52,801 bases of DNA from Chromobacterium piscinae (GTDB lineage Bacteria > Pseudomonadota > Gammaproteobacteria > Burkholderiales > Chromobacteriaceae). Below the pieces are notes generated by a model. It saw only the letters and a list, made by a program, of their open reading frames with translations. It searched no databases and was not told the DNA's origin. Both the position numbers and the translations under genes were made by a program. The stretch is from positions 1 through 52,801 of the forward strand of contig NZ_JAJOHV010000037.1 in NCBI RefSeq assembly GCF_021129175.1, given 5' to 3'. This document shows, piece by piece, positions 1 through 52,801 of this stretch; within the stretch, counting starts at the first letter, position 1, and each line of letters starts with the position of its first letter.

Positions 1-733
1 CCGCCAGGCTGGCCTCGCGCATCGCTTTGAGCAGCTGGCGCACGCCGTCCTCGGCTTGCGGGCCGCGCGCGGACACGGCGACGAGGTCGCCCTGGCGCAG
101 GCCCAGCTGCAGCAGCGAGATCAGGTTTTTGGCGTCGGCTACGCGGCCGCCGTGGCGCACTTGCAGCTGGGCGGGGCTGCGGCGCGCGGCCTCCACCCAC
201 AACGCGGCGGGGCGGGCGTGCAGGCCATTGGGGTAATCGAGCCGCCATTCGTCGCAGACGTCTAGGTCCTGCGTCTCGGTGTCCGGCGGCGGGTTCTCCG
301 GCGCTTGCTCCAGCGCGGCGATCAGGTCGGCGCTGTTCTCGGTGGAGAACAGCGGCAGCAGCCGGGCTTCGTCCTGCAGCAGCCGGGTCAGCTGGCGCAG
401 CATCACCAAGTGATCGTCGGAGCGCGCGGCGATCGCGCACAGCAGGTGGGTGCGCTGGCCAGGGTTCCATTCCAGCCCGGCCGGAATCTGCAGGATGGCG
501 ACGCCGGTGCGCAGCACCATCGCCCGGTCTTCCACCATGCCGTGGGGGATGGCGATGCCGTTGCCCAGGTAGGTGTTGGCTACCGCCTCGCGGCGCAGCA
601 GGCTGTCTATGTAGTCGGGCGCGATGCAGCCGGCGTCGGCCAGCATGCGGCCGGCCTCGCGGATGGCGGCCTCCTTGCTGGCGGGCCGGCAGCCCAGGCG
701 TATCAGTTGCGGAGTGAGCAGGGCGTCGGACAC
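1..733 (-). CDS. fruB: Fructose PTS multiphosphoryl transfer protein, EIIA-HPr part (3' end outside window)
   Basis: Reading the minus strand from a GTG at 733 gives 244 residues that run off the window edge. Residues 1-145 look like a fructose-type EIIA domain with the phosphorylatable histidine in AIPHGM (H64). After a proline-rich linker, an HPr-like domain follows with the active-site motif NGLHARPA (H172). Such proteins carry phosphate from PEP to the fructose permease; in the longer form an EI domain follows, and that part would lie outside the window. The GTG is chosen because AGG lies a few bases upstream; the ATG at 738 is out of frame. It is divergent from a LacI-family regulator and shares its control region. 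Whether EI is fused cannot be seen. Confidence 0.88.
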   Translation of the reverse strand, partial: MSDALLTPQLIRLGCRPASKEAAIREAGRMLADAGCIAPDYIDSLLRREAVANTYLGNGIAIPHGMVEDRAMVLRTGVAILQIPAGLEWNPGQRTHLLCAIAARSDDHLVMLRQLTRLLQDEARLLPLFSTENSADLIAALEQAPENPPPDTETQDLDVCDEWRLDYPNGLHARPAALWVEAARRSPAQLQVRHGGRVADAKNLISLLQLGLRQGDLVAVSARGPQAEDGVRQLLKAMREASLA

Positions 734-770
734 GGCATACCTCGTTTTTGGGCTCGATATGGCTGGCATT

Positions 771-782
771 GAAAACGATTAC
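771..782. promoter_or_regulatory. Candidate LacI-family operator, fruB side
   Basis: GAAAACGATTAC has the central CG and A/T-rich arms typical of LacI-family operators. It lies 38 bases upstream of the fruB start and shares its first ten bases with the site at 904-915. Binding by the adjacent regulator is inferred. Confidence 0.5.
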
Positions 783-903
783 ATTTTTCCTGTCAATCAG
801 ACAGAACTGGTTAAAATCAAACTTGTGGCGCAATTCGGATAACTGTCGCTATTCTGCGCTTGCCAGCGCGGTGCGCGCTGGCGCAACATCGCTTCCGTCA
901 ATT

Positions 904-915
904 GAAAACGATTTC
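904..915. promoter_or_regulatory. Candidate LacI-family operator, regulator side
   Basis: GAAAACGATTTC is a dyad around a central CG, imperfect only in the pair flanking the CG. It ends six bases before the ATG of the LacI-family gene, where a bound repressor would block that gene, suggesting autoregulation. The near-copy at 771-782 supports it as a true site. Confidence 0.55.
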
Positions 916-921
916 CAAAAA

Positions 922-1908
922 ATGACTACCAGCATCAAGGATGTTGCGCTGCTGGCCGGCGTGTCGGTGGCCACCGTGTCGCGCGTGCTGGGCAACGGCC
1001 CGGTCAGCGCCGCGCTGCGCGCCAAGGTGGAGGCCGCCGTCGCCCAGAGCGGCTATCGGCCCAACCTGTCGGCGCGCCGGCTGCGCTCGCAGCATACCCA
1101 CACCATAGGCCTGATCGTGTCCGACATCCGCAATCCCTTTTTCACTTCGGTCAGCCGGGCGGTGGAGGATGTCGCCTACCAGGCCGGTATGCGGGTGATC
1201 CTGTGCAACACCGATGAGAATCCGGACAAGGAGGCGATGTACCTCAGGTTGATGCAAGAGGAGAGGGTGAGCGGGGTGATTTTCGCCGCCACCCGTGCCA
1301 CCGCCGATGCGTTGGACGTCGCCGGGCTGGGCTTTCCTGTGGTGATGATAGACCGCGCGGGTCCGGCTGCCCGCTGCGACGCGGTGCTGCTGGACAACCG
1401 GGCAGCGGCCGCGCAACTGGTCGAGCATTTGCTGGGCTGCGGTTATCGCCGCATAGGCGGCCTGTTCGGCAATACCAGCAGCACCGGCGCCGAGCGCCAC
1501 GCGGGTTTCGCCGAGGCGATGGAAAGGGTGGGGCTGCCGGCGGCAGCGCGTTTTGTCGCGCCCAGCGCCGAAGCGGCGCAGGCCGAAGCGGCGAAGTGGC
1601 TGCGGGAGGCGGGCGCGCCGGAGGCGCTGATCGCCAGCAATGGCCTGCTGTTGCTGGGCGTGGTCAAGGCGGTGCGAGAGGCCGGCGTCGCCGTGCCGGG
1701 CCGGCTGGCGCTGGCTGGCTTCGACAACGACAGCTGGACCGAGCTGGCCGATCCCGGCATGACGGTGATCGAGCAGCCGGTCGACGAGATCGGCCGCGCA
1801 GCGATGGAAATGCTGCTGGAGCGGCTTGAGCGGCCGGAACGGCCGCTGCGCAAGGTGGTGCTGGCGGGCCGGCTGGTGGAGCGCGGCTCCAGCCAGCCTC
1901 GCGGCTGA
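922..1908 (+). CDS. LacI-family transcriptional regulator, probable fructose regulator
   Basis: A 328-residue protein. The N-terminal LacI helix-turn-helix reads SIKDVALLAGVSVATVSRVL, followed by a hinge and a periplasmic-binding-protein-like sensor domain (HTIGLIVSDIRNPFF near residue 60, GFDNDSW near 275). The reading frame is open upstream, but the family starts a few residues before the HTH, so the ATG at 922 is chosen; it has no clear Shine-Dalgarno. It is divergent from the fructose PTS gene and two matching operators lie between them, so control of the fru operon is inferred. It is of the general PurR/RbsR type rather than the Cra subfamily; the Cra-like protein of this window is at 33101-34117. 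Confidence 0.85.
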   Translation: MTTSIKDVALLAGVSVATVSRVLGNGPVSAALRAKVEAAVAQSGYRPNLSARRLRSQHTHTIGLIVSDIRNPFFTSVSRAVEDVAYQAGMRVILCNTDENPDKEAMYLRLMQEERVSGVIFAATRATADALDVAGLGFPVVMIDRAGPAARCDAVLLDNRAAAAQLVEHLLGCGYRRIGGLFGNTSSTGAERHAGFAEAMERVGLPAAARFVAPSAEAAQAEAAKWLREAGAPEALIASNGLLLLGVVKAVREAGVAVPGRLALAGFDNDSWTELADPGMTVIEQPVDEIGRAAMEMLLERLERPERPLRKVVLAGRLVERGSSQPRG

Positions 1909-1920
1909 GACGCGCTGTGT

Positions 1921-2466
1921 TCAGCGCATCGGGCCGGTGAGCCGGGTGACGGTATCGTCCTTGACGATGAAGTGGTGCCACGCGGCGGCGGCGGCGTGCA
2001 GGATGCTCAGCCACAGCAAGACATTGCCCAGCAGTTCGTGCAGCTCCTTCAGGCTCTTGCCCAGCTCCGGGCTGTTGGGCATGAAGGAGGGCAGTCCGAG
2101 ACCGAACAGGGCCACTTCGCCGCCCTTGGCCTGAATGAAGGCGATGCCTAGGATGGGCAGCGCCAGCATCAGCGCGTATAGCGCCCAGTGCCCGGCATGG
2201 GCCAGCAGCTTCATCAGCGGGCTGGGCGCGGGAGAAATGCCGGGCGGCGGATTGCCCAAGCGCCAGGCCAGCCGCGGCAGCACCAGCAGCAGGACGATCA
2301 GTCCGGCCTGAACATGGGCGTAGCCCAGGCCGCTGCGGACCGGGTCGCCCTTGGGGAAGTTGCCTTTCAGCTCGATGAAGATCAGCGCGGCGATCACCGC
2401 CAGCGCGCACAGCCAGTGCAGCGCGCGGGCGACTTTGCCGTAACTGTGGGAGGTATTGCGCAACAT
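1921..2466 (-). CDS. Cytochrome b561 family protein
   Basis: A 181-residue inner-membrane protein with four hydrophobic segments. Histidines sit at the usual positions for binding two b-type haems: ALHWLCAL in helix 1, HVQAGLIVLL in helix 2, HAGHWALY in helix 3 and LHAAAAAWHHF in helix 4. Homologues such as E. coli CybB pass electrons between quinol and periplasmic partners, for instance as superoxide:ubiquinone oxidoreductase. The ATG at 2466 has AAGGAG at ideal spacing, so the longer reading frame starting at 2502 is not used. It converges on the LacI gene with a gap of 12 bases and follows the MazG-like gene by 73 bases. Its specific electron partner is unknown. Confidence 0.85.
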   Translation of the reverse strand: MLRNTSHSYGKVARALHWLCALAVIAALIFIELKGNFPKGDPVRSGLGYAHVQAGLIVLLLVLPRLAWRLGNPPPGISPAPSPLMKLLAHAGHWALYALMLALPILGIAFIQAKGGEVALFGLGLPSFMPNSPELGKSLKELHELLGNVLLWLSILHAAAAAWHHFIVKDDTVTRLTGPMR

Positions 2467-2539
2467 GTCGGCTCCTTTAGTTTTGATTGGAACATGTTGC
2501 AAGCTTAGCCGGCCTAGCTTAAACCGGCCTTAATCCATT

Positions 2540-2980
2540 TCAAGAGGAGGGGAAAGCGCCGCTGCGCTCGGCGTCGCGGATCACGCCCTGCTTGTCGGCC
2601 GGCCGCCAGCCTTCCGGCTTCAGCACCTTGCCGTCGGCGCGGCGCACCACCTTGCCGTCCACGCATTTGCGCAGATTGGCGTCGTGTATCGCTTCGCACA
2701 TCGCTTCTAGCGGCAGGCCTTGCGACAGCAGCAACCCGCACACCACATTGAGCACGTCCACCGCCTCGGCGGTCAGCTCGGCGCGGCTTTGCAGCTGCTG
2801 TTCCGGGGATTGCGCCGGCAGCGCGCGGTAGTCGGCCAGCGCTTGTTTGAGCTCGTCCAGCTCTTCGTCCAGCATGGTTTGCCACATCGCCAGCTGTTCG
2901 GGCTGATATTCGGGGCGGGAGGGGGAGGGGATGTCGAAGCGCCGCATGAAATCGCGGCGCATTCGGAACAGATCGCTCAT
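2540..2980 (-). CDS. MazG-like / phosphoribosyl-ATP pyrophosphohydrolase-like protein
   Basis: A 146-residue protein of the all-alpha NTP pyrophosphohydrolase class. The metal-binding pattern is visible as EELDEL near residue 40 and EAVDVLNV near 73, equivalent to the EExxE...ExxD motif of MazG and dUTPase relatives. The C-terminal half (HDANLRKCVDGKVVRRADGK) is typical of single-domain PRA-PH-like proteins that hydrolyse nucleotides or nucleotide-like substrates; the substrate is not evident. AAGGAG precedes the ATG at 2980. The gene lies 64 bases downstream of aroA on the same strand. Its Shine-Dalgarno and the first two bases of its start codon are buried in a perfect hairpin (2979-3023). 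Confidence 0.78.
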   Translation of the reverse strand: MSDLFRMRRDFMRRFDIPSPSRPEYQPEQLAMWQTMLDEELDELKQALADYRALPAQSPEQQLQSRAELTAEAVDVLNVVCGLLLSQGLPLEAMCEAIHDANLRKCVDGKVVRRADGKVLKPEGWRPADKQGVIRDAERSGAFPSS

Positions 2981-3023
2981 CGATAGACTCCTTTTTTATG
3001 CATATATTGTGGAGTCTATCGAT
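2979..3023 (-). promoter_or_regulatory. Perfect 13-bp hairpin covering the RBS and start codon of the MazG-like gene
   Basis: Plus-strand arms ATCGATAGACTCC (2979-2991) and GGAGTCTATCGAT (3011-3023) are perfect inverted repeats around a 19-base A/T-rich loop. In the minus-strand transcript the 3' arm contains the GGAG ribosome-binding core and the first two bases of the ATG. Pairing would close the start site. There is no T-tract after the stem, so it does not look like an intrinsic terminator for aroA. Confidence 0.65.
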
Positions 3024-3044
3024 TAAATCATCAATATATTGTGA

Positions 3045-4334
3045 TTATTGCGCCTGCAGCGCGGCTAGCGCCTGGAAGTAGTCCGGGAAGGTCTTGGCCA
3101 CGCAGTTGGGATCGTTGATGACCACCGGCGCGCCCAGCAGCGAAACCAGCGAGAAGCACATCGCCATCCGGTGGTCGTCGTAGGTGTCGATCTCGGCGTT
3201 GGGCGTCAGCGCGGCCGGCGGCGTGACGCGGATGTAATCCGGGCCTTCCTCCACCGTCGCGCCCACCTTGCGCAACTCGGTCGCCATCGCCGACAGGCGG
3301 TCGGTTTCCTTCACCCGCCAGCTGGCGATGTTGCGCAGCGTGGTGGTGCCGTCGGCGGCCAGCGCGGCCACGGCCAGCGTCATCGCAGCATCCGGGATGT
3401 GGTTGCAGTCCAGGTCGATTGCCTTCAGCCGGCCGTCGGCGCTGGCCTCGATCCAGTTGTCGCCGCGGCGCACCGTCGCGCCCATCAATTCCAGCGCCTC
3501 TGCGAAGCGAACGTCGCCCTGGATGCTGGCTTCGCCCACGCCTTCCACCCGTACCGGCCCGCCGGCCAGCGCGCCGGCCGCCAGGAAGTAGGACGCGCTG
3601 GAGGCGTCGCCTTCGACGTAAATCTCTCCCGGCGAGATGTAGTGCTGGCCGCCCGGAATGATGAAGCGCTGCCAGCCGTCGCGCTCGACGCGCACGCCGA
3701 AGCGCGCCATCAGGTTGAGCGTGATTTCGATATAGGGCTTGGAGATCAGCTCGCCGATCACCTCGATTTCGGATGTTTCGCCGGTCAGCGGCAGCGCCAT
3801 CAGGAGCGCGGTGAGGAACTGACTGGAAACGTTGCCCTTCACCTGGATGGGATGGGCGCAGCGCACGTCGGCCGGCGAGATGGCCAGCGGCGGGAAACCC
3901 GGCTGGCCCAGGTATTGGATGCTCGCGCCGGCGGTGTTCAGTGCGTCCACCAGGTCGCCGATTGGCCGTTCGTGCATGCGCGGCACGCCGGACAGCTGGT
4001 AGCTGCCGCCCATCAGCGCCAGCGCTGCGGTCAGCGGGCGGAAGGCGGTGCCGGCGTTGCCCAGGAACAACTCGGCGTTCTTCACCGGGAAGGGGCCGCC
4101 GCAGCCGTGGACGCGGAAATCGCGGCTGTCGCCTTGTTGCTCTATCTTCACGCCCAGCAGCTTCAACGCGCTCAGCATGTGGCGGATGTCGTCGGAATCC
4201 AGCAGGTCGCGGACCATGGTGCTGCCGCCTGACAGGGCGGCCAGCAGCAGCGTGCGGTTGGAGATGCTCTTGGAGCCGGGAAGCTTGATGGCGCCGCCGA
4301 GGCGGACGCAGGGAGAGAGGTGCAGTTGTTCCAT
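3045..4334 (-). CDS. aroA: 3-phosphoshikimate 1-carboxyvinyltransferase (EPSP synthase)
   Basis: A 429-residue cytosolic enzyme, close to the usual 427. It transfers enolpyruvate from PEP to shikimate-3-phosphate, the sixth step of chorismate synthesis. Visible motifs are [10 protein letters not shown] (residues 18-27, substrate-binding), [12 protein letters not shown] (around 90-100, PEP-binding loop with the glycine that sets glyphosate sensitivity in class I enzymes), DDHRMAM and VKETDRL near the C-terminus. The frame is open 111 bases further upstream, but homology begins at MEQLHL, so the ATG at 4334 is used. It is divergent from cmk; aroA and cmk are often neighbours in proteobacteria, usually in the same direction. 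Confidence 0.96.
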
Positions 4335-4416
4335 TGAGTGTCGCGCTTGTGTTTTCGGAATGGCGTTGCTTGATGCGTAAGGGACACTGTACCCGCCGCG
4401 CACGGCTGCGCGCAAA

Positions 4417-4429
4417 TGGTGCGGCACCA
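4417..4429. promoter_or_regulatory. Palindrome TGGTGCGGCACCA in the aroA-cmk divergent region
   Basis: A 13-base perfect dyad around one central base lies between the divergent aroA and cmk starts. It could be an operator; I cannot name a factor. The rest of this 206-base region (4335-4540) holds a weak -10-like TACAAT at 4452-4457 and no convincing -35. Confidence 0.25.
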
Positions 4430-4540
4430 CACCATGCCACACCACTTGGGTTACAATGCGCGGTTTGGCCGGCCGGCGGCTGCCGCGACGCGCGGCGGTA
4501 TCGGCAGGGCCTTGGCAGAATGCAACAGGATCAGATTCCG

Positions 4541-5209
4541 ATGACAGTTCCGGTGATTACCATCGACGGCCCGTCCGCTTCGGGCAAGGGCACGGTGGCG
4601 GCCCAGGTCGCCGCGCGCCTCGCCTTCCATTATCTCGACTCGGGCTCGCTGTACCGGCTGCTGGCGCTCCACGCGCGCCGCAGCGGCATCGCCTGGGACG
4701 ACGAGCCGGCGCTGGCCGAGGCTGCCGCCGGCTTGCCGGTGGAGTTTTCCGACGGCGCGGTGTGGCTGGAAGGCAACGACGCCAGCCAGGACATCCGCGC
4801 CGAGGAAATCGGCATCGGCGCGTCCAAGGTGGGCGCGCTGCCGACGGTGCGCGCCGCGCTATTGCAGCGCCAGCGCGATTTTCGCGAATCGCCGGGCCTG
4901 GTGACGGATGGCCGCGACATGGGTTCGGTGGTGTTTCCGGACGCCATGTTGAAGATATTTCTGACCGCCAGCGCGGAGGAAAGGGCGAGTCGCCGTCATA
5001 AGCAGTTGATCGGCAAGGGGGAATCTGCTAACCTCGCCCAAATTATGCAGGACATTATCGATCGGGACGCGCGAGACGCGGCCCGGCCGGTAGCGCCGCT
5101 GCGCCAGGAGCCGGAAGCCTTTTTGCTCGATACCACGGAGCTGACCATAGACCAGGCGGTCGACAAGGTCCTCGTGTGGTTTGAGGAAAAACAGGTTTCC
5201 GGCCGTTGA
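4541..5209 (+). CDS. cmk: Cytidylate kinase
   Basis: A 222-residue protein phosphorylating (d)CMP to (d)CDP with ATP. The P-loop GPSASGKGT is at residues 10-18, followed by LDSGSLYR, the nucleotide-monophosphate-binding segment [14 protein letters not shown] near residue 125, and the lid segment ASRRHKQL. The ATG at 4541 is preferred because the family starts immediately before the beta strand; an in-frame ATG at 4520 would add seven residues. The position directly upstream of rpsA is conserved across proteobacteria. Confidence 0.95.
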
Positions 5210-5303
5210 TTTTTTGTATGGTCGTTTTTGCTGCATTGCGGAAACGACCTTGTTCCAACCCTAACCCCGCAAGCCGCAAGGCCTGCAACTGAGAGTACGC
5301 TTG

Positions 5304-6995
5304 ATGACTACCCTCTCCATGGAAAACTTCGCTCAACTGTTCGAGGAAAGCCTCACCCTGCACGATATGCGCGTGGGCGAAGTGATCACTGCTGAAGTCG
5401 TGGCAGTTGATTCCAACTTTGTAACCGTGAACGCAGGCCTCAAGTCCGAGTCCCTGATTCCGGCTGAAGAATTCAAGAACGACCAAGGCGTCGTTGAAGT
5501 TGCCATCGGCGACTTCGTTACCGTGGCTATCGACGCGCTGGAAAACGGCTTCGGCGAAACCAAGCTGTCCCGCGAAAAAGCCAAGCGCATGGCCGCTTGG
5601 GTTGAGCTGGAAGAAGCGCTGGAAGCCGGCACCATCCTGTCCGGCATGATCAGCGGCAAGGTGAAGGGCGGCCTGACCGTCATGGTCAACGGCATCCGCG
5701 CCTTCCTGCCGGGTTCCCTGGTCGACGTGCGTCCGGTGAAAGACACCACCCCGTACGAAAACAAGCAGATCGAGTTCAAGGTTATCAAGCTGGATCGCAA
5801 GCGCAACAACGTCGTGGTTTCCCGCCGCTCCGTGCTGGAAGAAACCCTGGGCGAAGAGCGCAAGGCTCTGCTGGAAACCCTGAAAGAGGGCGCAGTCATC
5901 AAGGGTATCGTCAAGAATATCACCGACTACGGTGCGTTCGTTGACCTGGGCGGCATCGATGGCCTGCTGCACATCACCGACCTGGCATGGCGCCGCGTGA
6001 AGCACCCGTCCGAAGTTCTGGCCGTGGGCGACGAAGTGGAAGCCAAGGTACTGAAGTTCGACCAAGAGAAGAACCGCGTATCCCTGGGCCTGAAGCAACT
6101 GGGCGAAGATCCGTGGGTGGGCCTGTCCCGCCGCTACCCGTCCGGCACCCGTCTGTTCGGCAAGGTGACCAACCTGACCGACTACGGCGCGTTCGTGGAA
6201 ATCGAACAGGGCATCGAAGGCCTGGTGCACGTGTCCGAAATGGACTGGACCAACAAGAACGTACACCCGTCCAAGGTGGTTCAAGTTGGCGACGAAGTGG
6301 AAGTCATGATCCTGGAAATCGACGAAGACCGTCGTCGTATCTCCCTGGGCATGAAGCAGTGCCTGGCCAACCCGTGGAACGAGTTTGCCGACAACTTCCA
6401 CAAGGGCGACAAGCTGAAGGGCGCGATCAAGTCCATCACCGACTTCGGCGTGTTCGTTGGCCTGCCGGGCGGCATCGACGGCCTGGTTCACCTGTCCGAC
6501 CTGTCCTGGAACGAAGCTGGCGAAGAAGCCGTGCGCAAGTTCAAGAAGGGCGACGAGGTTGACGCCGTTGTTCTGTCCATCGACGTGGAAAAAGAACGCA
6601 TTTCCCTGGGCATCAAGCAGCTGGAAGGCGATCCGTTCAACAACTTCGTTGCGATGAACGACAAGGGCGCCCTGGTGAAGGGTACCGTGAAGTCCGTTGA
6701 CGCCAAGGGCGCGGTTATCGCTCTGGACACCGACGTTGAAGGCTACCTGCGCGCTTCCGAACTGTCCCGCGACCGCGTGGAAGACGCTCGCTCCATCCTG
6801 AAGGATGGCGATGCCGTCGAGGCCGTGATCGTTGCCGTGGACCGCAAGTCCCGCAACATCAGCCTGTCCATCAAGGCTAAGGACGCTCAAGAAGACAACG
6901 CCGCTCTGAAGAACCTGGCTGTTGACAGCGCCTCCGCCGGCACCACCAACCTGGGTGCCCTGCTGAAGGCCAAACTGTCCGGTTCCAACGAGTAA
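5304..6995 (+). CDS. rpsA: 30S ribosomal protein S1
   Basis: A 563-residue protein (E. coli S1 is 557) built of six S1 RNA-binding domains. Repeats are evident from the recurring DYGAFV / [15 protein letters not shown] / EGLVHVSEM / DGLVHLSDL and RRISLGMKQ-type segments. It binds mRNA leaders and brings them to the 30S subunit. The ATG at 5304 starts [17 protein letters not shown]; only a weak GAGAG precedes it, as is common for rpsA, which depends on leader structure and is autoregulated. Codon choice is visibly more biased than in the neighbours, as expected for a highly expressed gene. Confidence 0.98.
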
Positions 6996-7002
6996 TAGCG
7001 TC

Positions 7003-7317
7003 ATGACCAAGTCTGAGCTGATCGCGAGGCTGTCTGAACGACTGGCCGAGCGCAATTCTCAGTTGGTCTACAAAGATGCTGAGTTGGCCGTCAAGACCAT
7101 TCTGGACGCGATGGCCAACAACCTGGCGCAGGGAAGCCGCATCGAGATTCGTGGGTTCGGTAGCTTCGATCTGAACTACCGTCCGCCGCGGGTCGGCCGC
7201 AACCCGAAGTCGGGCACCAGCGTCTCGGTTCCTGAGAAATACGTGCCTCATTTCAAGGCCGGCAAGGAACTGCGCGAGCGCGTGGACTTGTCCCTTGTGG
7301 AACAGACCCAGGCCTGA
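7003..7317 (+). CDS. ihfB: Integration host factor beta subunit
   Basis: A 104-residue DNA-bending protein of the HU/IHF family. It starts [14 protein letters not shown] and contains the arm signature around [21 protein letters not shown], with the proline that intercalates into DNA. It works as a heterodimer with IhfA. It begins seven bases after the rpsA stop; the rpsA-ihfB pair is a conserved transcription unit. It is followed by an intrinsic terminator. Confidence 0.97.
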
Positions 7318-7343
7318 TCGCAGTTTTATCGGTCTACATGCTG

Positions 7344-7372
7344 AAAAGCGTCGCATATGCGGCGCTTTTTTC
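7344..7372 (+). terminator. Intrinsic terminator after ihfB
   Basis: AAAAGCGTCGC-ATAT-GCGGCGCTTTTTT forms an 11-base stem with one T-G wobble and a four-base loop, ending in a T-tract 27 bases after the ihfB stop codon. Confidence 0.85.
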
Positions 7373-7453
7373 GTATTCGCGCCGCTTGAGCGGCTTGGGT
7401 TGCGGCGGGCTATCGTTTAGAATTGCACTCCGGCAAACTCATTGAGCGATCCC

Positions 7454-7747
7454 ATGCGATATTTGTTGCGCATCGTCGAACTGGCCCTGTTGTTGCTGCT
7501 GGTCGCCGTCACCGTGCAGAACAGCCACTCAGTCGAATTCAAACTGTTCTTCGGCCAATCATGGTCGGCTCCGTTCATCGTGTTCCTGCTGCTGTTCTTC
7601 GTCGTCGGCGCCGTCGTCGGCCTGCTGGCCACCTTCAGCTTCTACCTGAAAACCCGCCGCGAGCTGTCGCAGTTGAAAAAAGAACTGCGCAATCGGCCTC
7701 CCGCCGGCAAGGTGGTCAACGATCCCAGCGACGCCATCGCCGATTGA
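7454..7747 (+). CDS. lapA: LapA (YciS) inner-membrane protein
   Basis: A 97-residue protein with two membrane helices: RIVELALLLLLVAVTVQN at the N-terminus, then FIVFLLLFFVVGAVVGLL. The motif VTVQNSHSVEFKLFFGQ between them is typical of the LapA/DUF1049 family. A short cytoplasmic tail follows (RRELSQLKKELRN). In enterobacteria LapA works with LapB in controlling LPS assembly and LpxC turnover. The ATG at 7454 begins the conserved part; the TTG at 7442 is not needed. lapB follows after 57 bases. Confidence 0.88.
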   Translation: MRYLLRIVELALLLLLVAVTVQNSHSVEFKLFFGQSWSAPFIVFLLLFFVVGAVVGLLATFSFYLKTRRELSQLKKELRNRPPAGKVVNDPSDAIAD

Positions 7748-7804
7748 GCTTGTCTTCACGGGGCATGGTCTTGACCCCGTTCTATCATCCCGAAAGGATT
7801 GCTG

Positions 7805-8962
7805 TTGGAACTCGATTTGTGGTGGCTGCTGCTGTTTCCAGCCTTTTTCGGCCTGGGCTGGTTCGCGGCCCGGGTGGACATGCGCACCGTATTGAAGCAG
7901 GCGAAGTCGGTGCCGATTTCCTATTTCCGCGGCTTGGACGCGCTGGTGGAAGACAAGACCGACGTCGCGGCCCAGGCGCTGGCCGAGGTGGCGCGCCAGC
8001 AGGGTTCGGCGCTCGAGTTGCAGCACATCCTCGGTAAGTTGTACCGCAAGCGCGGCGAGAACGACCGCGCGATCCGCCTGCATCAGCAGATGCTGGACTC
8101 TTCCGACCTGCCAGGAGAGCAGCGCGACCTGGTGCGCAACGAGTTGGCGCAGGACTTCCGCAAGGCCGGCCTGGTGGATCGGGCCGAGGAGATCCTGCTT
8201 AAGCTCTTGAACGGCAATATGGCGCTGGCGGCGCGCCGCCAGTTGCTGGACATCTATCAGCAGGACCGAGACTGGCAGAAGGCGATCGAAACCGCGCGCG
8301 AGCTGCGCAGCGACGCGCACTCGTTCCAGCATGAAGTCGCGCAGTTCTACTGCGAGTTGGCGCAGGGTGAGCTGTACAGGTCCGATCACAGCCAGGCCAG
8401 GCAATACGTGGCCGAGGCGCTGGCGGCCAACCGCAAATGCGTGCGCGCCAGCCTGATCCTCGGCGACATCGAATTCGCCGAAGGCAATCTGGAGGCGGCC
8501 ATCGCCGCCTGGCAGAGCATAGAGAAACAAAACTACGAATACCTGGCGATGGCGGCCGAGCGTCTGTTCGACGCTTACGAAAAGCTGGGCCGTCCGCAGG
8601 AGGGCATCGCGCTGCTGCGCGGTTATCAGCGCACCTTCCCGCAACTGGAACTGACCGATCTCTTGTACCAGAAGATCGCCACCTATGATGGCGAGGCTAA
8701 GGCGCTGGACGGCGTGCGCGAAGCGGTGCATGCCCGTCCCAGTCTGGCCGGCGTGTACCGGATGATAGAAGCGCAGATGGACGAGCTGTCGCCGGAAGGG
8801 CGGATGGACGCGGAGGTGGCGCGCGCGCTGATCCTCAAGCATTCCCAGCGCCTCAGCGTGCATCGTTGCAAGTGCTGCAACTTCCGTTCGCGCGCCTTCT
8901 TCTGGCACTGTCCGGCCTGCGGCGAGTGGGAAAGCTTCACCGCCAACCGTTCGGAAAACTGA
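7805..8962 (+). CDS. lapB: LapB (YciM) LPS assembly regulator, TPR and rubredoxin-like protein
   Basis: A 385-residue protein with one N-terminal membrane helix (LWWLLLFPAFFGLGWFAAR), a long run of TPR helices, and a C-terminal rubredoxin-like zinc/iron site (CKCC near residue 357 and CPAC near 372, two CxxC pairs). In E. coli it recruits FtsH to degrade LpxC and so balances lipid A synthesis. The start is taken as TTG at 7805, giving MELDLWWLL; AAGGA lies seven bases upstream. A TTG at 7799 is possible but too close to that ribosome-binding site. The lapA-lapB-pyrF order matches the E. coli yciS-yciM-pyrF order. Confidence 0.92.
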   Translation: MELDLWWLLLFPAFFGLGWFAARVDMRTVLKQAKSVPISYFRGLDALVEDKTDVAAQALAEVARQQGSALELQHILGKLYRKRGENDRAIRLHQQMLDSSDLPGEQRDLVRNELAQDFRKAGLVDRAEEILLKLLNGNMALAARRQLLDIYQQDRDWQKAIETARELRSDAHSFQHEVAQFYCELAQGELYRSDHSQARQYVAEALAANRKCVRASLILGDIEFAEGNLEAAIAAWQSIEKQNYEYLAMAAERLFDAYEKLGRPQEGIALLRGYQRTFPQLELTDLLYQKIATYDGEAKALDGVREAVHARPSLAGVYRMIEAQMDELSPEGRMDAEVARALILKHSQRLSVHRCKCCNFRSRAFFWHCPACGEWESFTANRSEN

Positions 8963-9025
8963 ATCACTCGGCGCGCGGCCGCTTGAACGGCGCGCGCCGC
9001 GGCAATATAGAATGATGGAGCATTG

Positions 9026-9769
9026 ATGAATCCCTTGATCGCACAAAGCGAAAGCCGGACGACGTCCCCGGTGGTGGTGGCGCTGGACTTTGCCGACGCG
9101 GATAGCGCATTGGCTTTCGCCAGCCGGCTGGACCCGGCGGAGTGCCGGCTGAAGGTGGGCAAGGAACTGTTCACCTCCAGCGGCCGCCATCTGGTCGAGG
9201 CGCTGGCCGCGCGCGGTTTCCAGGTTTTCCTGGACATGAAATTCCACGACATCCCCAATACCGTCGCCCATGCCTGCAAGGCCGCGGCCGAGTCCGGCGT
9301 GTGGATGGTCAACGTCCACGCCTCCGGCGGCCGCCGGATGATGGAGGCCGCGCGCGAGGCGCTGGCCGCTTACAGCCAGCGCCCGCTGCTGATCGCGGTG
9401 ACGGTGCTCACCAGCATGGAAGCGTCGGATCTGGCCGAAGTCGGCATCGATGTCCCGCCGCAGCAGCACGTGCTGCGCCTGGCCACGCTGACCCGCGATT
9501 GCGGCCTGGACGGCGTGGTGTGCTCGGCCCAGGAGGCGTTCATGCTGAAGCAGGCCCTGGGCGGCGATTTCAAGCTGGTGACGCCGGGCATCCGCCTGGC
9601 CGACAGCGCCGGCGATGACCAGCGCCGCGTGATGACGCCGACCGCCGCCTTGGCCGCCGGCTCCGATTATCTGGTGGTCGGCCGCCCGATCACCCGCGCC
9701 GCCGACCCGCTGGCCGCGCTGCGCGCCATCAATCAAGACATTTCCGCATTCCTGGGTAAACAATCATGA
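9026..9769 (+). CDS. pyrF: Orotidine 5'-phosphate decarboxylase
   Basis: A 247-residue enzyme that decarboxylates OMP to UMP in the last step of pyrimidine synthesis. The catalytic DxKxxD motif reads [12 protein letters not shown] (D70, K72, D75). The phosphate-binding end [20 protein letters not shown] and the C-terminal [12 protein letters not shown] are also present. The ATG at 9026 has GGAG five bases upstream. The stop overlaps the start of ugd by four bases (ATGA), indicating translational coupling; both enzymes act in uridine nucleotide metabolism, as UMP leads to UDP-glucose. Confidence 0.96.
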
Positions 9770-11085
9770 AAATCACGGTAATTGGCTCGGGCTATGTCGG
9801 CCTGGTGACCGGCACCTGCTTGGCCGAGACCGGCTACCACGTCTGCTGCCTGGACGTGGACCCGCGCAAGATCGAAATCCTGCAAAACGGCGGCATCCCG
9901 ATTTTCGAGCCGGGCCTGGAAGACATGGTGAAGCGCAATGTGGCTGCCGGCCGCTTGCATTTCACCACCGACGTGGCGGCTTCGGTCGCTTTCGGCGAAG
10001 TGCAGTTCATCGCCGTCGGCACGCCGCCGGACGAGGATGGCTCCGCCGATCTGCAGTACGTGCTGGCCGCGGCGCGCAATATCGCCCGCCACATGACCGG
10101 CTACCGCGTGGTGGTGGACAAGTCCACCGTGCCGGTGGGCACGGCTGACAAGGTGCGCGCCGCCATCGCCGACGAGCTGGCGCAGCGCGGCGCCGACTTG
10201 CCGTTCAGCGTGGTGTCCAACCCGGAATTCCTGAAAGAAGGCGCGGCGATCGAAGATTTCATGCGGCCCGACCGCGTGGTGATCGGCGTCGATGACGATC
10301 GCGCGGCCGAGATCATGCGCCGCCTGTACAAGCCGTTCCAGCGCAGCCATGAACGCGTGCTGCTGATGGATGTGCGCTCGGCAGAACTGACCAAGTACGC
10401 GGCCAACGCGATGCTGGCCACCCGCATCTCGTTCATGAACGAGCTGGCCAACCTGGCCGAAACCATGGGCGCCGACATCGAACAGGTGCGCCAAGGCATG
10501 GGCTCTGATCCGCGAATCGGCTACCACTTTCTGTATCCGGGCGTCGGCTACGGCGGCTCCTGCTTCCCCAAGGACGTCAAGGCGCTGGTGCAGACGGCCA
10601 AAGAAAACGGCCACACGCTGCGCGTGTTGACCGCGGTGGAAGAGGCCAACGAAGTGCAGAAGCTGCGCCTGGTCGAGAAAGTGGTTTCCCGTTTCGGCGA
10701 GGATCTGTCTGGCCGCCGCCTCGCATTGTGGGGCCTGGCGTTCAAGCCCAATACCGATGACATGCGCGAGGCGCCCAGCCGCGTGATCGTCGAGGAGCTG
10801 ACCCGCCGCGGCGCCGAAATCGTCGCCTTCGATCCGGTGGCGGCGCACGAGGCACAGCGGGTGATGTCCGGCGTCAACGGCGTGGCGTTCGCCGACGACA
10901 TGATGCAGGCGCTGCAAGGCGCGGACGCGCTGTTGATCGTGACCGAGTGGAAGATGTTCCGCGCGCCGGATTTCGAGGCGATCCGCCGCAGCCTGAAGCA
11001 GCCGCTGATTTTCGACGGCCGCAATATGTACGACCCGGCCTGGCTGCGCGAACAGGGCTTCGATTACCACGCCATCGGCCGCTGA
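9766..11085 (+). CDS. ugd: UDP-glucose 6-dehydrogenase
   Basis: A 439-residue enzyme that oxidises UDP-glucose to UDP-glucuronate with two NAD+. The Rossmann motif GSGYVG is at residues 7-12, followed by the acidic residue of CCLDVDP that selects NAD. The catalytic cysteine is C266 in YGGSCFPKD, and the central helix motif [16 protein letters not shown] precedes it. The product feeds capsule, exopolysaccharide or aminoarabinose-modified lipid A. It is translationally coupled to pyrF and followed after eight bases by hldA, which suggests a cell-envelope sugar operon. Confidence 0.95.
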
Positions 11086-11093
11086 GGTAAGCC

Positions 11094-12056
11094 ATGAGTC
11101 TGATGCAAACCCTGGGACTGAAGCCCGCCGCGCTGGCTTCTTCCCTGGCCAAGGCCAAGGTGCTGGTGGTCGGCGACGTGATGTTGGACCGCTACTGGTT
11201 CGGCGACGTGTCGCGCATTTCGCCCGAGGCGCCAGTGCCGGTGGCCAAGATCGGCCGCAGCGAGGAGCGGGCAGGCGGCGCCGCCAACGTGGCGCGCAAT
11301 ATCGCCGGCCTGGGCGGCAAGGCCACCATTTTGTCGGTGGTCGGCGACGACGAGGCGGCGGACGCGCTGGAGAGGCTGTTGAAGGCCGACGGCATCGTCA
11401 CCTCGTTCAAGCGCGATTCCAACATCGCCACCACGGTGAAGCTGAGAGTGGTGGCTCGCCAGCAGCAGCTGATCCGGCTGGACTTCGAAGACGCGCCCAG
11501 CCATGAAATCCTGGCCGGCAAACTGGAAGAGTTCGCCGACATCGTCGCCGCGCACGACGTGGTGATCCTGTCCGACTACGGCAAGGGCGGGCTGACCCAT
11601 GTGGCCGAGATGATCCAGCTGGCCCGCGCCGCCGGCAAGCCGGTGCTGATCGACCCCAAGGGCGACGATTACAGCAAATACGCCGGCGCCACGCTGCTGA
11701 CCCCCAATCGCAGCGAGTTCCGCCAGGTAGCGGGCGGCTGGAAGGATGAGGCCAGCCTGACCGCCAAGGCGCAGGCGCTGCGCGCCGAACTGAATCTGGA
11801 CGCGTTGCTGGTGACGCGCAGCGAAGAGGGCATGACGCTGTTCCGCGCCGACGGCGCCCTGCATCAACCGACTTTCGCGCGCGAGGTTTATGACGTGTCC
11901 GGCGCCGGCGACACCGTGATCGGCACGCTGGGCCTGGCGCTGGCCGCCGGCCAGCCGCTGCCGGTGGCGATGAACCTGGCCAATGCCGCCGCCGGCGTGG
12001 TGGTGGGCAAGCTGGGCACCGCTGTATGTTCGCAACAGGAACTGTTTGCCTTGTAA
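11094..12056 (+). CDS. hldA: D-glycero-beta-D-manno-heptose-7-phosphate kinase
   Basis: A 320-residue PfkB-family sugar kinase acting in ADP-heptose synthesis for the LPS inner core. The segment GDVMLDRYWFGDVSRISPEAPVP near the N-terminus, RAGGAANVARNIAGLGG and the catalytic YDVSGAGDTV near residue 273 identify the kinase half of HldE. The protein ends after this domain: the cytidylyltransferase half of the E. coli bifunctional HldE is missing and must be encoded elsewhere (hldC/rfaE2 type). RBS GAGGTAAGCC precedes the ATG. Confidence 0.94.
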   Translation: MSLMQTLGLKPAALASSLAKAKVLVVGDVMLDRYWFGDVSRISPEAPVPVAKIGRSEERAGGAANVARNIAGLGGKATILSVVGDDEAADALERLLKADGIVTSFKRDSNIATTVKLRVVARQQQLIRLDFEDAPSHEILAGKLEEFADIVAAHDVVILSDYGKGGLTHVAEMIQLARAAGKPVLIDPKGDDYSKYAGATLLTPNRSEFRQVAGGWKDEASLTAKAQALRAELNLDALLVTRSEEGMTLFRADGALHQPTFAREVYDVSGAGDTVIGTLGLALAAGQPLPVAMNLANAAAGVVVGKLGTAVCSQQELFAL

Positions 12057-12080
12057 GCCGGCGCGCCGGCAGGAGACGCG

Positions 12081-12671
12081 ATGACGAAGCTGACCGCGCA
12101 ACAAGTTGAAGAGGTGCTGGCCTTCTGGTTCGAATCCAGCGACGACAAGGCCTTGAATCGGCCGCGCGAGGCCTGGTTCCGGCGCGACGACGCTTTCGAC
12201 GCCGAGATCCGCCGTCGTTTCCTGCCCTTGTGGCAGGCGCTGGCGGCCGGCGAGCTGGCCATCGACGCCGGCGACGCCCGCGCGGCGCTGGCCTGGCTGA
12301 TCGTGGCCGATCAATTCCCTCGCAATCTGTTCCGCGGAGAGGCTAAGGCGTTCTCCAGCGACGAGAAGGCGAGAGAGGGCGCGCGGTCGGCCGTCGGCCA
12401 AAGGCTGGAGCAGACGCTGCCGCCGGTGGCGCGGGTTTTCTTCTACCTGCCGTTCGAGCATAGCGAGGACATGGCTGACCAGCGGCGGTCGCTGGAGCTG
12501 TTCGCCGCGTTGGACGCTGTCCTGCCTGGCTCCAATTATCTGGATTTCGCGCAGCGGCATGAGCGGGTAGTCGCCGAATTCGGCCGCTTTCCGCATCGCA
12601 ACGCGGCGCTGGGCAGAATCAGCTCGCCGGCCGAGCAGTCCTATCTGGCCCAGCCGGGCGCGGGCTTCTGA
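12081..12671 (+). CDS. DUF924 family protein
   Basis: A 196-residue, probably cytosolic helical protein. It carries the family's hallmark segments: EVLAFWFE at the N-terminus, [15 protein letters not shown] in the middle, [12 protein letters not shown], and the C-terminal [11 protein letters not shown]. The fold is TPR-like and the biochemical function is not established. It lies 24 bases after hldA and 46 bases before hldD, so it is co-oriented with heptose genes and may be cotranscribed with them. No heptose-related role is known; the position may be incidental. Confidence 0.85.
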
Positions 12672-12717
12672 ATTTCATCCGGACCCGAGGGTCCGCAGCA
12701 GAACTAAGGATCGACAT

Positions 12718-13719
12718 ATGACTATCGTCGTCACCGGAGCCGCCGGCTTCATCGGCTCCAACCTGGTCAAGGGTTTGAACCAGCGCGGCATCACCGACAT
12801 CATCGCCGTAGACAACCTCAGCAGCGGCGACAAATTCCACAATCTGGTCGATTGCGAGATTTCGCATTACCTCGACAAGCACGAATTCCTGCACCTGCTG
12901 CTGGACGGCGAGTACGAGGGCGAGCTGGCCGCCATCCTGCACCAGGGCGCGTGCTCCGACACGATGAACCACGACGGCAAGTACATGATGGACAACAACT
13001 ACCAGTACACGCTGGCGTTGTTCGACTACTGCCAGCACGAGGAAATCCAGTTCCTGTACGCGTCCAGCGCCGCCACCTACGGCAAGGGCAACGTGTTCAA
13101 GGAAGAGCGCCAGTACGAAGGCCCGCTCAATGTCTACGGCTATTCCAAGTTCCTGTTCGATCAGGTGCTGCGCCAACGGATGAAGGAAGGCCTGTCCGCG
13201 CAGGCGGTGGGCTTTCGCTACTTCAACGTCTACGGCCCGCGCGAGCAGCACAAGGGCCGGATGGCCTCGGTGGCTTTCCATCACTTCAACCAGTACCGCG
13301 AGCACGGCAAGGTCAAGTTGTTCGGCGGCTGGGATGGCTGGGACAACGGCATGCAGAGCCGCGACTTCGTGTCGGTGGAGGACGTGGTCAAGGTCAACCT
13401 GCATTTCCTCGACCATCCGGAGAAGAGCGGCATCTTCAATCTGGGCAGCGGCCGTTCGCAGCCGTTCAACGACGTGGCAGAAGCCACCGTCAACGCCTGC
13501 CGCCGCCATGAGGGCAAGCCGGCGCTGACACTGGCCGAGATGATCGCGCAGGGCATCGTCGAGTACATCGACTTCCCGGATGCGTTGAAAGGCAAGTACC
13601 AGAGCTTCACCCAGGCCGATATCGCGCGGCTGCGCGAGGCGGGTTACGGCGAGGCCATGCTGTCGGTGGCCGAGGGCGTGGACCGCTACGTCGATTGGCT
13701 GATCAGCCGCCAGGGTTGA
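12718..13719 (+). CDS. hldD: ADP-L-glycero-D-manno-heptose 6-epimerase
   Basis: A 333-residue short-chain dehydrogenase/reductase-type epimerase that converts ADP-D,D-heptose to ADP-L,D-heptose, the donor for the LPS inner core. The NADP-binding motif is TGAAGFIGS (residues 6-14). The catalytic YxxxK is YGYSK with Y140 and K144, the same numbers as in E. coli HldD. The serine segment reads [21 protein letters not shown] precedes the ATG. A strong hairpin terminator follows. Confidence 0.96.
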
Positions 13720-13737
13720 TCGCCTGGGCAGTGATAT

Positions 13738-13771
13738 AAAGCCGCATCGTCTTTATGACGGCGCGGCTTTT
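13738..13771 (+). terminator. Intrinsic terminator after hldD, possibly bidirectional
   Basis: AAAGCCGC (13738-13745) pairs with GCGGCTTT; inside, CGTC pairs with GACG around TTTAT. A run of T follows on the plus strand and a run of A precedes the stem, so it can also serve the minus-strand lldR, whose stop codon is at 13778. Confidence 0.85.
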
Positions 13772-13777
13772 GTCATT

Positions 13778-14548
13778 TCAGCGTCCGGCGTTTTCCTGCT
13801 CCAGCCGCATGCGGGCCCGGGCATCGCGTTCCGCCAGCAGCATCTGGTTTTGCAGCGTGTCGGCGACAAAATCGATATGCCGCTCCGCCGCCAACTGCGC
13901 GGCGTCGGGCTGGCGATCGCGTATCGCCTGCCAGATCGCCAGATGCTGCTCGCGCAGCGCCTCCGCCACTTCGCCGACGGCGAACAGATTGGCGATATTG
14001 TCCTTCACATGCCGCTGCAACATGGCCAGCAGGCTGCCGGATAGATGGGCGAACAACACATTGTGGGAGGCTTCGGCCACGGCTTGATGGAATTCGACGT
14101 CGGCCTGCGCCTGCTCGGCCAGATCGCCGCCACGATAGGCTTGCTGCAGCCGCTCCACGCAGCGACGCAGCCTCTCCACGTCGGCCGGCGTCGCCCGGCT
14201 GGCGGCGCAGCGCGCCACCGTGCCTTCCAGCACGCGGCGGAACTCGAGCAAGTCGCCGTGCAGCTCCTCGTGCTGATTCAACAGCTTTTCCCATGGGTCG
14301 GAAAACGCCGTTTCCAGCCGGTCCGTCACCCAGGTGCCGCCGCCCTGGCGGCTGGACAACAGGCCGCGCGACGCCAGTTGCTGGATCGCCTCGCGCAGCG
14401 ATGGCCGCGACACGCCGAACTCCTCGGCCAATTGTCTTTCCGGCGGCAACCGGTCCCCCGGTTTGAGCACGCCGTCGAGTATGCGTTTTTCCAGTTGCTG
14501 CACGATCATGTCGGACAGTTTGGGCAGGTTTACTTTGGGGTAAGCCAT
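13778..14548 (-). CDS. lldR: FadR-subfamily GntR regulator, probable lactate-responsive LldR
   Basis: A 256-residue regulator. The N-terminal winged helix contains LPPERQLAEEFGVSRPSLREAIQQLASRGLL and the wing QGGGTWV, and an all-helical FCD effector domain follows (FRRVLEGTVARCAA, FHQAVAEASHN, EQHLAIWQAIRDR). This is the PdhR/LldR type, in which a 2-oxo or hydroxy acid such as lactate binds the FCD domain with a metal. The start at 14548 (MAYPKV) is chosen because the family begins just before the HTH; the ribosome-binding site is weak. LldR-like palindromes lie upstream of this gene and of the lut operon, which supports control of lactate use and autoregulation. Confidence 0.85.
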   Translation of the reverse strand: MAYPKVNLPKLSDMIVQQLEKRILDGVLKPGDRLPPERQLAEEFGVSRPSLREAIQQLASRGLLSSRQGGGTWVTDRLETAFSDPWEKLLNQHEELHGDLLEFRRVLEGTVARCAASRATPADVERLRRCVERLQQAYRGGDLAEQAQADVEFHQAVAEASHNVLFAHLSGSLLAMLQRHVKDNIANLFAVGEVAEALREQHLAIWQAIRDRQPDAAQLAAERHIDFVADTLQNQMLLAERDARARMRLEQENAGR

Positions 14549-14577
14549 AATGAAATGAATCCGCGGCAGGCGGAATA

Positions 14578-14590
14578 TTGGTCTGACCAG
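14578..14590. promoter_or_regulatory. LldR/FadR-type operator upstream of lldR
   Basis: TTGGTCTGACCAG contains the palindrome TGGTC-T-GACCA, the half-site pattern of FadR-subfamily regulators. It lies 29 bases upstream of the lldR start, consistent with autoregulation, and resembles the operator at 15917-15933. Confidence 0.6.
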
Positions 14591-14767
14591 ATGGCCCAGC
14601 ATAGCAGAGCGGACAGCCGCCTGTCATGGTTGCGGCCATTGGCACCGCGGAATATTCGCATGAAGCATGCCCTGCTGAGGCTCAAGCCTGGCTTGCGCGT
14701 CTGGCGCAGGCGCGCGAGAAATGATCTGGGTATATCTTTTAGCCGACGCCATTTAATTTTAGATATT

Positions 14768-14776
14768 TGCTATAAA
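14768..14776 (+). promoter_or_regulatory. Candidate extended -10 promoter of cheV
   Basis: TGCTATAAA fits an extended -10 element (TGnTATAAT). It lies 30 bases before the cheV start and about 24 bases before its AAGGAG. No good -35 element is seen at normal spacing. Confidence 0.4.
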
Positions 14777-14806
14777 GACATACTGTCTTTTGCAAGGAGT
14801 TACGCG

Positions 14807-15751
14807 ATGTCCGACCTGCTGAAAAAAATCGACGCCCGAACCAAGCTGGCCGGCACCAATAAGCTGGAAATCCTGCTGTTTTCGCTGGGCGACGATCAGC
14901 GCACCGGCCGCAAGGAGGTATTCGGCATCAATGTGTTCAAGGTGCGCGAGGTGATGCGCACGCCGGAAATCACCACCGCGCCGGAGATGCCGGCCTCGGT
15001 GGAGGGCATGGTCAGCCTGCGCGGCGCGCTGGTGCCGGTGATCGACCTGGGAAAATACACCGGCATCGTCACGTCCAAGCGGCCGGAAATCATGATCATC
15101 ACCGAGTACAACGGCCATACCCAGGGCTTCCTGGTGGAGACGGTGGATACCATATTGCGGCTGGACTGGTCTGCGATGCGGGTGCCGCCGGACATGATCA
15201 CCAACCGGATGGCGGGGCTGGTCACCGCGGTCACCGAGTTGGAGAACGGCACGCTGGTGATGATGATGGACGTGGAGAAGGTGCTGGCCGAAACCTGCTT
15301 GTCGGACGAAACCCAGAACTATATCTCCATCGAGCCGGTGAAGGAGGACAGGCACATCTTCTTCGCCGACGACAGCGCGGTGGCGCGCAAGCAGATCGAA
15401 CGCACGCTGGACGCGATGCATATCCGCTATTCATCGGAAATGAACGGCATGCGCGGCTGGGAAACCCTGCAGAAGATGGCGCAGCAGGCCGAGGCGGCGG
15501 GTCAGAAGCTGAATCAGGTGCTGCACCTGATTCTCACCGATGTGGAAATGCCGGAGATGGATGGCTACATGTTGACCAAGATGATCAAAGACGACGCGCG
15601 TTTCGTCGGCATTCCGGTGCTGATGCACTCGTCGCTGTCCGGCATGGCCAACAAGAAGCTGGGCGAGTCTGTCGGTGTGGACGCTTATGTGTCCAAGGAT
15701 GAGCCGCAGAAGCTGGCCAGCAAGCTGCGCGAGATGCTGTTGTTGGAATAA
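14807..15751 (+). CDS. cheV: Chemotaxis coupling protein CheV
   Basis: A 314-residue fusion of a CheW-like coupling domain and a receiver domain. Residues 1-160 show the CheW fold with FGINVFKVREVMRTPEI and VEGMVSLRGALVPVIDL. From about 180 the receiver begins (IFFADDSAVARKQIERTL), with the phosphoacceptor aspartate in LILTDVEMPEMDGY and the lysine in VSKDEP. CheV links methyl-accepting receptors to CheA and may serve as a phosphate sink for adaptation. AAGGAG lies seven bases before the ATG at 14807; the open frame extends far upstream but has no homology there. It sits alone between lldR and the lactate operon, not in a chemotaxis cluster. Confidence 0.95.
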   Translation: MSDLLKKIDARTKLAGTNKLEILLFSLGDDQRTGRKEVFGINVFKVREVMRTPEITTAPEMPASVEGMVSLRGALVPVIDLGKYTGIVTSKRPEIMIITEYNGHTQGFLVETVDTILRLDWSAMRVPPDMITNRMAGLVTAVTELENGTLVMMMDVEKVLAETCLSDETQNYISIEPVKEDRHIFFADDSAVARKQIERTLDAMHIRYSSEMNGMRGWETLQKMAQQAEAAGQKLNQVLHLILTDVEMPEMDGYMLTKMIKDDARFVGIPVLMHSSLSGMANKKLGESVGVDAYVSKDEPQKLASKLREMLLLE

Positions 15752-15760
15752 CGTTCATGC

Positions 15761-15786
15761 GGCGCGTCGCCCGGCAGTGACGCGCC
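15761..15786 (+). terminator. Strong hairpin after cheV without T-tract
   Basis: GGCGCGTC (15761-15768) pairs perfectly with GACGCGCC (15779-15786) around a ten-base loop, nine bases after the cheV stop. No T-run follows, so it may be a weak or factor-assisted terminator, or a 3'-end stabiliser. Confidence 0.5.
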
Positions 15787-15872
15787 ACCCATTTCTGCTC
15801 GCCTGCGCTCCGTTCGGGGGCGCAAGACTCCGCTCGGCCCTCTCACTCTCTTCCCAATGCCTTCTTGTCATA

Positions 15873-15901
15873 TTGACGAACTCAAGCATTCACTCTAAAG
15901 T
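15873..15901 (+). promoter_or_regulatory. Sigma-70-type promoter of the lactate operon
   Basis: TTGACG (-35, five of six consensus) at 15873-15878 and TAAAGT (-10, four of six) at 15896-15901 are separated by 17 bases. The predicted start near 15908 lies just before the LldR-type operator at 15917-15933, so a bound repressor would sit just downstream of the start and block elongation. Confidence 0.6.
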
Positions 15902-15916
15902 GGTTTTCATAAGAAT

Positions 15917-15933
15917 AATTGGTCTTACCAATT
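15917..15933. promoter_or_regulatory. LldR operator of the lactate operon
   Basis: AATTGGT-CTT-ACCAATT is a perfect palindrome with seven-base arms. It closely resembles the E. coli LldR operators (ATTGGCCCTACCAAT type). It lies 13 bases before the lutA start codon and downstream of the predicted promoter. Confidence 0.8.
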
Positions 15934-15946
15934 TACAAAGGAAGCC

Positions 15947-16690
15947 ATGAAGACGCCTGCCGACGTTTACCTGTTCGGCACCTGTCTGCTCGACCTGTTC
16001 CTGCCGGAAGCTGGCCTAGACGCCATCGCCCTGCTGGAAGGCCTGGGCGTGCGGGTGCATTTTCCCCAGGCCCAGAGCTGCTGCGGCCAGCCGGCGTATA
16101 CCAGCGGCCACCCCAAGGAAGCGCTGGCCGTGGCGCGCGCGCAACTGGCCTGTTTCCCGGAAGGCTGGCCCATCGTGGTGCCGTCTGGTTCCTGCGGCGG
16201 CATGATCCAGCATCATTGGCCACGCCTGTTCGCCGGCGAGGCGGACGAAAGGGCAGCCTGCGCCATTGCCGCGCGGGTGGTGGAGTTTTCCGATTTCCTG
16301 CTGAATCACCTGGATTGGCAGCCGCAAGACCTGGGCGAGCCGGTCAAGGTGGCGGTGCATACCTCCTGTTCGGCGCGGCGCGAGATGAACGTGCACAAGA
16401 CCAGTTGGGCGCTGGTGGATCGGTTGCAGAATGTTCAGCGCGTGGCGCATGACCATGAGTCCGAGTGCTGCGGATTTGGCGGCACTTTCTCCATCAAGCA
16501 TCCGGACATCGCCGGCGCGATGGTGGCCGACAAGGCCCAATCGCTGCAGGACAGCGGAGCGGTGGAGTTCGTCACCGCCGATGGCGGCTGTCTGCTGAAT
16601 ATCAACGGCAAGCTCGGCCAGTGCGGCAGCGGTTTCCAGGGCCGCCATCTGGCCAGCTTTCTGCTGGCGCGCACCGGAGGCAAGCGATGA
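15947..16690 (+). CDS. lutA: L-lactate utilisation protein LutA / LldE
   Basis: A 247-residue protein with two cysteine-rich CCG domains: CCGQPAYTSGH with an upstream cysteine, and HTSCSARREM followed by ECCGFGGTFS. These bind an iron-sulfur cluster, as in heterodisulfide-reductase-like proteins. With LutB and LutC it forms the LldEFG/LutABC L-lactate dehydrogenase complex, which oxidises L-lactate to pyruvate at the membrane. AAAGGAAGCC is a good ribosome-binding site. The stop overlaps the lutC start. Confidence 0.93.
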   Translation: MKTPADVYLFGTCLLDLFLPEAGLDAIALLEGLGVRVHFPQAQSCCGQPAYTSGHPKEALAVARAQLACFPEGWPIVVPSGSCGGMIQHHWPRLFAGEADERAACAIAARVVEFSDFLLNHLDWQPQDLGEPVKVAVHTSCSARREMNVHKTSWALVDRLQNVQRVAHDHESECCGFGGTFSIKHPDIAGAMVADKAQSLQDSGAVEFVTADGGCLLNINGKLGQCGSGFQGRHLASFLLARTGGKR

Positions 16691-17385
16691 GCGCCCGCGC
16701 CTCCATTCTGCAGAAATTGCGCGCCGCGCCGCGGCAGGAGCGCGCGCGGCCGGATCTGGCCGGCCACTTCCAGCGCTTTGCCAGCCAGGACGATGAAATC
16801 GCCCGCTTGCGCCATTGGGCGGCGATGATGCGCGCGGTGAAGACCGACATCCTGTGGACGCGCGAGGCGGAGTGGGACGCGGCCTTGGCCGACTGGCTGG
16901 CCGCGCATCCGCAAGATTCGCTGCTGTTGTCCGACACCACGCATGGCCGGCGGCTGGCGCAGCGTCTGGAGAGCGTCAACAACGCGCCGCGCATCGTCTG
17001 GTTCGAGCGAGAGGTGGATGGCTGGAAGGCGGAGCTGTTCGACATCGCGGCCGGTTTCACCGCCGCCCGCTGCGGCATCGCCGCCACCGGGACGCTGGCC
17101 TTGTGGCCGGACGAGGCCGAGCCGCGGATGATGAGCCTGGTTCCTCCGTTGCACATCGCCTTGTTCGACGCCGCGACCTTGTACCCGGATTTCTATTCGG
17201 CGATGCAGGGCGAGAACTGGGCGGCCGGCATGCCCACCAACGCGCTGCTGATTTCCGGCCCGTCCAAAACCGCCGACATCCAGCAAACGCTGGCCTACGG
17301 CGCGCACGGCCCGCGCGAGCTGCTGGTGCTGGCCGTGTTGCCGCCGCATATCGCCATCCACGATGTGGAAGGAGACGGGCGATGA
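16687..17385 (+). CDS. lutC: L-lactate utilisation protein LutC / LldG (LUD domain)
   Basis: A 232-residue protein of the LUD (YkgG/LutC) family. The first third is a poorly conserved helical region; the core contains AAGFTAARCGIAATGTLALWP and MSLVPPLHIALFD, and GPSKTADIQQTLAYGAHGPREL near the C-terminus is the typical family end. It overlaps both neighbours by four bases (ATGA), so lutA, lutC and lutB are translated as one coupled unit. The order A-C-B differs from the A-B-C order of Bacillus. Confidence 0.9.
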   Translation: MSARASILQKLRAAPRQERARPDLAGHFQRFASQDDEIARLRHWAAMMRAVKTDILWTREAEWDAALADWLAAHPQDSLLLSDTTHGRRLAQRLESVNNAPRIVWFEREVDGWKAELFDIAAGFTAARCGIAATGTLALWPDEAEPRMMSLVPPLHIALFDAATLYPDFYSAMQGENWAAGMPTNALLISGPSKTADIQQTLAYGAHGPRELLVLAVLPPHIAIHDVEGDGR

Positions 17386-18839
17386 GCGAGAGCAAGATCA
17401 CCGTTTACCCATCGCGCGCCTTCAAGGACAACGCCAAGCTGGCGCTGACCGACGACAAGCTGAGGCGAAGCCTGCGCGGATCTATGGACTTTTTGATGGC
17501 CAAGCGGTTGGCGGCGTTTCCGGACGAAGCGGAGCTGTCCGCGCTGCGCACGCTGGGCGAGGGCATACGCCAGCGCTGCCTGTCCCGGCTGCCGGAGCTG
17601 CTGGAGCAACTGGAAGACAAGCTCACGGCAAACGGCGTGCAAGTGCATTGGGCGGAGACGGCCGAGGAGGCCAACCGCATCATCCACGGCATCGTCGCCG
17701 GCAGGCAGGGCAAGCTGATGGTCAAGGGCAAATCGATGGTCAGCGAGGAGATCGAGCTCAATCATTACCTGGCGGATCAGGACGTGGAGGCGGTGGAGAG
17801 CGATATGGGCGAGTACATCGTCCAGCTGGCCGGCGAAAAGCCCACCCACATCATCATGCCGGCCATCCACAAGACCAAGCAGGACATCGCCCGGCTGTTC
17901 CACGAGCAGCTGCCGGATACGCCGTATACCGAGGACGTGGACGCGCTGATCCAGATCGGCCGCCGCGTCTTGCGCCGCAAGTTTCTGGACGCGGACATCG
18001 GCCTGTCCGGCGTCAATTTCGCCGTGGCCGAAACCGGCACGCTGTGCCTGGTGGAAAACGAGGGCAACGGCCGCATGTGCACCACGGTGCCGGATGTGCA
18101 CGTCGCTATCACCGGTATCGAGAAGGTGGTGGAAAAGCTGGAAGACGTGGTCCCGCTGTACAGCCTGTTGACCCGTTCCGCCATCGGCCAGCCCATCACC
18201 ACCTACTTCAACATGATCAGCGGCCCGCGCAAGCCGGGCGAGAAGGACGGTCCGCGCGAGATGCACCTGGTGCTGCTGGACAACGGCCGCAGCCAGGCTT
18301 ACGCCGATGAGCAGCTGCGCAAGACGCTGCAATGCATACGCTGCGGCGCCTGCATGAACCACTGTCCGGTCTACACCCGCATCGGCGGCCACGCTTACGG
18401 CACCACCTATCCGGGGCCGATAGGCGAGATCATCTCGCCGCATCTGATGGGGCTGGAAAACACCCAGGACCTGCCCACCGCGTCCAGCCTGTGCGGCGCT
18501 TGCGGCGAAGTGTGCCCGGTGCGGATTCCGATTCCGGAAATGCTGATGCGGCTGCGCGAGGAAAGCCAGCGGCCGGCCGGCGAGTGGGTGGCGCATCCGT
18601 TGCGCGGCCAGGGCGCGGCGGCCAGCGGCGCGGAAAACCTGGCCTGGAAAGGCTGGCGGCTGGTCAACGCCTCGCCCAATCTGTACCGGTTGTTCGGCTG
18701 GGCGGCGACGCGGCTGCGCAGGCATGCGCCCAAGAATCAGCTGGGCTGGACGCAAAACCATCTGCCGCTGAAGCCTGCGCCCAAGACGCTGCATGAGCTG
18801 CTGCGCGAACGCGAGGAGAGCAAGGGGGAATCCGCATGA
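17382..18839 (+). CDS. lutB: L-lactate utilisation iron-sulfur protein LutB / LldF
   Basis: A 485-residue protein with an N-terminal LUD domain (residues about 70-300, including MVKGKSMVSEEIELNHYL and AETGTLCLVENEGNGRM) and two 4Fe-4S motifs, CIRCGACMNHCPVY and CGACGEVCPVRIPI. It is the electron-transfer core of the L-lactate oxidation complex. The segment TTYPGPIGEIISPHL between the clusters is characteristic of the family. It overlaps lutC and dld by four bases each. Confidence 0.94.
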   Translation: MSESKITVYPSRAFKDNAKLALTDDKLRRSLRGSMDFLMAKRLAAFPDEAELSALRTLGEGIRQRCLSRLPELLEQLEDKLTANGVQVHWAETAEEANRIIHGIVAGRQGKLMVKGKSMVSEEIELNHYLADQDVEAVESDMGEYIVQLAGEKPTHIIMPAIHKTKQDIARLFHEQLPDTPYTEDVDALIQIGRRVLRRKFLDADIGLSGVNFAVAETGTLCLVENEGNGRMCTTVPDVHVAITGIEKVVEKLEDVVPLYSLLTRSAIGQPITTYFNMISGPRKPGEKDGPREMHLVLLDNGRSQAYADEQLRKTLQCIRCGACMNHCPVYTRIGGHAYGTTYPGPIGEIISPHLMGLENTQDLPTASSLCGACGEVCPVRIPIPEMLMRLREESQRPAGEWVAHPLRGQGAAASGAENLAWKGWRLVNASPNLYRLFGWAATRLRRHAPKNQLGWTQNHLPLKPAPKTLHELLREREESKGESA

Positions 18840-21652
18840 CGCCCGCCCACACCGCTTTTCTGCAGGACCTGCTCCAGATCTTGCCGGACAAGCGCATCTA
18901 TACCGATCCGCTGTCCACGCTGGCCTACGGCACCGATGCCAGCTTCTACCGCTTGCGGCCGCAGATCGTCGCCCGGGTGGAGAGCGAGGGCGAGGTGGCC
19001 GAGCTGCTGCGTCTGGCTCGCCGGCATCATGTGGCCGTCACCTTCCGCGCCGCCGGCACCAGCCTGTCCGGCCAGGCGGTCAGCGATTCGGTGCTGGCGG
19101 TGCTGGGCGACGGCTTCAACCACGGCGAAGTACTGGACGGCGGCGCGCGCATCCGGCTGAGCCCCGGCATGATAGGTGCGCACGCCAACGCGATGCTGAT
19201 GCCGTTCGGCCGCAAGATCGGCCCCGACCCGGCGTCGATCAACACCGCCAAGATAGGCGGCATCGCCGCCAACAACTCCAGCGGCATGTGCTGCGGCACC
19301 CGCGACAACAGCTACCACACCATGCAGGCTATCCGGCTGCTGCTGCTCGACGGCGCCGTGCTGGATACCGCCGATCCGGCCAGCGTGGCGGCCTTCCGCG
19401 AATCGCACGCCGGCTTGCTTGATGGCCTGGCCCAGCTGTCGCGCCAGCTGGCCGGTGACCCGCAGCTGGCCGAGCGGGTGCGCCGCAAGTACCGGCTGAA
19501 GAACACCACCGGCTACGGCATCAACGCCTTGCTGGATTTCACCGATCCGCTGGAGATGCTCAGCCACTTGATGATTGGCTCCGAAGGCACTTTGGGCTTC
19601 ATCTCCGAGATCACCTTCAATACGGTGGTGGAGCATCCGCACAAGGTCTCGGCGCTGGTGCTGTTCGAGGATCTGGAGCGCTGCTGCCGCGCGGTGTCGG
19701 CCTTGAGCGCGGCGCGCGGCGCCTGCGGGGTGTCGGCGGTGGAGTTGATAGACAGCCGCAGCATCCGCGCGGTGCAGGGCAAGCCGGGACTGCCGGATTT
19801 TCTCTATCAGCCGGTGGGGCTGGGCAGCACCTGTCTGTTGATCGAGCTGCGCGCCGGCGACGAGGCGCGGTTGGGAGAGGATTCCGCCGCGATCGAGCGG
19901 CTGCTGGCCGATTACCAGCCGCAAGTATCCAGCGGCTTCAGCCGCGACGCGCGCGAATGCGAAACCTATTGGGCATTGCGCAAGGGCCTGTTTCCGGCGG
20001 TGGGCGCGGCGAGGCCGGTGGGCACTACGGTGGTGATTGAGGACGTGGCCTTTCCCATCCCTCAGTTAGCCGACGGTGTGGCCAAGCTGACCGCGCTGTT
20101 CGACAAGCACGGCTACGACGAGGCGCTGCTGTTCGGCCACGCGCTGGACGGCAATCTGCACTTCGTGTTCGCGCCTGGTTTCGAGAGCCCCGCGGAGGTC
20201 GACCGCTACGAGGCTTTCATGCAGGACGTCAGCGATCTGGTGGCCGGCGAGTACGACGGCTCGCTGAAGGCCGAGCACGGCACCGGCCGCAATGTGGCGC
20301 CCTTCGTGCGCCAGGAATGGGGCGACGCCGCCTGGAACATCATGCGCCGCATCAAGGCGCTGTTCGATCCGGAAGGCCTGCTCAATCCCGGTGTGATCAT
20401 CACCGACAACGACAGGCTGCATCTGGAAAACCTGAAGCCGATGCCGGCGGCGGACGATCTGGTGGACCGCTGCACCGAGTGCGGCTTCTGCGAGCCGGCC
20501 TGCCCGTCGCACGGGCTGACGCTGAGCCCGCGCCAGCGCATCGTCGCCTGGCGGCGCATCCGCCAGCTGGAGCGCGACGGCGGCGGCGCGGCGGAGCTGG
20601 CGGCGCTGAAGTCCGGCTATCGCTACCGCGCCGTCGATACCTGCGCCGCCACCGGCATGTGCGCGACGCGCTGTCCGGTGGGCATCAACACTGGCCTGCT
20701 GATGAAAAAACTGCAGGGTCCGAGCCGCCGTCCCGCTCTGGCCGGCTTCGCCGCGCGGCATATGGGCTGGATGACGGCGGCGGCGCGGACCGGCTTGCGG
20801 CTGGCGCATCTGGCTGGGGCGCGGCGTTTGAACGAGTGGACGCGCCGCCAGCCGGGCGAGCGCAAGGTGATTCCGCTGATCCCGGCCAGCCTGCCGCGCG
20901 CCGCCGCGCCGCTGCCCCGTTTGTCCGGCGACGGCGAGCCGGTGGCGCTGTTCGTCAGTTGCGTCAACCGCGCGCTGGCGGAGGGCGAGGGTGGAGAGTC
21001 CGTCGCAGTCCATACCATGAGCCTGCTGCGCCGCGCGGGGTTCGCGCCGGTCTATCCGCCCGGCCATGACGGCCTGTGCTGCGGCCAGCCTTTCGCCTCG
21101 GCCAACGCCGCAAACGCCTTGGCCAGCAGCCAGGCATCGCTGAACCAGGCCTTGCTGCGAGCGAGCGCCGACGGCCGCCACCCGGTTTATCTCGACAACA
21201 GCCCGTGCGCGGCCCGCGTCAAGCAGGCGCAGGCCGAGGGCTTGCTGGACCAGCGCTTGCAGCTGTTCGACGCAGCCGGCTTCCTGGCGGAAAAAGTCCT
21301 GCCGCGGCTGAGCATCGTCCGGCGGCTGCCGCAACTGGCGCTGCATATCCCGTGCAGCGCGACGGCGATGGGCGCGGCTGGAAACTTGAAGCAACTGGCC
21401 GCCAGTTGCTGCGACGAGTTGACCGTGCCGGACATAGCCTGCTGCGGCTTCGCCGGCGACAAGGGTTTCACCGTGCCGGAACTGAACGCCCACAGCCTGC
21501 GGCGATTGAGGCCGGCCTTGCCGGATGCCTGCCGCCACGGCTTGTCGATGAGCCGCACCTGCCAGATCGGCCTGACCGAGCATGGCGGGATTCCCTACGC
21601 CAGCATCGAGGCGCTGCTGGATTTCTGCACCAACCCAAGCGGTCCGCCATGA
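18836..21652 (+). CDS. dld: D-lactate dehydrogenase, FAD and iron-sulfur type (Dld-II-like)
   Basis: A 938-residue multidomain flavoprotein. Residues 1-500 are an FAD-binding oxidase of the PCMH/GlcD type (TFRAAGTSLSGQAVSD, GIAANNSSGMCCGT, GSEGTLGFISE, HALDGNLHF, KAEHGTGRNVAPFV). Then come two 4Fe-4S motifs (CTECGFCEPACPS and CAATGMCATRCPV) and two CCG domains (LCCGQPFASAN, ACCGFAGDKGF). The size and architecture match Shewanella Dld-II (about 934 residues), which lies beside lldEFG and the lactate permease there. It would feed electrons from D-lactate to the quinone pool. Glycolate or another 2-hydroxy acid is a less likely substrate given the neighbours. Confidence 0.9.
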   Translation: MTPAHTAFLQDLLQILPDKRIYTDPLSTLAYGTDASFYRLRPQIVARVESEGEVAELLRLARRHHVAVTFRAAGTSLSGQAVSDSVLAVLGDGFNHGEVLDGGARIRLSPGMIGAHANAMLMPFGRKIGPDPASINTAKIGGIAANNSSGMCCGTRDNSYHTMQAIRLLLLDGAVLDTADPASVAAFRESHAGLLDGLAQLSRQLAGDPQLAERVRRKYRLKNTTGYGINALLDFTDPLEMLSHLMIGSEGTLGFISEITFNTVVEHPHKVSALVLFEDLERCCRAVSALSAARGACGVSAVELIDSRSIRAVQGKPGLPDFLYQPVGLGSTCLLIELRAGDEARLGEDSAAIERLLADYQPQVSSGFSRDARECETYWALRKGLFPAVGAARPVGTTVVIEDVAFPIPQLADGVAKLTALFDKHGYDEALLFGHALDGNLHFVFAPGFESPAEVDRYEAFMQDVSDLVAGEYDGSLKAEHGTGRNVAPFVRQEWGDAAWNIMRRIKALFDPEGLLNPGVIITDNDRLHLENLKPMPAADDLVDRCTECGFCEPACPSHGLTLSPRQRIVAWRRIRQLERDGGGAAELAALKSGYRYRAVDTCAATGMCATRCPVGINTGLLMKKLQGPSRRPALAGFAARHMGWMTAAARTGLRLAHLAGARRLNEWTRRQPGERKVIPLIPASLPRAAAPLPRLSGDGEPVALFVSCVNRALAEGEGGESVAVHTMSLLRRAGFAPVYPPGHDGLCCGQPFASANAANALASSQASLNQALLRASADGRHPVYLDNSPCAARVKQAQAEGLLDQRLQLFDAAGFLAEKVLPRLSIVRRLPQLALHIPCSATAMGAAGNLKQLAASCCDELTVPDIACCGFAGDKGFTVPELNAHSLRRLRPALPDACRHGLSMSRTCQIGLTEHGGIPYASIEALLDFCTNPSGPP

Positions 21653-21699
21653 AGACCGCCTTTTCAACGCAGATGTAAACCCAAGAAACGCAAGCCAGT

Positions 21700-21734
21700 C
21701 CTGCCATGCCGAAACGATCCCGTTCCTCGGCAGG
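21700..21734 (+). other. Hairpin in the dld-lldP spacer
   Basis: CCTGCC (21700-21705) pairs with GGCAGG (21729-21734), and inside it AACG (21713-21716) pairs with CGTT (21721-21724). This lies in the 126-base spacer between dld and lldP. It has no T-tract. It may protect the upstream message or attenuate the permease; no promoter is obvious. Confidence 0.35.
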
Positions 21735-21778
21735 GGAGCGGCTGCGCCTGCGAAACCAGGAATGAGGAGAAGCTTCAC

Positions 21779-23413
21779 ATGCAAGGCATCTGGACCCAAC
21801 AGTACTTTCCCGCCGGCGGCCCCGCGCTGTCGGCATTGATGGCCGCGTTGCCCATCGCTTTTTTCTTCGTCGCGCTGGCGGTGCTGCGATTGAAGGGCCA
21901 CGTCGCCGGCACGCTGACGGTGCTGATCGCGCTGGCGGTGGCCATTTTGTTCTACGGCATGCCGGCGCAGATGGCGTTGGCCGCTGCCGCCTTCGGCTTC
22001 GGCTACGGGCTGTGGCCGATCGCCTGGATCATCGTCGCCGCGGTGTTCCTGTACAAGATCACGGTCAAGACCGGGCAGTTCGACATCATCCGCGCCTCGG
22101 TGCTGTCGGTGACCGAGGACCAGCGGCTGCAGATGCTGCTGGTGGGGTTTTCCTTCGGCGCCTTCCTAGAGGGCGCTGCCGGATTCGGCGCGCCGGTGGC
22201 CATCACCGCCGCGCTGCTGGTGGGGCTGGGCTTTAATCCGCTGTACGCGGCCGGGCTGTGTTTGATCGCCAACACCGCGCCGGTGGCGTTCGGCGCGATG
22301 GGGATACCGATCATCGTCGCCGGGCAGGTGACTGGGCTGGATCCGTTCTTGATCGGCGCCAAGGCCGGCCATCAGCTGCCCATCCTGTCGGTGATCGTGC
22401 CGTTCTGGCTGGTCATGATGATGGACGGCCTCAAGGGCGTGCGCCAGACCTGGCCCGCCATCCTGGTGGCCGGCGTCTCGTTCGCCGTCACCCAGTTTTT
22501 CACCTCCAACTACATCGGGCCGGAGCTGCCGGACATCACCTCGGCGCTGGTCAGCCTGGTCTGCCTGACGCTGTTTCTGAAAACGTGGCAACCCAGTGAG
22601 ATCTTCACTTTCAACGGCCGCCGCGCGCCGTCGGCCCGGCAGGCGAGCGGCTTCAGCCTGGGACAGATCGCGCGCGCCTGGAGCCCTTTCCTGATTCTGA
22701 CCGCGCTGGTGACGGTGTGGAGCGTCAAGCCGTTCAAGGCCTTGTTCGTCAAGGGCGGCGCGCTGGAGGGCTGGATCTGGAAGCTGCATGTGCCGGGGCT
22801 GGACAAGCTGGTGCTGAAGACCGCGCCCATCGTCGCCCATGACGCGCCGTACGAGGCACTATACAAGTTCGACATCGTCTCCGCCGTCGGCAGCGCCATC
22901 TTCCTGTCCGCGTTGCTGTCCATGGCGCTACTGAAATTCCGCCCGGCCGAAGGCTTGCGCACGTTGGGCGAGACATTGGTCGAGCTGCGCCGGCCGATAT
23001 TGTCGATAGGCATGGTGCTGGCCTTCGCCTTCGTCGCCAACTATTCCGGCATGTCGAGCACGCTGGCGCTGTGCCTGGCCGGCACCGGCAAGGCGTTTCC
23101 GTTCTTCTCGCCGTTCCTGGGCTGGCTGGGCGTGTTCCTGACCGGTTCCGACACCTCGTCCAACGCGCTGTTTTCCGCCTTGCAGGCGGCCACTGCGCAC
23201 CAGCTGGGCGTGTCGGACGTGCTGTTGGTGGCGGCCAACACCACCGGCGGAGTCACCGGCAAGATGATCTCGCCGCAGTCCATCGCCGTGGCCTGCGCGG
23301 CGGTGGGGCTGATAGGCAGGGAGGCGGACTTGTTCCGCTTCACGCTGAAGCACAGCCTGATCTTCTGCAGCTTCGTCGGCGCGCTGACCTGGCTGATGGC
23401 TTATATGGGCTGA
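21779..23413 (+). CDS. lldP: Lactate permease, LctP family
   Basis: A 544-residue polytopic inner-membrane protein with about 13 hydrophobic segments. Family features include WTQQYFP at the N-terminus, [55 protein letters not shown] and, near the C-terminus, [13 protein letters not shown] and [20 protein letters not shown]. It imports D- and L-lactate (and often glycolate) with protons. GAGGAG precedes the ATG. As the last gene of the LldR-controlled unit, it supplies the two dehydrogenases upstream. Confidence 0.95.
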
Positions 23414-23470
23414 CGCGGATTCCCCGCGGCGGCAAGCGCCGCCGCGGAGCGGATTGTCCAGTTACAGATG

Positions 23471-23524
23471 GTTATTAGATTAGAAATAACGATTTCGCAT
23501 CTGCTGATAGCCAATCGATATAAT
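23471..23524 (+). promoter_or_regulatory. cysM promoter region with inverted repeat
   Basis: TATAAT at 23519-23524 is a perfect -10 box 25 bases before the cysM GTG; the -35 is weak (TTCGCA-like). Upstream, GTTATT (23471-23476) and AATAAC (23485-23490) form an inverted repeat that may bind a regulator such as CysB; that assignment is a guess. Confidence 0.45.
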
Positions 23525-23548
23525 GGGGCCAGTTCAGGGAGAGGCTCT

Positions 23549-24439
23549 GTGTACAAACATCTGGAAGATTTCGTCGGCGGCACGCCGCTGGTGCGGCTCA
23601 AACGCCTGCCGGGCGATAACGGCAACGTGGTGCTGCTGAAGCTGGAGGGCAATAATCCGGCGGGGTCGGTGAAAGACCGGCCGGCGCTGTCGATGATCCG
23701 CCGCGCGGAGCGGCGCGGCGACATCAAGCCGGGCGATACGCTGATCGAGCCAACCAGCGGCAACACCGGCATCGCGCTGGCGATGGCGGCGGCGATGATG
23801 GGTTACCGCATGGTGCTGATCATGCCGGAGAACTCCAGCGCCGAGCGGGTGCAGGCGATGCGCGCCTACGGCGCCGAGGTGATCCTGACGCCGGCCGCCG
23901 GTTCGATGCCGGCGGCGATAGACTTGGCGCGCAGCATGGAGGCGGCCGGCGAGGGCCGCATCCTCGACCAGTTTTCCAATCCGGACAATCCCCAGGCGCA
24001 TTACGAGGGCACTGGTCCGGAAATCTGGGAAGAGACCGAAGGCAAGATCACCCATTTCGTGTCCAGCATGGGCACCACCGGCACCATCATGGGCACCGGC
24101 CGCTTCCTGAAGGAAAAGAATCCGGCCATCCGCATCGTCGGCGTCCACCCGGAGCCGGGCAGCCAGATCGCCGGCATCCGCAAGTGGGAAGACCCGTACG
24201 TGCCCAAGATCTGCGATTTTTCCCGCATCGACGAGATCCTGCACGTCGGCCAGCAGGAAGCGGAAGACACCGCCCGGCTGCTGGCGCGGCGCGAGGGCAT
24301 CCTGGCCGGCCCGTCTTCCGGCGGCGCGCTGGCGGTGGCCTTGCGGCTGGATGCGCAATTGAAGAATGCGGTGATCGTGTCGGTGGTGTGCGACCGCGGC
24401 GACCGCTACCTGTCCACCGGATTGTTCGACCGCGCTTGA
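23549..24439 (+). CDS. cysM: Cysteine synthase B (O-acetylserine sulfhydrylase)
   Basis: A 296-residue PLP enzyme that makes cysteine from O-acetylserine and sulfide, or thiosulfate in the CysM type. The PLP lysine is K42 in NNPAGSVKDRPA. The substrate loop TSGNTGIALA, the glycine loop SSMGTTGTIMGT and GPSSGGA near the C-terminus are present. PAGSVKDRPA, VGVHPEPGSQI and the short C-terminus point to CysM rather than CysK. The GTG at 23549 follows GGGAGAGG; the open frame upstream has no homology. Confidence 0.93.
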   Translation: MYKHLEDFVGGTPLVRLKRLPGDNGNVVLLKLEGNNPAGSVKDRPALSMIRRAERRGDIKPGDTLIEPTSGNTGIALAMAAAMMGYRMVLIMPENSSAERVQAMRAYGAEVILTPAAGSMPAAIDLARSMEAAGEGRILDQFSNPDNPQAHYEGTGPEIWEETEGKITHFVSSMGTTGTIMGTGRFLKEKNPAIRIVGVHPEPGSQIAGIRKWEDPYVPKICDFSRIDEILHVGQQEAEDTARLLARREGILAGPSSGGALAVALRLDAQLKNAVIVSVVCDRGDRYLSTGLFDRA

Positions 24440-24515
24440 CGCTGTGTCGCCGGTTGCCGGCTTGGCAGCCGGCCCGGCGGCGATTAGCATGGCATTTTGT
24501 TCGAAAGATGCCGAC

Positions 24516-25127
24516 ATGCTGAAACTCTACGTCGATCAGGATTTCTTCAGCCCCTACGCGATGGCGGCCTTCATCGCCTTGACCGAGAAAGGCCTGCCTT
24601 TCGAGGCGCTCACCCGCGATCTCGCCGGCGGCCAGCAGTTCGAGCCCGTCTACCGCGCGCAATCGCTGACCTCCCGCGTGCCGACCTTGGTGGACGGTGA
24701 TTTCTCGCTCAGCGAATCGTCGGCCATCATCGAATACCTGGAAGACGCGTACCCCGACACCCTGCGGGTGCTGCCCGTCGATCTGAAAGCCCGCGCCCGC
24801 GCGCGCCAACTGCAGGCTTGGCTGCGCAGCGATCTGCTGCCGCTGCGCGATGAGCGCAGCACTGAGACGGTGTTCGGCCGCAAGTCGGCTTTGCCGCTGG
24901 GCGTGGCGGCGCGGAAGGCGGCGGACAAGCTGATCGAGGTGGCCGAGGCAGTGGTGCCGGCGGATGGCGGCAACCTGTTCGGCAATTGGTGCGTGGCGGA
25001 TGCGGAGCTGGCCCTGCTGCTGAAGCGGCTGACAGCGGAGGAGATGCCGCCGCGGCTGTCCGCCTACGCCGAGCGGCAGTGGCTGCGGCCGTCGCTCGTG
25101 GCCTGGCGCGCCCGGCAGGCTCGCTGA
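24516..25127 (+). CDS. Glutathione S-transferase, YfcF-like
   Basis: A 203-residue protein with an N-terminal thioredoxin-like GST domain (LYVDQDFFSPYAMAAFIALTEKGLPFE, then SRVPTLVDGDFSLSESSAIIEYLED with the glutathione-binding ES pair) and an all-helical C-terminal domain (NLFGNWCVADAELALLL). Substrates are unknown; relatives such as YfcF have glutathione transferase/peroxidase activity. The ATG at 24516 starts directly on the first beta strand; an in-frame ATG at 24489 would add nine residues. Confidence 0.85.
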   Translation: MLKLYVDQDFFSPYAMAAFIALTEKGLPFEALTRDLAGGQQFEPVYRAQSLTSRVPTLVDGDFSLSESSAIIEYLEDAYPDTLRVLPVDLKARARARQLQAWLRSDLLPLRDERSTETVFGRKSALPLGVAARKAADKLIEVAEAVVPADGGNLFGNWCVADAELALLLKRLTAEEMPPRLSAYAERQWLRPSLVAWRARQAR

Positions 25128-25180
25128 GCCGGCTCCGTCCGCTCTATACTGCGGCTAAAGAAGAGCGGGGGACGGGGACG

Positions 25181-25963
25181 ATGGGTATCGCGAAGACGGG
25201 TTCCAGGCTGTGGGCCGGCCTGTTGCTGGCCTGCGCCGGCGCGCAGGCGCACGCGGCGTCGCGCGAGCTGTATTTCGTCACCCAGTTGTTCCCCCCCTTC
25301 ATCACCCAGGATGCCGACGGCAGGCTGGATGGCGCGCTGGTGGCGATTCTGCGCGAGGCCTGCCGGCGTTCGTCATGGAATTGCACCGTCCAGGCCATGG
25401 TGTGGAAGCGAGCGTTGCTGACGGTGAGCCAAGGCGGCGCCGACGGGCTGGTGTTGGCGCAGGACGCGCCGGAGCGGCGGGCGGTGATGGCGCTGTCCAA
25501 ACCGGTGCTGGCCAGCAGCTACGGCCTGTATGTGAAAACGAACAGCTCTCTGCGCTACCGCCAGCCTGGCGATCTCGCCGGGAAAACCATCGCGGTGTAT
25601 GGCCCGTCGCTGTCGCAGACCAATAGCGAGCGGCTGGTCCAGGGCGTGGCCGGCGTGAACCTGACCGTGGAGCTGGATCCGGAGACGGTGCTGCGCAAGT
25701 TGGCGGCGGGCCGTTACGGCAACAATGCGGTGGCGTTTTCCAACGATGACGTCGCGCGTTACTGGATCAAGCGCGATGGCCTGAGCAATCTGCGCAAGCT
25801 GGCCGAGGTCAAGCAGTTGACGTATCTGTACGGCTTTACCCGCAGCCGGGTGAAGCCCGGCATGCTGGAAACGTTCAACATGGCGTTGGACGGCATGTGC
25901 CGCGACGGCAGCCTGGCCAGGCTGGCCGCGCCGTCCGGCATTCGGCTGGCCACCTGCCGCTGA
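25181..25963 (+). CDS. Periplasmic solute-binding protein, family 3 (amino-acid-binding-like)
   Basis: A 260-residue secreted protein. The signal peptide (LWAGLLLACAGAQAHAAS, cleavage after AHA) precedes a mature domain of the SBP_bac_3 fold: ELYFVTQLFPPFITQDADGRLDGALVAILREA is the typical first lobe, and LAGKTIAVYGPSLSQTNSERL begins the second. Two cysteines (SWNCTV and MCRDG) could form a disulfide. No ABC permease or ATPase gene is adjacent, so it may be an orphan sensor-type binding protein rather than a transporter subunit. A G-rich GGGGACGGGG precedes the ATG. Confidence 0.75.
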   Translation: MGIAKTGSRLWAGLLLACAGAQAHAASRELYFVTQLFPPFITQDADGRLDGALVAILREACRRSSWNCTVQAMVWKRALLTVSQGGADGLVLAQDAPERRAVMALSKPVLASSYGLYVKTNSSLRYRQPGDLAGKTIAVYGPSLSQTNSERLVQGVAGVNLTVELDPETVLRKLAAGRYGNNAVAFSNDDVARYWIKRDGLSNLRKLAEVKQLTYLYGFTRSRVKPGMLETFNMALDGMCRDGSLARLAAPSGIRLATCR

Positions 25964-26053
25964 GTGCGGCAAGGGTGGGTCAAAGCGGTTATCATTCAGG
26001 GAATCCCTCGCCGCCGGCGGCGGCGCCAAACGCAGCGCAGAACAAGCATAATC

Positions 26054-27217
26054 ATGTCGCAACACGCATTCTCTCCGGACGAGAACGTCCATTGCAGCCC
26101 CAGGGGCTGGTACCAACTGGCCAGCGAAAAGCCCGGCTTCATCCATGACGAGGCCCAGGCCGCGGCCATCGAGCGACTGGACCGGCTGTGGCACGAGCTG
26201 GTGGATTTCAAGACCAAGCGCAATCGCTTTCTGGGCCGCAGCCTGAGAAGCCCGGATGTGCCGCGCGGCCTGTATTTCTGGGGCGGGGTAGGGCGCGGCA
26301 AGAGCTTCCTGATGGACGCGTTCTACGCCTGCGTGCCGTACCGCCGCAAGCGCCGCATCCACTTTCACAATTTCATGGCGGAAACCCACCGCGAGCTGCG
26401 CAAGTTCGCCGGCGGCCAGGATCCGTTGCTGGCTTACGCCGACGAGATCGCCAAGTCGACGCGGCTGCTGTGTTTCGATGAGTTCCACGTATCCGACATC
26501 GCCGACGCGATGATTCTGGGCCGCCTGATGTCTGCCTTGATCGAGCGCGGCGTGGTGGTGGTGACCACCTCCAATTACGCTCCGGACGATCTCTACCCAG
26601 GCGGCCTGCAGCGGCAGAACTTCCTGCCGACGATAGAGCTGATCAAACGCGAGATGGACGTGCTCAACGTCGACGGCGGACATGACTACCGGCTGCGCGA
26701 ACTGACGCGGGAGCCGCTGTTCATGGTGCCGGCCGACGAGGGCAGCGAGCGGAAGATGGAGCAACTGTTCCACAAAGTGGGGACTGGCGCAGACCTGCCG
26801 CAAAAAAGCATTACCGTGCTGGATCGCGAGATCGAGGTCAAACGGATGTCGCCTGGCGTGATCTGGTTCGACTTCATGGCCTTGTGCGATGGCCCGCGCG
26901 CGCAGACCGACTACCTGGAAATCGCCAGCGAATACCACACGGTGTTCGTGTCCGGCATTCCCCGGCTGACGGCCAAGCAGGCGTCCATCGCCCGCCGCTT
27001 CACCTGGCTGGTGGACGTGTTCTACGACAACCGCGTCAAGCTGATCGCCTCGGCCGACGCGCCGCCGGAAGAGATCTACACCGAGGGTCTGCAATCCGGC
27101 GAGTTCTTCCGCACCGCCAGCCGGCTGACCGAGATGCAGTCCAAGAGCTATCTGGAGCTGCCGCACCAGTCGATGGCGCAAAGCCACGACCAGCCGCCGC
27201 CGGGCGTGGCGCTGTAG
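26054..27217 (+). CDS. zapE: Cell division protein ZapE (AFG1-like ATPase)
   Basis: A 387-residue AFG1/ZapE P-loop ATPase. Walker A is GGVGRGKS, Walker B is LLCFDEFHV, and sensor 1 is VVVTTSNYAPDDLYPGGLQR. FHNFMAETHREL follows Walker A as in the family. In E. coli ZapE associates with the Z ring and affects FtsZ bundling. The start at 26054 (MSQHAF) is chosen because the residues encoded upstream are arginine-rich and not conserved. It converges on mgtC with a 15-base gap. Confidence 0.93.
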   Translation: MSQHAFSPDENVHCSPRGWYQLASEKPGFIHDEAQAAAIERLDRLWHELVDFKTKRNRFLGRSLRSPDVPRGLYFWGGVGRGKSFLMDAFYACVPYRRKRRIHFHNFMAETHRELRKFAGGQDPLLAYADEIAKSTRLLCFDEFHVSDIADAMILGRLMSALIERGVVVVTTSNYAPDDLYPGGLQRQNFLPTIELIKREMDVLNVDGGHDYRLRELTREPLFMVPADEGSERKMEQLFHKVGTGADLPQKSITVLDREIEVKRMSPGVIWFDFMALCDGPRAQTDYLEIASEYHTVFVSGIPRLTAKQASIARRFTWLVDVFYDNRVKLIASADAPPEEIYTEGLQSGEFFRTASRLTEMQSKSYLELPHQSMAQSHDQPPPGVAL

Positions 27218-27232
27218 GCGGGCCGGCCGCGC

Positions 27233-27982
27233 TCAGTTGCGCGCCGGCTGCAGGTCCAGCTCCAGGATGTGGTCGGCGACCATGATGTCGCGGGCCAGGT
27301 CCACCACGCTGATGAAGCTGCGCCGGTCGTGCGCTGACACCAGGAAACTCCAGCTGGCGCCGTTCTGATCGGCGCGGATGCTGATGCTTTCCTCGTGCAG
27401 CTTCAGGCCTGACGGTGCCAGCCGCTCAGCCAGCCGCTCCACCGTCCAGTCGTGGTCGGCGCTCAGCTTGACGCTGACGAACAGGCTGACCCGCCGCGGC
27501 AGGATGTTCTCGATGCGGTTCACCACGGTGACGAAGACCATGCACAACAAGGTCAGCGCGATGGCGGCGCCGTAGAAGCCGACGCCGATCAGGATGCCGA
27601 TCACCGACGACATCCACACCGAGGCGGCCGAGGTCAGGCCGCTGATGCTCAGCCCTTCCTTCATGATCATGCCGGCGCCCAGGAAACCGATGCCGGTCAG
27701 CACGCCTTGCGCCACGCGGGTCATGTCGCCATGCATGATGTCGGCCGACTGTCCGCCGTACCAGTAGCCGGAGTAGCCGATGATGCTGATCGCCGCCGAC
27801 GATGCCATGCACACCAAGCCGTAGGTGCGCATGCCGGCCGCGCGGCCGTTGTACCAGCGCTCATAGCCCAGCAGGCTGCCCAGGACCAGGCCGCCGAACA
27901 GGTGGGCGACGACCAGCAGGTTGACCTGCCATTTGCCGGTGTTCCAGTACAGGTCGGCCAATTGCTGCCAGCTCAGATCCAT
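27233..27982 (-). CDS. mgtC: MgtC/SapB family membrane protein
   Basis: A 249-residue protein with about five N-terminal membrane helices and a soluble ACT-like C-terminal domain. Conserved segments are HLFGGLVLGSLLGYERWYNGRAAGMRTYGLVCM, GVLTGIGFLGAGMIMKEG and GLTSAASVWMSSVIGILIGVGFYGAAI. In Salmonella and other pathogens MgtC is needed in low Mg2+ and in macrophages, where it inhibits the F-type ATP synthase; it is not itself a magnesium transporter. GGAGGAAG precedes the ATG at 27982. Whether this copy is a virulence-type MgtC or a housekeeping SapB-type cannot be decided from sequence. Confidence 0.9.
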   Translation of the reverse strand: MDLSWQQLADLYWNTGKWQVNLLVVAHLFGGLVLGSLLGYERWYNGRAAGMRTYGLVCMASSAAISIIGYSGYWYGGQSADIMHGDMTRVAQGVLTGIGFLGAGMIMKEGLSISGLTSAASVWMSSVIGILIGVGFYGAAIALTLLCMVFVTVVNRIENILPRRVSLFVSVKLSADHDWTVERLAERLAPSGLKLHEESISIRADQNGASWSFLVSAHDRRSFISVVDLARDIMVADHILELDLQPARN

Positions 27983-28128
27983 TTTCTTCCTCCGGCGCCG
28001 TCGGGCGCGCATGCGGTGTCGGTTTGCTTAAGCGGGCATCATGGCATACCGCGCGGCGCTTTCTCAATCCGGCAGGCATTTGTCGGCGCGCGGGTTGCCA
28101 GGCCGCATTGATATCTTTACGTGAAAAT

Positions 28129-28148
28129 ATGTAGTGGGGTGACTACAT
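28129..28148. other. Inverted repeat ATGTAGT-N6-ACTACAT upstream of rbs
   Basis: Perfect seven-base arms (28129-28135, 28142-28148) flank GGGGTG, with A-rich bases to the left and a T-run to the right. It lies between the divergent mgtC and rbsK genes. It could be an operator or a weak A/T-rich terminator; there is no nearby upstream plus-strand gene to terminate. Confidence 0.45.
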
Positions 28149-28165
28149 TTTTACGCTTCCCCTCT

Positions 28166-28216
28166 TTCGTGAAGCTGTCCATCTCTGCTATAAATCGATG
28201 CTGATTACGTTTTAGC
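28166..28216 (+). promoter_or_regulatory. Candidate promoter and Cra/LacI-type operator of the rbs operon
   Basis: TATAAA at 28189-28194 is a good -10; TTCGTG at 28166-28171 is a poor -35 at 17-base spacing. GCTGATTACGTTTTAGC (28200-28216) lies at the predicted start and resembles the Cra operator (GCTGAAWCGTTTCAGC). The regulator downstream of the operon is Cra-like, which makes this the best operator candidate. Confidence 0.4.
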
Positions 28217-28270
28217 AAAAAAATCGCAATTTGTGCGTTGCAATGTAGCAAAGGTACACAAGGAGACGGC

Positions 28271-29161
28271 ATGACTCGGGTGCTGGTAGTCGGCAGTATC
28301 AATATGGACCTGGTGGCATCCGCCAAGCGGATGCCGAAACTGGGTGAAACGCTGCTGGGCGATGGCTTTGCAACCTATCCGGGCGGCAAGGGCGCCAACC
28401 AGGCCGTGGCCGCCGCCCGCCTGGGCGCGGAAGTGGCGCTGCTGGGCTGCGTCGGCGACGACGCCTTCGGCCGCGACCTGCGCGCCCATCTGGAGCGCGA
28501 AGGCGTCGATTGCGGCCGGGTAGGGACCGTGGATGGTCCCACCGGCATCGCCGTCATCACCGTCAGCGGCGGCGACAACGCCATCCTGGTGGTGCCTGGC
28601 GCCAATCACAAGCTGACGCCGGCGCATCTGGACGCCGCCGAGCAGGCCTTCATCGACGCCGATGTGGTGCTGACCCAACTGGAAATTCCGCTCGCGACAG
28701 TGCGCCGCGCCGCCGAACTGGCCGCCCGCCACAAGAAGCCGCTGCTGCTGAATCCCGCGCCGGCGGTGCCGCTGCCGGAAGAGCTGCTGCAGCGGGTGGC
28801 GTTGCTGACGCCCAACGAACACGAATTCCTGACCATGCTAGCCCAGCCCGACGCCGACTGGCGCTCGCTGCTGGCCGAGCGCCCCGGCAAGCTGGTGATG
28901 ACGCACGGCAAGCACGGCGCCTATTTCGCGTTGGCGCGAGGCCAGTTGCGCCATCAGCCGGGCTTCAAGGTCAAGGCGGTGGATAGCACTGGCGCCGGCG
29001 ACACCTTCAACGGCGCGCTGGCGGCCTTCCTGCCGCTGGGCCTGGAAGAGGCGGTGCGCCGCGCCAACGCTGCCGGCGCGTTGTCGGTCACCCGTCCCGG
29101 CGCGCAGGGCGGCATGCCCACGCTGGCGGAGCTGGAAGCCTTCCTGGAGAGCAAAGCATGA
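28271..29161 (+). CDS. rbsK: Ribokinase
   Basis: A 296-residue PfkB-family kinase that phosphorylates D-ribose at O5. It begins VLVVGSINMDLVASAKRMPKLGET, followed by YPGGKGANQAVAAARLGAEV and the catalytic VDSTGAGDTFNGALAAF near the C-terminus. AAGGAGA precedes the ATG at 28271. It is the first gene of the ribose operon here, whereas in E. coli it follows rbsB. Its stop overlaps the rbsD start by four bases. Confidence 0.95.
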   Translation: MTRVLVVGSINMDLVASAKRMPKLGETLLGDGFATYPGGKGANQAVAAARLGAEVALLGCVGDDAFGRDLRAHLEREGVDCGRVGTVDGPTGIAVITVSGGDNAILVVPGANHKLTPAHLDAAEQAFIDADVVLTQLEIPLATVRRAAELAARHKKPLLLNPAPAVPLPEELLQRVALLTPNEHEFLTMLAQPDADWRSLLAERPGKLVMTHGKHGAYFALARGQLRHQPGFKVKAVDSTGAGDTFNGALAAFLPLGLEEAVRRANAAGALSVTRPGAQGGMPTLAELEAFLESKA

Positions 29162-29556
29162 AAAAACACGGCCATCTGAACCGAGACATCGCCCGCATCC
29201 TGGCGTCGATGGGCCATACCGACAGCCTGGTGATCGCCGATTGCGGCCTGCCGATTCCGCCTGGCGTCGAGTGCGTGGACCTGTCGCTGAGGCTGGGGCA
29301 GCCCGGCTTCATCGAAACGCTGGACAGCGTCCTGGCGGATTTCCAGTGCGAGCGGGCGGTGTTCGCCATCGAGTGCCGCCAGCACAACCCGGCGGTGCAG
29401 GACAGGGCCGAGCGGATGGCGAAGGACGGCGCGGCGCTGGATTTCGTCAGCCACGAAGAATTCAAGCAGCGCTGCCTGGCGGCGAGGGCGGTGATCCGCA
29501 CCGGCGAATGCACGCCGTACGCCAACGTGATCCTGCACTCCGGCGTGATCTTCTGA
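29158..29556 (+). CDS. rbsD: D-ribose pyranase
   Basis: A 132-residue cytosolic protein interconverting the beta-pyranose and furanose forms of ribose, so that ribokinase receives the furanose. The catalytic histidine is H20 in SMGHTDSLVIADCGLPIP. The C-terminal TGECTPYANVILHSGVIF is the usual family end. It is translationally coupled to rbsK. Confidence 0.95.
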   Translation: MKKHGHLNRDIARILASMGHTDSLVIADCGLPIPPGVECVDLSLRLGQPGFIETLDSVLADFQCERAVFAIECRQHNPAVQDRAERMAKDGAALDFVSHEEFKQRCLAARAVIRTGECTPYANVILHSGVIF

Positions 29557-29567
29557 GGAGCCGCACC

Positions 29568-31076
29568 ATGCAAGTGACCATGCGCGGCATCAGCAAGGCC
29601 TTCGGGCCGGTCAGGGTGCTGGAAAATGTCGAGTTCACGCTGCGCGGCGGCGAGATCCACGCGCTGATGGGCGAGAACGGCGCCGGCAAATCCACGCTGA
29701 TGAAGATACTCAGCGGCGTGCACCGCGCCGACGCCGGCGAAATCCTGCTGGACGGCCGCAAGGCCGAGCTGCGCGACACCGCGGCGGCGGAAGCGGCCGG
29801 CATCGCCATCATCCACCAGGAATTGAACCTGATCCCGCAACTGTCGGTGATGGAAAACCTGTTCCTCGGCCGCGAGCCGTCGCGTTTCGGCCTGATCGAC
29901 TACGGCCGCATGCGCCGCGAGGCGAAGGCGCAGCTGGCGGCGCTGGGCGTCGGCGGCATCGATCCCGACGCCGAGGCCGGCAGCCTGTCCATCGGCCAGC
30001 AGCAGATGGTGGAAATCGCCAAGGCGCTGGCGCTGAACGCCCGCGCGCTGATCATGGACGAGCCGACGGCGGCGCTGACCGAGCGCGAGATCGACACGCT
30101 GTTCGGCCTGATGGCCCAGTTGAAGGAAAACGGCGTGGCCATCGTCTACGTCTCGCACCGGATGGAGGAGATCTTCCGTGTCTGCGACCGGATCAGCGTG
30201 CTGCGCGACGGCTGCTTCGTCGGCGAGCGCGAAATCGCCCGCACCGATTTCGACGAGGTGGTGCGGATGATGGTGGGCCGCGAAATCGGCGACCGCTATC
30301 CCAAGCGCGAAGCCGTTCCGGGCGCGGTGCGGCTGAAGGTGGAAAACCTGGCCGACGAGAACATGATCGCCGGCATTAGTTTCGAGGTGCGCGCCGGCGA
30401 AGTGCTGGGCATCGCCGGGCTGATGGGCTCCGGCCGCAGCGACATCCTGAAGACGCTGTTCGGCGCCAAGCGCCGCACCGCCGGCCGCGTCGAGCTGGAC
30501 GGCGAGGAGTTGAAAGTGGCCGCGCCGGGCGACGCCATCGCCGCCGGCCTGGGCTTCGTGCCGGAAGACCGCAAGAGCAAGGGGCTGGTGCTGGGCATGT
30601 CGCTGCGCGAGAACGCCACGCTGGTGCACTTGGACCGTTACGCCCGTCTGGGCGTGGTGAGCGCCGGCGACGAAAAACGGGCGGTGGACGGCTTGATAGA
30701 GCAGCTGCGCATCCGCACCCGCGACGCCGAGCTGGACGTCAAATCGCTGTCCGGCGGCAACCAGCAGAAAGTGGTGTTCGCCAAATGGCTGGCGCGTCCG
30801 CCCAAGGTGTTGCTGCTGGACGAGCCGACGCGCGGCGTCGACGTCGGCGGCAAGGCCGAGATCTACCACATCGTCAACCAGCTGGCCGCCGCCGGCGCCG
30901 CCATCGTGATGGTGTCGTCCGAGTTGCCGGAAGTGCTGGCGCTGAGCAACCGCATCCTGGTGCTGCACGAGGGCCGCCAGGCCGGCATCTTCGACGCCGC
31001 CGGCTGCGACCAGGAAACCCTGATGGCCGCCGCCGCCGGCGGAGCCGCATCCACCGAAACCAGGAAACAAGCATGA
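29568..31076 (+). CDS. rbsA: Ribose ABC transporter ATP-binding protein
   Basis: A 502-residue protein with two fused ABC domains (E. coli RbsA has 501). The first has Walker A GENGAGKST, signature LSIGQQQMVEIAKAL and Walker B ALIMDEPTAAL. The second has a degenerate Walker A (GLMGSGRSDILK), signature LSGGNQQKVVFAKWL and Walker B VLLLDEPTRGVDVG, as is normal for sugar ABC ATPases of this class. The ATG follows GAGGAG after the rbsD stop. The last four bases overlap rbsC. Confidence 0.95.
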   Translation: MQVTMRGISKAFGPVRVLENVEFTLRGGEIHALMGENGAGKSTLMKILSGVHRADAGEILLDGRKAELRDTAAAEAAGIAIIHQELNLIPQLSVMENLFLGREPSRFGLIDYGRMRREAKAQLAALGVGGIDPDAEAGSLSIGQQQMVEIAKALALNARALIMDEPTAALTEREIDTLFGLMAQLKENGVAIVYVSHRMEEIFRVCDRISVLRDGCFVGEREIARTDFDEVVRMMVGREIGDRYPKREAVPGAVRLKVENLADENMIAGISFEVRAGEVLGIAGLMGSGRSDILKTLFGAKRRTAGRVELDGEELKVAAPGDAIAAGLGFVPEDRKSKGLVLGMSLRENATLVHLDRYARLGVVSAGDEKRAVDGLIEQLRIRTRDAELDVKSLSGGNQQKVVFAKWLARPPKVLLLDEPTRGVDVGGKAEIYHIVNQLAAAGAAIVMVSSELPEVLALSNRILVLHEGRQAGIFDAAGCDQETLMAAAAGGAASTETRKQA

Positions 31077-32011
31077 CCCCGCAACAGAAAGCCAATCTGC
31101 AACGCCTAGGCCCCTTCATCGCCCTGGTGCTGGTGGCCGTCGGCCTGTCCGTGATGAGCCCGGACTTTCTCACCGTCAATAATCTGCTGAACGTGATGCG
31201 GCAGGTGTCGATCAACGCCTTGATCGCCTTCGGCATGACGCTGGTGATTCTGCTGGGCGGCATCGACCTGTCTGTGGGCTCCATCCTGGCTTTGTCCTCG
31301 GTGCTGACCGCCACGCTGCTGCAGGCGGGCGTCGACCCCATGCTGGCCACGCTGCTGGGCATTCTGGCCGGCGCGGCGATGGGCCTGTTCAACGGCCTGG
31401 TGATCAGCAAGGGCAAGGTGGCGCCGTTCATCGCCACGCTGGCGACGATGACCATCCTGCGCGGCCTGGCGCTGGTGTTTTCCAACGGCAGCCCGATCAC
31501 CGGTTTCGACAGCGAGCTGTTCTCGATGCTGGGCGGCGGCTACGTCGCCGGACTGGTGCCGGTGCCGGTGGTGTGGATGCTGATCCTGTTCGCCGGCTTC
31601 TGGTTCCTGCTGAAAAAGACCGTGTTCGGCCGCCATCTGTACGCCACCGGCGGCAACGAGGAAGCGGCGCGGCTGTCCGGCGTCAAAGTGGACCGGGTCA
31701 AGCTGTGGGTGTACACCGCTTCCGGCGCGATGTCGGCGATGGCCGGCGTGGTGCTGACCTCGCGGCTCAACTCGGCGCAGCCGACGGCCGGCACCGGCTA
31801 TGAGCTGGACGCGATCGCCGCGGTGGTGCTGGGCGGCACCAGCCTCAGCGGCGGCCGCGGCTGGATTTTCGGCACCCTGATCGGCGCTTTGCTGATCGGC
31901 GTGCTCAACAACGGCTTGAATCTGCTGGGCGTGTCCTCGTTCTACCAGCAGGTGATCAAGGGCGCGGTGATTCTGCTGGCGGTATTGCTGGATCGCAGCA
32001 ACAAGAAGTGA
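31073..32011 (+). CDS. rbsC: Ribose ABC transporter permease
   Basis: A 312-residue inner-membrane permease with eight to ten hydrophobic segments. Family motifs are LNVMRQVSINALIAFGMTLVILLGGIDLSVGSI, and in the cytoplasmic loop FGRHLYATGGNEEAARLSGVKVDRVK, which docks on RbsA. The C-terminal GGRGWIFGTLIGALLIGVLNNGLNLLGVSSF is also typical. It starts within the rbsA stop (ATGA overlap). Confidence 0.95.
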   Translation: MTPQQKANLQRLGPFIALVLVAVGLSVMSPDFLTVNNLLNVMRQVSINALIAFGMTLVILLGGIDLSVGSILALSSVLTATLLQAGVDPMLATLLGILAGAAMGLFNGLVISKGKVAPFIATLATMTILRGLALVFSNGSPITGFDSELFSMLGGGYVAGLVPVPVVWMLILFAGFWFLLKKTVFGRHLYATGGNEEAARLSGVKVDRVKLWVYTASGAMSAMAGVVLTSRLNSAQPTAGTGYELDAIAAVVLGGTSLSGGRGWIFGTLIGALLIGVLNNGLNLLGVSSFYQQVIKGAVILLAVLLDRSNKK

Positions 32012-32070
32012 CGATGGCGGCGCGAGCCGCCCAATGCAGTGCATCATTCCATTTATCAGGGAGCATCAGC

Positions 32071-33006
32071 ATGAAACGCATTCTTACCCCGCTCGTGGCC
32101 GGCATTCTGGCCTTCGGCATCGCCGCCTGCTCCAAGCAGGGTCCGGGCAGCGCGCCGGCCGGCGACGCCAGCGCCGCGGCGGCCGACGGCAAGGTTACCG
32201 TCGGCCTGGCGGTGTCCACGCTCAACAACCCGTTCTTCGTCGAGCTGCGCGACGGCGCGGCGGCCGAAGCCAAGAAGCAGGGCATCAGCCTGATCACCGT
32301 CGACGCGCAGGACGATCCGGCCAAGCAGCAGGCCAGCGTGGAAGACCTGATCCAGAAGAAGGTCAGCGTGATCCTGATCAATCCGACCGACTCCTCCGCA
32401 GTGGCCAATGTGGTGAAGGAAGCGACGTCCAAGGGCATCAAGGTGGTGTCGCTGGATCGCAGCGTGAACGGCGCCGAAGTCAGCGCCCACATCGCCTCCG
32501 ACAACATCGCCGGCGGCGTGATGGCCGGCCAGTATCTGCTGGACAAGCTGGGCGGCAAGGGCCGCATCGTCGAGCTGGAAGGCATCGCCGGCTCTTCCGC
32601 CGCCCGCGAGCGCGGCGAGGGCTTCCACCAAGTGGTGGACAAGAAGGAAGGCGTCAAGCTGCTGGCCAAGCAGCCGGCCGATTTCGACCGCGCCAAGGGC
32701 CTGTCGGTGATGGAAAACATCATTCAGGGCAACAAGGACATCCAGGGCGTGTTCGCGCACAACGATGAAATGGCGTTGGGCGCGGTGAAGGCGATCCAGG
32801 CCGCCGGCCTGAAAAACGTGGCGGTGGTCGGCTTCGACGCCACCCCGGACGCTGTGGCCGCGGTCAAGGCCGGCACGCTGTCCGCCACTGTGCAGCAGCA
32901 ACCGGCGCTGATCGGCCAGTACGGCGTTCAGGCAGCCAAGAAGCTGGCCGATGGCCAGAAGGTGGACAAGTTCATCCCGGTTCCGCTGAACCTGGTCCAT
33001 CAATAA
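32071..33006 (+). CDS. rbsB: Ribose-binding protein, predicted lipoprotein
   Basis: A 311-residue substrate-binding protein of the RbsB type: VGLAVSTLNNPFFVELRDGAAAEAKK starts the first lobe, INPTDSSAVANVVKEA and FAHNDEMALGAVKAIQAAG are sugar-contact regions, and VVGFDATPDAVAAVKAG is conserved near the C-terminus. The signal peptide ends with a lipobox, FGIAAC, before SKQGPGSA and an Ala/Gly-rich linker, so it should be lipid-anchored; E. coli RbsB is soluble in the periplasm. CAGGGAG precedes the ATG at 32071. Confidence 0.93.
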   Translation: MKRILTPLVAGILAFGIAACSKQGPGSAPAGDASAAAADGKVTVGLAVSTLNNPFFVELRDGAAAEAKKQGISLITVDAQDDPAKQQASVEDLIQKKVSVILINPTDSSAVANVVKEATSKGIKVVSLDRSVNGAEVSAHIASDNIAGGVMAGQYLLDKLGGKGRIVELEGIAGSSAARERGEGFHQVVDKKEGVKLLAKQPADFDRAKGLSVMENIIQGNKDIQGVFAHNDEMALGAVKAIQAAGLKNVAVVGFDATPDAVAAVKAGTLSATVQQQPALIGQYGVQAAKKLADGQKVDKFIPVPLNLVHQ

Positions 33007-33020
33007 GCCGCAATCAACCA

Positions 33021-33054
33021 ACGGGGCCGGCGCCTGCGCGTCGGGCCCCGTTTT
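33021..33054 (+). terminator. Intrinsic terminator after rbsB
   Basis: ACGGGGCC (33021-33028) pairs with GGCCCCGT across a GC-rich 17-base loop and runs into TTTT. It separates the rbs structural genes from the downstream regulator. Confidence 0.8.
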
Positions 33055-33100
33055 GCCATATTGCGATTATCATTTCCGTTTCATTGCCCAGCCATATTCC

Positions 33101-34117
33101 ATGAGCAGCTTCAAACGCCTGACCATAGACGACATCGCCGCCCTGGCCGGGGTGTCGCGCACCACCGCCAGCATGGTGCTGAACGGCCATGCCGAGCGCT
33201 ACCGCATCTCGCCGGCCACCGTGGAAAAAGTGGAGAAGGCTGCGCGCGAGCACCATTTCAAGCCTTCCCAGCAGGCGCGCAGCCTGCGCAGCCGGCGCAG
33301 CAGCAGCATAGGCCTGGTGGTGCCGGATCTGACCAACTCCACCCATGCCGCCTTGGCGCAGGCGTTGGAGAACGGCTGCCGCGAGCGCGGCTACCAGCTG
33401 CTGATGGTGACCAGCGACGAAGATCCGGAGCGGGAAAGCTCGGGCATCGGCCAGCTGGCGGCGCGCCAGGTGGACGGCATGATCGTGGTGCCGTGCAGCG
33501 GCGACGCCGCGCGCTATCAGCCCTGGACCGGCAGGCTGCCGTTTGTGTTCGCCGACCGCCACATCCCGGGCAGCGGCATACCGTCTACAGTGACAGACGC
33601 CGGCGACAGCGTCGCCAGACTGCTGTCGCCGCTGCTGGCGGATGGGGTGGATGAGCTGGCGTATTTCGGCGGCCAGCCGGAGCTGTCGGCCAGCCGCGAG
33701 CGTCTGGCCGGCTACCGGCAGGCGCTGAAAGCCGCAAGGTTGGAAGAGGGGACGGATTGGGTGGCCGAGCGGGATTTCCAGCGCGAATCCGGCTACCGGA
33801 TGATGGCTGACTGGCACGCGCGGCATGGCCGCTATCCGCGCGCGCTGTTCACCGCGTCGATCACGCTTTTGGAGGGCGTATTGTCCTTCATCCGCGAGCG
33901 CCACCGGCTGCGGGAGGCGCCGCAATATCTGTTGACTTTCGACGATCATCCCTTGCTGGATTGCCTGCCCTTGCCGATAGACGCCATCCGCCAGAACAGC
34001 GCGGCGTTGGCCGAAGCCAGCCTGGCCCAGGTGTTGGCCTTGTTGCAAGGCGAGGCGCTGGCCGAGCGCGATCTGCGCGTGCCGGCCAGCCTCAACCTGC
34101 GCCGCCTGGCGGTTTAG
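33101..34117 (+). CDS. LacI-family regulator of the Cra/FruR subfamily, downstream of rbs
   Basis: A 338-residue regulator. Its DNA-binding domain, [31 protein letters not shown], matches the distinctive Cra pattern ([21 protein letters not shown]), and the body also follows Cra: [61 protein letters not shown]. The position immediately after rbsB is where E. coli has RbsR, so it is probably the ribose-operon regulator, but a Cra-like protein could respond to a phosphorylated sugar instead. The start at 33101 has no strong ribosome-binding site. The stop overlaps the convergent MFS gene by four bases. Confidence 0.85.
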   Translation: [338 protein letters not shown]

Positions 34118-35307
34118 GCCGATTGCGCAGCCTGCCGCCCGGCGGGTTCGCGCGCTTCGCGCATCATCAGCGAACCCAGCAGGAAAGTGGACGACAGCAG
34201 CGTGGAGAACGCCATCGCCAGCGCGTAGTCGCCATGGCGAAAATCGACCAGCAAGCCGAACACATAGGGCGCCGCCGTGGCGACGAGATAGCTGAGGAAC
34301 CAGAACAGGCTGAAGGTGACCGCCGCCTTGTCCGGCGTCATGCCAGGCTGTTCCTGCGCCAGCGTCACCAGGCTGGGCAGGGGCAGGAAGATGAAGAAGC
34401 CGGCGGCCAGCGCGGCCGCGGCCACCAGTGCGGCATCGCCGCTCCAGCCCCAGGCCTGGGCATGCAGGCCGATCACCGCCAGCAATTGCATCAAGCCCGA
34501 CAGCCGCAGCATGGGCAGCCTGCGCGTGATCTTCCTGGCCAGCCAGATGCCGGCCGCCGTGCCGGCCAGCCCCGCTAATACCACGTATTTCGCCTGCCGG
34601 ATGCCGGCGTTCTGGTAGAAGCTGAACAAAATCACGTAGAAGGACAGCGTGCCGCAATAGGTGAAGGCCAACAGCCAGTTGAAGCGCTCGGCCAGGCCCT
34701 GGCGCAGCGTGTGGCGGGGCCCGTCGCCGACAGGTTTCGCCTCTGCGACGCCATCGGCGCCAAACGTCAGCCACAGCGCCAGGCACAGCACGCTGCCCAG
34801 CGAGATGGCCAGCAGCGTGGCGCGCCAGTCGCCAAACCATCCTAGCATCGACGGCAGGCCGAACAGGATGGCGGCGGTGCCGACATTGAAGGCCACTGCG
34901 TTCAAGCCATTGACGAATGGCCGCTCGGCCGGAGAGAACCATTGCATGACGATGGGCGAGAAATAGACGATGACCAGCGCGCCGCCCAGTCCCATCAGGA
35001 AGCGCGTCAGCAGCAGCCAGGGATAGCTGTGGACGAAGGGCGTCAAGATTCCCAGCGCCATCAGCGCCATCGCCAGCGCGACCGCTTTTTTGGCCAGCAG
35101 CCGGGACAATATGCCGGCGGCGACGAAGGTTCCCAGCAATTTGGCCGCGGCCACGGCGTTGCTGATATGGGAGCCGGCGGCCAGATCGTGGATGCCAAGC
35201 TCGCGCATGATTTGCGGGATGAAGGCGCTGCCGCCGGCCCAGCTCATGCCGAACAGCGCATAGCTGGCAAACAGCAGCGCTTCGATCAGGTATTTATTGG
35301 CTTTCAT
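34114..35307 (-). CDS. Major facilitator superfamily transporter
   Basis: A 397-residue protein with about 12 membrane helices. The loop 2-3 motif is reduced (SRLLAKKAVALAMAL), followed by LLTRFLMGLGGALVIVYFSPIVMQWFSPAERPFVNGLNAVAFNVGTA, which resembles the cyanate/nitrate-type and hexuronate-type MFS groups. The substrate cannot be read from the sequence. It lies 66 bases downstream of a CoA-transferase gene on the same strand, so it may move the acid that enzyme acts upon. It converges with the Cra-like regulator with a four-base overlap. Confidence 0.85.
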   Translation of the reverse strand: MKANKYLIEALLFASYALFGMSWAGGSAFIPQIMRELGIHDLAAGSHISNAVAAAKLLGTFVAAGILSRLLAKKAVALAMALMALGILTPFVHSYPWLLLTRFLMGLGGALVIVYFSPIVMQWFSPAERPFVNGLNAVAFNVGTAAILFGLPSMLGWFGDWRATLLAISLGSVLCLALWLTFGADGVAEAKPVGDGPRHTLRQGLAERFNWLLAFTYCGTLSFYVILFSFYQNAGIRQAKYVVLAGLAGTAAGIWLARKITRRLPMLRLSGLMQLLAVIGLHAQAWGWSGDAALVAAAALAAGFFIFLPLPSLVTLAQEQPGMTPDKAAVTFSLFWFLSYLVATAAPYVFGLLVDFRHGDYALAMAFSTLLSSTFLLGSLMMREAREPAGRQAAQSA

Positions 35308-35373
35308 GCAGGCCTCGCCGGGTAGGGAAAACCGCCAGTTTTAGCGAGGCTGTCCGTAATGAAACCTGTCTTT

Positions 35374-36765
35374 TCAGCCAGTCCAGGTTGGGGCGTGGCT
35401 GTCCAGCGGCATGGCCGGACGTTCCCAGCGCGCAGGCGTCAGGCCCATCCGGGCGGCGTGGCGCACCGCCAGCAAGCGGCCGAAGCCGGAATCGCTTTCC
35501 TCCAGCCAGGGGCGGACATCGTCCAGCGTCGGCACGGGCAGATCCATCGCGCCATCGACGCGGCCCAGGCCGCGCAGCCAGTGCCCGGTTTTCGCCAAGG
35601 ACACCTGCACATGCCAGCTGCCGCCTTCCCGCTGTTGGCGGTGCAATGCGGCGATCGCCCCCAGCGCGGCCAGATAGCCGGCACCGTGGTCCAGCGCCTG
35701 GGCCGGAAAGGCGCGCGGCGCGTCCGAGCCGGCGGCCTGGGCCTCGGCTAGATTGAAGCCGCTGGCGGTTTGGGTCAGAGAGTCGAAGCCGCGTCTGCCG
35801 GCCCATGGGCCGGTATGGCCGTAGGCCCTGAGCGAAACGTAGACGATGCCGGGGCGGAGGCGCGCGATATCCTCGGGAGAGAAACCCAGCCCGGCCAAGC
35901 CGCCCGGACGGTAACCTTGGATGAAGGCATGGGTGTCGGCTAGCAGGCCGCGCAGCGCATCGCGGCCCGCGATTGCGGCCAGGTCCAGTTGCGCGTTGCG
36001 TTTGCCGCGGCCCATGTCGATGTCCAGCGTCGGAATGGTCGGCAGATGCGGGGAGGTGATGTGCAGCACATCGGCGCCATGGACAGCCAGCGCGCGGCCG
36101 GCCACCGGTCCGGCGATGATGCGGGTCAGGTCAAGCGCGCGGATGCCCTGCAATGGACGTTCGGCGCCGCCGAGCGCGAGGGGAGGGGCGTCGCCGATGC
36201 GGGTGATGGAGACCACGGGCTGGGCCGCCACCGCGATGCCTTGCGGATGGGCGTCCCATTCATCGAAGCTGCGCAATGCGGTGGCGACCAGCCCGCGTTT
36301 CGCGGCGGCGTCTTCAAATTCGAATGCGTTCCAGCGAGCGAGGGCTTCGGCTACGGCTGCCTTGTCGTATTCGCAAGCCAACAGGTCCAACACGCCCTGG
36401 CAGTGGTGCGGGAAATTGGTGTGGATGCGCACCCAGCGGCCGTCGCCGCTGCGGTAGATGCCGGCGATTTTGTCCCACGGATCCGCCGGCAGGCCGCCGT
36501 CCACTCGCAAATAGTGTTCGCTGCGGAATTCGACAGCGGCGTGGCGGGCGTCGACGCTGACGGTTTGCGGCTCGCCGCCGCGCAAGGAAAAGAACTCGGC
36601 GGCCGCCAGCCCACAGGCGCCGATGGATGCTTGCGCCGCCGCCGCGATGGCGAAGGAGGAGGGAAGCGCCGCTTCGGTCCCGGACAGATCAAGGCGATGT
36701 ATAGCTGAAGCGTCGAAGCCGCAGTCCAGCCAGAGTTGGCGGGCTGCGCGAAGGGCCATGGACAT
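35374..36765 (-). CDS. Family III CoA-transferase (CaiB/BaiF), long form
   Basis: A 463-residue protein. The C-terminal 260 residues are a family III CoA-transferase: LQGIRALDLTRIIAGPVAGRALAVHGADVL, FIQGYRPGGLAGLGFS, YGHTGPWAGRRGFDSLTQ, and a probable catalytic aspartate in ALDHGAGYLAAL (D359). The first 200 residues also look CoA-transferase-derived (YRSGDGRWVRIHTNFPHHCQGVLDLL) but lack the second aspartate motif, so the chain may be a fused two-domain form. Such enzymes move CoA between organic acids. The ATG at 36765 is taken; an ATG two codons later is equally possible. It is preceded by the S10-like gene with a 44-base gap. Confidence 0.82.
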   Translation of the reverse strand: MSMALRAARQLWLDCGFDASAIHRLDLSGTEAALPSSFAIAAAAQASIGACGLAAAEFFSLRGGEPQTVSVDARHAAVEFRSEHYLRVDGGLPADPWDKIAGIYRSGDGRWVRIHTNFPHHCQGVLDLLACEYDKAAVAEALARWNAFEFEDAAAKRGLVATALRSFDEWDAHPQGIAVAAQPVVSITRIGDAPPLALGGAERPLQGIRALDLTRIIAGPVAGRALAVHGADVLHITSPHLPTIPTLDIDMGRGKRNAQLDLAAIAGRDALRGLLADTHAFIQGYRPGGLAGLGFSPEDIARLRPGIVYVSLRAYGHTGPWAGRRGFDSLTQTASGFNLAEAQAAGSDAPRAFPAQALDHGAGYLAALGAIAALHRQQREGGSWHVQVSLAKTGHWLRGLGRVDGAMDLPVPTLDDVRPWLEESDSGFGRLLAVRHAARMGLTPARWERPAMPLDSHAPTWTG

Positions 36766-36809
36766 GGAGCTTTCCCGATCAAGAACTTCGTATTACAACC
36801 CAGTATTTT

Positions 36810-38087
36810 TTATCGGTCAATTCCATTGTCATTTTTCGAGTCGCCGCCGCTCAGGAAGTCGCGCAGCATCGCCTGCGCGGCGGCGGGTTGATCCCGGGCC
36901 ACGCGCAGCCCGGCGTTCTGGACGATGATTTGGCTGAGGTTGCCATGGCTGCGGATCAGACCCGCGGCCAAGCCGTAAGGCCGCCAAGCTTGGCGTTTTT
37001 GTTGCCGGAATGCGTCGGCTTGTGGTCCGGTTTGGGTGTTGAGCCAGGCGTCGAGTCCGAGATAGTTGCCGGCCATGCAGCATTCGCCGTGGAAGAACAG
37101 CACCTTTAGTTGATCCAGTAGCGGGAGCAGCAAATGTGACGAGTTTTCCAGCCAGACGGCTTCGGCCACCAAGCCGGATTGCGGCTGCAGCTCGTTGTTG
37201 GAGCGGCGGTCGATGCGCAGCGCTTGTTGCACTGACGGTTTTTTCAGGTATTCCCCCAGGGTTTTGGAGGGTGTTTGAGGAGGGTGGCGGATGTCGCGCA
37301 GATCCCGGCCGCAGCAGTGTTGCATGAAACGGTTGATCTCGATGGCAATCCGGCCGGCCGATTGGCGTTGCAGCGCGAGCGGCGAGGCATAGGCGCGAAT
37401 GAACTCGTCCAGCATGGATTGCGCGCGGTTTTTCTCATCCAGATTGATCAGCCGGTGCTGGTACGCGTATTCGATATGGCTGGGCAGCTGGGTTTCCGGC
37501 GCCAGTTGGGGATTGCCGAAACCCAGGCCTTTGAGCGGTATCGGCGGCTGGCCGCCGCTGTTGCCGTCCTGCATGCGGAGTGCCAGCCGCACGATCGAGT
37601 GGGCGGCGGCGGCGTTGCCGAACAGATAGCAGTCCCGTTCGCGGTAGCGCGGCCAGCGCAGCAGGAATTCCTGCAGCGCGTGGTACAGCTGCTGGCTGGC
37701 TTCGTCGTGATTCTCCGGCAGGTAGCGCGGATGGGTGGTGAAGGAAAGGCCCTGGCCCAACGGTTGGTCTATGACCAGAAGATTGGCGTGGTGATGCCAG
37801 CCGAAGGGATTGGAGTAGACGCGGCCGGACGGGTCCAGCAGATAAGGGCCGTGCTCATCCAGCATCGCGTGCAGCGCGGTCCATTCCGGGTCGCCGTTGA
37901 TCCAGACCAGCAATGGCGCTTTCTCCGAGTGGTCGCCCGCCTCGCTGAACCAGAAGTAAAGCCAGCCGCCGGCCGAGTCGCCGACGGAAAGATAGCCGGC
38001 GAGCTGGGTGGTTCGGATCGCGCCGAAACCAGGCAGATGGCTGAGGGCGGCGCTTTCGAACAGGAAGGGATTCGATTGCACGTTCAT
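36810..38087 (-). CDS. Serine carboxypeptidase (S10)-like protein lacking the catalytic triad
   Basis: A 425-residue protein. The fold is recognisable from LSHLPGF, LAGYLSVGDSAGGWLYFWFSEAG, APLLVWINGDPEWTAL, GPYLLDPSGRVYSNPFGWHHHANLLVIDQPLGQGLSF, and LLRWPRYRERDCYLFG, which track eukaryotic carboxypeptidase Y-type enzymes closely. The active site does not: the nucleophile elbow GESYAG is GNAAAA (Ser to A159), the aspartate motif GDxD is GECC (334-337), the histidine motif NAGHMVP is NAGLRVA (His to L394), and the oxyanion segment NGGPGCSS is NGDPEWTA. No signal peptide is evident. The start at 38087 begins the conserved part; the ribosome-binding site is weak. It is probably a non-catalytic binding or scaffold protein; a new active site is possible. 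Confidence 0.75.
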   Translation of the reverse strand: MNVQSNPFLFESAALSHLPGFGAIRTTQLAGYLSVGDSAGGWLYFWFSEAGDHSEKAPLLVWINGDPEWTALHAMLDEHGPYLLDPSGRVYSNPFGWHHHANLLVIDQPLGQGLSFTTHPRYLPENHDEASQQLYHALQEFLLRWPRYRERDCYLFGNAAAAHSIVRLALRMQDGNSGGQPPIPLKGLGFGNPQLAPETQLPSHIEYAYQHRLINLDEKNRAQSMLDEFIRAYASPLALQRQSAGRIAIEINRFMQHCCGRDLRDIRHPPQTPSKTLGEYLKKPSVQQALRIDRRSNNELQPQSGLVAEAVWLENSSHLLLPLLDQLKVLFFHGECCMAGNYLGLDAWLNTQTGPQADAFRQQKRQAWRPYGLAAGLIRSHGNLSQIIVQNAGLRVARDQPAAAQAMLRDFLSGGDSKNDNGIDR

Positions 38088-38296
38088 CGTCGGGTTCTTT
38101 CCGCTCGGCGGCGAGGGCAAGCGTTCGGACTGCGATTAATATGTTATAGACATTGTTTCGAGCTGTGCTTGAGCTTGATAAAACCTGGTGTGATTTTTCA
38201 CGTTCTGTTGTGATTTAAGTTCCCGGCAATAAGCGCCGCCTTGCTGGGGTAACGGCAGCGATGCCGCTTACCAAACCAAACCGACGGAGCATTCCC

Positions 38297-39451
38297 ATGC
38301 TGAGCCTGCACACCAATATCGCGGCACTGAACACCAAGTCCAACATGAACAGCACCCAAGGCGCGCTGTCCACCTCCATGACCCGCCTGGGCACCGGCCT
38401 GCGCATCAACTCCGCGATGGACGACGCCGCCGGCCTGCAGATCGCCACCCGTCTGGATGCGCAAAGCCGCGGCATGACCGTCGCCATGAAGAACGCCCAG
38501 AACGGCATCTCCATGCTACAGACCGCCGAAGGCGCGCTGAACGAAGTGACCAACATCCTGCAACGGATGAAGGACCTGGGCACCGAAGGTTCCAACGCCA
38601 CCACCACCGCCGACGACAAGAAAGCAATGCAAGCTGAGTTCAATCAGCTGGGCAAGGAATTGACCAACATCATGAAGAACACCTCCTTCGGCGGCGAGAA
38701 GCTGTTGCAAGGCGGTAAGCTGACCAAGGCTCTGAGCTTTCAGATTGGTGCCGGCGCGGATGAGTCGATGAAGCTGAGCCTGACTGGCGAGATGACCAGC
38801 CTGGACAATGCTTTGGGCAAGGTATCGGCTCAGTATGAAAAAGAAGGCGGTCCGGCCGCAGGCCCGGCAGCTACTGCCAAGCTGGTTGCAGCCAAGAAAC
38901 TGGTCGTTGATGGCGCCAAGGCTGAATTGGCTTTGGACGCAACTAAGAACACAGAATATAAGACTGCCATTGAAGCCATGGTGACTGCGCAAGGCGCTAT
39001 CGACCCGGCGACTCAAAAAGACCTCAAAGCTGCGAATGATGTTCTGACTGCAGCCAAAGCCGCTTGGGATGGTGAAACCGACGCAACCAAGAAACTTGCT
39101 CTGCAAGCAGACCTGGATAAGGCCGTAGAAGGCTTCGCTTCCGCTTCTGCGGCGGGCAATTCGGATGAAGTGGGCAAGACAGATACCATTACCTCGATCA
39201 ATGCGGCGCTGGATGCCGTCGGCACCGTGCGCTCCGCGCTGGGCGCCAACGCCAACCGTCTGGACCACGTGATCAACAACCTGTCCAACGTGAACAACAA
39301 CACGCTGGCAGCCAAGGGTCGCATCATGGATACCGACTACGCCAACGAAAGCTCCACCATGACCGCCAAGCAGATGCTGATGCAAGCCAGCACTTCCATG
39401 CTGAAGCAAAGCGGCAGCATGAGCAGCCTGGCCATGTCCCTGTTGCAGTAA
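38297..39451 (+). CDS. fliC: Flagellin
   Basis: A 384-residue flagellin. The N-terminal D0/D1 region is MLSLHTNIAALNTKSNMN...LSTSMTRLGTGLRINSAMDDAAGLQIATRL; the C-terminal D1/D0 region is GANANRLDHVINNLSNVNNNTLAAKGRIMDTDYANESS ending in SLLQ. The central 190 residues are variable, Ala/Lys/Asp-rich and probably helical. The site recognised by TLR5 in other flagellins (LQRVRELAVQ) reads LQRMKDLGTE: the key arginine and leucine are kept but charges and size change nearby. ATG at 38297 follows a GGAG. It is a single gene with its own terminator. It may be the filament protein of the lateral-type system at 43-53 kb, but this is not proven. Confidence 0.93.
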   Translation: MLSLHTNIAALNTKSNMNSTQGALSTSMTRLGTGLRINSAMDDAAGLQIATRLDAQSRGMTVAMKNAQNGISMLQTAEGALNEVTNILQRMKDLGTEGSNATTTADDKKAMQAEFNQLGKELTNIMKNTSFGGEKLLQGGKLTKALSFQIGAGADESMKLSLTGEMTSLDNALGKVSAQYEKEGGPAAGPAATAKLVAAKKLVVDGAKAELALDATKNTEYKTAIEAMVTAQGAIDPATQKDLKAANDVLTAAKAAWDGETDATKKLALQADLDKAVEGFASASAAGNSDEVGKTDTITSINAALDAVGTVRSALGANANRLDHVINNLSNVNNNTLAAKGRIMDTDYANESSTMTAKQMLMQASTSMLKQSGSMSSLAMSLLQ

Positions 39452-39484
39452 TCATCAAAGCGCGGCCTTGCGCCGCGTCGATGC

Positions 39485-39511
39485 AAGCCAGTGGTTCGCC
39501 ACTGGCTTTTT
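39485..39511 (+). terminator. Intrinsic terminator after the flagellin gene
   Basis: AAGCCAGTGG-TTCG-CCACTGGCTT is a perfect ten-base stem closed by a stable UUCG tetraloop, followed by a T-tract, 33 bases after the flagellin stop. This is one of the strongest terminators in the window. Confidence 0.92.
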
Positions 39512-39657
39512 GCGTTTTTGATCCGATGGTTGGGCGGCTTGAATGAAAAATGGTTGCAAAATGTGGGGCGGGAAGCGTTTTCTTCGTATAACACTGGTTG
39601 CGAAGGGCCCGGGATGAATATAATTGGCCGTTTTTTATCTGCGATTCGAGGATGGCT

Positions 39658-40146
39658 ATGCGTAAGGCCTTGTGCTGGCTGATAGGCCTCTGTCTATGCG
39701 CTCCCGCGCTGGCAAGCGGCGATCCGGTGGTGTTGACGGTGTCGGGCAAGATCGGGCGCTTCACCGATGCCAAGCGCGGCATCTACCAGTTTCGCGACAG
39801 TGATCTGGGCAAGCTCAGGCAGGTCAGCTTCTCAACCTCCACCAGCTGGACGCCTTCGGTGCGCTTCAGCGGGCCGCTGGTGCGCGACATCCTGGCCAAG
39901 GTGGAGGCCAAGGGCTCCATGGTGAGGGTGCTGGCGATCAACTATTACCGTTACGACATCTCGGTGGATGAATTGGGCAAGCAGAGCGTGGTGCTGGCGC
40001 GCCGCATCGACAACAAGCCTTTCGATGTCGCCCACTATGGCCCGCTGTGGCTGATGTATCCGCTGCAAAGCATACCCGATGCCGACAAAGGGCCGCCGCT
40101 GGATGCCAAGCTTGTGTGGCAGGTTGAGGCGATGGAGGTCATGTGA
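39658..40146 (+). CDS. Secreted sulfite-oxidase-fold (molybdopterin-binding-like) protein without cysteine
   Basis: A 162-residue protein. A signal peptide (ALCWLIGLCLCAPALASG) is followed by a domain of about 140 residues resembling the oxidoreductase molybdopterin-binding (SUOX) fold: VRFSGPLVRDILAKV matches the GVPLRDLL helix, and INYYRYDISVDELGKQSVVLARRIDNKPFDVAHYGPLWLMYP matches the GYxxxIP...GGPLRLVxP end. The segment where the molybdenum-ligating cysteine should be (CxxGW) reads TSTSW, and the mature protein has no cysteine, so molybdenum binding in the usual way is excluded. It overlaps the hybrid kinase gene by four bases. Most likely a periplasmic sensory partner of that kinase. The ATG at 39658 has GAGG seven bases upstream; the ATG at 39652 is too close. 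Confidence 0.78.
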   Translation: MRKALCWLIGLCLCAPALASGDPVVLTVSGKIGRFTDAKRGIYQFRDSDLGKLRQVSFSTSTSWTPSVRFSGPLVRDILAKVEAKGSMVRVLAINYYRYDISVDELGKQSVVLARRIDNKPFDVAHYGPLWLMYPLQSIPDADKGPPLDAKLVWQVEAMEVM

Positions 40147-41873
40147 GGCTGGGCGGCATCAAGCGCTATGTGCAGGCTCCATGGTGGCTGATCGTGTCGC
40201 TGCTGGTGCTGCTGCTGGCCGCGGCGTGGAATTTCTATCGCATCGATCGCGCCAGCCAGGCGTTGATAGATGGCGGCAAAAGCGAGCAGCTGTATTGGAC
40301 GGTAGCGCAACTGCACATCGAGTTGGAGAAGACCCGGGCCGAACTGATCGGCTATGCGGAAGCGCCGACTTCGTTTGATCCAGGCGCGCAGTTCCAGCTG
40401 CTGCAAAGCCGTTATCAGGTGTTCGAGGCCCCGGACAGCGTGCTGGTGCACCGCCAATTGCGCCGCGTTGCCGGTTTCGACGCCTTGGTCGGCGCGCTGG
40501 GTCCGCTGATCCACGACAAGAGCTGGCTGCGGATCACGCCCGACTGGGCGCGTCGCATGGTGGTGCGCATCGACGCGTTGCGTCCGGTGCTGGCCAATTT
40601 CGCGGTGCAAAGCCGCGAGGCAGAGGTGTCGGCGCGCGTGGCGCGCACCAAGGCGCTGGCCAGCCAGCGTTCGCAAATGCTGATGCTGCAGCTGGTGTTG
40701 TGCGGCGGCATCTGCGGCGTGCTGCTGGTGCTGATGCGCTTCCGGGAGGTGAAGGAATTGGCCGAAGTGCGGCAGTCGCTGCTGGAGCAGGAGCGAGCCG
40801 CCCACCAGGCGACGGTGGCGCTGGAGCTGGACCGCACCACTTTCCTCGGCACGCTGGGCCATGAAATCCGCTCGCCGCTGCAGTCAATGCAGATGTGCAT
40901 GGAACTGGTGGAGCCGGCGGTGACGCCGCAGCCTGCCGCCCAGTTGGCCCTCAAGCGCATGAAGGCCGGCATGGCGCAGCTGACCAGCCAGATCCACGAC
41001 ATCATGGACATCTCGGCGATCAAGAACATGCAATTGCGGCTGAATCCGGGCAGGGTGAAGCCATCGGCCGCGCTGCGGGCGGTGATGGATGTGATGCAGC
41101 CCCTGGCGGATGCCAAGGGGCTGGCGCTGCGCTACGAGGAGGCGTCGCTGCCGGAGTGGGTGTTGCTGGACGAGATCCGCTTGCGTCAGATCGTCGGCAA
41201 TCTGGTGTCCAACGCGATACGCTACACCGACCAGGGCGGCGTGACGCTGAAGGCCCGCGGCATCCGCGGCGCCGATCAGTCCGAACTGTGGCTGGAGGTG
41301 AGCGATACCGGCATCGGCATCGCAGCGGAAGATCGACAGAGGATTTTCCAGCCGTTTAGCCAAGGCCGCAATCGCAGGCCGGGAAGCAGCGGTCTCGGCC
41401 TGTCCATCGTCAAGGAACTGGTGCGCCTGTTCGGCGGCAGCATCGAGATGGAGAGCGCGGTCGGGACCGGGTCCGTGTTTATGGTCAGGCTGCCGCTGCG
41501 CGAGGTGGGCGGGAGCGAGCAGAGCCGCAGCGTGCTGATCGTCGACGATGACGACGAGATTCGCGGCTCGGTGGCGGAACTGTTGGGGCAGGACGGTTAT
41601 CAAGTATCCTGCGCCTCCACCTTGAGCCAAGCAGCCGACTGCCTGATGCAGCGGCGTTTCGATGTGCTGCTGCTGGACATGCAGCTGGGTGGGGATAGCG
41701 GTTACCAGTTGGCCGAATTGGCTCGCAAACAGCCGCAGCGGCCGCTGATGCTGGCGATGAGCGCGGATCCGGACGAGTTTGCCGATGCCCGTTCCGGATG
41801 GTTCGCCGCGCAGCTGAGCAAGCCATTTGACAGCATGCAGCTGCGCGCCGCGCTGGCTAGGTTGCCTCTATAG
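40143..41873 (+). CDS. Hybrid sensor histidine kinase
   Basis: A 576-residue inner-membrane protein. Helix 1 (WWLIVSLLVLLLAAAWNF, about residues 14-31) and helix 2 (MLMLQLVLCGGICGVLLVLM, about 180-199) enclose a helical periplasmic sensor of 150 residues. Then come a coiled coil, the HisKA box (FLGTLGHEIRSPLQSMQ), an HATPase domain (N box IVGNLVSNAIRYTD, G1 DTGIGI, G2 SSGLGLSIVK) and a C-terminal receiver (VLIVDDDDEIR, phosphoacceptor in VLLLDMQLGG, lysine in LSKPF). All catalytic residues are present. The GTG at 40143 overlaps the stop of the upstream secreted protein, so the two are translationally coupled. The likely downstream partner is the convergent regulator at 41942-42805. Confidence 0.93.
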   Translation: MRLGGIKRYVQAPWWLIVSLLVLLLAAAWNFYRIDRASQALIDGGKSEQLYWTVAQLHIELEKTRAELIGYAEAPTSFDPGAQFQLLQSRYQVFEAPDSVLVHRQLRRVAGFDALVGALGPLIHDKSWLRITPDWARRMVVRIDALRPVLANFAVQSREAEVSARVARTKALASQRSQMLMLQLVLCGGICGVLLVLMRFREVKELAEVRQSLLEQERAAHQATVALELDRTTFLGTLGHEIRSPLQSMQMCMELVEPAVTPQPAAQLALKRMKAGMAQLTSQIHDIMDISAIKNMQLRLNPGRVKPSAALRAVMDVMQPLADAKGLALRYEEASLPEWVLLDEIRLRQIVGNLVSNAIRYTDQGGVTLKARGIRGADQSELWLEVSDTGIGIAAEDRQRIFQPFSQGRNRRPGSSGLGLSIVKELVRLFGGSIEMESAVGTGSVFMVRLPLREVGGSEQSRSVLIVDDDDEIRGSVAELLGQDGYQVSCASTLSQAADCLMQRRFDVLLLDMQLGGDSGYQLAELARKQPQRPLMLAMSADPDEFADARSGWFAAQLSKPFDSMQLRAALARLPL

Positions 41874-41890
41874 CGGAGGCTAGGGCAGGG

Positions 41891-41923
41891 AAAAACAGGC
41901 TCCCACCGGAGCCTGTTTTTTTT
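41891..41923. terminator. Bidirectional intrinsic terminator
   Basis: AAAAACAGGCTCC-CACC-GGAGCCTGTTTTTTTT is a perfect stem with a four-base loop and T-runs in both directions. It separates the convergent kinase and response-regulator genes and can end both transcripts. Confidence 0.93.
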
Positions 41924-41941
41924 GCGCCTGAAGCTACCGGC

Positions 41942-42805
41942 TCAGGCGTGTTCCAGCGCGTTGGTGACCATGTTCTTGATCTGAAGCGCCAGGATGGAGC
42001 CGGGGGCCGGCTTGCCGATGTAATAGACGCCATGGGTTTGCAGAGCCTGGGACAGCTCGTTTTCGTGTTCAAGCGCGTAGCCGGTCAGCACCACGATGGG
42101 CACGGTGGCCGAGTGGCGGCGTATGGTCTCGATCACCTCCATGCAGCTGGTGGGCTCGCCCAGTACCCAGTCCAGCACGAAGGCGTCGAACTCTTCGTGT
42201 TGCATGGCTTGCAACAGCGCCTGCGGCTGGTGGTAGGGCAGGGCGAACAGGCCTTGCTGCACCAGGATCGCCGACAGCAGGTCGGCATCCTTGTCGTCCA
42301 GCACCGCCACCAGCAGCCGCTTGGTGTTGGCGCGCTTGGGCGGACGTATGGTCAGGTAGCCGACTTCATAGCCGTCCTCGCCGTCGAACAGGGTGCCGGG
42401 AAACACGTGCCAACAGTCGTGCAGGCGCTTGGCCAGGAACAGCGGCGCGCAGGAGTCGTCAGCCAGCTGTTCGCCCAGTTGAATCCAGCAGTGGGCTTCG
42501 CCGCTCTGGTTGTTCAGATGCAGGATTGCCGGCAGCAGTTCGTTGTCCATCGGATTCTGGCTGATCTGCTGGCTGTGATCGACCAGAAGGCTGGAGGGCG
42601 GAATATTGAAATACTGGGCCAAGCGCTCCACCTGGGTCAGCTGCCAGGGGCTGCTGCCATTCAGTTTGCGGTAAGCCTGGGAGGTGCTCAGCCCCAGGAT
42701 CTGTTCGATCAGGCTGGCCTGTTGGGCTTCCGGCCAGCGGAACTGTTCCAGTTGCTTGCGAATGTTGTCGCAGATGATTTCGTTGGCGGACTTGGGGGTG
42801 GTCAT
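41942..42805 (-). CDS. Response regulator with N-terminal HTH (BetR-like) and C-terminal receiver
   Basis: A 287-residue protein with reversed domain order. Residues 1-80 form a Cro/BetR-like helix-turn-helix (QASLIEQILGLSTSQAYRKLNGSSPWQLTQVERLAQYFNI). Residues 81-160 are a linker domain (CWIQLGEQL...PFLAKRL-type) of unknown role. Residues 165-287 form a receiver: acidic pocket VLDDKDAD, phosphoacceptor aspartate in FVLDWVLG, threonine in VVLTGY and lysine in YIGKPA, all intact. Probable partner of the convergent hybrid kinase. The ATG at 42805 begins a sequence that leads directly into the HTH. Repeated CATGCG motifs upstream are candidate binding sites. Confidence 0.85.
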   Translation of the reverse strand: MTTPKSANEIICDNIRKQLEQFRWPEAQQASLIEQILGLSTSQAYRKLNGSSPWQLTQVERLAQYFNIPPSSLLVDHSQQISQNPMDNELLPAILHLNNQSGEAHCWIQLGEQLADDSCAPLFLAKRLHDCWHVFPGTLFDGEDGYEVGYLTIRPPKRANTKRLLVAVLDDKDADLLSAILVQQGLFALPYHQPQALLQAMQHEEFDAFVLDWVLGEPTSCMEVIETIRRHSATVPIVVLTGYALEHENELSQALQTHGVYYIGKPAPGSILALQIKNMVTNALEHA

Positions 42806-43117
42806 GGTCGATGTCCCGTCACATGATTTTCATAATCGTGATCCTAGCATCCATGCGGTCGACATGTGCGCAAAAAATGCTCAAACTGGCAATTTTTCCT
42901 AATTTTGCGAATCATGCGTTTGCATTTTCACAACATGCGAAAAAGTACAGATGATTTTTTGCTGACGCGACTCTATTCCATAGTCGGGAATTTGTGAGTG
43001 AATTGCGCTAACTATGTGAATTTAATGGTGGAGTTTATGGGGTGGCTTGGGGCGCAGCTTCGGTGGGGATGAGGATTCGCGCCAGATGGCAGGCATCCGG
43101 CGCAAGAAGTGCGAGAA
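42806..43117. other. 312-base A/T-rich intergenic region between flhA and the response regulator
   Basis: No gene is supported here. CATGCG occurs at 42852, 42913 and 42934; the last two start 21 bases apart, two helical turns, as expected of sites bound from one DNA face. A short inverted repeat CGACT/AGTCG occurs around 42968-42986. The segment is clearly richer in A/T than the flanking genes and probably holds the promoter of the response regulator. Confidence 0.5.
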
Positions 43118-45208
43118 TCAGCCTAAGGTGCCAGTCAGGCTGACCTGGCGGTTTTCCGGCACCTCGTTGTACGACAGCACGTGCAGGCCAGGCGCGAACA
43201 GCCGGCCGTAGCGGGCCAGCAGCGGCCGGATCTGCGGCATCACCAGCAACACCGGCGCCTGGCCCTGCTGCTTCATCTGGTCGCGGATCACCGGCATATT
43301 GGCCTGCAGCTGCTGCAGCACGTTGGGGTCGATCGGGAAGCTGTCCAGTTGCGGCTTGCCGGTTTGCTGGGCCTGGGATAGCGCCCCCAGCAGCAGGTTT
43401 TCCAGATCGGCGGACAGGTTGAAGGCCCGGATTTCATCGCGCGGGCCGACGATGGTCTGGACGATCTGGCGCTTCAGCGCGCAGCGTACCTCGGCTGACA
43501 GCATGATCGGGTCCTTGGTCGTATCGCTGGCTTCCAGCAGGGCGGAGGCGATGGGCACGATGTCCTTCAGCGACACATTGTCCTGCAGCAGCTGGCGGAA
43601 CACGCGCAGCTGCTGCACCGGCGTCAGCGCCTGGCCCAGCGCCGTCGCCAGCTTGGGCGCCAGCGTCGACAGCCGCTCGCCCAGCGCGGCCACGTCGTCG
43701 TGGCGGAACAGTTCGGCCAGGTTTTCGCGCATCACTTTGTTCAAGTGGGTGGCCATCACGCTGGAGCAGTCCACCACCTGGTAGCCCAGTCCCAGCGCCT
43801 TGCTCTTGTCGGCCAGCGCGATCCAGGTGACCGGCATGCCGAAGGCCGGGTCGATGCCGGGAATGCCGTCGATCTCGCCGTAGACGTCGGGCGAGGGAAT
43901 GGCCATCAACCGGTCGGCGTAGACCTCGGCCTCGGCCACCGTGTTGCCGGAGATCTGCACCGCGTACTGGGAGGGCTTGAGCCTGAGGTCGTCGCGCAGG
44001 TTCACCGTCGGCAGCAACAGGCCCATCTGTTCGGATAGGCTCTGGCGCACGCCCTTGACCCGCTTGGTCAGCGGCGCGCCCTGGCCGGCGTCCAACAGCG
44101 TCACCAGCCGGTAGCCGAGCGCGATGCCCAGCGTGTCGGCGTAGGGCAAGGTGTTCCATTCCAGCTCGATTTCCGCTTCGCCCTGCAGCGCGGACTTCAC
44201 CGCGGTCTGGTTCAGGGTATTGGCCGCAACCGGGCGGCGGACATGCATGCGCCAGGCCACATAGCCCAAGAGCGCGGCGAAGCCGAGGAAGGTCGGCCAC
44301 GGCATGCCGGGAATGATGGCCAGGATCAGCATCATGCCGGCGGCGCTCATCAGCACGGTGGGCGAGGCCAGCATCTGGTTGCCCACCTGTTGCTGCATGT
44401 CGCCGTCGTCGCTGATGCGGGTGACGATGATGGCGGCGGCGGAAGACAGCAACAGCGCAGGAATCTGCGCGACCAGGCCGTCGCCTATGGTCATCAGCGC
44501 GTACTGGCGGAAGGCGTCGCCCATCGACAGATTGTGCATCAGCGCGCCGATGGCCACGCCGCCGAACAGGTTGATGATCAGGATCAGGATGCCGGCGATG
44601 GCGTCGCCGCGGACGAACTTGGACGCGCCGTCCATCGCGCCGTAGAAGTCGGCTTCGGTGGCGATGTCGCGGCGGCGCTGCTGCGCCTGCTCCTGGTTGA
44701 TCAGGCCGGCGTTCAGGTCGGCGTCGATCGCCATCTGCTTGCCCGGCAGCGCGTCCAGCGTGAAGCGGGCCGATACTTCGGAAATCCGCTCGGCGCCCTT
44801 GGTCACCACCATGAAGTTGATAATCATCAGGATGACAAACACCACCATGCCGACCACGAAGTTGCCGCCTATCACCACATTGCCGAAGGCCTCGATCACC
44901 CGGCCGGCGGCGTGCGTTCCTTCGTGGCCGTGCAGCAGCACCACCCGGGTGGAGGCCACGTTCAGCGACAGCCTCAGCAGCGTGGTGGCCAGGATGATGG
45001 TGGGGAACACCGAGAAGTCCAGCGGCCGCCGCGCCGACACGCTGACCAGGATCACGATGATGGCCAGCACGATGTTGAAGGTGAACAGCATGTCCAGCGC
45101 CAATGGCGGCAGAGGCAGCATCACCATCGCCAGGATGGCGAGCAGGAACAGCGGGGCGGCGAGCTTGTGGCGGCCGATGTCGGCAAGCAGTTTGGTCAGC
45201 GAGTTCAT
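43118..45208 (-). CDS. flhA: Flagellar export gate protein FlhA, lateral-type cluster
   Basis: A 696-residue protein with about eight N-terminal membrane helices and a large cytoplasmic domain. The FHIPEP-type region reads RRPLDFSVFPTIILATTLLRLSLNVASTRVVLLHGHEGTHAAG, and KGAERISEVSARFTLDALPGKQMAIDADLNAGLI follows, both family signatures. The cytoplasmic domain forms the nonameric ring that receives chaperone-substrate complexes. It is the last gene of fliM-N-P-Q-R-flhB-flhA; it overlaps flhB by four bases. No flhF or flhG follows, unlike polar systems. Confidence 0.95.
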   Translation of the reverse strand: MNSLTKLLADIGRHKLAAPLFLLAILAMVMLPLPPLALDMLFTFNIVLAIIVILVSVSARRPLDFSVFPTIILATTLLRLSLNVASTRVVLLHGHEGTHAAGRVIEAFGNVVIGGNFVVGMVVFVILMIINFMVVTKGAERISEVSARFTLDALPGKQMAIDADLNAGLINQEQAQQRRRDIATEADFYGAMDGASKFVRGDAIAGILILIINLFGGVAIGALMHNLSMGDAFRQYALMTIGDGLVAQIPALLLSSAAAIIVTRISDDGDMQQQVGNQMLASPTVLMSAAGMMLILAIIPGMPWPTFLGFAALLGYVAWRMHVRRPVAANTLNQTAVKSALQGEAEIELEWNTLPYADTLGIALGYRLVTLLDAGQGAPLTKRVKGVRQSLSEQMGLLLPTVNLRDDLRLKPSQYAVQISGNTVAEAEVYADRLMAIPSPDVYGEIDGIPGIDPAFGMPVTWIALADKSKALGLGYQVVDCSSVMATHLNKVMRENLAELFRHDDVAALGERLSTLAPKLATALGQALTPVQQLRVFRQLLQDNVSLKDIVPIASALLEASDTTKDPIMLSAEVRCALKRQIVQTIVGPRDEIRAFNLSADLENLLLGALSQAQQTGKPQLDSFPIDPNVLQQLQANMPVIRDQMKQQGQAPVLLVMPQIRPLLARYGRLFAPGLHVLSYNEVPENRQVSLTGTLG

Positions 45209-46344
45209 GATGCGGGCTCGGGGTCGGACAGTTCGCGGGGGATGGGCAGGTCCGGCAGGGTGGGCCGGCTGCGGCGGCTACCCGCCTGGAACGCCTTCAG
45301 TTGCAAGACATAGGTCAGCACCTGCGCCACCGCGCGGTACAGCGGCGCGGGGATCTGCTGGTTGACCTGGGTGGTGTGGTACACCGCGCGCGCCAAGGGC
45401 GGCAGCGGCAGCACCGTCAGTTTCATTTCCTCCGCCAGTTGGCGGATGTACAGCGCCATCTCGTCCACGCCCTTGGCGACGATGAACGGCGCCTCGGCGC
45501 GGTTTTCGTCGTATTTCAGCGCCACCGCGTAGTGGCTGGGGTTGACGATGATCACGTCGGCGCCGGGCAGCGCCTTGCGCACGCCGCGCTGCGCCATCTG
45601 CTGCTGCAGCTGGCGGATGCGCTGGCGGACTTCTGGGCGGCCCTCGGTGTTCTTGTGCTCTTCCTTGATTTCCTGCTTGCTCATCCGCTGCTGTTTCAGG
45701 AACAGGAACACCTGCAGCGGCAGATCGGCCAGCGCGAACAGCAAAAACACCGCGGCCAGCTTGAGCAGGCAAGACAAGAGCAGGTCGGCAGCGCCGGCCA
45801 GCGTGGGCAGCAGCGGCATGCTGTGCAGCGCGAAGAACTCATGCAGCGCGTCGCTGGCCACGCGGTACAGCAGCCAGCCCAGCACCAGCGCCTTGGCGAT
45901 GGATTTGCCGATCTCGCTGGCGTGCTTGGGCGAGGCCAGCCGCGACAGGTGGGCCAGCGGGTTCATCCGCTCGAACTTGGGGCTGATCTGGTTCAGCACG
46001 AACACCCAGCCGCCGGGAAACAGGCTGAGCAGCAGCATGGTCAGCGGAATGACGGCCAGCGGCGCCAGCATCTTGATCAGCAAGAGCAGGGTGCCGCCGA
46101 ACAGTTTGGACCAGCTGTTTTCCAGCGCGCCCTGGCCGGACAGCGAGGCGAAGGCCAGCGCGAACAGTTGCCGGAAGTCGTCCAGCCAGCCCGGCGCCAG
46201 CCAGAACATCATCTTCAGCGCCAGCAGCAGGCCCAGCGCCGCGGCCAGGTCCTTGGAACGGGGCACCTGCCCCTGCTCGCGCGCCTTGCGCAGCCGCTGG
46301 GGAGTGGCCTTTTCTGTCTTGTCGCCTTGTTGCGCCTCAGCCAT
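45205..46344 (-). CDS. flhB: Flagellar export switch protein FlhB
   Basis: A 379-residue inner-membrane protein with four helices and a cytoplasmic autocleaving domain. It starts with the family's KTEKATPQRLRKAREQGQVPRSKDL. The cleavage site is NPSH in VIIVNPSHYAVALKYD, instead of the common NPTH; the family tolerates serine there. Cleavage switches export from rod/hook to filament substrates. It overlaps fliR by eight bases and flhA by four. Confidence 0.95.
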   Translation of the reverse strand: MAEAQQGDKTEKATPQRLRKAREQGQVPRSKDLAAALGLLLALKMMFWLAPGWLDDFRQLFALAFASLSGQGALENSWSKLFGGTLLLLIKMLAPLAVIPLTMLLLSLFPGGWVFVLNQISPKFERMNPLAHLSRLASPKHASEIGKSIAKALVLGWLLYRVASDALHEFFALHSMPLLPTLAGAADLLLSCLLKLAAVFLLFALADLPLQVFLFLKQQRMSKQEIKEEHKNTEGRPEVRQRIRQLQQQMAQRGVRKALPGADVIIVNPSHYAVALKYDENRAEAPFIVAKGVDEMALYIRQLAEEMKLTVLPLPPLARAVYHTTQVNQQIPAPLYRAVAQVLTYVLQLKAFQAGSRRSRPTLPDLPIPRELSDPEPAS

Positions 46345-47116
46345 GGCCCATCTCCAGCAGGCGGTCCAACAGGCGCAGCGTCTGCTCGCTCAGGCTCAGG
46401 TATTGCGGCGGCAGCACCTGCATCAGCAGAGTCAGGGTGGACAGGCCGAACAGCGTCACCACCGGGAAGCCCAGCGAAAACAGGTTCAGCGCCGGCGCCA
46501 CGCGGTTGATCATGCCGAAGCCGGCCTGCACCACGAAGGTGGCGAACACCACCGGCAGGGCCAGGATCATCGCCGCCGACATCACCCAGCCGACGCTGGC
46601 GGCCAGCACCGGCAGCGAGGCTTGCGGAATGCCGCCGCCCAGCGGCCAGGCGCGGAAACTGGCGTACACCACCTGCACCAGCACCAGATGGCCATCCAGC
46701 GCGAAGAATAGCAGCGCTGCCAAGAGATAGAGCAGGCTGGACACCACATCCGAGCTGTTGCCGTTGCCGGGGTCGTTCATGATGGCCATCGACAGGCCCA
46801 TTTGCGACGACAGCAGGAAACCCAGCAGCGACAACACGGACAAGGTCAATTGAAAGGCGAGGCCGAACAACAGTCCGATGATGACCTGCTCGACGCTGGC
46901 GGCGACGCCGTGCAGCGAGAACGGGTCGATCGGGGAATGGGCGGGCATGCCGGGGATGCAGGCGACGGCCAGGGCCAGCGCCAGACCGATGCGGGCGCGG
47001 ATCGGCATCACCGCGTCGCCGATGAAGGGCGCGATGGCGAAGGCCGCCATCAGCCGGCAGAACGGCCACCAGACGGCGGGGATCAGGTCCAGCAACTGGG
47101 CGTACAGGCCCTGCAT
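46337..47116 (-). CDS. fliR: Flagellar export protein FliR
   Basis: A 259-residue membrane protein with about six hydrophobic segments. Family markers are RLMAAFAIAPFIGDAVMPIRARIGLALALAV, LLFGLAFQLTLSVLSLLGFLLSSQMGLSMAIMNDPGNGNSSDVVSSLLYLLAALLFF and, near the C-terminus, PALNLFSLGFPVVTLFGLSTL. It joins FliP and FliQ in the helical core of the export gate. It begins two bases after the fliQ stop and overlaps flhB. Confidence 0.94.
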   Translation of the reverse strand: MQGLYAQLLDLIPAVWWPFCRLMAAFAIAPFIGDAVMPIRARIGLALALAVACIPGMPAHSPIDPFSLHGVAASVEQVIIGLLFGLAFQLTLSVLSLLGFLLSSQMGLSMAIMNDPGNGNSSDVVSSLLYLLAALLFFALDGHLVLVQVVYASFRAWPLGGGIPQASLPVLAASVGWVMSAAMILALPVVFATFVVQAGFGMINRVAPALNLFSLGFPVVTLFGLSTLTLLMQVLPPQYLSLSEQTLRLLDRLLEMGHG

Positions 47117-47118
47117 CG

Positions 47119-47391
47119 CTATCCCACCTGGCTCGCGGCGCGCTGGAACATGGCGACGCAGAAATCCATCAGGTAGCCGGTGATCCAGTGGCCGGCCAGC
47201 GCGATGGTCAACAGCACGATCAAGAGCCGGGGCAGGAAGGACAGCGTCTGCTCGTTGATCTGGGTGGCGGCCTGGATCAGGCTGACCACCACGCCGACGA
47301 TCAGGCTGGGCAGCACCAGCAGCACCACCAGCGTCACCACCACGCGCAAGCTGTCGTTGACGATGTCGACCGCGATATCGGGCGTCAGCAT
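47119..47391 (-). CDS. fliQ: Flagellar export protein FliQ
   Basis: A 90-residue protein with two membrane helices (LRVVVTLVVLLVLPSLIVGVVVSLIQAATQINEQTLSFLPRLLIVLLTIALAGHWI), the usual FliQ size and pattern. Four copies wrap FliP-FliR in the export gate. It lies 13 bases after fliP. Confidence 0.95.
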   Translation of the reverse strand: MLTPDIAVDIVNDSLRVVVTLVVLLVLPSLIVGVVVSLIQAATQINEQTLSFLPRLLIVLLTIALAGHWITGYLMDFCVAMFQRAASQVG

Positions 47392-47404
47392 GGCTCCGTC
47401 TCTC

Positions 47405-48151
47405 CTAATAAGCCTGTATCGACGTGACCAGGGTGTTGACGGTCAGCGACCAGCCGTCCACCAGCACGAACAAGAGCAGCTTCAGCGGCAGCGAGATCAC
47501 CAGTGGCGACAGCATCATCATGCCCATCGCCATCAGCACGCTGGACACCACTAGGTCTATCACCAGGAAGGGGATGAACAGCATGCAGCCGATCTGGAAC
47601 GCGGTTTTCAGCTCGGACAGCACGAAGGCGGCCAGCTTGACGGTGAAGGCGTGGTCTTCCGGCTTGGCGACGTTTTCCTCGCCCGATAGCCGCGCCACCT
47701 GGGCCAGCGCGGTCTTGCCGGTCTGGGCCAGCATGAAGCGGCTGATCGGTTTGGCGGCGATCTCCAGCGCCTGCTGCATGGTGATCTTGTCCTGGTCGAA
47801 CGGCACCATCGCCTCGTTCCACACCTGCAGGCCCACCGGGCGCATCACCAGCAGCGTCAGGATCAGCGCCACGCCGGTGATCAGGCGGTTGGGCAGGCCT
47901 TGCTGCAGGCCCAGCGCCTGGCGCAGCAGCGACAGCACGATGACGAAGCGGGTGAAGCTGGTCATCATCAGCGCCAGCACCGGCAGCAGGCCCAGCGCGG
48001 TCATCAGGATCAGGATCTGGGTCTTGATCGTGAAGTCGACCGGCATGCCGCCGGCGTTGCCGGACAACAGCTTCAACGGCTCGGCCCAGGCCGGCGCGGC
48101 CGCGAGCAGGCCCGCGGCGGCGAGCGGCAGCAGGGGGAGGAGGCGTTTCAT
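47405..48151 (-). CDS. fliP: Flagellar export protein FliP
   Basis: A 248-residue membrane protein with a signal peptide (LLPLLPLAAAGLLAAAPAWAEP) and four later helices. Family segments: TQILILMTALGLLPVLALMMTSFTRFVIVLSLLRQALGLQQ, and LSELKTAFQIGCMLFIPFLVIDLVVSSVLMAMGMMMLSP. The ATG at 48151 shares a base with the fliN stop (TGATG). No fliO precedes it. GGCCTGATG gives only a weak ribosome-binding site, so translation is probably coupled to fliN. Confidence 0.94.
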   Translation of the reverse strand: MKRLLPLLPLAAAGLLAAAPAWAEPLKLLSGNAGGMPVDFTIKTQILILMTALGLLPVLALMMTSFTRFVIVLSLLRQALGLQQGLPNRLITGVALILTLLVMRPVGLQVWNEAMVPFDQDKITMQQALEIAAKPISRFMLAQTGKTALAQVARLSGEENVAKPEDHAFTVKLAAFVLSELKTAFQIGCMLFIPFLVIDLVVSSVLMAMGMMMLSPLVISLPLKLLLFVLVDGWSLTVNTLVTSIQAY

Positions 48152-48495
48152 CAGGCCAGGCTGTCCAGCTGCAGGTCGTTCAGCTCCACCACGCGCAGGC
48201 CGTAGTTGTCGCCGGACACCACCACCTCGGCGCGGCCGATCACGGTGCCGTTCACCTTGATGTCCAGCGGCTCGCCGGCGATCTTGTCCAGCTCCACCAC
48301 CGATCCGGCGCCGATCTGGCACAGGTCGGCCAGGCTGATGTCGGCGCTGCCGACTTCCAGCGTCAGTTTGACCGGAATCTTGCGCAGGAAGGGCGTCATG
48401 TCGCGCGGGACCGGCGCGGGCTCGGTGGCGGCCGGCGCTTCAGCGTCCAGGCCGTCCAGGATGCCGTCCAGGTCGAAGTCTTGGTTCAGTTCCAT
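48151..48495 (-). CDS. fliN: Flagellar motor switch protein FliN
   Basis: A 114-residue protein. A short acidic N-terminus is followed by the SpoA domain: FLRKIPVKLTLEVGSADISLADLCQIGAGSVVELDKIAGEPLDIKVNGTVIGRAEVVVSGDNYGLRVVEL. It forms the base of the C-ring with FliM. AAGGAAC lies upstream of the ATG. It is coupled to fliP. Confidence 0.94.
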   Translation of the reverse strand: MELNQDFDLDGILDGLDAEAPAATEPAPVPRDMTPFLRKIPVKLTLEVGSADISLADLCQIGAGSVVELDKIAGEPLDIKVNGTVIGRAEVVVSGDNYGLRVVELNDLQLDSLA

Positions 48496-48510
48496 TGCGG
48501 GTTCCTTGGT

Positions 48511-49353
48511 TTATTCGATGTCGGCGAAGCCGGACAGGCAGAGCTTGCCCTGGCGTTCCACCACCTGGGCGCGGAACAGCGGCGAGCCCTGGGCGCAGAC
48601 CTCGGCGTGGGGCTGCATGGCGACGGACAGCACGCTGCCGGGGCGCAGGTCCAGCACCGCGCCCAGCGGCAGCTCCTGCTCCAGCAAGCGGGCGTCCAGG
48701 CGGATGCGCAGCCGGTCGCTGAAATTGGCGCAGTCGGCGTTGCCGCCCAGCCGCGGCCGCTGGCCGGACAGGTTTTGCAGCAGCGCGTCGAAGGCGGAGG
48801 CGTTCAGCCGAAGGCGCAGCGTGCCCAGCCTGGCGTCGCCGTCGCTGAGGTCCACTTCCAGTTGCCAGGCGGATTGGGCCGGATAGCCGAGCGCTTGCGG
48901 CTTGGGCGCGTCCGGCTGCGGGGCGTGGCCCAGTTGATGGATGGCGCGGGCCAGGCGCGGCAGCAGCCGCTCGGCCAGCGTGCGGGCCAGGCGGCGCTCG
49001 GTTTCGGTTTCGGCCGGCAGCTCGCCGTCCGGCGCGGCGGCGCGGGCGCCGAAGCGGTAATCGAGTATGCCCAGCAGCAGGCCGCGGTCGAAATGGCTGC
49101 CCAGCTGCCAGTCGTCCAGCGCGTGCCACTGCCAGCGCAGCTCGTCGGCGGCCGGCAGCTGCTGGCGCAGCGCGTCGATGCGGAAGCCGGCGTGGTAGCG
49201 GCGGTTCAGCTCGCGTTCGAGAAAGTCATCCAGTTCCTGCCGCAAGGCGCGGGCAAACAGCGGCAGCAGGTGTATCGGGCGGCCCAGCGTGCGCAGGTCC
49301 AAGGCCTGCAGGCGGGCGCCTTCCTGCGGTGCGACGATTTTGGCTTTGGGCAT
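48511..49353 (-). CDS. fliM: FliM-like motor switch protein without CheY-binding peptide (lateral type)
   Basis: A 280-residue protein, shorter than E. coli FliM (334). The C-terminal SpoA-like domain is visible (ELPLGAVLDLRPGSVLSVAMQPHAEVCAQGSPLFRAQVVERQGKLCLSGF) and the middle domain is divergent. The N-terminus is MPKAKIVAPQEGARLQALDL and lacks the EIDALL-type peptide by which chemotaxis FliM binds phospho-CheY. Its place ahead of fliN and the short, type-III-secretion-like form fit lateral-flagellum FliM. The ATG at 49353 is the first in the conserved frame; the open frame extends upstream but is not conserved. Confidence 0.85.
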   Translation of the reverse strand: MPKAKIVAPQEGARLQALDLRTLGRPIHLLPLFARALRQELDDFLERELNRRYHAGFRIDALRQQLPAADELRWQWHALDDWQLGSHFDRGLLLGILDYRFGARAAAPDGELPAETETERRLARTLAERLLPRLARAIHQLGHAPQPDAPKPQALGYPAQSAWQLEVDLSDGDARLGTLRLRLNASAFDALLQNLSGQRPRLGGNADCANFSDRLRIRLDARLLEQELPLGAVLDLRPGSVLSVAMQPHAEVCAQGSPLFRAQVVERQGKLCLSGFADIE

Positions 49354-49581
49354 CGGAGCTTCGTTATCGTGGTCGGCGGCTGCGCGGCAGCCCCCGGCTA
49401 TTGCTGGGAGTGTGCATCTTACTGGCTGTCCGCCAGCGGTAAAGGGGGAAAATTCACGGCTGCGAATGTGAAAAGTACCATCGGTATGATAAAGCGGTGA
49501 GTTTAAAATCCGCCAGCCTGCATTTAACAAGCGCTGCAGGTTGACCGAGTAGTTTCGAGACCGCTTTTCTAAGGATGAACG

Positions 49582-49923
49582 ATGGCCACCAATCTGGGCT
49601 TGATGATCCACGCCGACCGCAGCCAGTTGCTGGGGGAGATGGCGAAACTGGGGCAATCCGCCCCCGCGCCTATCGCCGCGCAGGAAGAAGCCCCCGCCGC
49701 CGGCCACAGCTTCAGCCAGTCGATGATGTCGGCCGTGCGCGACGTCGATCAGCAGAACCGCCTCGCCGCGGAGAAGATGACCGAGGTGGACAGCGGCCAG
49801 AGCGACGACCTGGTCGGCGCGATGCTGATGAGCCAGGAAGCCAGCCTGTCGTTCTCGATGCTGATGCAGGTGCGTAACAAGGTGGTCGGCGCGGTCGACG
49901 ATCTGATCAAGATGCAGCTGTAA
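49582..49923 (+). CDS. fliE: Flagellar hook-basal body protein FliE
   Basis: A 113-residue protein linking the MS ring to the rod. The C-terminal half has the family pattern: FSQSMMSAVRDVDQQNRLAAEKMTEVDSGQSDDLVGAMLMSQEASLSFSMLMQVRNKVVGAVDDLIKMQ. AAGGA lies six bases upstream of the ATG. First gene of the plus-strand arm; divergent from fliM across a 228-base region in which I see no convincing sigma-54 or sigma-28 promoter. Confidence 0.93.
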   Translation: MATNLGLMIHADRSQLLGEMAKLGQSAPAPIAAQEEAPAAGHSFSQSMMSAVRDVDQQNRLAAEKMTEVDSGQSDDLVGAMLMSQEASLSFSMLMQVRNKVVGAVDDLIKMQL

Positions 49924-49936
49924 GCGGGAGCCGACT

Positions 49937-51610
49937 GTGGTCAAACAATTGCGCAGCGGCTTGGCCGCGGTTCAACAAAGAATGGCGGGGCGCCAGCTGG
50001 TACCCGCCAACGCCTGGCGCTATCTTCTGCCCATCGTGCTGTTGGCCATCGGCCTGAGCGTGGTGGCCACGCTGTGGCTGTGGCGCGACGACTCCAGCTA
50101 TCGCCCGGTGTTCGGCGCGCAGGAGAAGGTGAGCGGCGCCGACATGATGGCGGTGCTCGACGCAGAGAAGATTCCTTATCGCGTCCATCCGCAGACCGGC
50201 CAGGTGCTGGTGCCGGACGGCGATCTAGCCCGCGCCCGCATGCAGCTGGCCGCCAAAGGCGTGGTCGCCCAGTTGCCGGCCGGCCTGGAGCTGTTGGACA
50301 AGAACGATCCGCTGGGCGTCAGCCAGTTCGTGCAGGACGTGCGCTTCCGCCGCGGCCTTGAGGGCGAGCTGGTGCAGAGCATCCAGGCGCTCGACCCGGT
50401 GCGTTCGGCGCGCGTGCACCTGTCGCTGCCGCGCAGCACGTCCTTCGTCACCGCCGGCGGCGAGAAGGGCTCCGCCTCGGTGGTGGTGACGCTGAAACCG
50501 GGCCAGCAGCTGTCCAGCGAGCAGACCGCCGCCGTGGTCAAGCTGGTGGCCGGTAGCGTGGCCTCGCTCGACCCGTCCCAGGTGACGCTGGTCGATCAGG
50601 CCGGCAATCTGCTGTCCGCTCATGTGGACCTGAGCGATGGCGGCATCGCAGGCAACAACAGCGAGGCGTCGCGCCGCTTCCGCGAGGAGGCGCTGCAGAA
50701 CGTCCGCGACCTGCTGACGCCGGCGCTGGGCGCCGACAACTACAAGGTCAGCGTCACCGCCGATGTCGACAACGACCGCGTCGAGGAAACCCGCGAGAAA
50801 TACGGCGAAGCGCCCAAGGTCACCAACGAGGCCTCGCGCGAGGAGACCAGCACCGAGCGGATGGCGCTGGGCGTGCCGGGCTCGCTGAGCAACCGGCCGG
50901 TCAATACCGACTCCTCGTCCCCGGCCGCCGACAAGGCCGGCAACAGCAAAAACGCTGTCACCCGCCAGTACGCGTACGACCGCAACATCACCAACATCAA
51001 GCGCGCGCGCGGCACGCTGCGCCGCCTCAGCGTGGCGGTGGCGCTGAACCAGGCCGCCGCTCCGGGCGGCAAGGGCTGGCAGCCGGCCGAGCTGGCCAAT
51101 ATCGACAAGCTGCTGCGCAACGGCCTGGGCATCAACACAGACCGCGGCGACGTGTTGGCGGTGTCCACGCTGCGCTTCGCGCGGCCGGTACAGGCGGAGC
51201 CGTTCTGGGAGCAGCCGGAAACCTGGTTCGAGGGCGCGCGCTGGGCGGTCTACGGCGTGGCGCTGCTGCTGGCCTACCTGTTGCTGGCGCGGCCGCTGCT
51301 CAAACTGGCCCGCCAACTGGCCGAGCGCAAGCTGAACGATTACACGCCGGACGAGCTGGACGTGACGCCGGACGATCCGTTGCTGGACAACCGTTCGCTG
51401 CGCGAAACCGCGACCCAGCGCCAGGCGGCGCTGTCGGCCGCGCCAGGCGACAGCCCGGTGGTGCCGCTGCTGGAAAATTACGACCTGCCGCCCGCCGGCT
51501 CGCCGGTGGACGTGATGGTGGAACACCTGAAGGGCCTGGCTGCCAAGGAGCCGGAGCGCGTCGCCGAAGTGGTCAAGCAATGGGTGCAGAACAATGGACG
51601 CAAACAATAA
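49937..51610 (+). CDS. fliF: Flagellar MS-ring protein FliF
   Basis: A 557-residue protein with a membrane helix near the N-terminus (YLLPIVLLAIGLSVVATLWLW) and another near residue 440 (WAVYGVALLLAYLLLARPL). The periplasmic ring-building motifs are present (DMMAVLDAEKIPYRV, ARVHLSLPRSTSFV, ASVVVTLKPGQQLSSEQTAAVVKLVAGSV). The C-terminal tail VAEVVKQWVQNN binds FliG. GTG start at 49937 with GGGAG six bases upstream. The end overlaps fliG by 17 bases. Confidence 0.94.
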   Translation: MVKQLRSGLAAVQQRMAGRQLVPANAWRYLLPIVLLAIGLSVVATLWLWRDDSSYRPVFGAQEKVSGADMMAVLDAEKIPYRVHPQTGQVLVPDGDLARARMQLAAKGVVAQLPAGLELLDKNDPLGVSQFVQDVRFRRGLEGELVQSIQALDPVRSARVHLSLPRSTSFVTAGGEKGSASVVVTLKPGQQLSSEQTAAVVKLVAGSVASLDPSQVTLVDQAGNLLSAHVDLSDGGIAGNNSEASRRFREEALQNVRDLLTPALGADNYKVSVTADVDNDRVEETREKYGEAPKVTNEASREETSTERMALGVPGSLSNRPVNTDSSSPAADKAGNSKNAVTRQYAYDRNITNIKRARGTLRRLSVAVALNQAAAPGGKGWQPAELANIDKLLRNGLGINTDRGDVLAVSTLRFARPVQAEPFWEQPETWFEGARWAVYGVALLLAYLLLARPLLKLARQLAERKLNDYTPDELDVTPDDPLLDNRSLRETATQRQAALSAAPGDSPVVPLLENYDLPPAGSPVDVMVEHLKGLAAKEPERVAEVVKQWVQNNGRKQ

Positions 51611-52652
51611 TCCGGCGCCGGAATCCCCGGCCTACATTCCGCCTTCTCCTCCCGCCGGCAACGGCCAGATGAGCGCCATCGAGCAAGCCGCGGTGCTGCT
51701 CCTGTGCATGGGCGAGGAGCCCGCCGCCGCCGTGCTACGCTGCCTCAGCCGCGAAGAGCTGCTGCAAGTGACGCAAGCGATGTCCGGCATGAGCGGCATC
51801 AAGGTGGACGCGGTGAGGACGACGATGCAGCGCTTCTTCGACGAATACCGCGAGCAGAGCGGCGTGCACGGCGCCAGCCGCAGCTTCCTCAAGCGTTCGC
51901 TGGAGCTGGCGCTGGGCGGCGACATCGCCGGCAGCGTGCTGGACACCATCTACGGCGACGCGATCCGTCCCAAGATGGCGCGGCTGCAGTGGGTGTCGCC
52001 GCAGTGGCTGGCCGACCGCATCGCCGCCGAGCACGTGCGCATGCAAGCGGTGTTCCTCGCCTTCCTGCCGCCGGCGCTGGCTGGCCAGGTGGTGGAGGCG
52101 CTGCCGGAGGCCAGCCGCGACGGCGTGCTGGTCAATGTCGCCCGTCTGACGGACGTGGACCGCGAGCTGTTGAACGAGCTGGACGAGCTGGTCAACCGCT
52201 GCCTGGAGAGCCTGCACACCCAGAGCACCGCGGTGGAGGGCATGCAGCAGACCGCCGACATCATCAACCGCCTGCCGGGCGACCGCAGCCGGATGATGGA
52301 GCTGCTGCGCGCGCACGATCCGGAGATCGTCGACGAGATCGAGGTGAGGATGTACGACTTCTTCATCCTGTCGCGCCAGACCGAGGAAGTGCTGATGCGC
52401 ATCTGCGAGGACATTCCGCTGGAGCAGTGGGCGATCGCGCTGAAGGGAGCCGAGCCCGCGGTGCGCGACGCCATCATTCAGACCATGCCGCGCCGTCAGG
52501 CGCAGAACTTCGAGGCCACCATGCGCCGCTCCGGGCCGGTGCCCAAGAGCCGCGTCGAGGAGGCGCGCCGCGAGATCATGGCCCAGGTCAAGCAGCTGGC
52601 GGACGCTGGCGAGATCGACCTGCAGCTGTTCCCTGAGGAAGTGGTCGAGTGA
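51594..52652 (+). CDS. fliG: Flagellar motor switch protein FliG with altered torque residues
   Basis: A 352-residue C-ring protein. The N-terminal domain (SAIEQAAVLLLCMGEEPAAAVLRCLSREELLQV) binds FliF; the middle domain binds FliM. In the C-terminal torque domain ALKGAEPAVRDAIIQTMPRRQAQNFEATMRRSGPVPKS aligns with E. coli ALKGAE...MSQRAADILRDDLANRGPVRLS: K264 and R281 are kept, but D288, D289 and R297 correspond to A, T and P. The N-terminus carries a proline-rich 25-residue extension. It starts inside fliF and ends in a four-base overlap with fliH. Confidence 0.93.
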   Translation: MDANNNPAPESPAYIPPSPPAGNGQMSAIEQAAVLLLCMGEEPAAAVLRCLSREELLQVTQAMSGMSGIKVDAVRTTMQRFFDEYREQSGVHGASRSFLKRSLELALGGDIAGSVLDTIYGDAIRPKMARLQWVSPQWLADRIAAEHVRMQAVFLAFLPPALAGQVVEALPEASRDGVLVNVARLTDVDRELLNELDELVNRCLESLHTQSTAVEGMQQTADIINRLPGDRSRMMELLRAHDPEIVDEIEVRMYDFFILSRQTEEVLMRICEDIPLEQWAIALKGAEPAVRDAIIQTMPRRQAQNFEATMRRSGPVPKSRVEEARREIMAQVKQLADAGEIDLQLFPEEVVE

Positions 52653-52801
52653 AGCACTGGCGACCTTTCCGATTTCCGCCGCTGATAGACGGCGCGCCGC
52701 TGGCGCCCGACGCCGCGGCCGAGGTGCAGGCCTCCGCCGCGGACGGCTTCCGCCAGGGCATGGACGCCGGCTACCGCGAAGGCTTCGACAGCGGCGAGGC
52801 C
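52649..52801 (+). CDS. fliH: Flagellar assembly protein FliH, N-terminal part (continues beyond window)
   Basis: Fifty-one codons from a GTG that overlaps the fliG stop (GTGA). The sequence MKHWRPFRFPPLIDG followed by GFRQGMDAGYREGFDSGEA shows the glycine-spaced (GxxxG) repeat helix typical of FliH, which regulates the FliI ATPase. The position after fliG also fits. The rest lies outside the window. Confidence 0.85.
   Translation, partial: MKHWRPFRFPPLIDGAPLAPDAAAEVQASAADGFRQGMDAGYREGFDSGEA

Follow-up and report, generated by a model that had tools for sequence, protein, structure and literature searches.

A probable S10-fold pseudoenzyme without a catalytic triad in the genus Chromobacterium

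Which role remains for a peptidase homolog whose catalytic residues are gone? The window analyzed here—the whole 52,801-nucleotide stretch of Chromobacterium piscinae DNA—encodes a 425-residue protein of peptidase family S10 that, as judged from sequence data, has lost its catalytic residues while its gene has been kept by selection. We consider it probable that this is a Chromobacterium-specific S10-fold pseudoenzyme with a non-catalytic role. Plants are known to have S10 pseudoenzymes that support an active paralog; a stand-alone bacterial one would show the fold being used for a purpose besides cutting, and in a system that is both small and tractable. A literature search whose scope took in few subscription papers yielded no description of a Chromobacterium S10 pseudoenzyme. 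The main text of a survey of bacterial serine proteases does not use the term S10, and that survey counts catalytically inactive homologs in five other serine-protease families (PMC2605481).

The S10-Like Protein

36810..38087, − strand: gene of the putative S10-fold pseudoenzyme; 425 aa, ATG start at 38087, with the 12 orthologs aligning from the same Met

The reading frame translates as 425 codons with no internal stops. Homology to S10 over the entire protein, as proposed in the first-pass annotation, is borne out by the Peptidase_S10 profile (PF00450), which matches with E 1.2e-61 across profile positions 7–420 of 420 and with a score of 209.8 bits against a gathering cut-off of 21.9. None of the NCBIfam models matches the protein at E up to 1. 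Its best match among solved structures is the lysosomal protective protein (E 6.9e-35, residues 16–413), and a profile of the 12 members in the genus matches both that protein (E 5.3e-46) and carboxypeptidase Y (E 8.4e-34). The protein is thus like the S10 peptidases—carboxypeptidase Y and lysosomal protective protein/cathepsin A—in matching along its full length; unlike the active ones, it lacks the Ser/Asp/His triad, the NGGPG loop, and a hydrophobic N-terminus. We infer an alpha/beta-hydrolase fold from this homology; a structure prediction based on seven alignment rows (mean pLDDT 42) is too poor to place the cleft or confirm the fold.

The N-terminus is not strongly hydrophobic by hydropathy scan (first 45 residues, 11-residue stretches): the maximum does not exceed 1.36 in any of the 12 orthologs, compared with 2.69 in L015, an active-looking S10 relative. 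The protein would therefore be expected to stay in the cytosol. An antisense open reading frame at 37275–38213 (+ strand) was rejected as a gene, as it contains 0 to 4 stops per ortholog and is interrupted in all but one of the 12, which is expected of a shadow frame in GC-rich DNA.

Loss of the Catalytic Site

37611..37613, − strand: codon 159, position of the former nucleophile Ser; Ala in the window, Ala in 3 and Gly in 9 of 12 orthologs (alignment to lysosomal protective protein)
37077..37079, − strand: codon 337, position of the former catalytic Asp; Cys in the window, Cys in 6, Ser in 4 and Gly in 2 of 12 orthologs
36906..36908, − strand: codon 394, position of the former catalytic His; Leu in the window, Leu in 10 and Gln in 2 of 12 orthologs
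37875..37898, − strand: former oxyanion loop, residues 64–71; NGDPEWTA for NGGPGCSS, with columns 65–70 variable in the genus

How much of the S10 active site is left? The register comes from a HMMER alignment to the lysosomal protective protein, with which the genus-family profile agrees. It sets A159 against the nucleophile Ser, C337 against the Asp of GDxD, and L394 against the His of GAGHMVP, which we take to be the catalytic residues of this S10 enzyme. The Ser of GESYxG is Ala or Gly in 12/12 orthologs, and the His of GAGHxVP is Leu or Gln in 12/12. The Asp of GDxD is Cys, Ser, or Gly in 12/12 in the register of the lysosomal protective protein; against the relatives L014 and L015, whose loop is one residue longer, the Asp register is uncertain. 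Position 66, the second Gly of the NGGPG oxyanion loop, is likewise non-Gly in every ortholog. The first-pass annotation had reported that all three catalytic residues (at A159, within 334–337, and at L394) and the oxyanion segment were replaced in the window protein. The motifs it quoted are correct, the alignment confirms the change from NGGPGCSS to NGDPEWTA, and the triad is missing from all 12 orthologs. The particular replacements that it singled out—A159, C336/C337, and L394—are conserved only in part, with the counts listed above and with column 336 being Cys in six orthologs and Tyr in six.

The nearest relatives found outside the genus are full-length bacterial S10 proteins at 26–28% identity, namely L014 (genome G338), L015 (genome G119), and L077, which is encoded on an Embleya plasmid; the profile-comparison probability is 100. 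They retain the GGPG, GESY, and NAGH/GSGH motifs, and all have the triad Ser and His, unlike the Chromobacterium protein. Of the 136 positions invariant in the 12 orthologs, 47 are absent from these three active-looking proteins. Among the genus-fixed residues that they lack are H119, R121, and Y122 (which follow the GLSF motif), H163 (four residues past the old Ser), and R398 (four past the old His), all of them near active-site motifs in sequence. C258 is also invariant in the 12 orthologs.

Could the altered site have acquired another chemistry? The first-pass annotation had raised the prospect that the adjacent C336 and C337 give the protein a new activity. Catalysis by this pair, or by some other relocated residue, would fit the CC that the window protein carries at the old Asp motif and the invariance of E335 and H163 in 12 orthologs. 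The CC pair occurs in only 4/12 orthologs, however, with Cys at neither position in another 4/12, and oxyanion columns 65–70 vary. New catalysis is thus very unlikely, and the paired-cysteine proposal does not survive the comparison. Column entropy in the oxyanion loop (1.39 bits) and nucleophile elbow (1.35 bits) exceeds the mean of 0.86 bits, while the Asp (0.67 bits) and His (0.66 bits) segments fall below it; when the four active-site segments are pooled and compared with random segments, their variability is not significantly greater (P = 0.21). The S10 sequence of the fold seems to have been retained while the chemistry has not.

Distribution and Selection

Where else is the gene found? 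With the protein as the query against 61 genomes of the family, orthologs were found in the genus only, in 12 of its 19 genomes (0/42 elsewhere), and all 12 reading frames are intact. A profile of the 12 recovered no further members from 398 genomes of the phylum. Viral contigs and phages contained no relatives, and a plasmid search gave one distant match. When the same 61 family genomes were searched with PF00450, the S10 proteins gained were all distant: some in three genomes belonging to a single other genus, and a second copy in G021, the only one of the 12 carriers to have a second S10. This copy (L106) lies elsewhere in that genome and is conventional, with GESYGG. The genome of the window itself has a single S10 protein.

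The statement that S10 proteins are mainly eukaryotic was too strong, as PF00450 is present in 69/398 phylum genomes (own genome included), although all of the matches listed, except that of the window, cover only part of the profile. Full-length S10 matches in a 369-genome sample of the class were confined to the window and two other genomes. In the class sample of G338, where its order is represented by one genome, relatives of the intact type were found only in G338 and G119 (2/94). As a control, we took 61 other S10 loci, the best-scoring places among those that the searches listed: 60 yield an open reading frame that contains GGPG and is 300 aa or longer, with GESY retained in 60/60, a figure that is supporting only, because the GGPG filter favors intact proteins. 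The control locus L034 has an open frame of 222 aa only.

Is the gene maintained or on its way out? A codon model with a single omega gave 0.160 across the 12 Chromobacterium orthologs and fitted far better than omega = 1 (lnL −10306.7 vs. −10913.2; kappa fixed at 2.0, same tree), so that the dN/dS comparison suggested in the first-pass annotation comes out on the side of constraint. When nine local genes were fitted in a second run (7 to 12 sequences per gene), omega was 0.156 for the S10-like gene, 0.181 for flagellin, and 0.039–0.117 for the other seven. The S10-like protein is under purifying selection, though less constrained than most of its neighbors.

A decaying gene would be consistent with that omega, the second highest of the nine, and with the lack of the gene in 7/19 genus genomes, which makes it dispensable at the genus level. 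Against decay are the 12/12 intact frames, an omega far below 1, and the absence of any S10 remnant, at E up to 5, in 6/6 examined flagellin loci of genomes without the gene (G011, G014, G016, G015, G020, and G022); for the seventh such genome, G023, the evidence is the whole-genome search, which gave no match. Decay is in the main refuted by omega and the intact frames, and as an account of this gene it is hardly credible. Of the two signs of disuse in close relatives named in the first-pass annotation, absence is thus seen in 7/19 congeners and frameshifting in none, with 0 frameshifted copies observed. Its reading of a maintained pseudoenzyme rather than a decaying pseudogene stands, given 12/12 triad-less proteins, 12/12 intact frames, and an omega of ~0.16. 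By parsimony, the triad would have been lost before the carriers diverged.

Neighboring Genes and Candidate Partners

38297..39451, + strand: flagellin gene; the S10-like gene runs divergently from it in 12/12 genomes (window + 11 others)
35374..36765, − strand: CoA-transferase family III gene; downstream with a 44-bp gap in the window, adjacent and co-directional in 9/12 genomes including the window
34114..35307, − strand: MFS transporter gene; further downstream, nearby in 9/12 genomes including the window
38144..38149, − strand: candidate −10 element of the S10-like gene; TTATAG on the + strand, which is CTATAA on the strand of the gene

Does gene order point to a partner? The adjoining CoA-transferase keeps an Asp (residue 359) that aligns with an Asp of 5yit. 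This residue is probably catalytic, because it is Ala in the near-identical PDB entry 5yiy; its catalytic role is our assumption. A suspected loss of Asp in this enzyme (HVQVSL) was dismissed when the alignment showed another, kept Asp. The S10-like protein might bind and stabilize or regulate the CoA-transferase, in analogy to tea SCPL5. The probably catalytic Asp and the adjacent, co-directional arrangement in 9/12 genomes, with a gap of 44 bp in the window, would suit such a companion. The remaining carriers (3/12; G025, G026, and G027) have no such neighbor, however, and their best genome-wide matches to the CoA-transferase reach only 34% identity in G025 and G027 and 42% in G026. Conversely, the CoA-transferase adjoins flagellin in three genomes from which the S10-like gene is absent (G011, G014, and G016).

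The tea protein also sets limits to the analogy. CsSCPL5, a non-catalytic companion among the plant SCPL acyltransferases, is an S10-type protein with the triad T-D-Y that supports the active SCPL4 (PMC11886809). The Chromobacterium protein is like it in being of S10 type with an altered triad, and the role of CsSCPL5 is non-catalytic (PMC11886809). Only two of three triad residues are changed in CsSCPL5, as against three of three in the Chromobacterium protein (PMC11886809). Moreover, the partner that CsSCPL5 supports is an active S10 paralog (PMC11886809), and no second S10 was found in the genome of the window, which sets its protein apart from a companion of the plant type. We regard the role of CoA-transferase companion as possible but doubtful.

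A chaperone or regulator of the neighboring flagellin is a less probable alternative still. It would account for the divergent arrangement with flagellin in 12/12 genomes, with a shared intergenic region of 185–214 bp, while the CoA-transferase and MFS genes are variable. Six examined genomes, however, have the flagellin without the S10-like gene (in G015, G020, and G022 an MgtC-family gene adjoins flagellin instead), and plain inheritance can explain the shared position. The conserved palindrome on the flagellin side also counts against this link, as it is found in 3/3 S10-lacking loci looked at as well. For the same reason the palindrome, GTGATTTTTCAC, was rejected as a regulator site of the S10-like gene and assigned to the flagellin side. 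On the S10 side, 10/12 loci have TTATAG exactly and the remaining two differ from it by one base, and [TG]TATAG was not found in 3/3 S10-lacking loci looked at.

What, then, might the protein do? Because the triad is gone, the N-terminus is not hydrophobic, and the genome of the window has no second S10, a non-catalytic role in the cytosol appears most likely for this presumed pseudoenzyme, and binding is its likeliest remaining role as far as we can infer. It would act stoichiometrically, holding a ligand or a partner protein instead of hydrolyzing it. The likeliest binding face would be the remodeled former cleft with the genus-fixed H119/R121/Y122, H163, and R398, and gene order offers the adjoining CoA-transferase and flagellin as candidate partners. 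More tentatively, and with considerable doubt, an S10 peptidase may have become, in this genus, a cytosolic protein that binds a ligand or serves as a scaffold, has H119, R121, Y122, H163, and R398 newly fixed in the former cleft, and controls the adjacent flagellin or CoA-transferase.

Other Features of the Region

A palindrome-like GTGATT[TA]TT[CT]AC lies upstream of flagellin at 38190–38201, in 12/12 S10-bearing and 3/3 S10-lacking loci looked at, and the genome of the window has a single occurrence of the pattern TGTGATTWTTCACR. The window flagellin (38297–39451, + strand) shares 97% identity with its G018 counterpart and only 69–70% with those of G027 and G028, although its neighboring genes most resemble the ones in G027 and G028; this discordance suggests that species have exchanged flagellin genes. 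An exoproteome report lists CV_3011 as flagellin D (PMC3661913), a tag not tied to the flagellin locus of the window. In the CoA-transferase family III protein, ~200 residues precede the best Pfam-matched stretch (205–397). The MgtC and MFS genes flank a ribose-type ABC transport cluster (28238–34117; PfkB kinase, ABC ATPase, permease, binding protein, and LacI regulator), which some congeners lack in part or altogether. At 41942–47116 (− strand), FHIPEP (FlhA), FlhB, and Bac_export_1 (FliR) family genes stand next to a regulator that contains BetR and response-regulator domains; these FlhA/FlhB/FliR-family genes place the region in a flagellar cluster.
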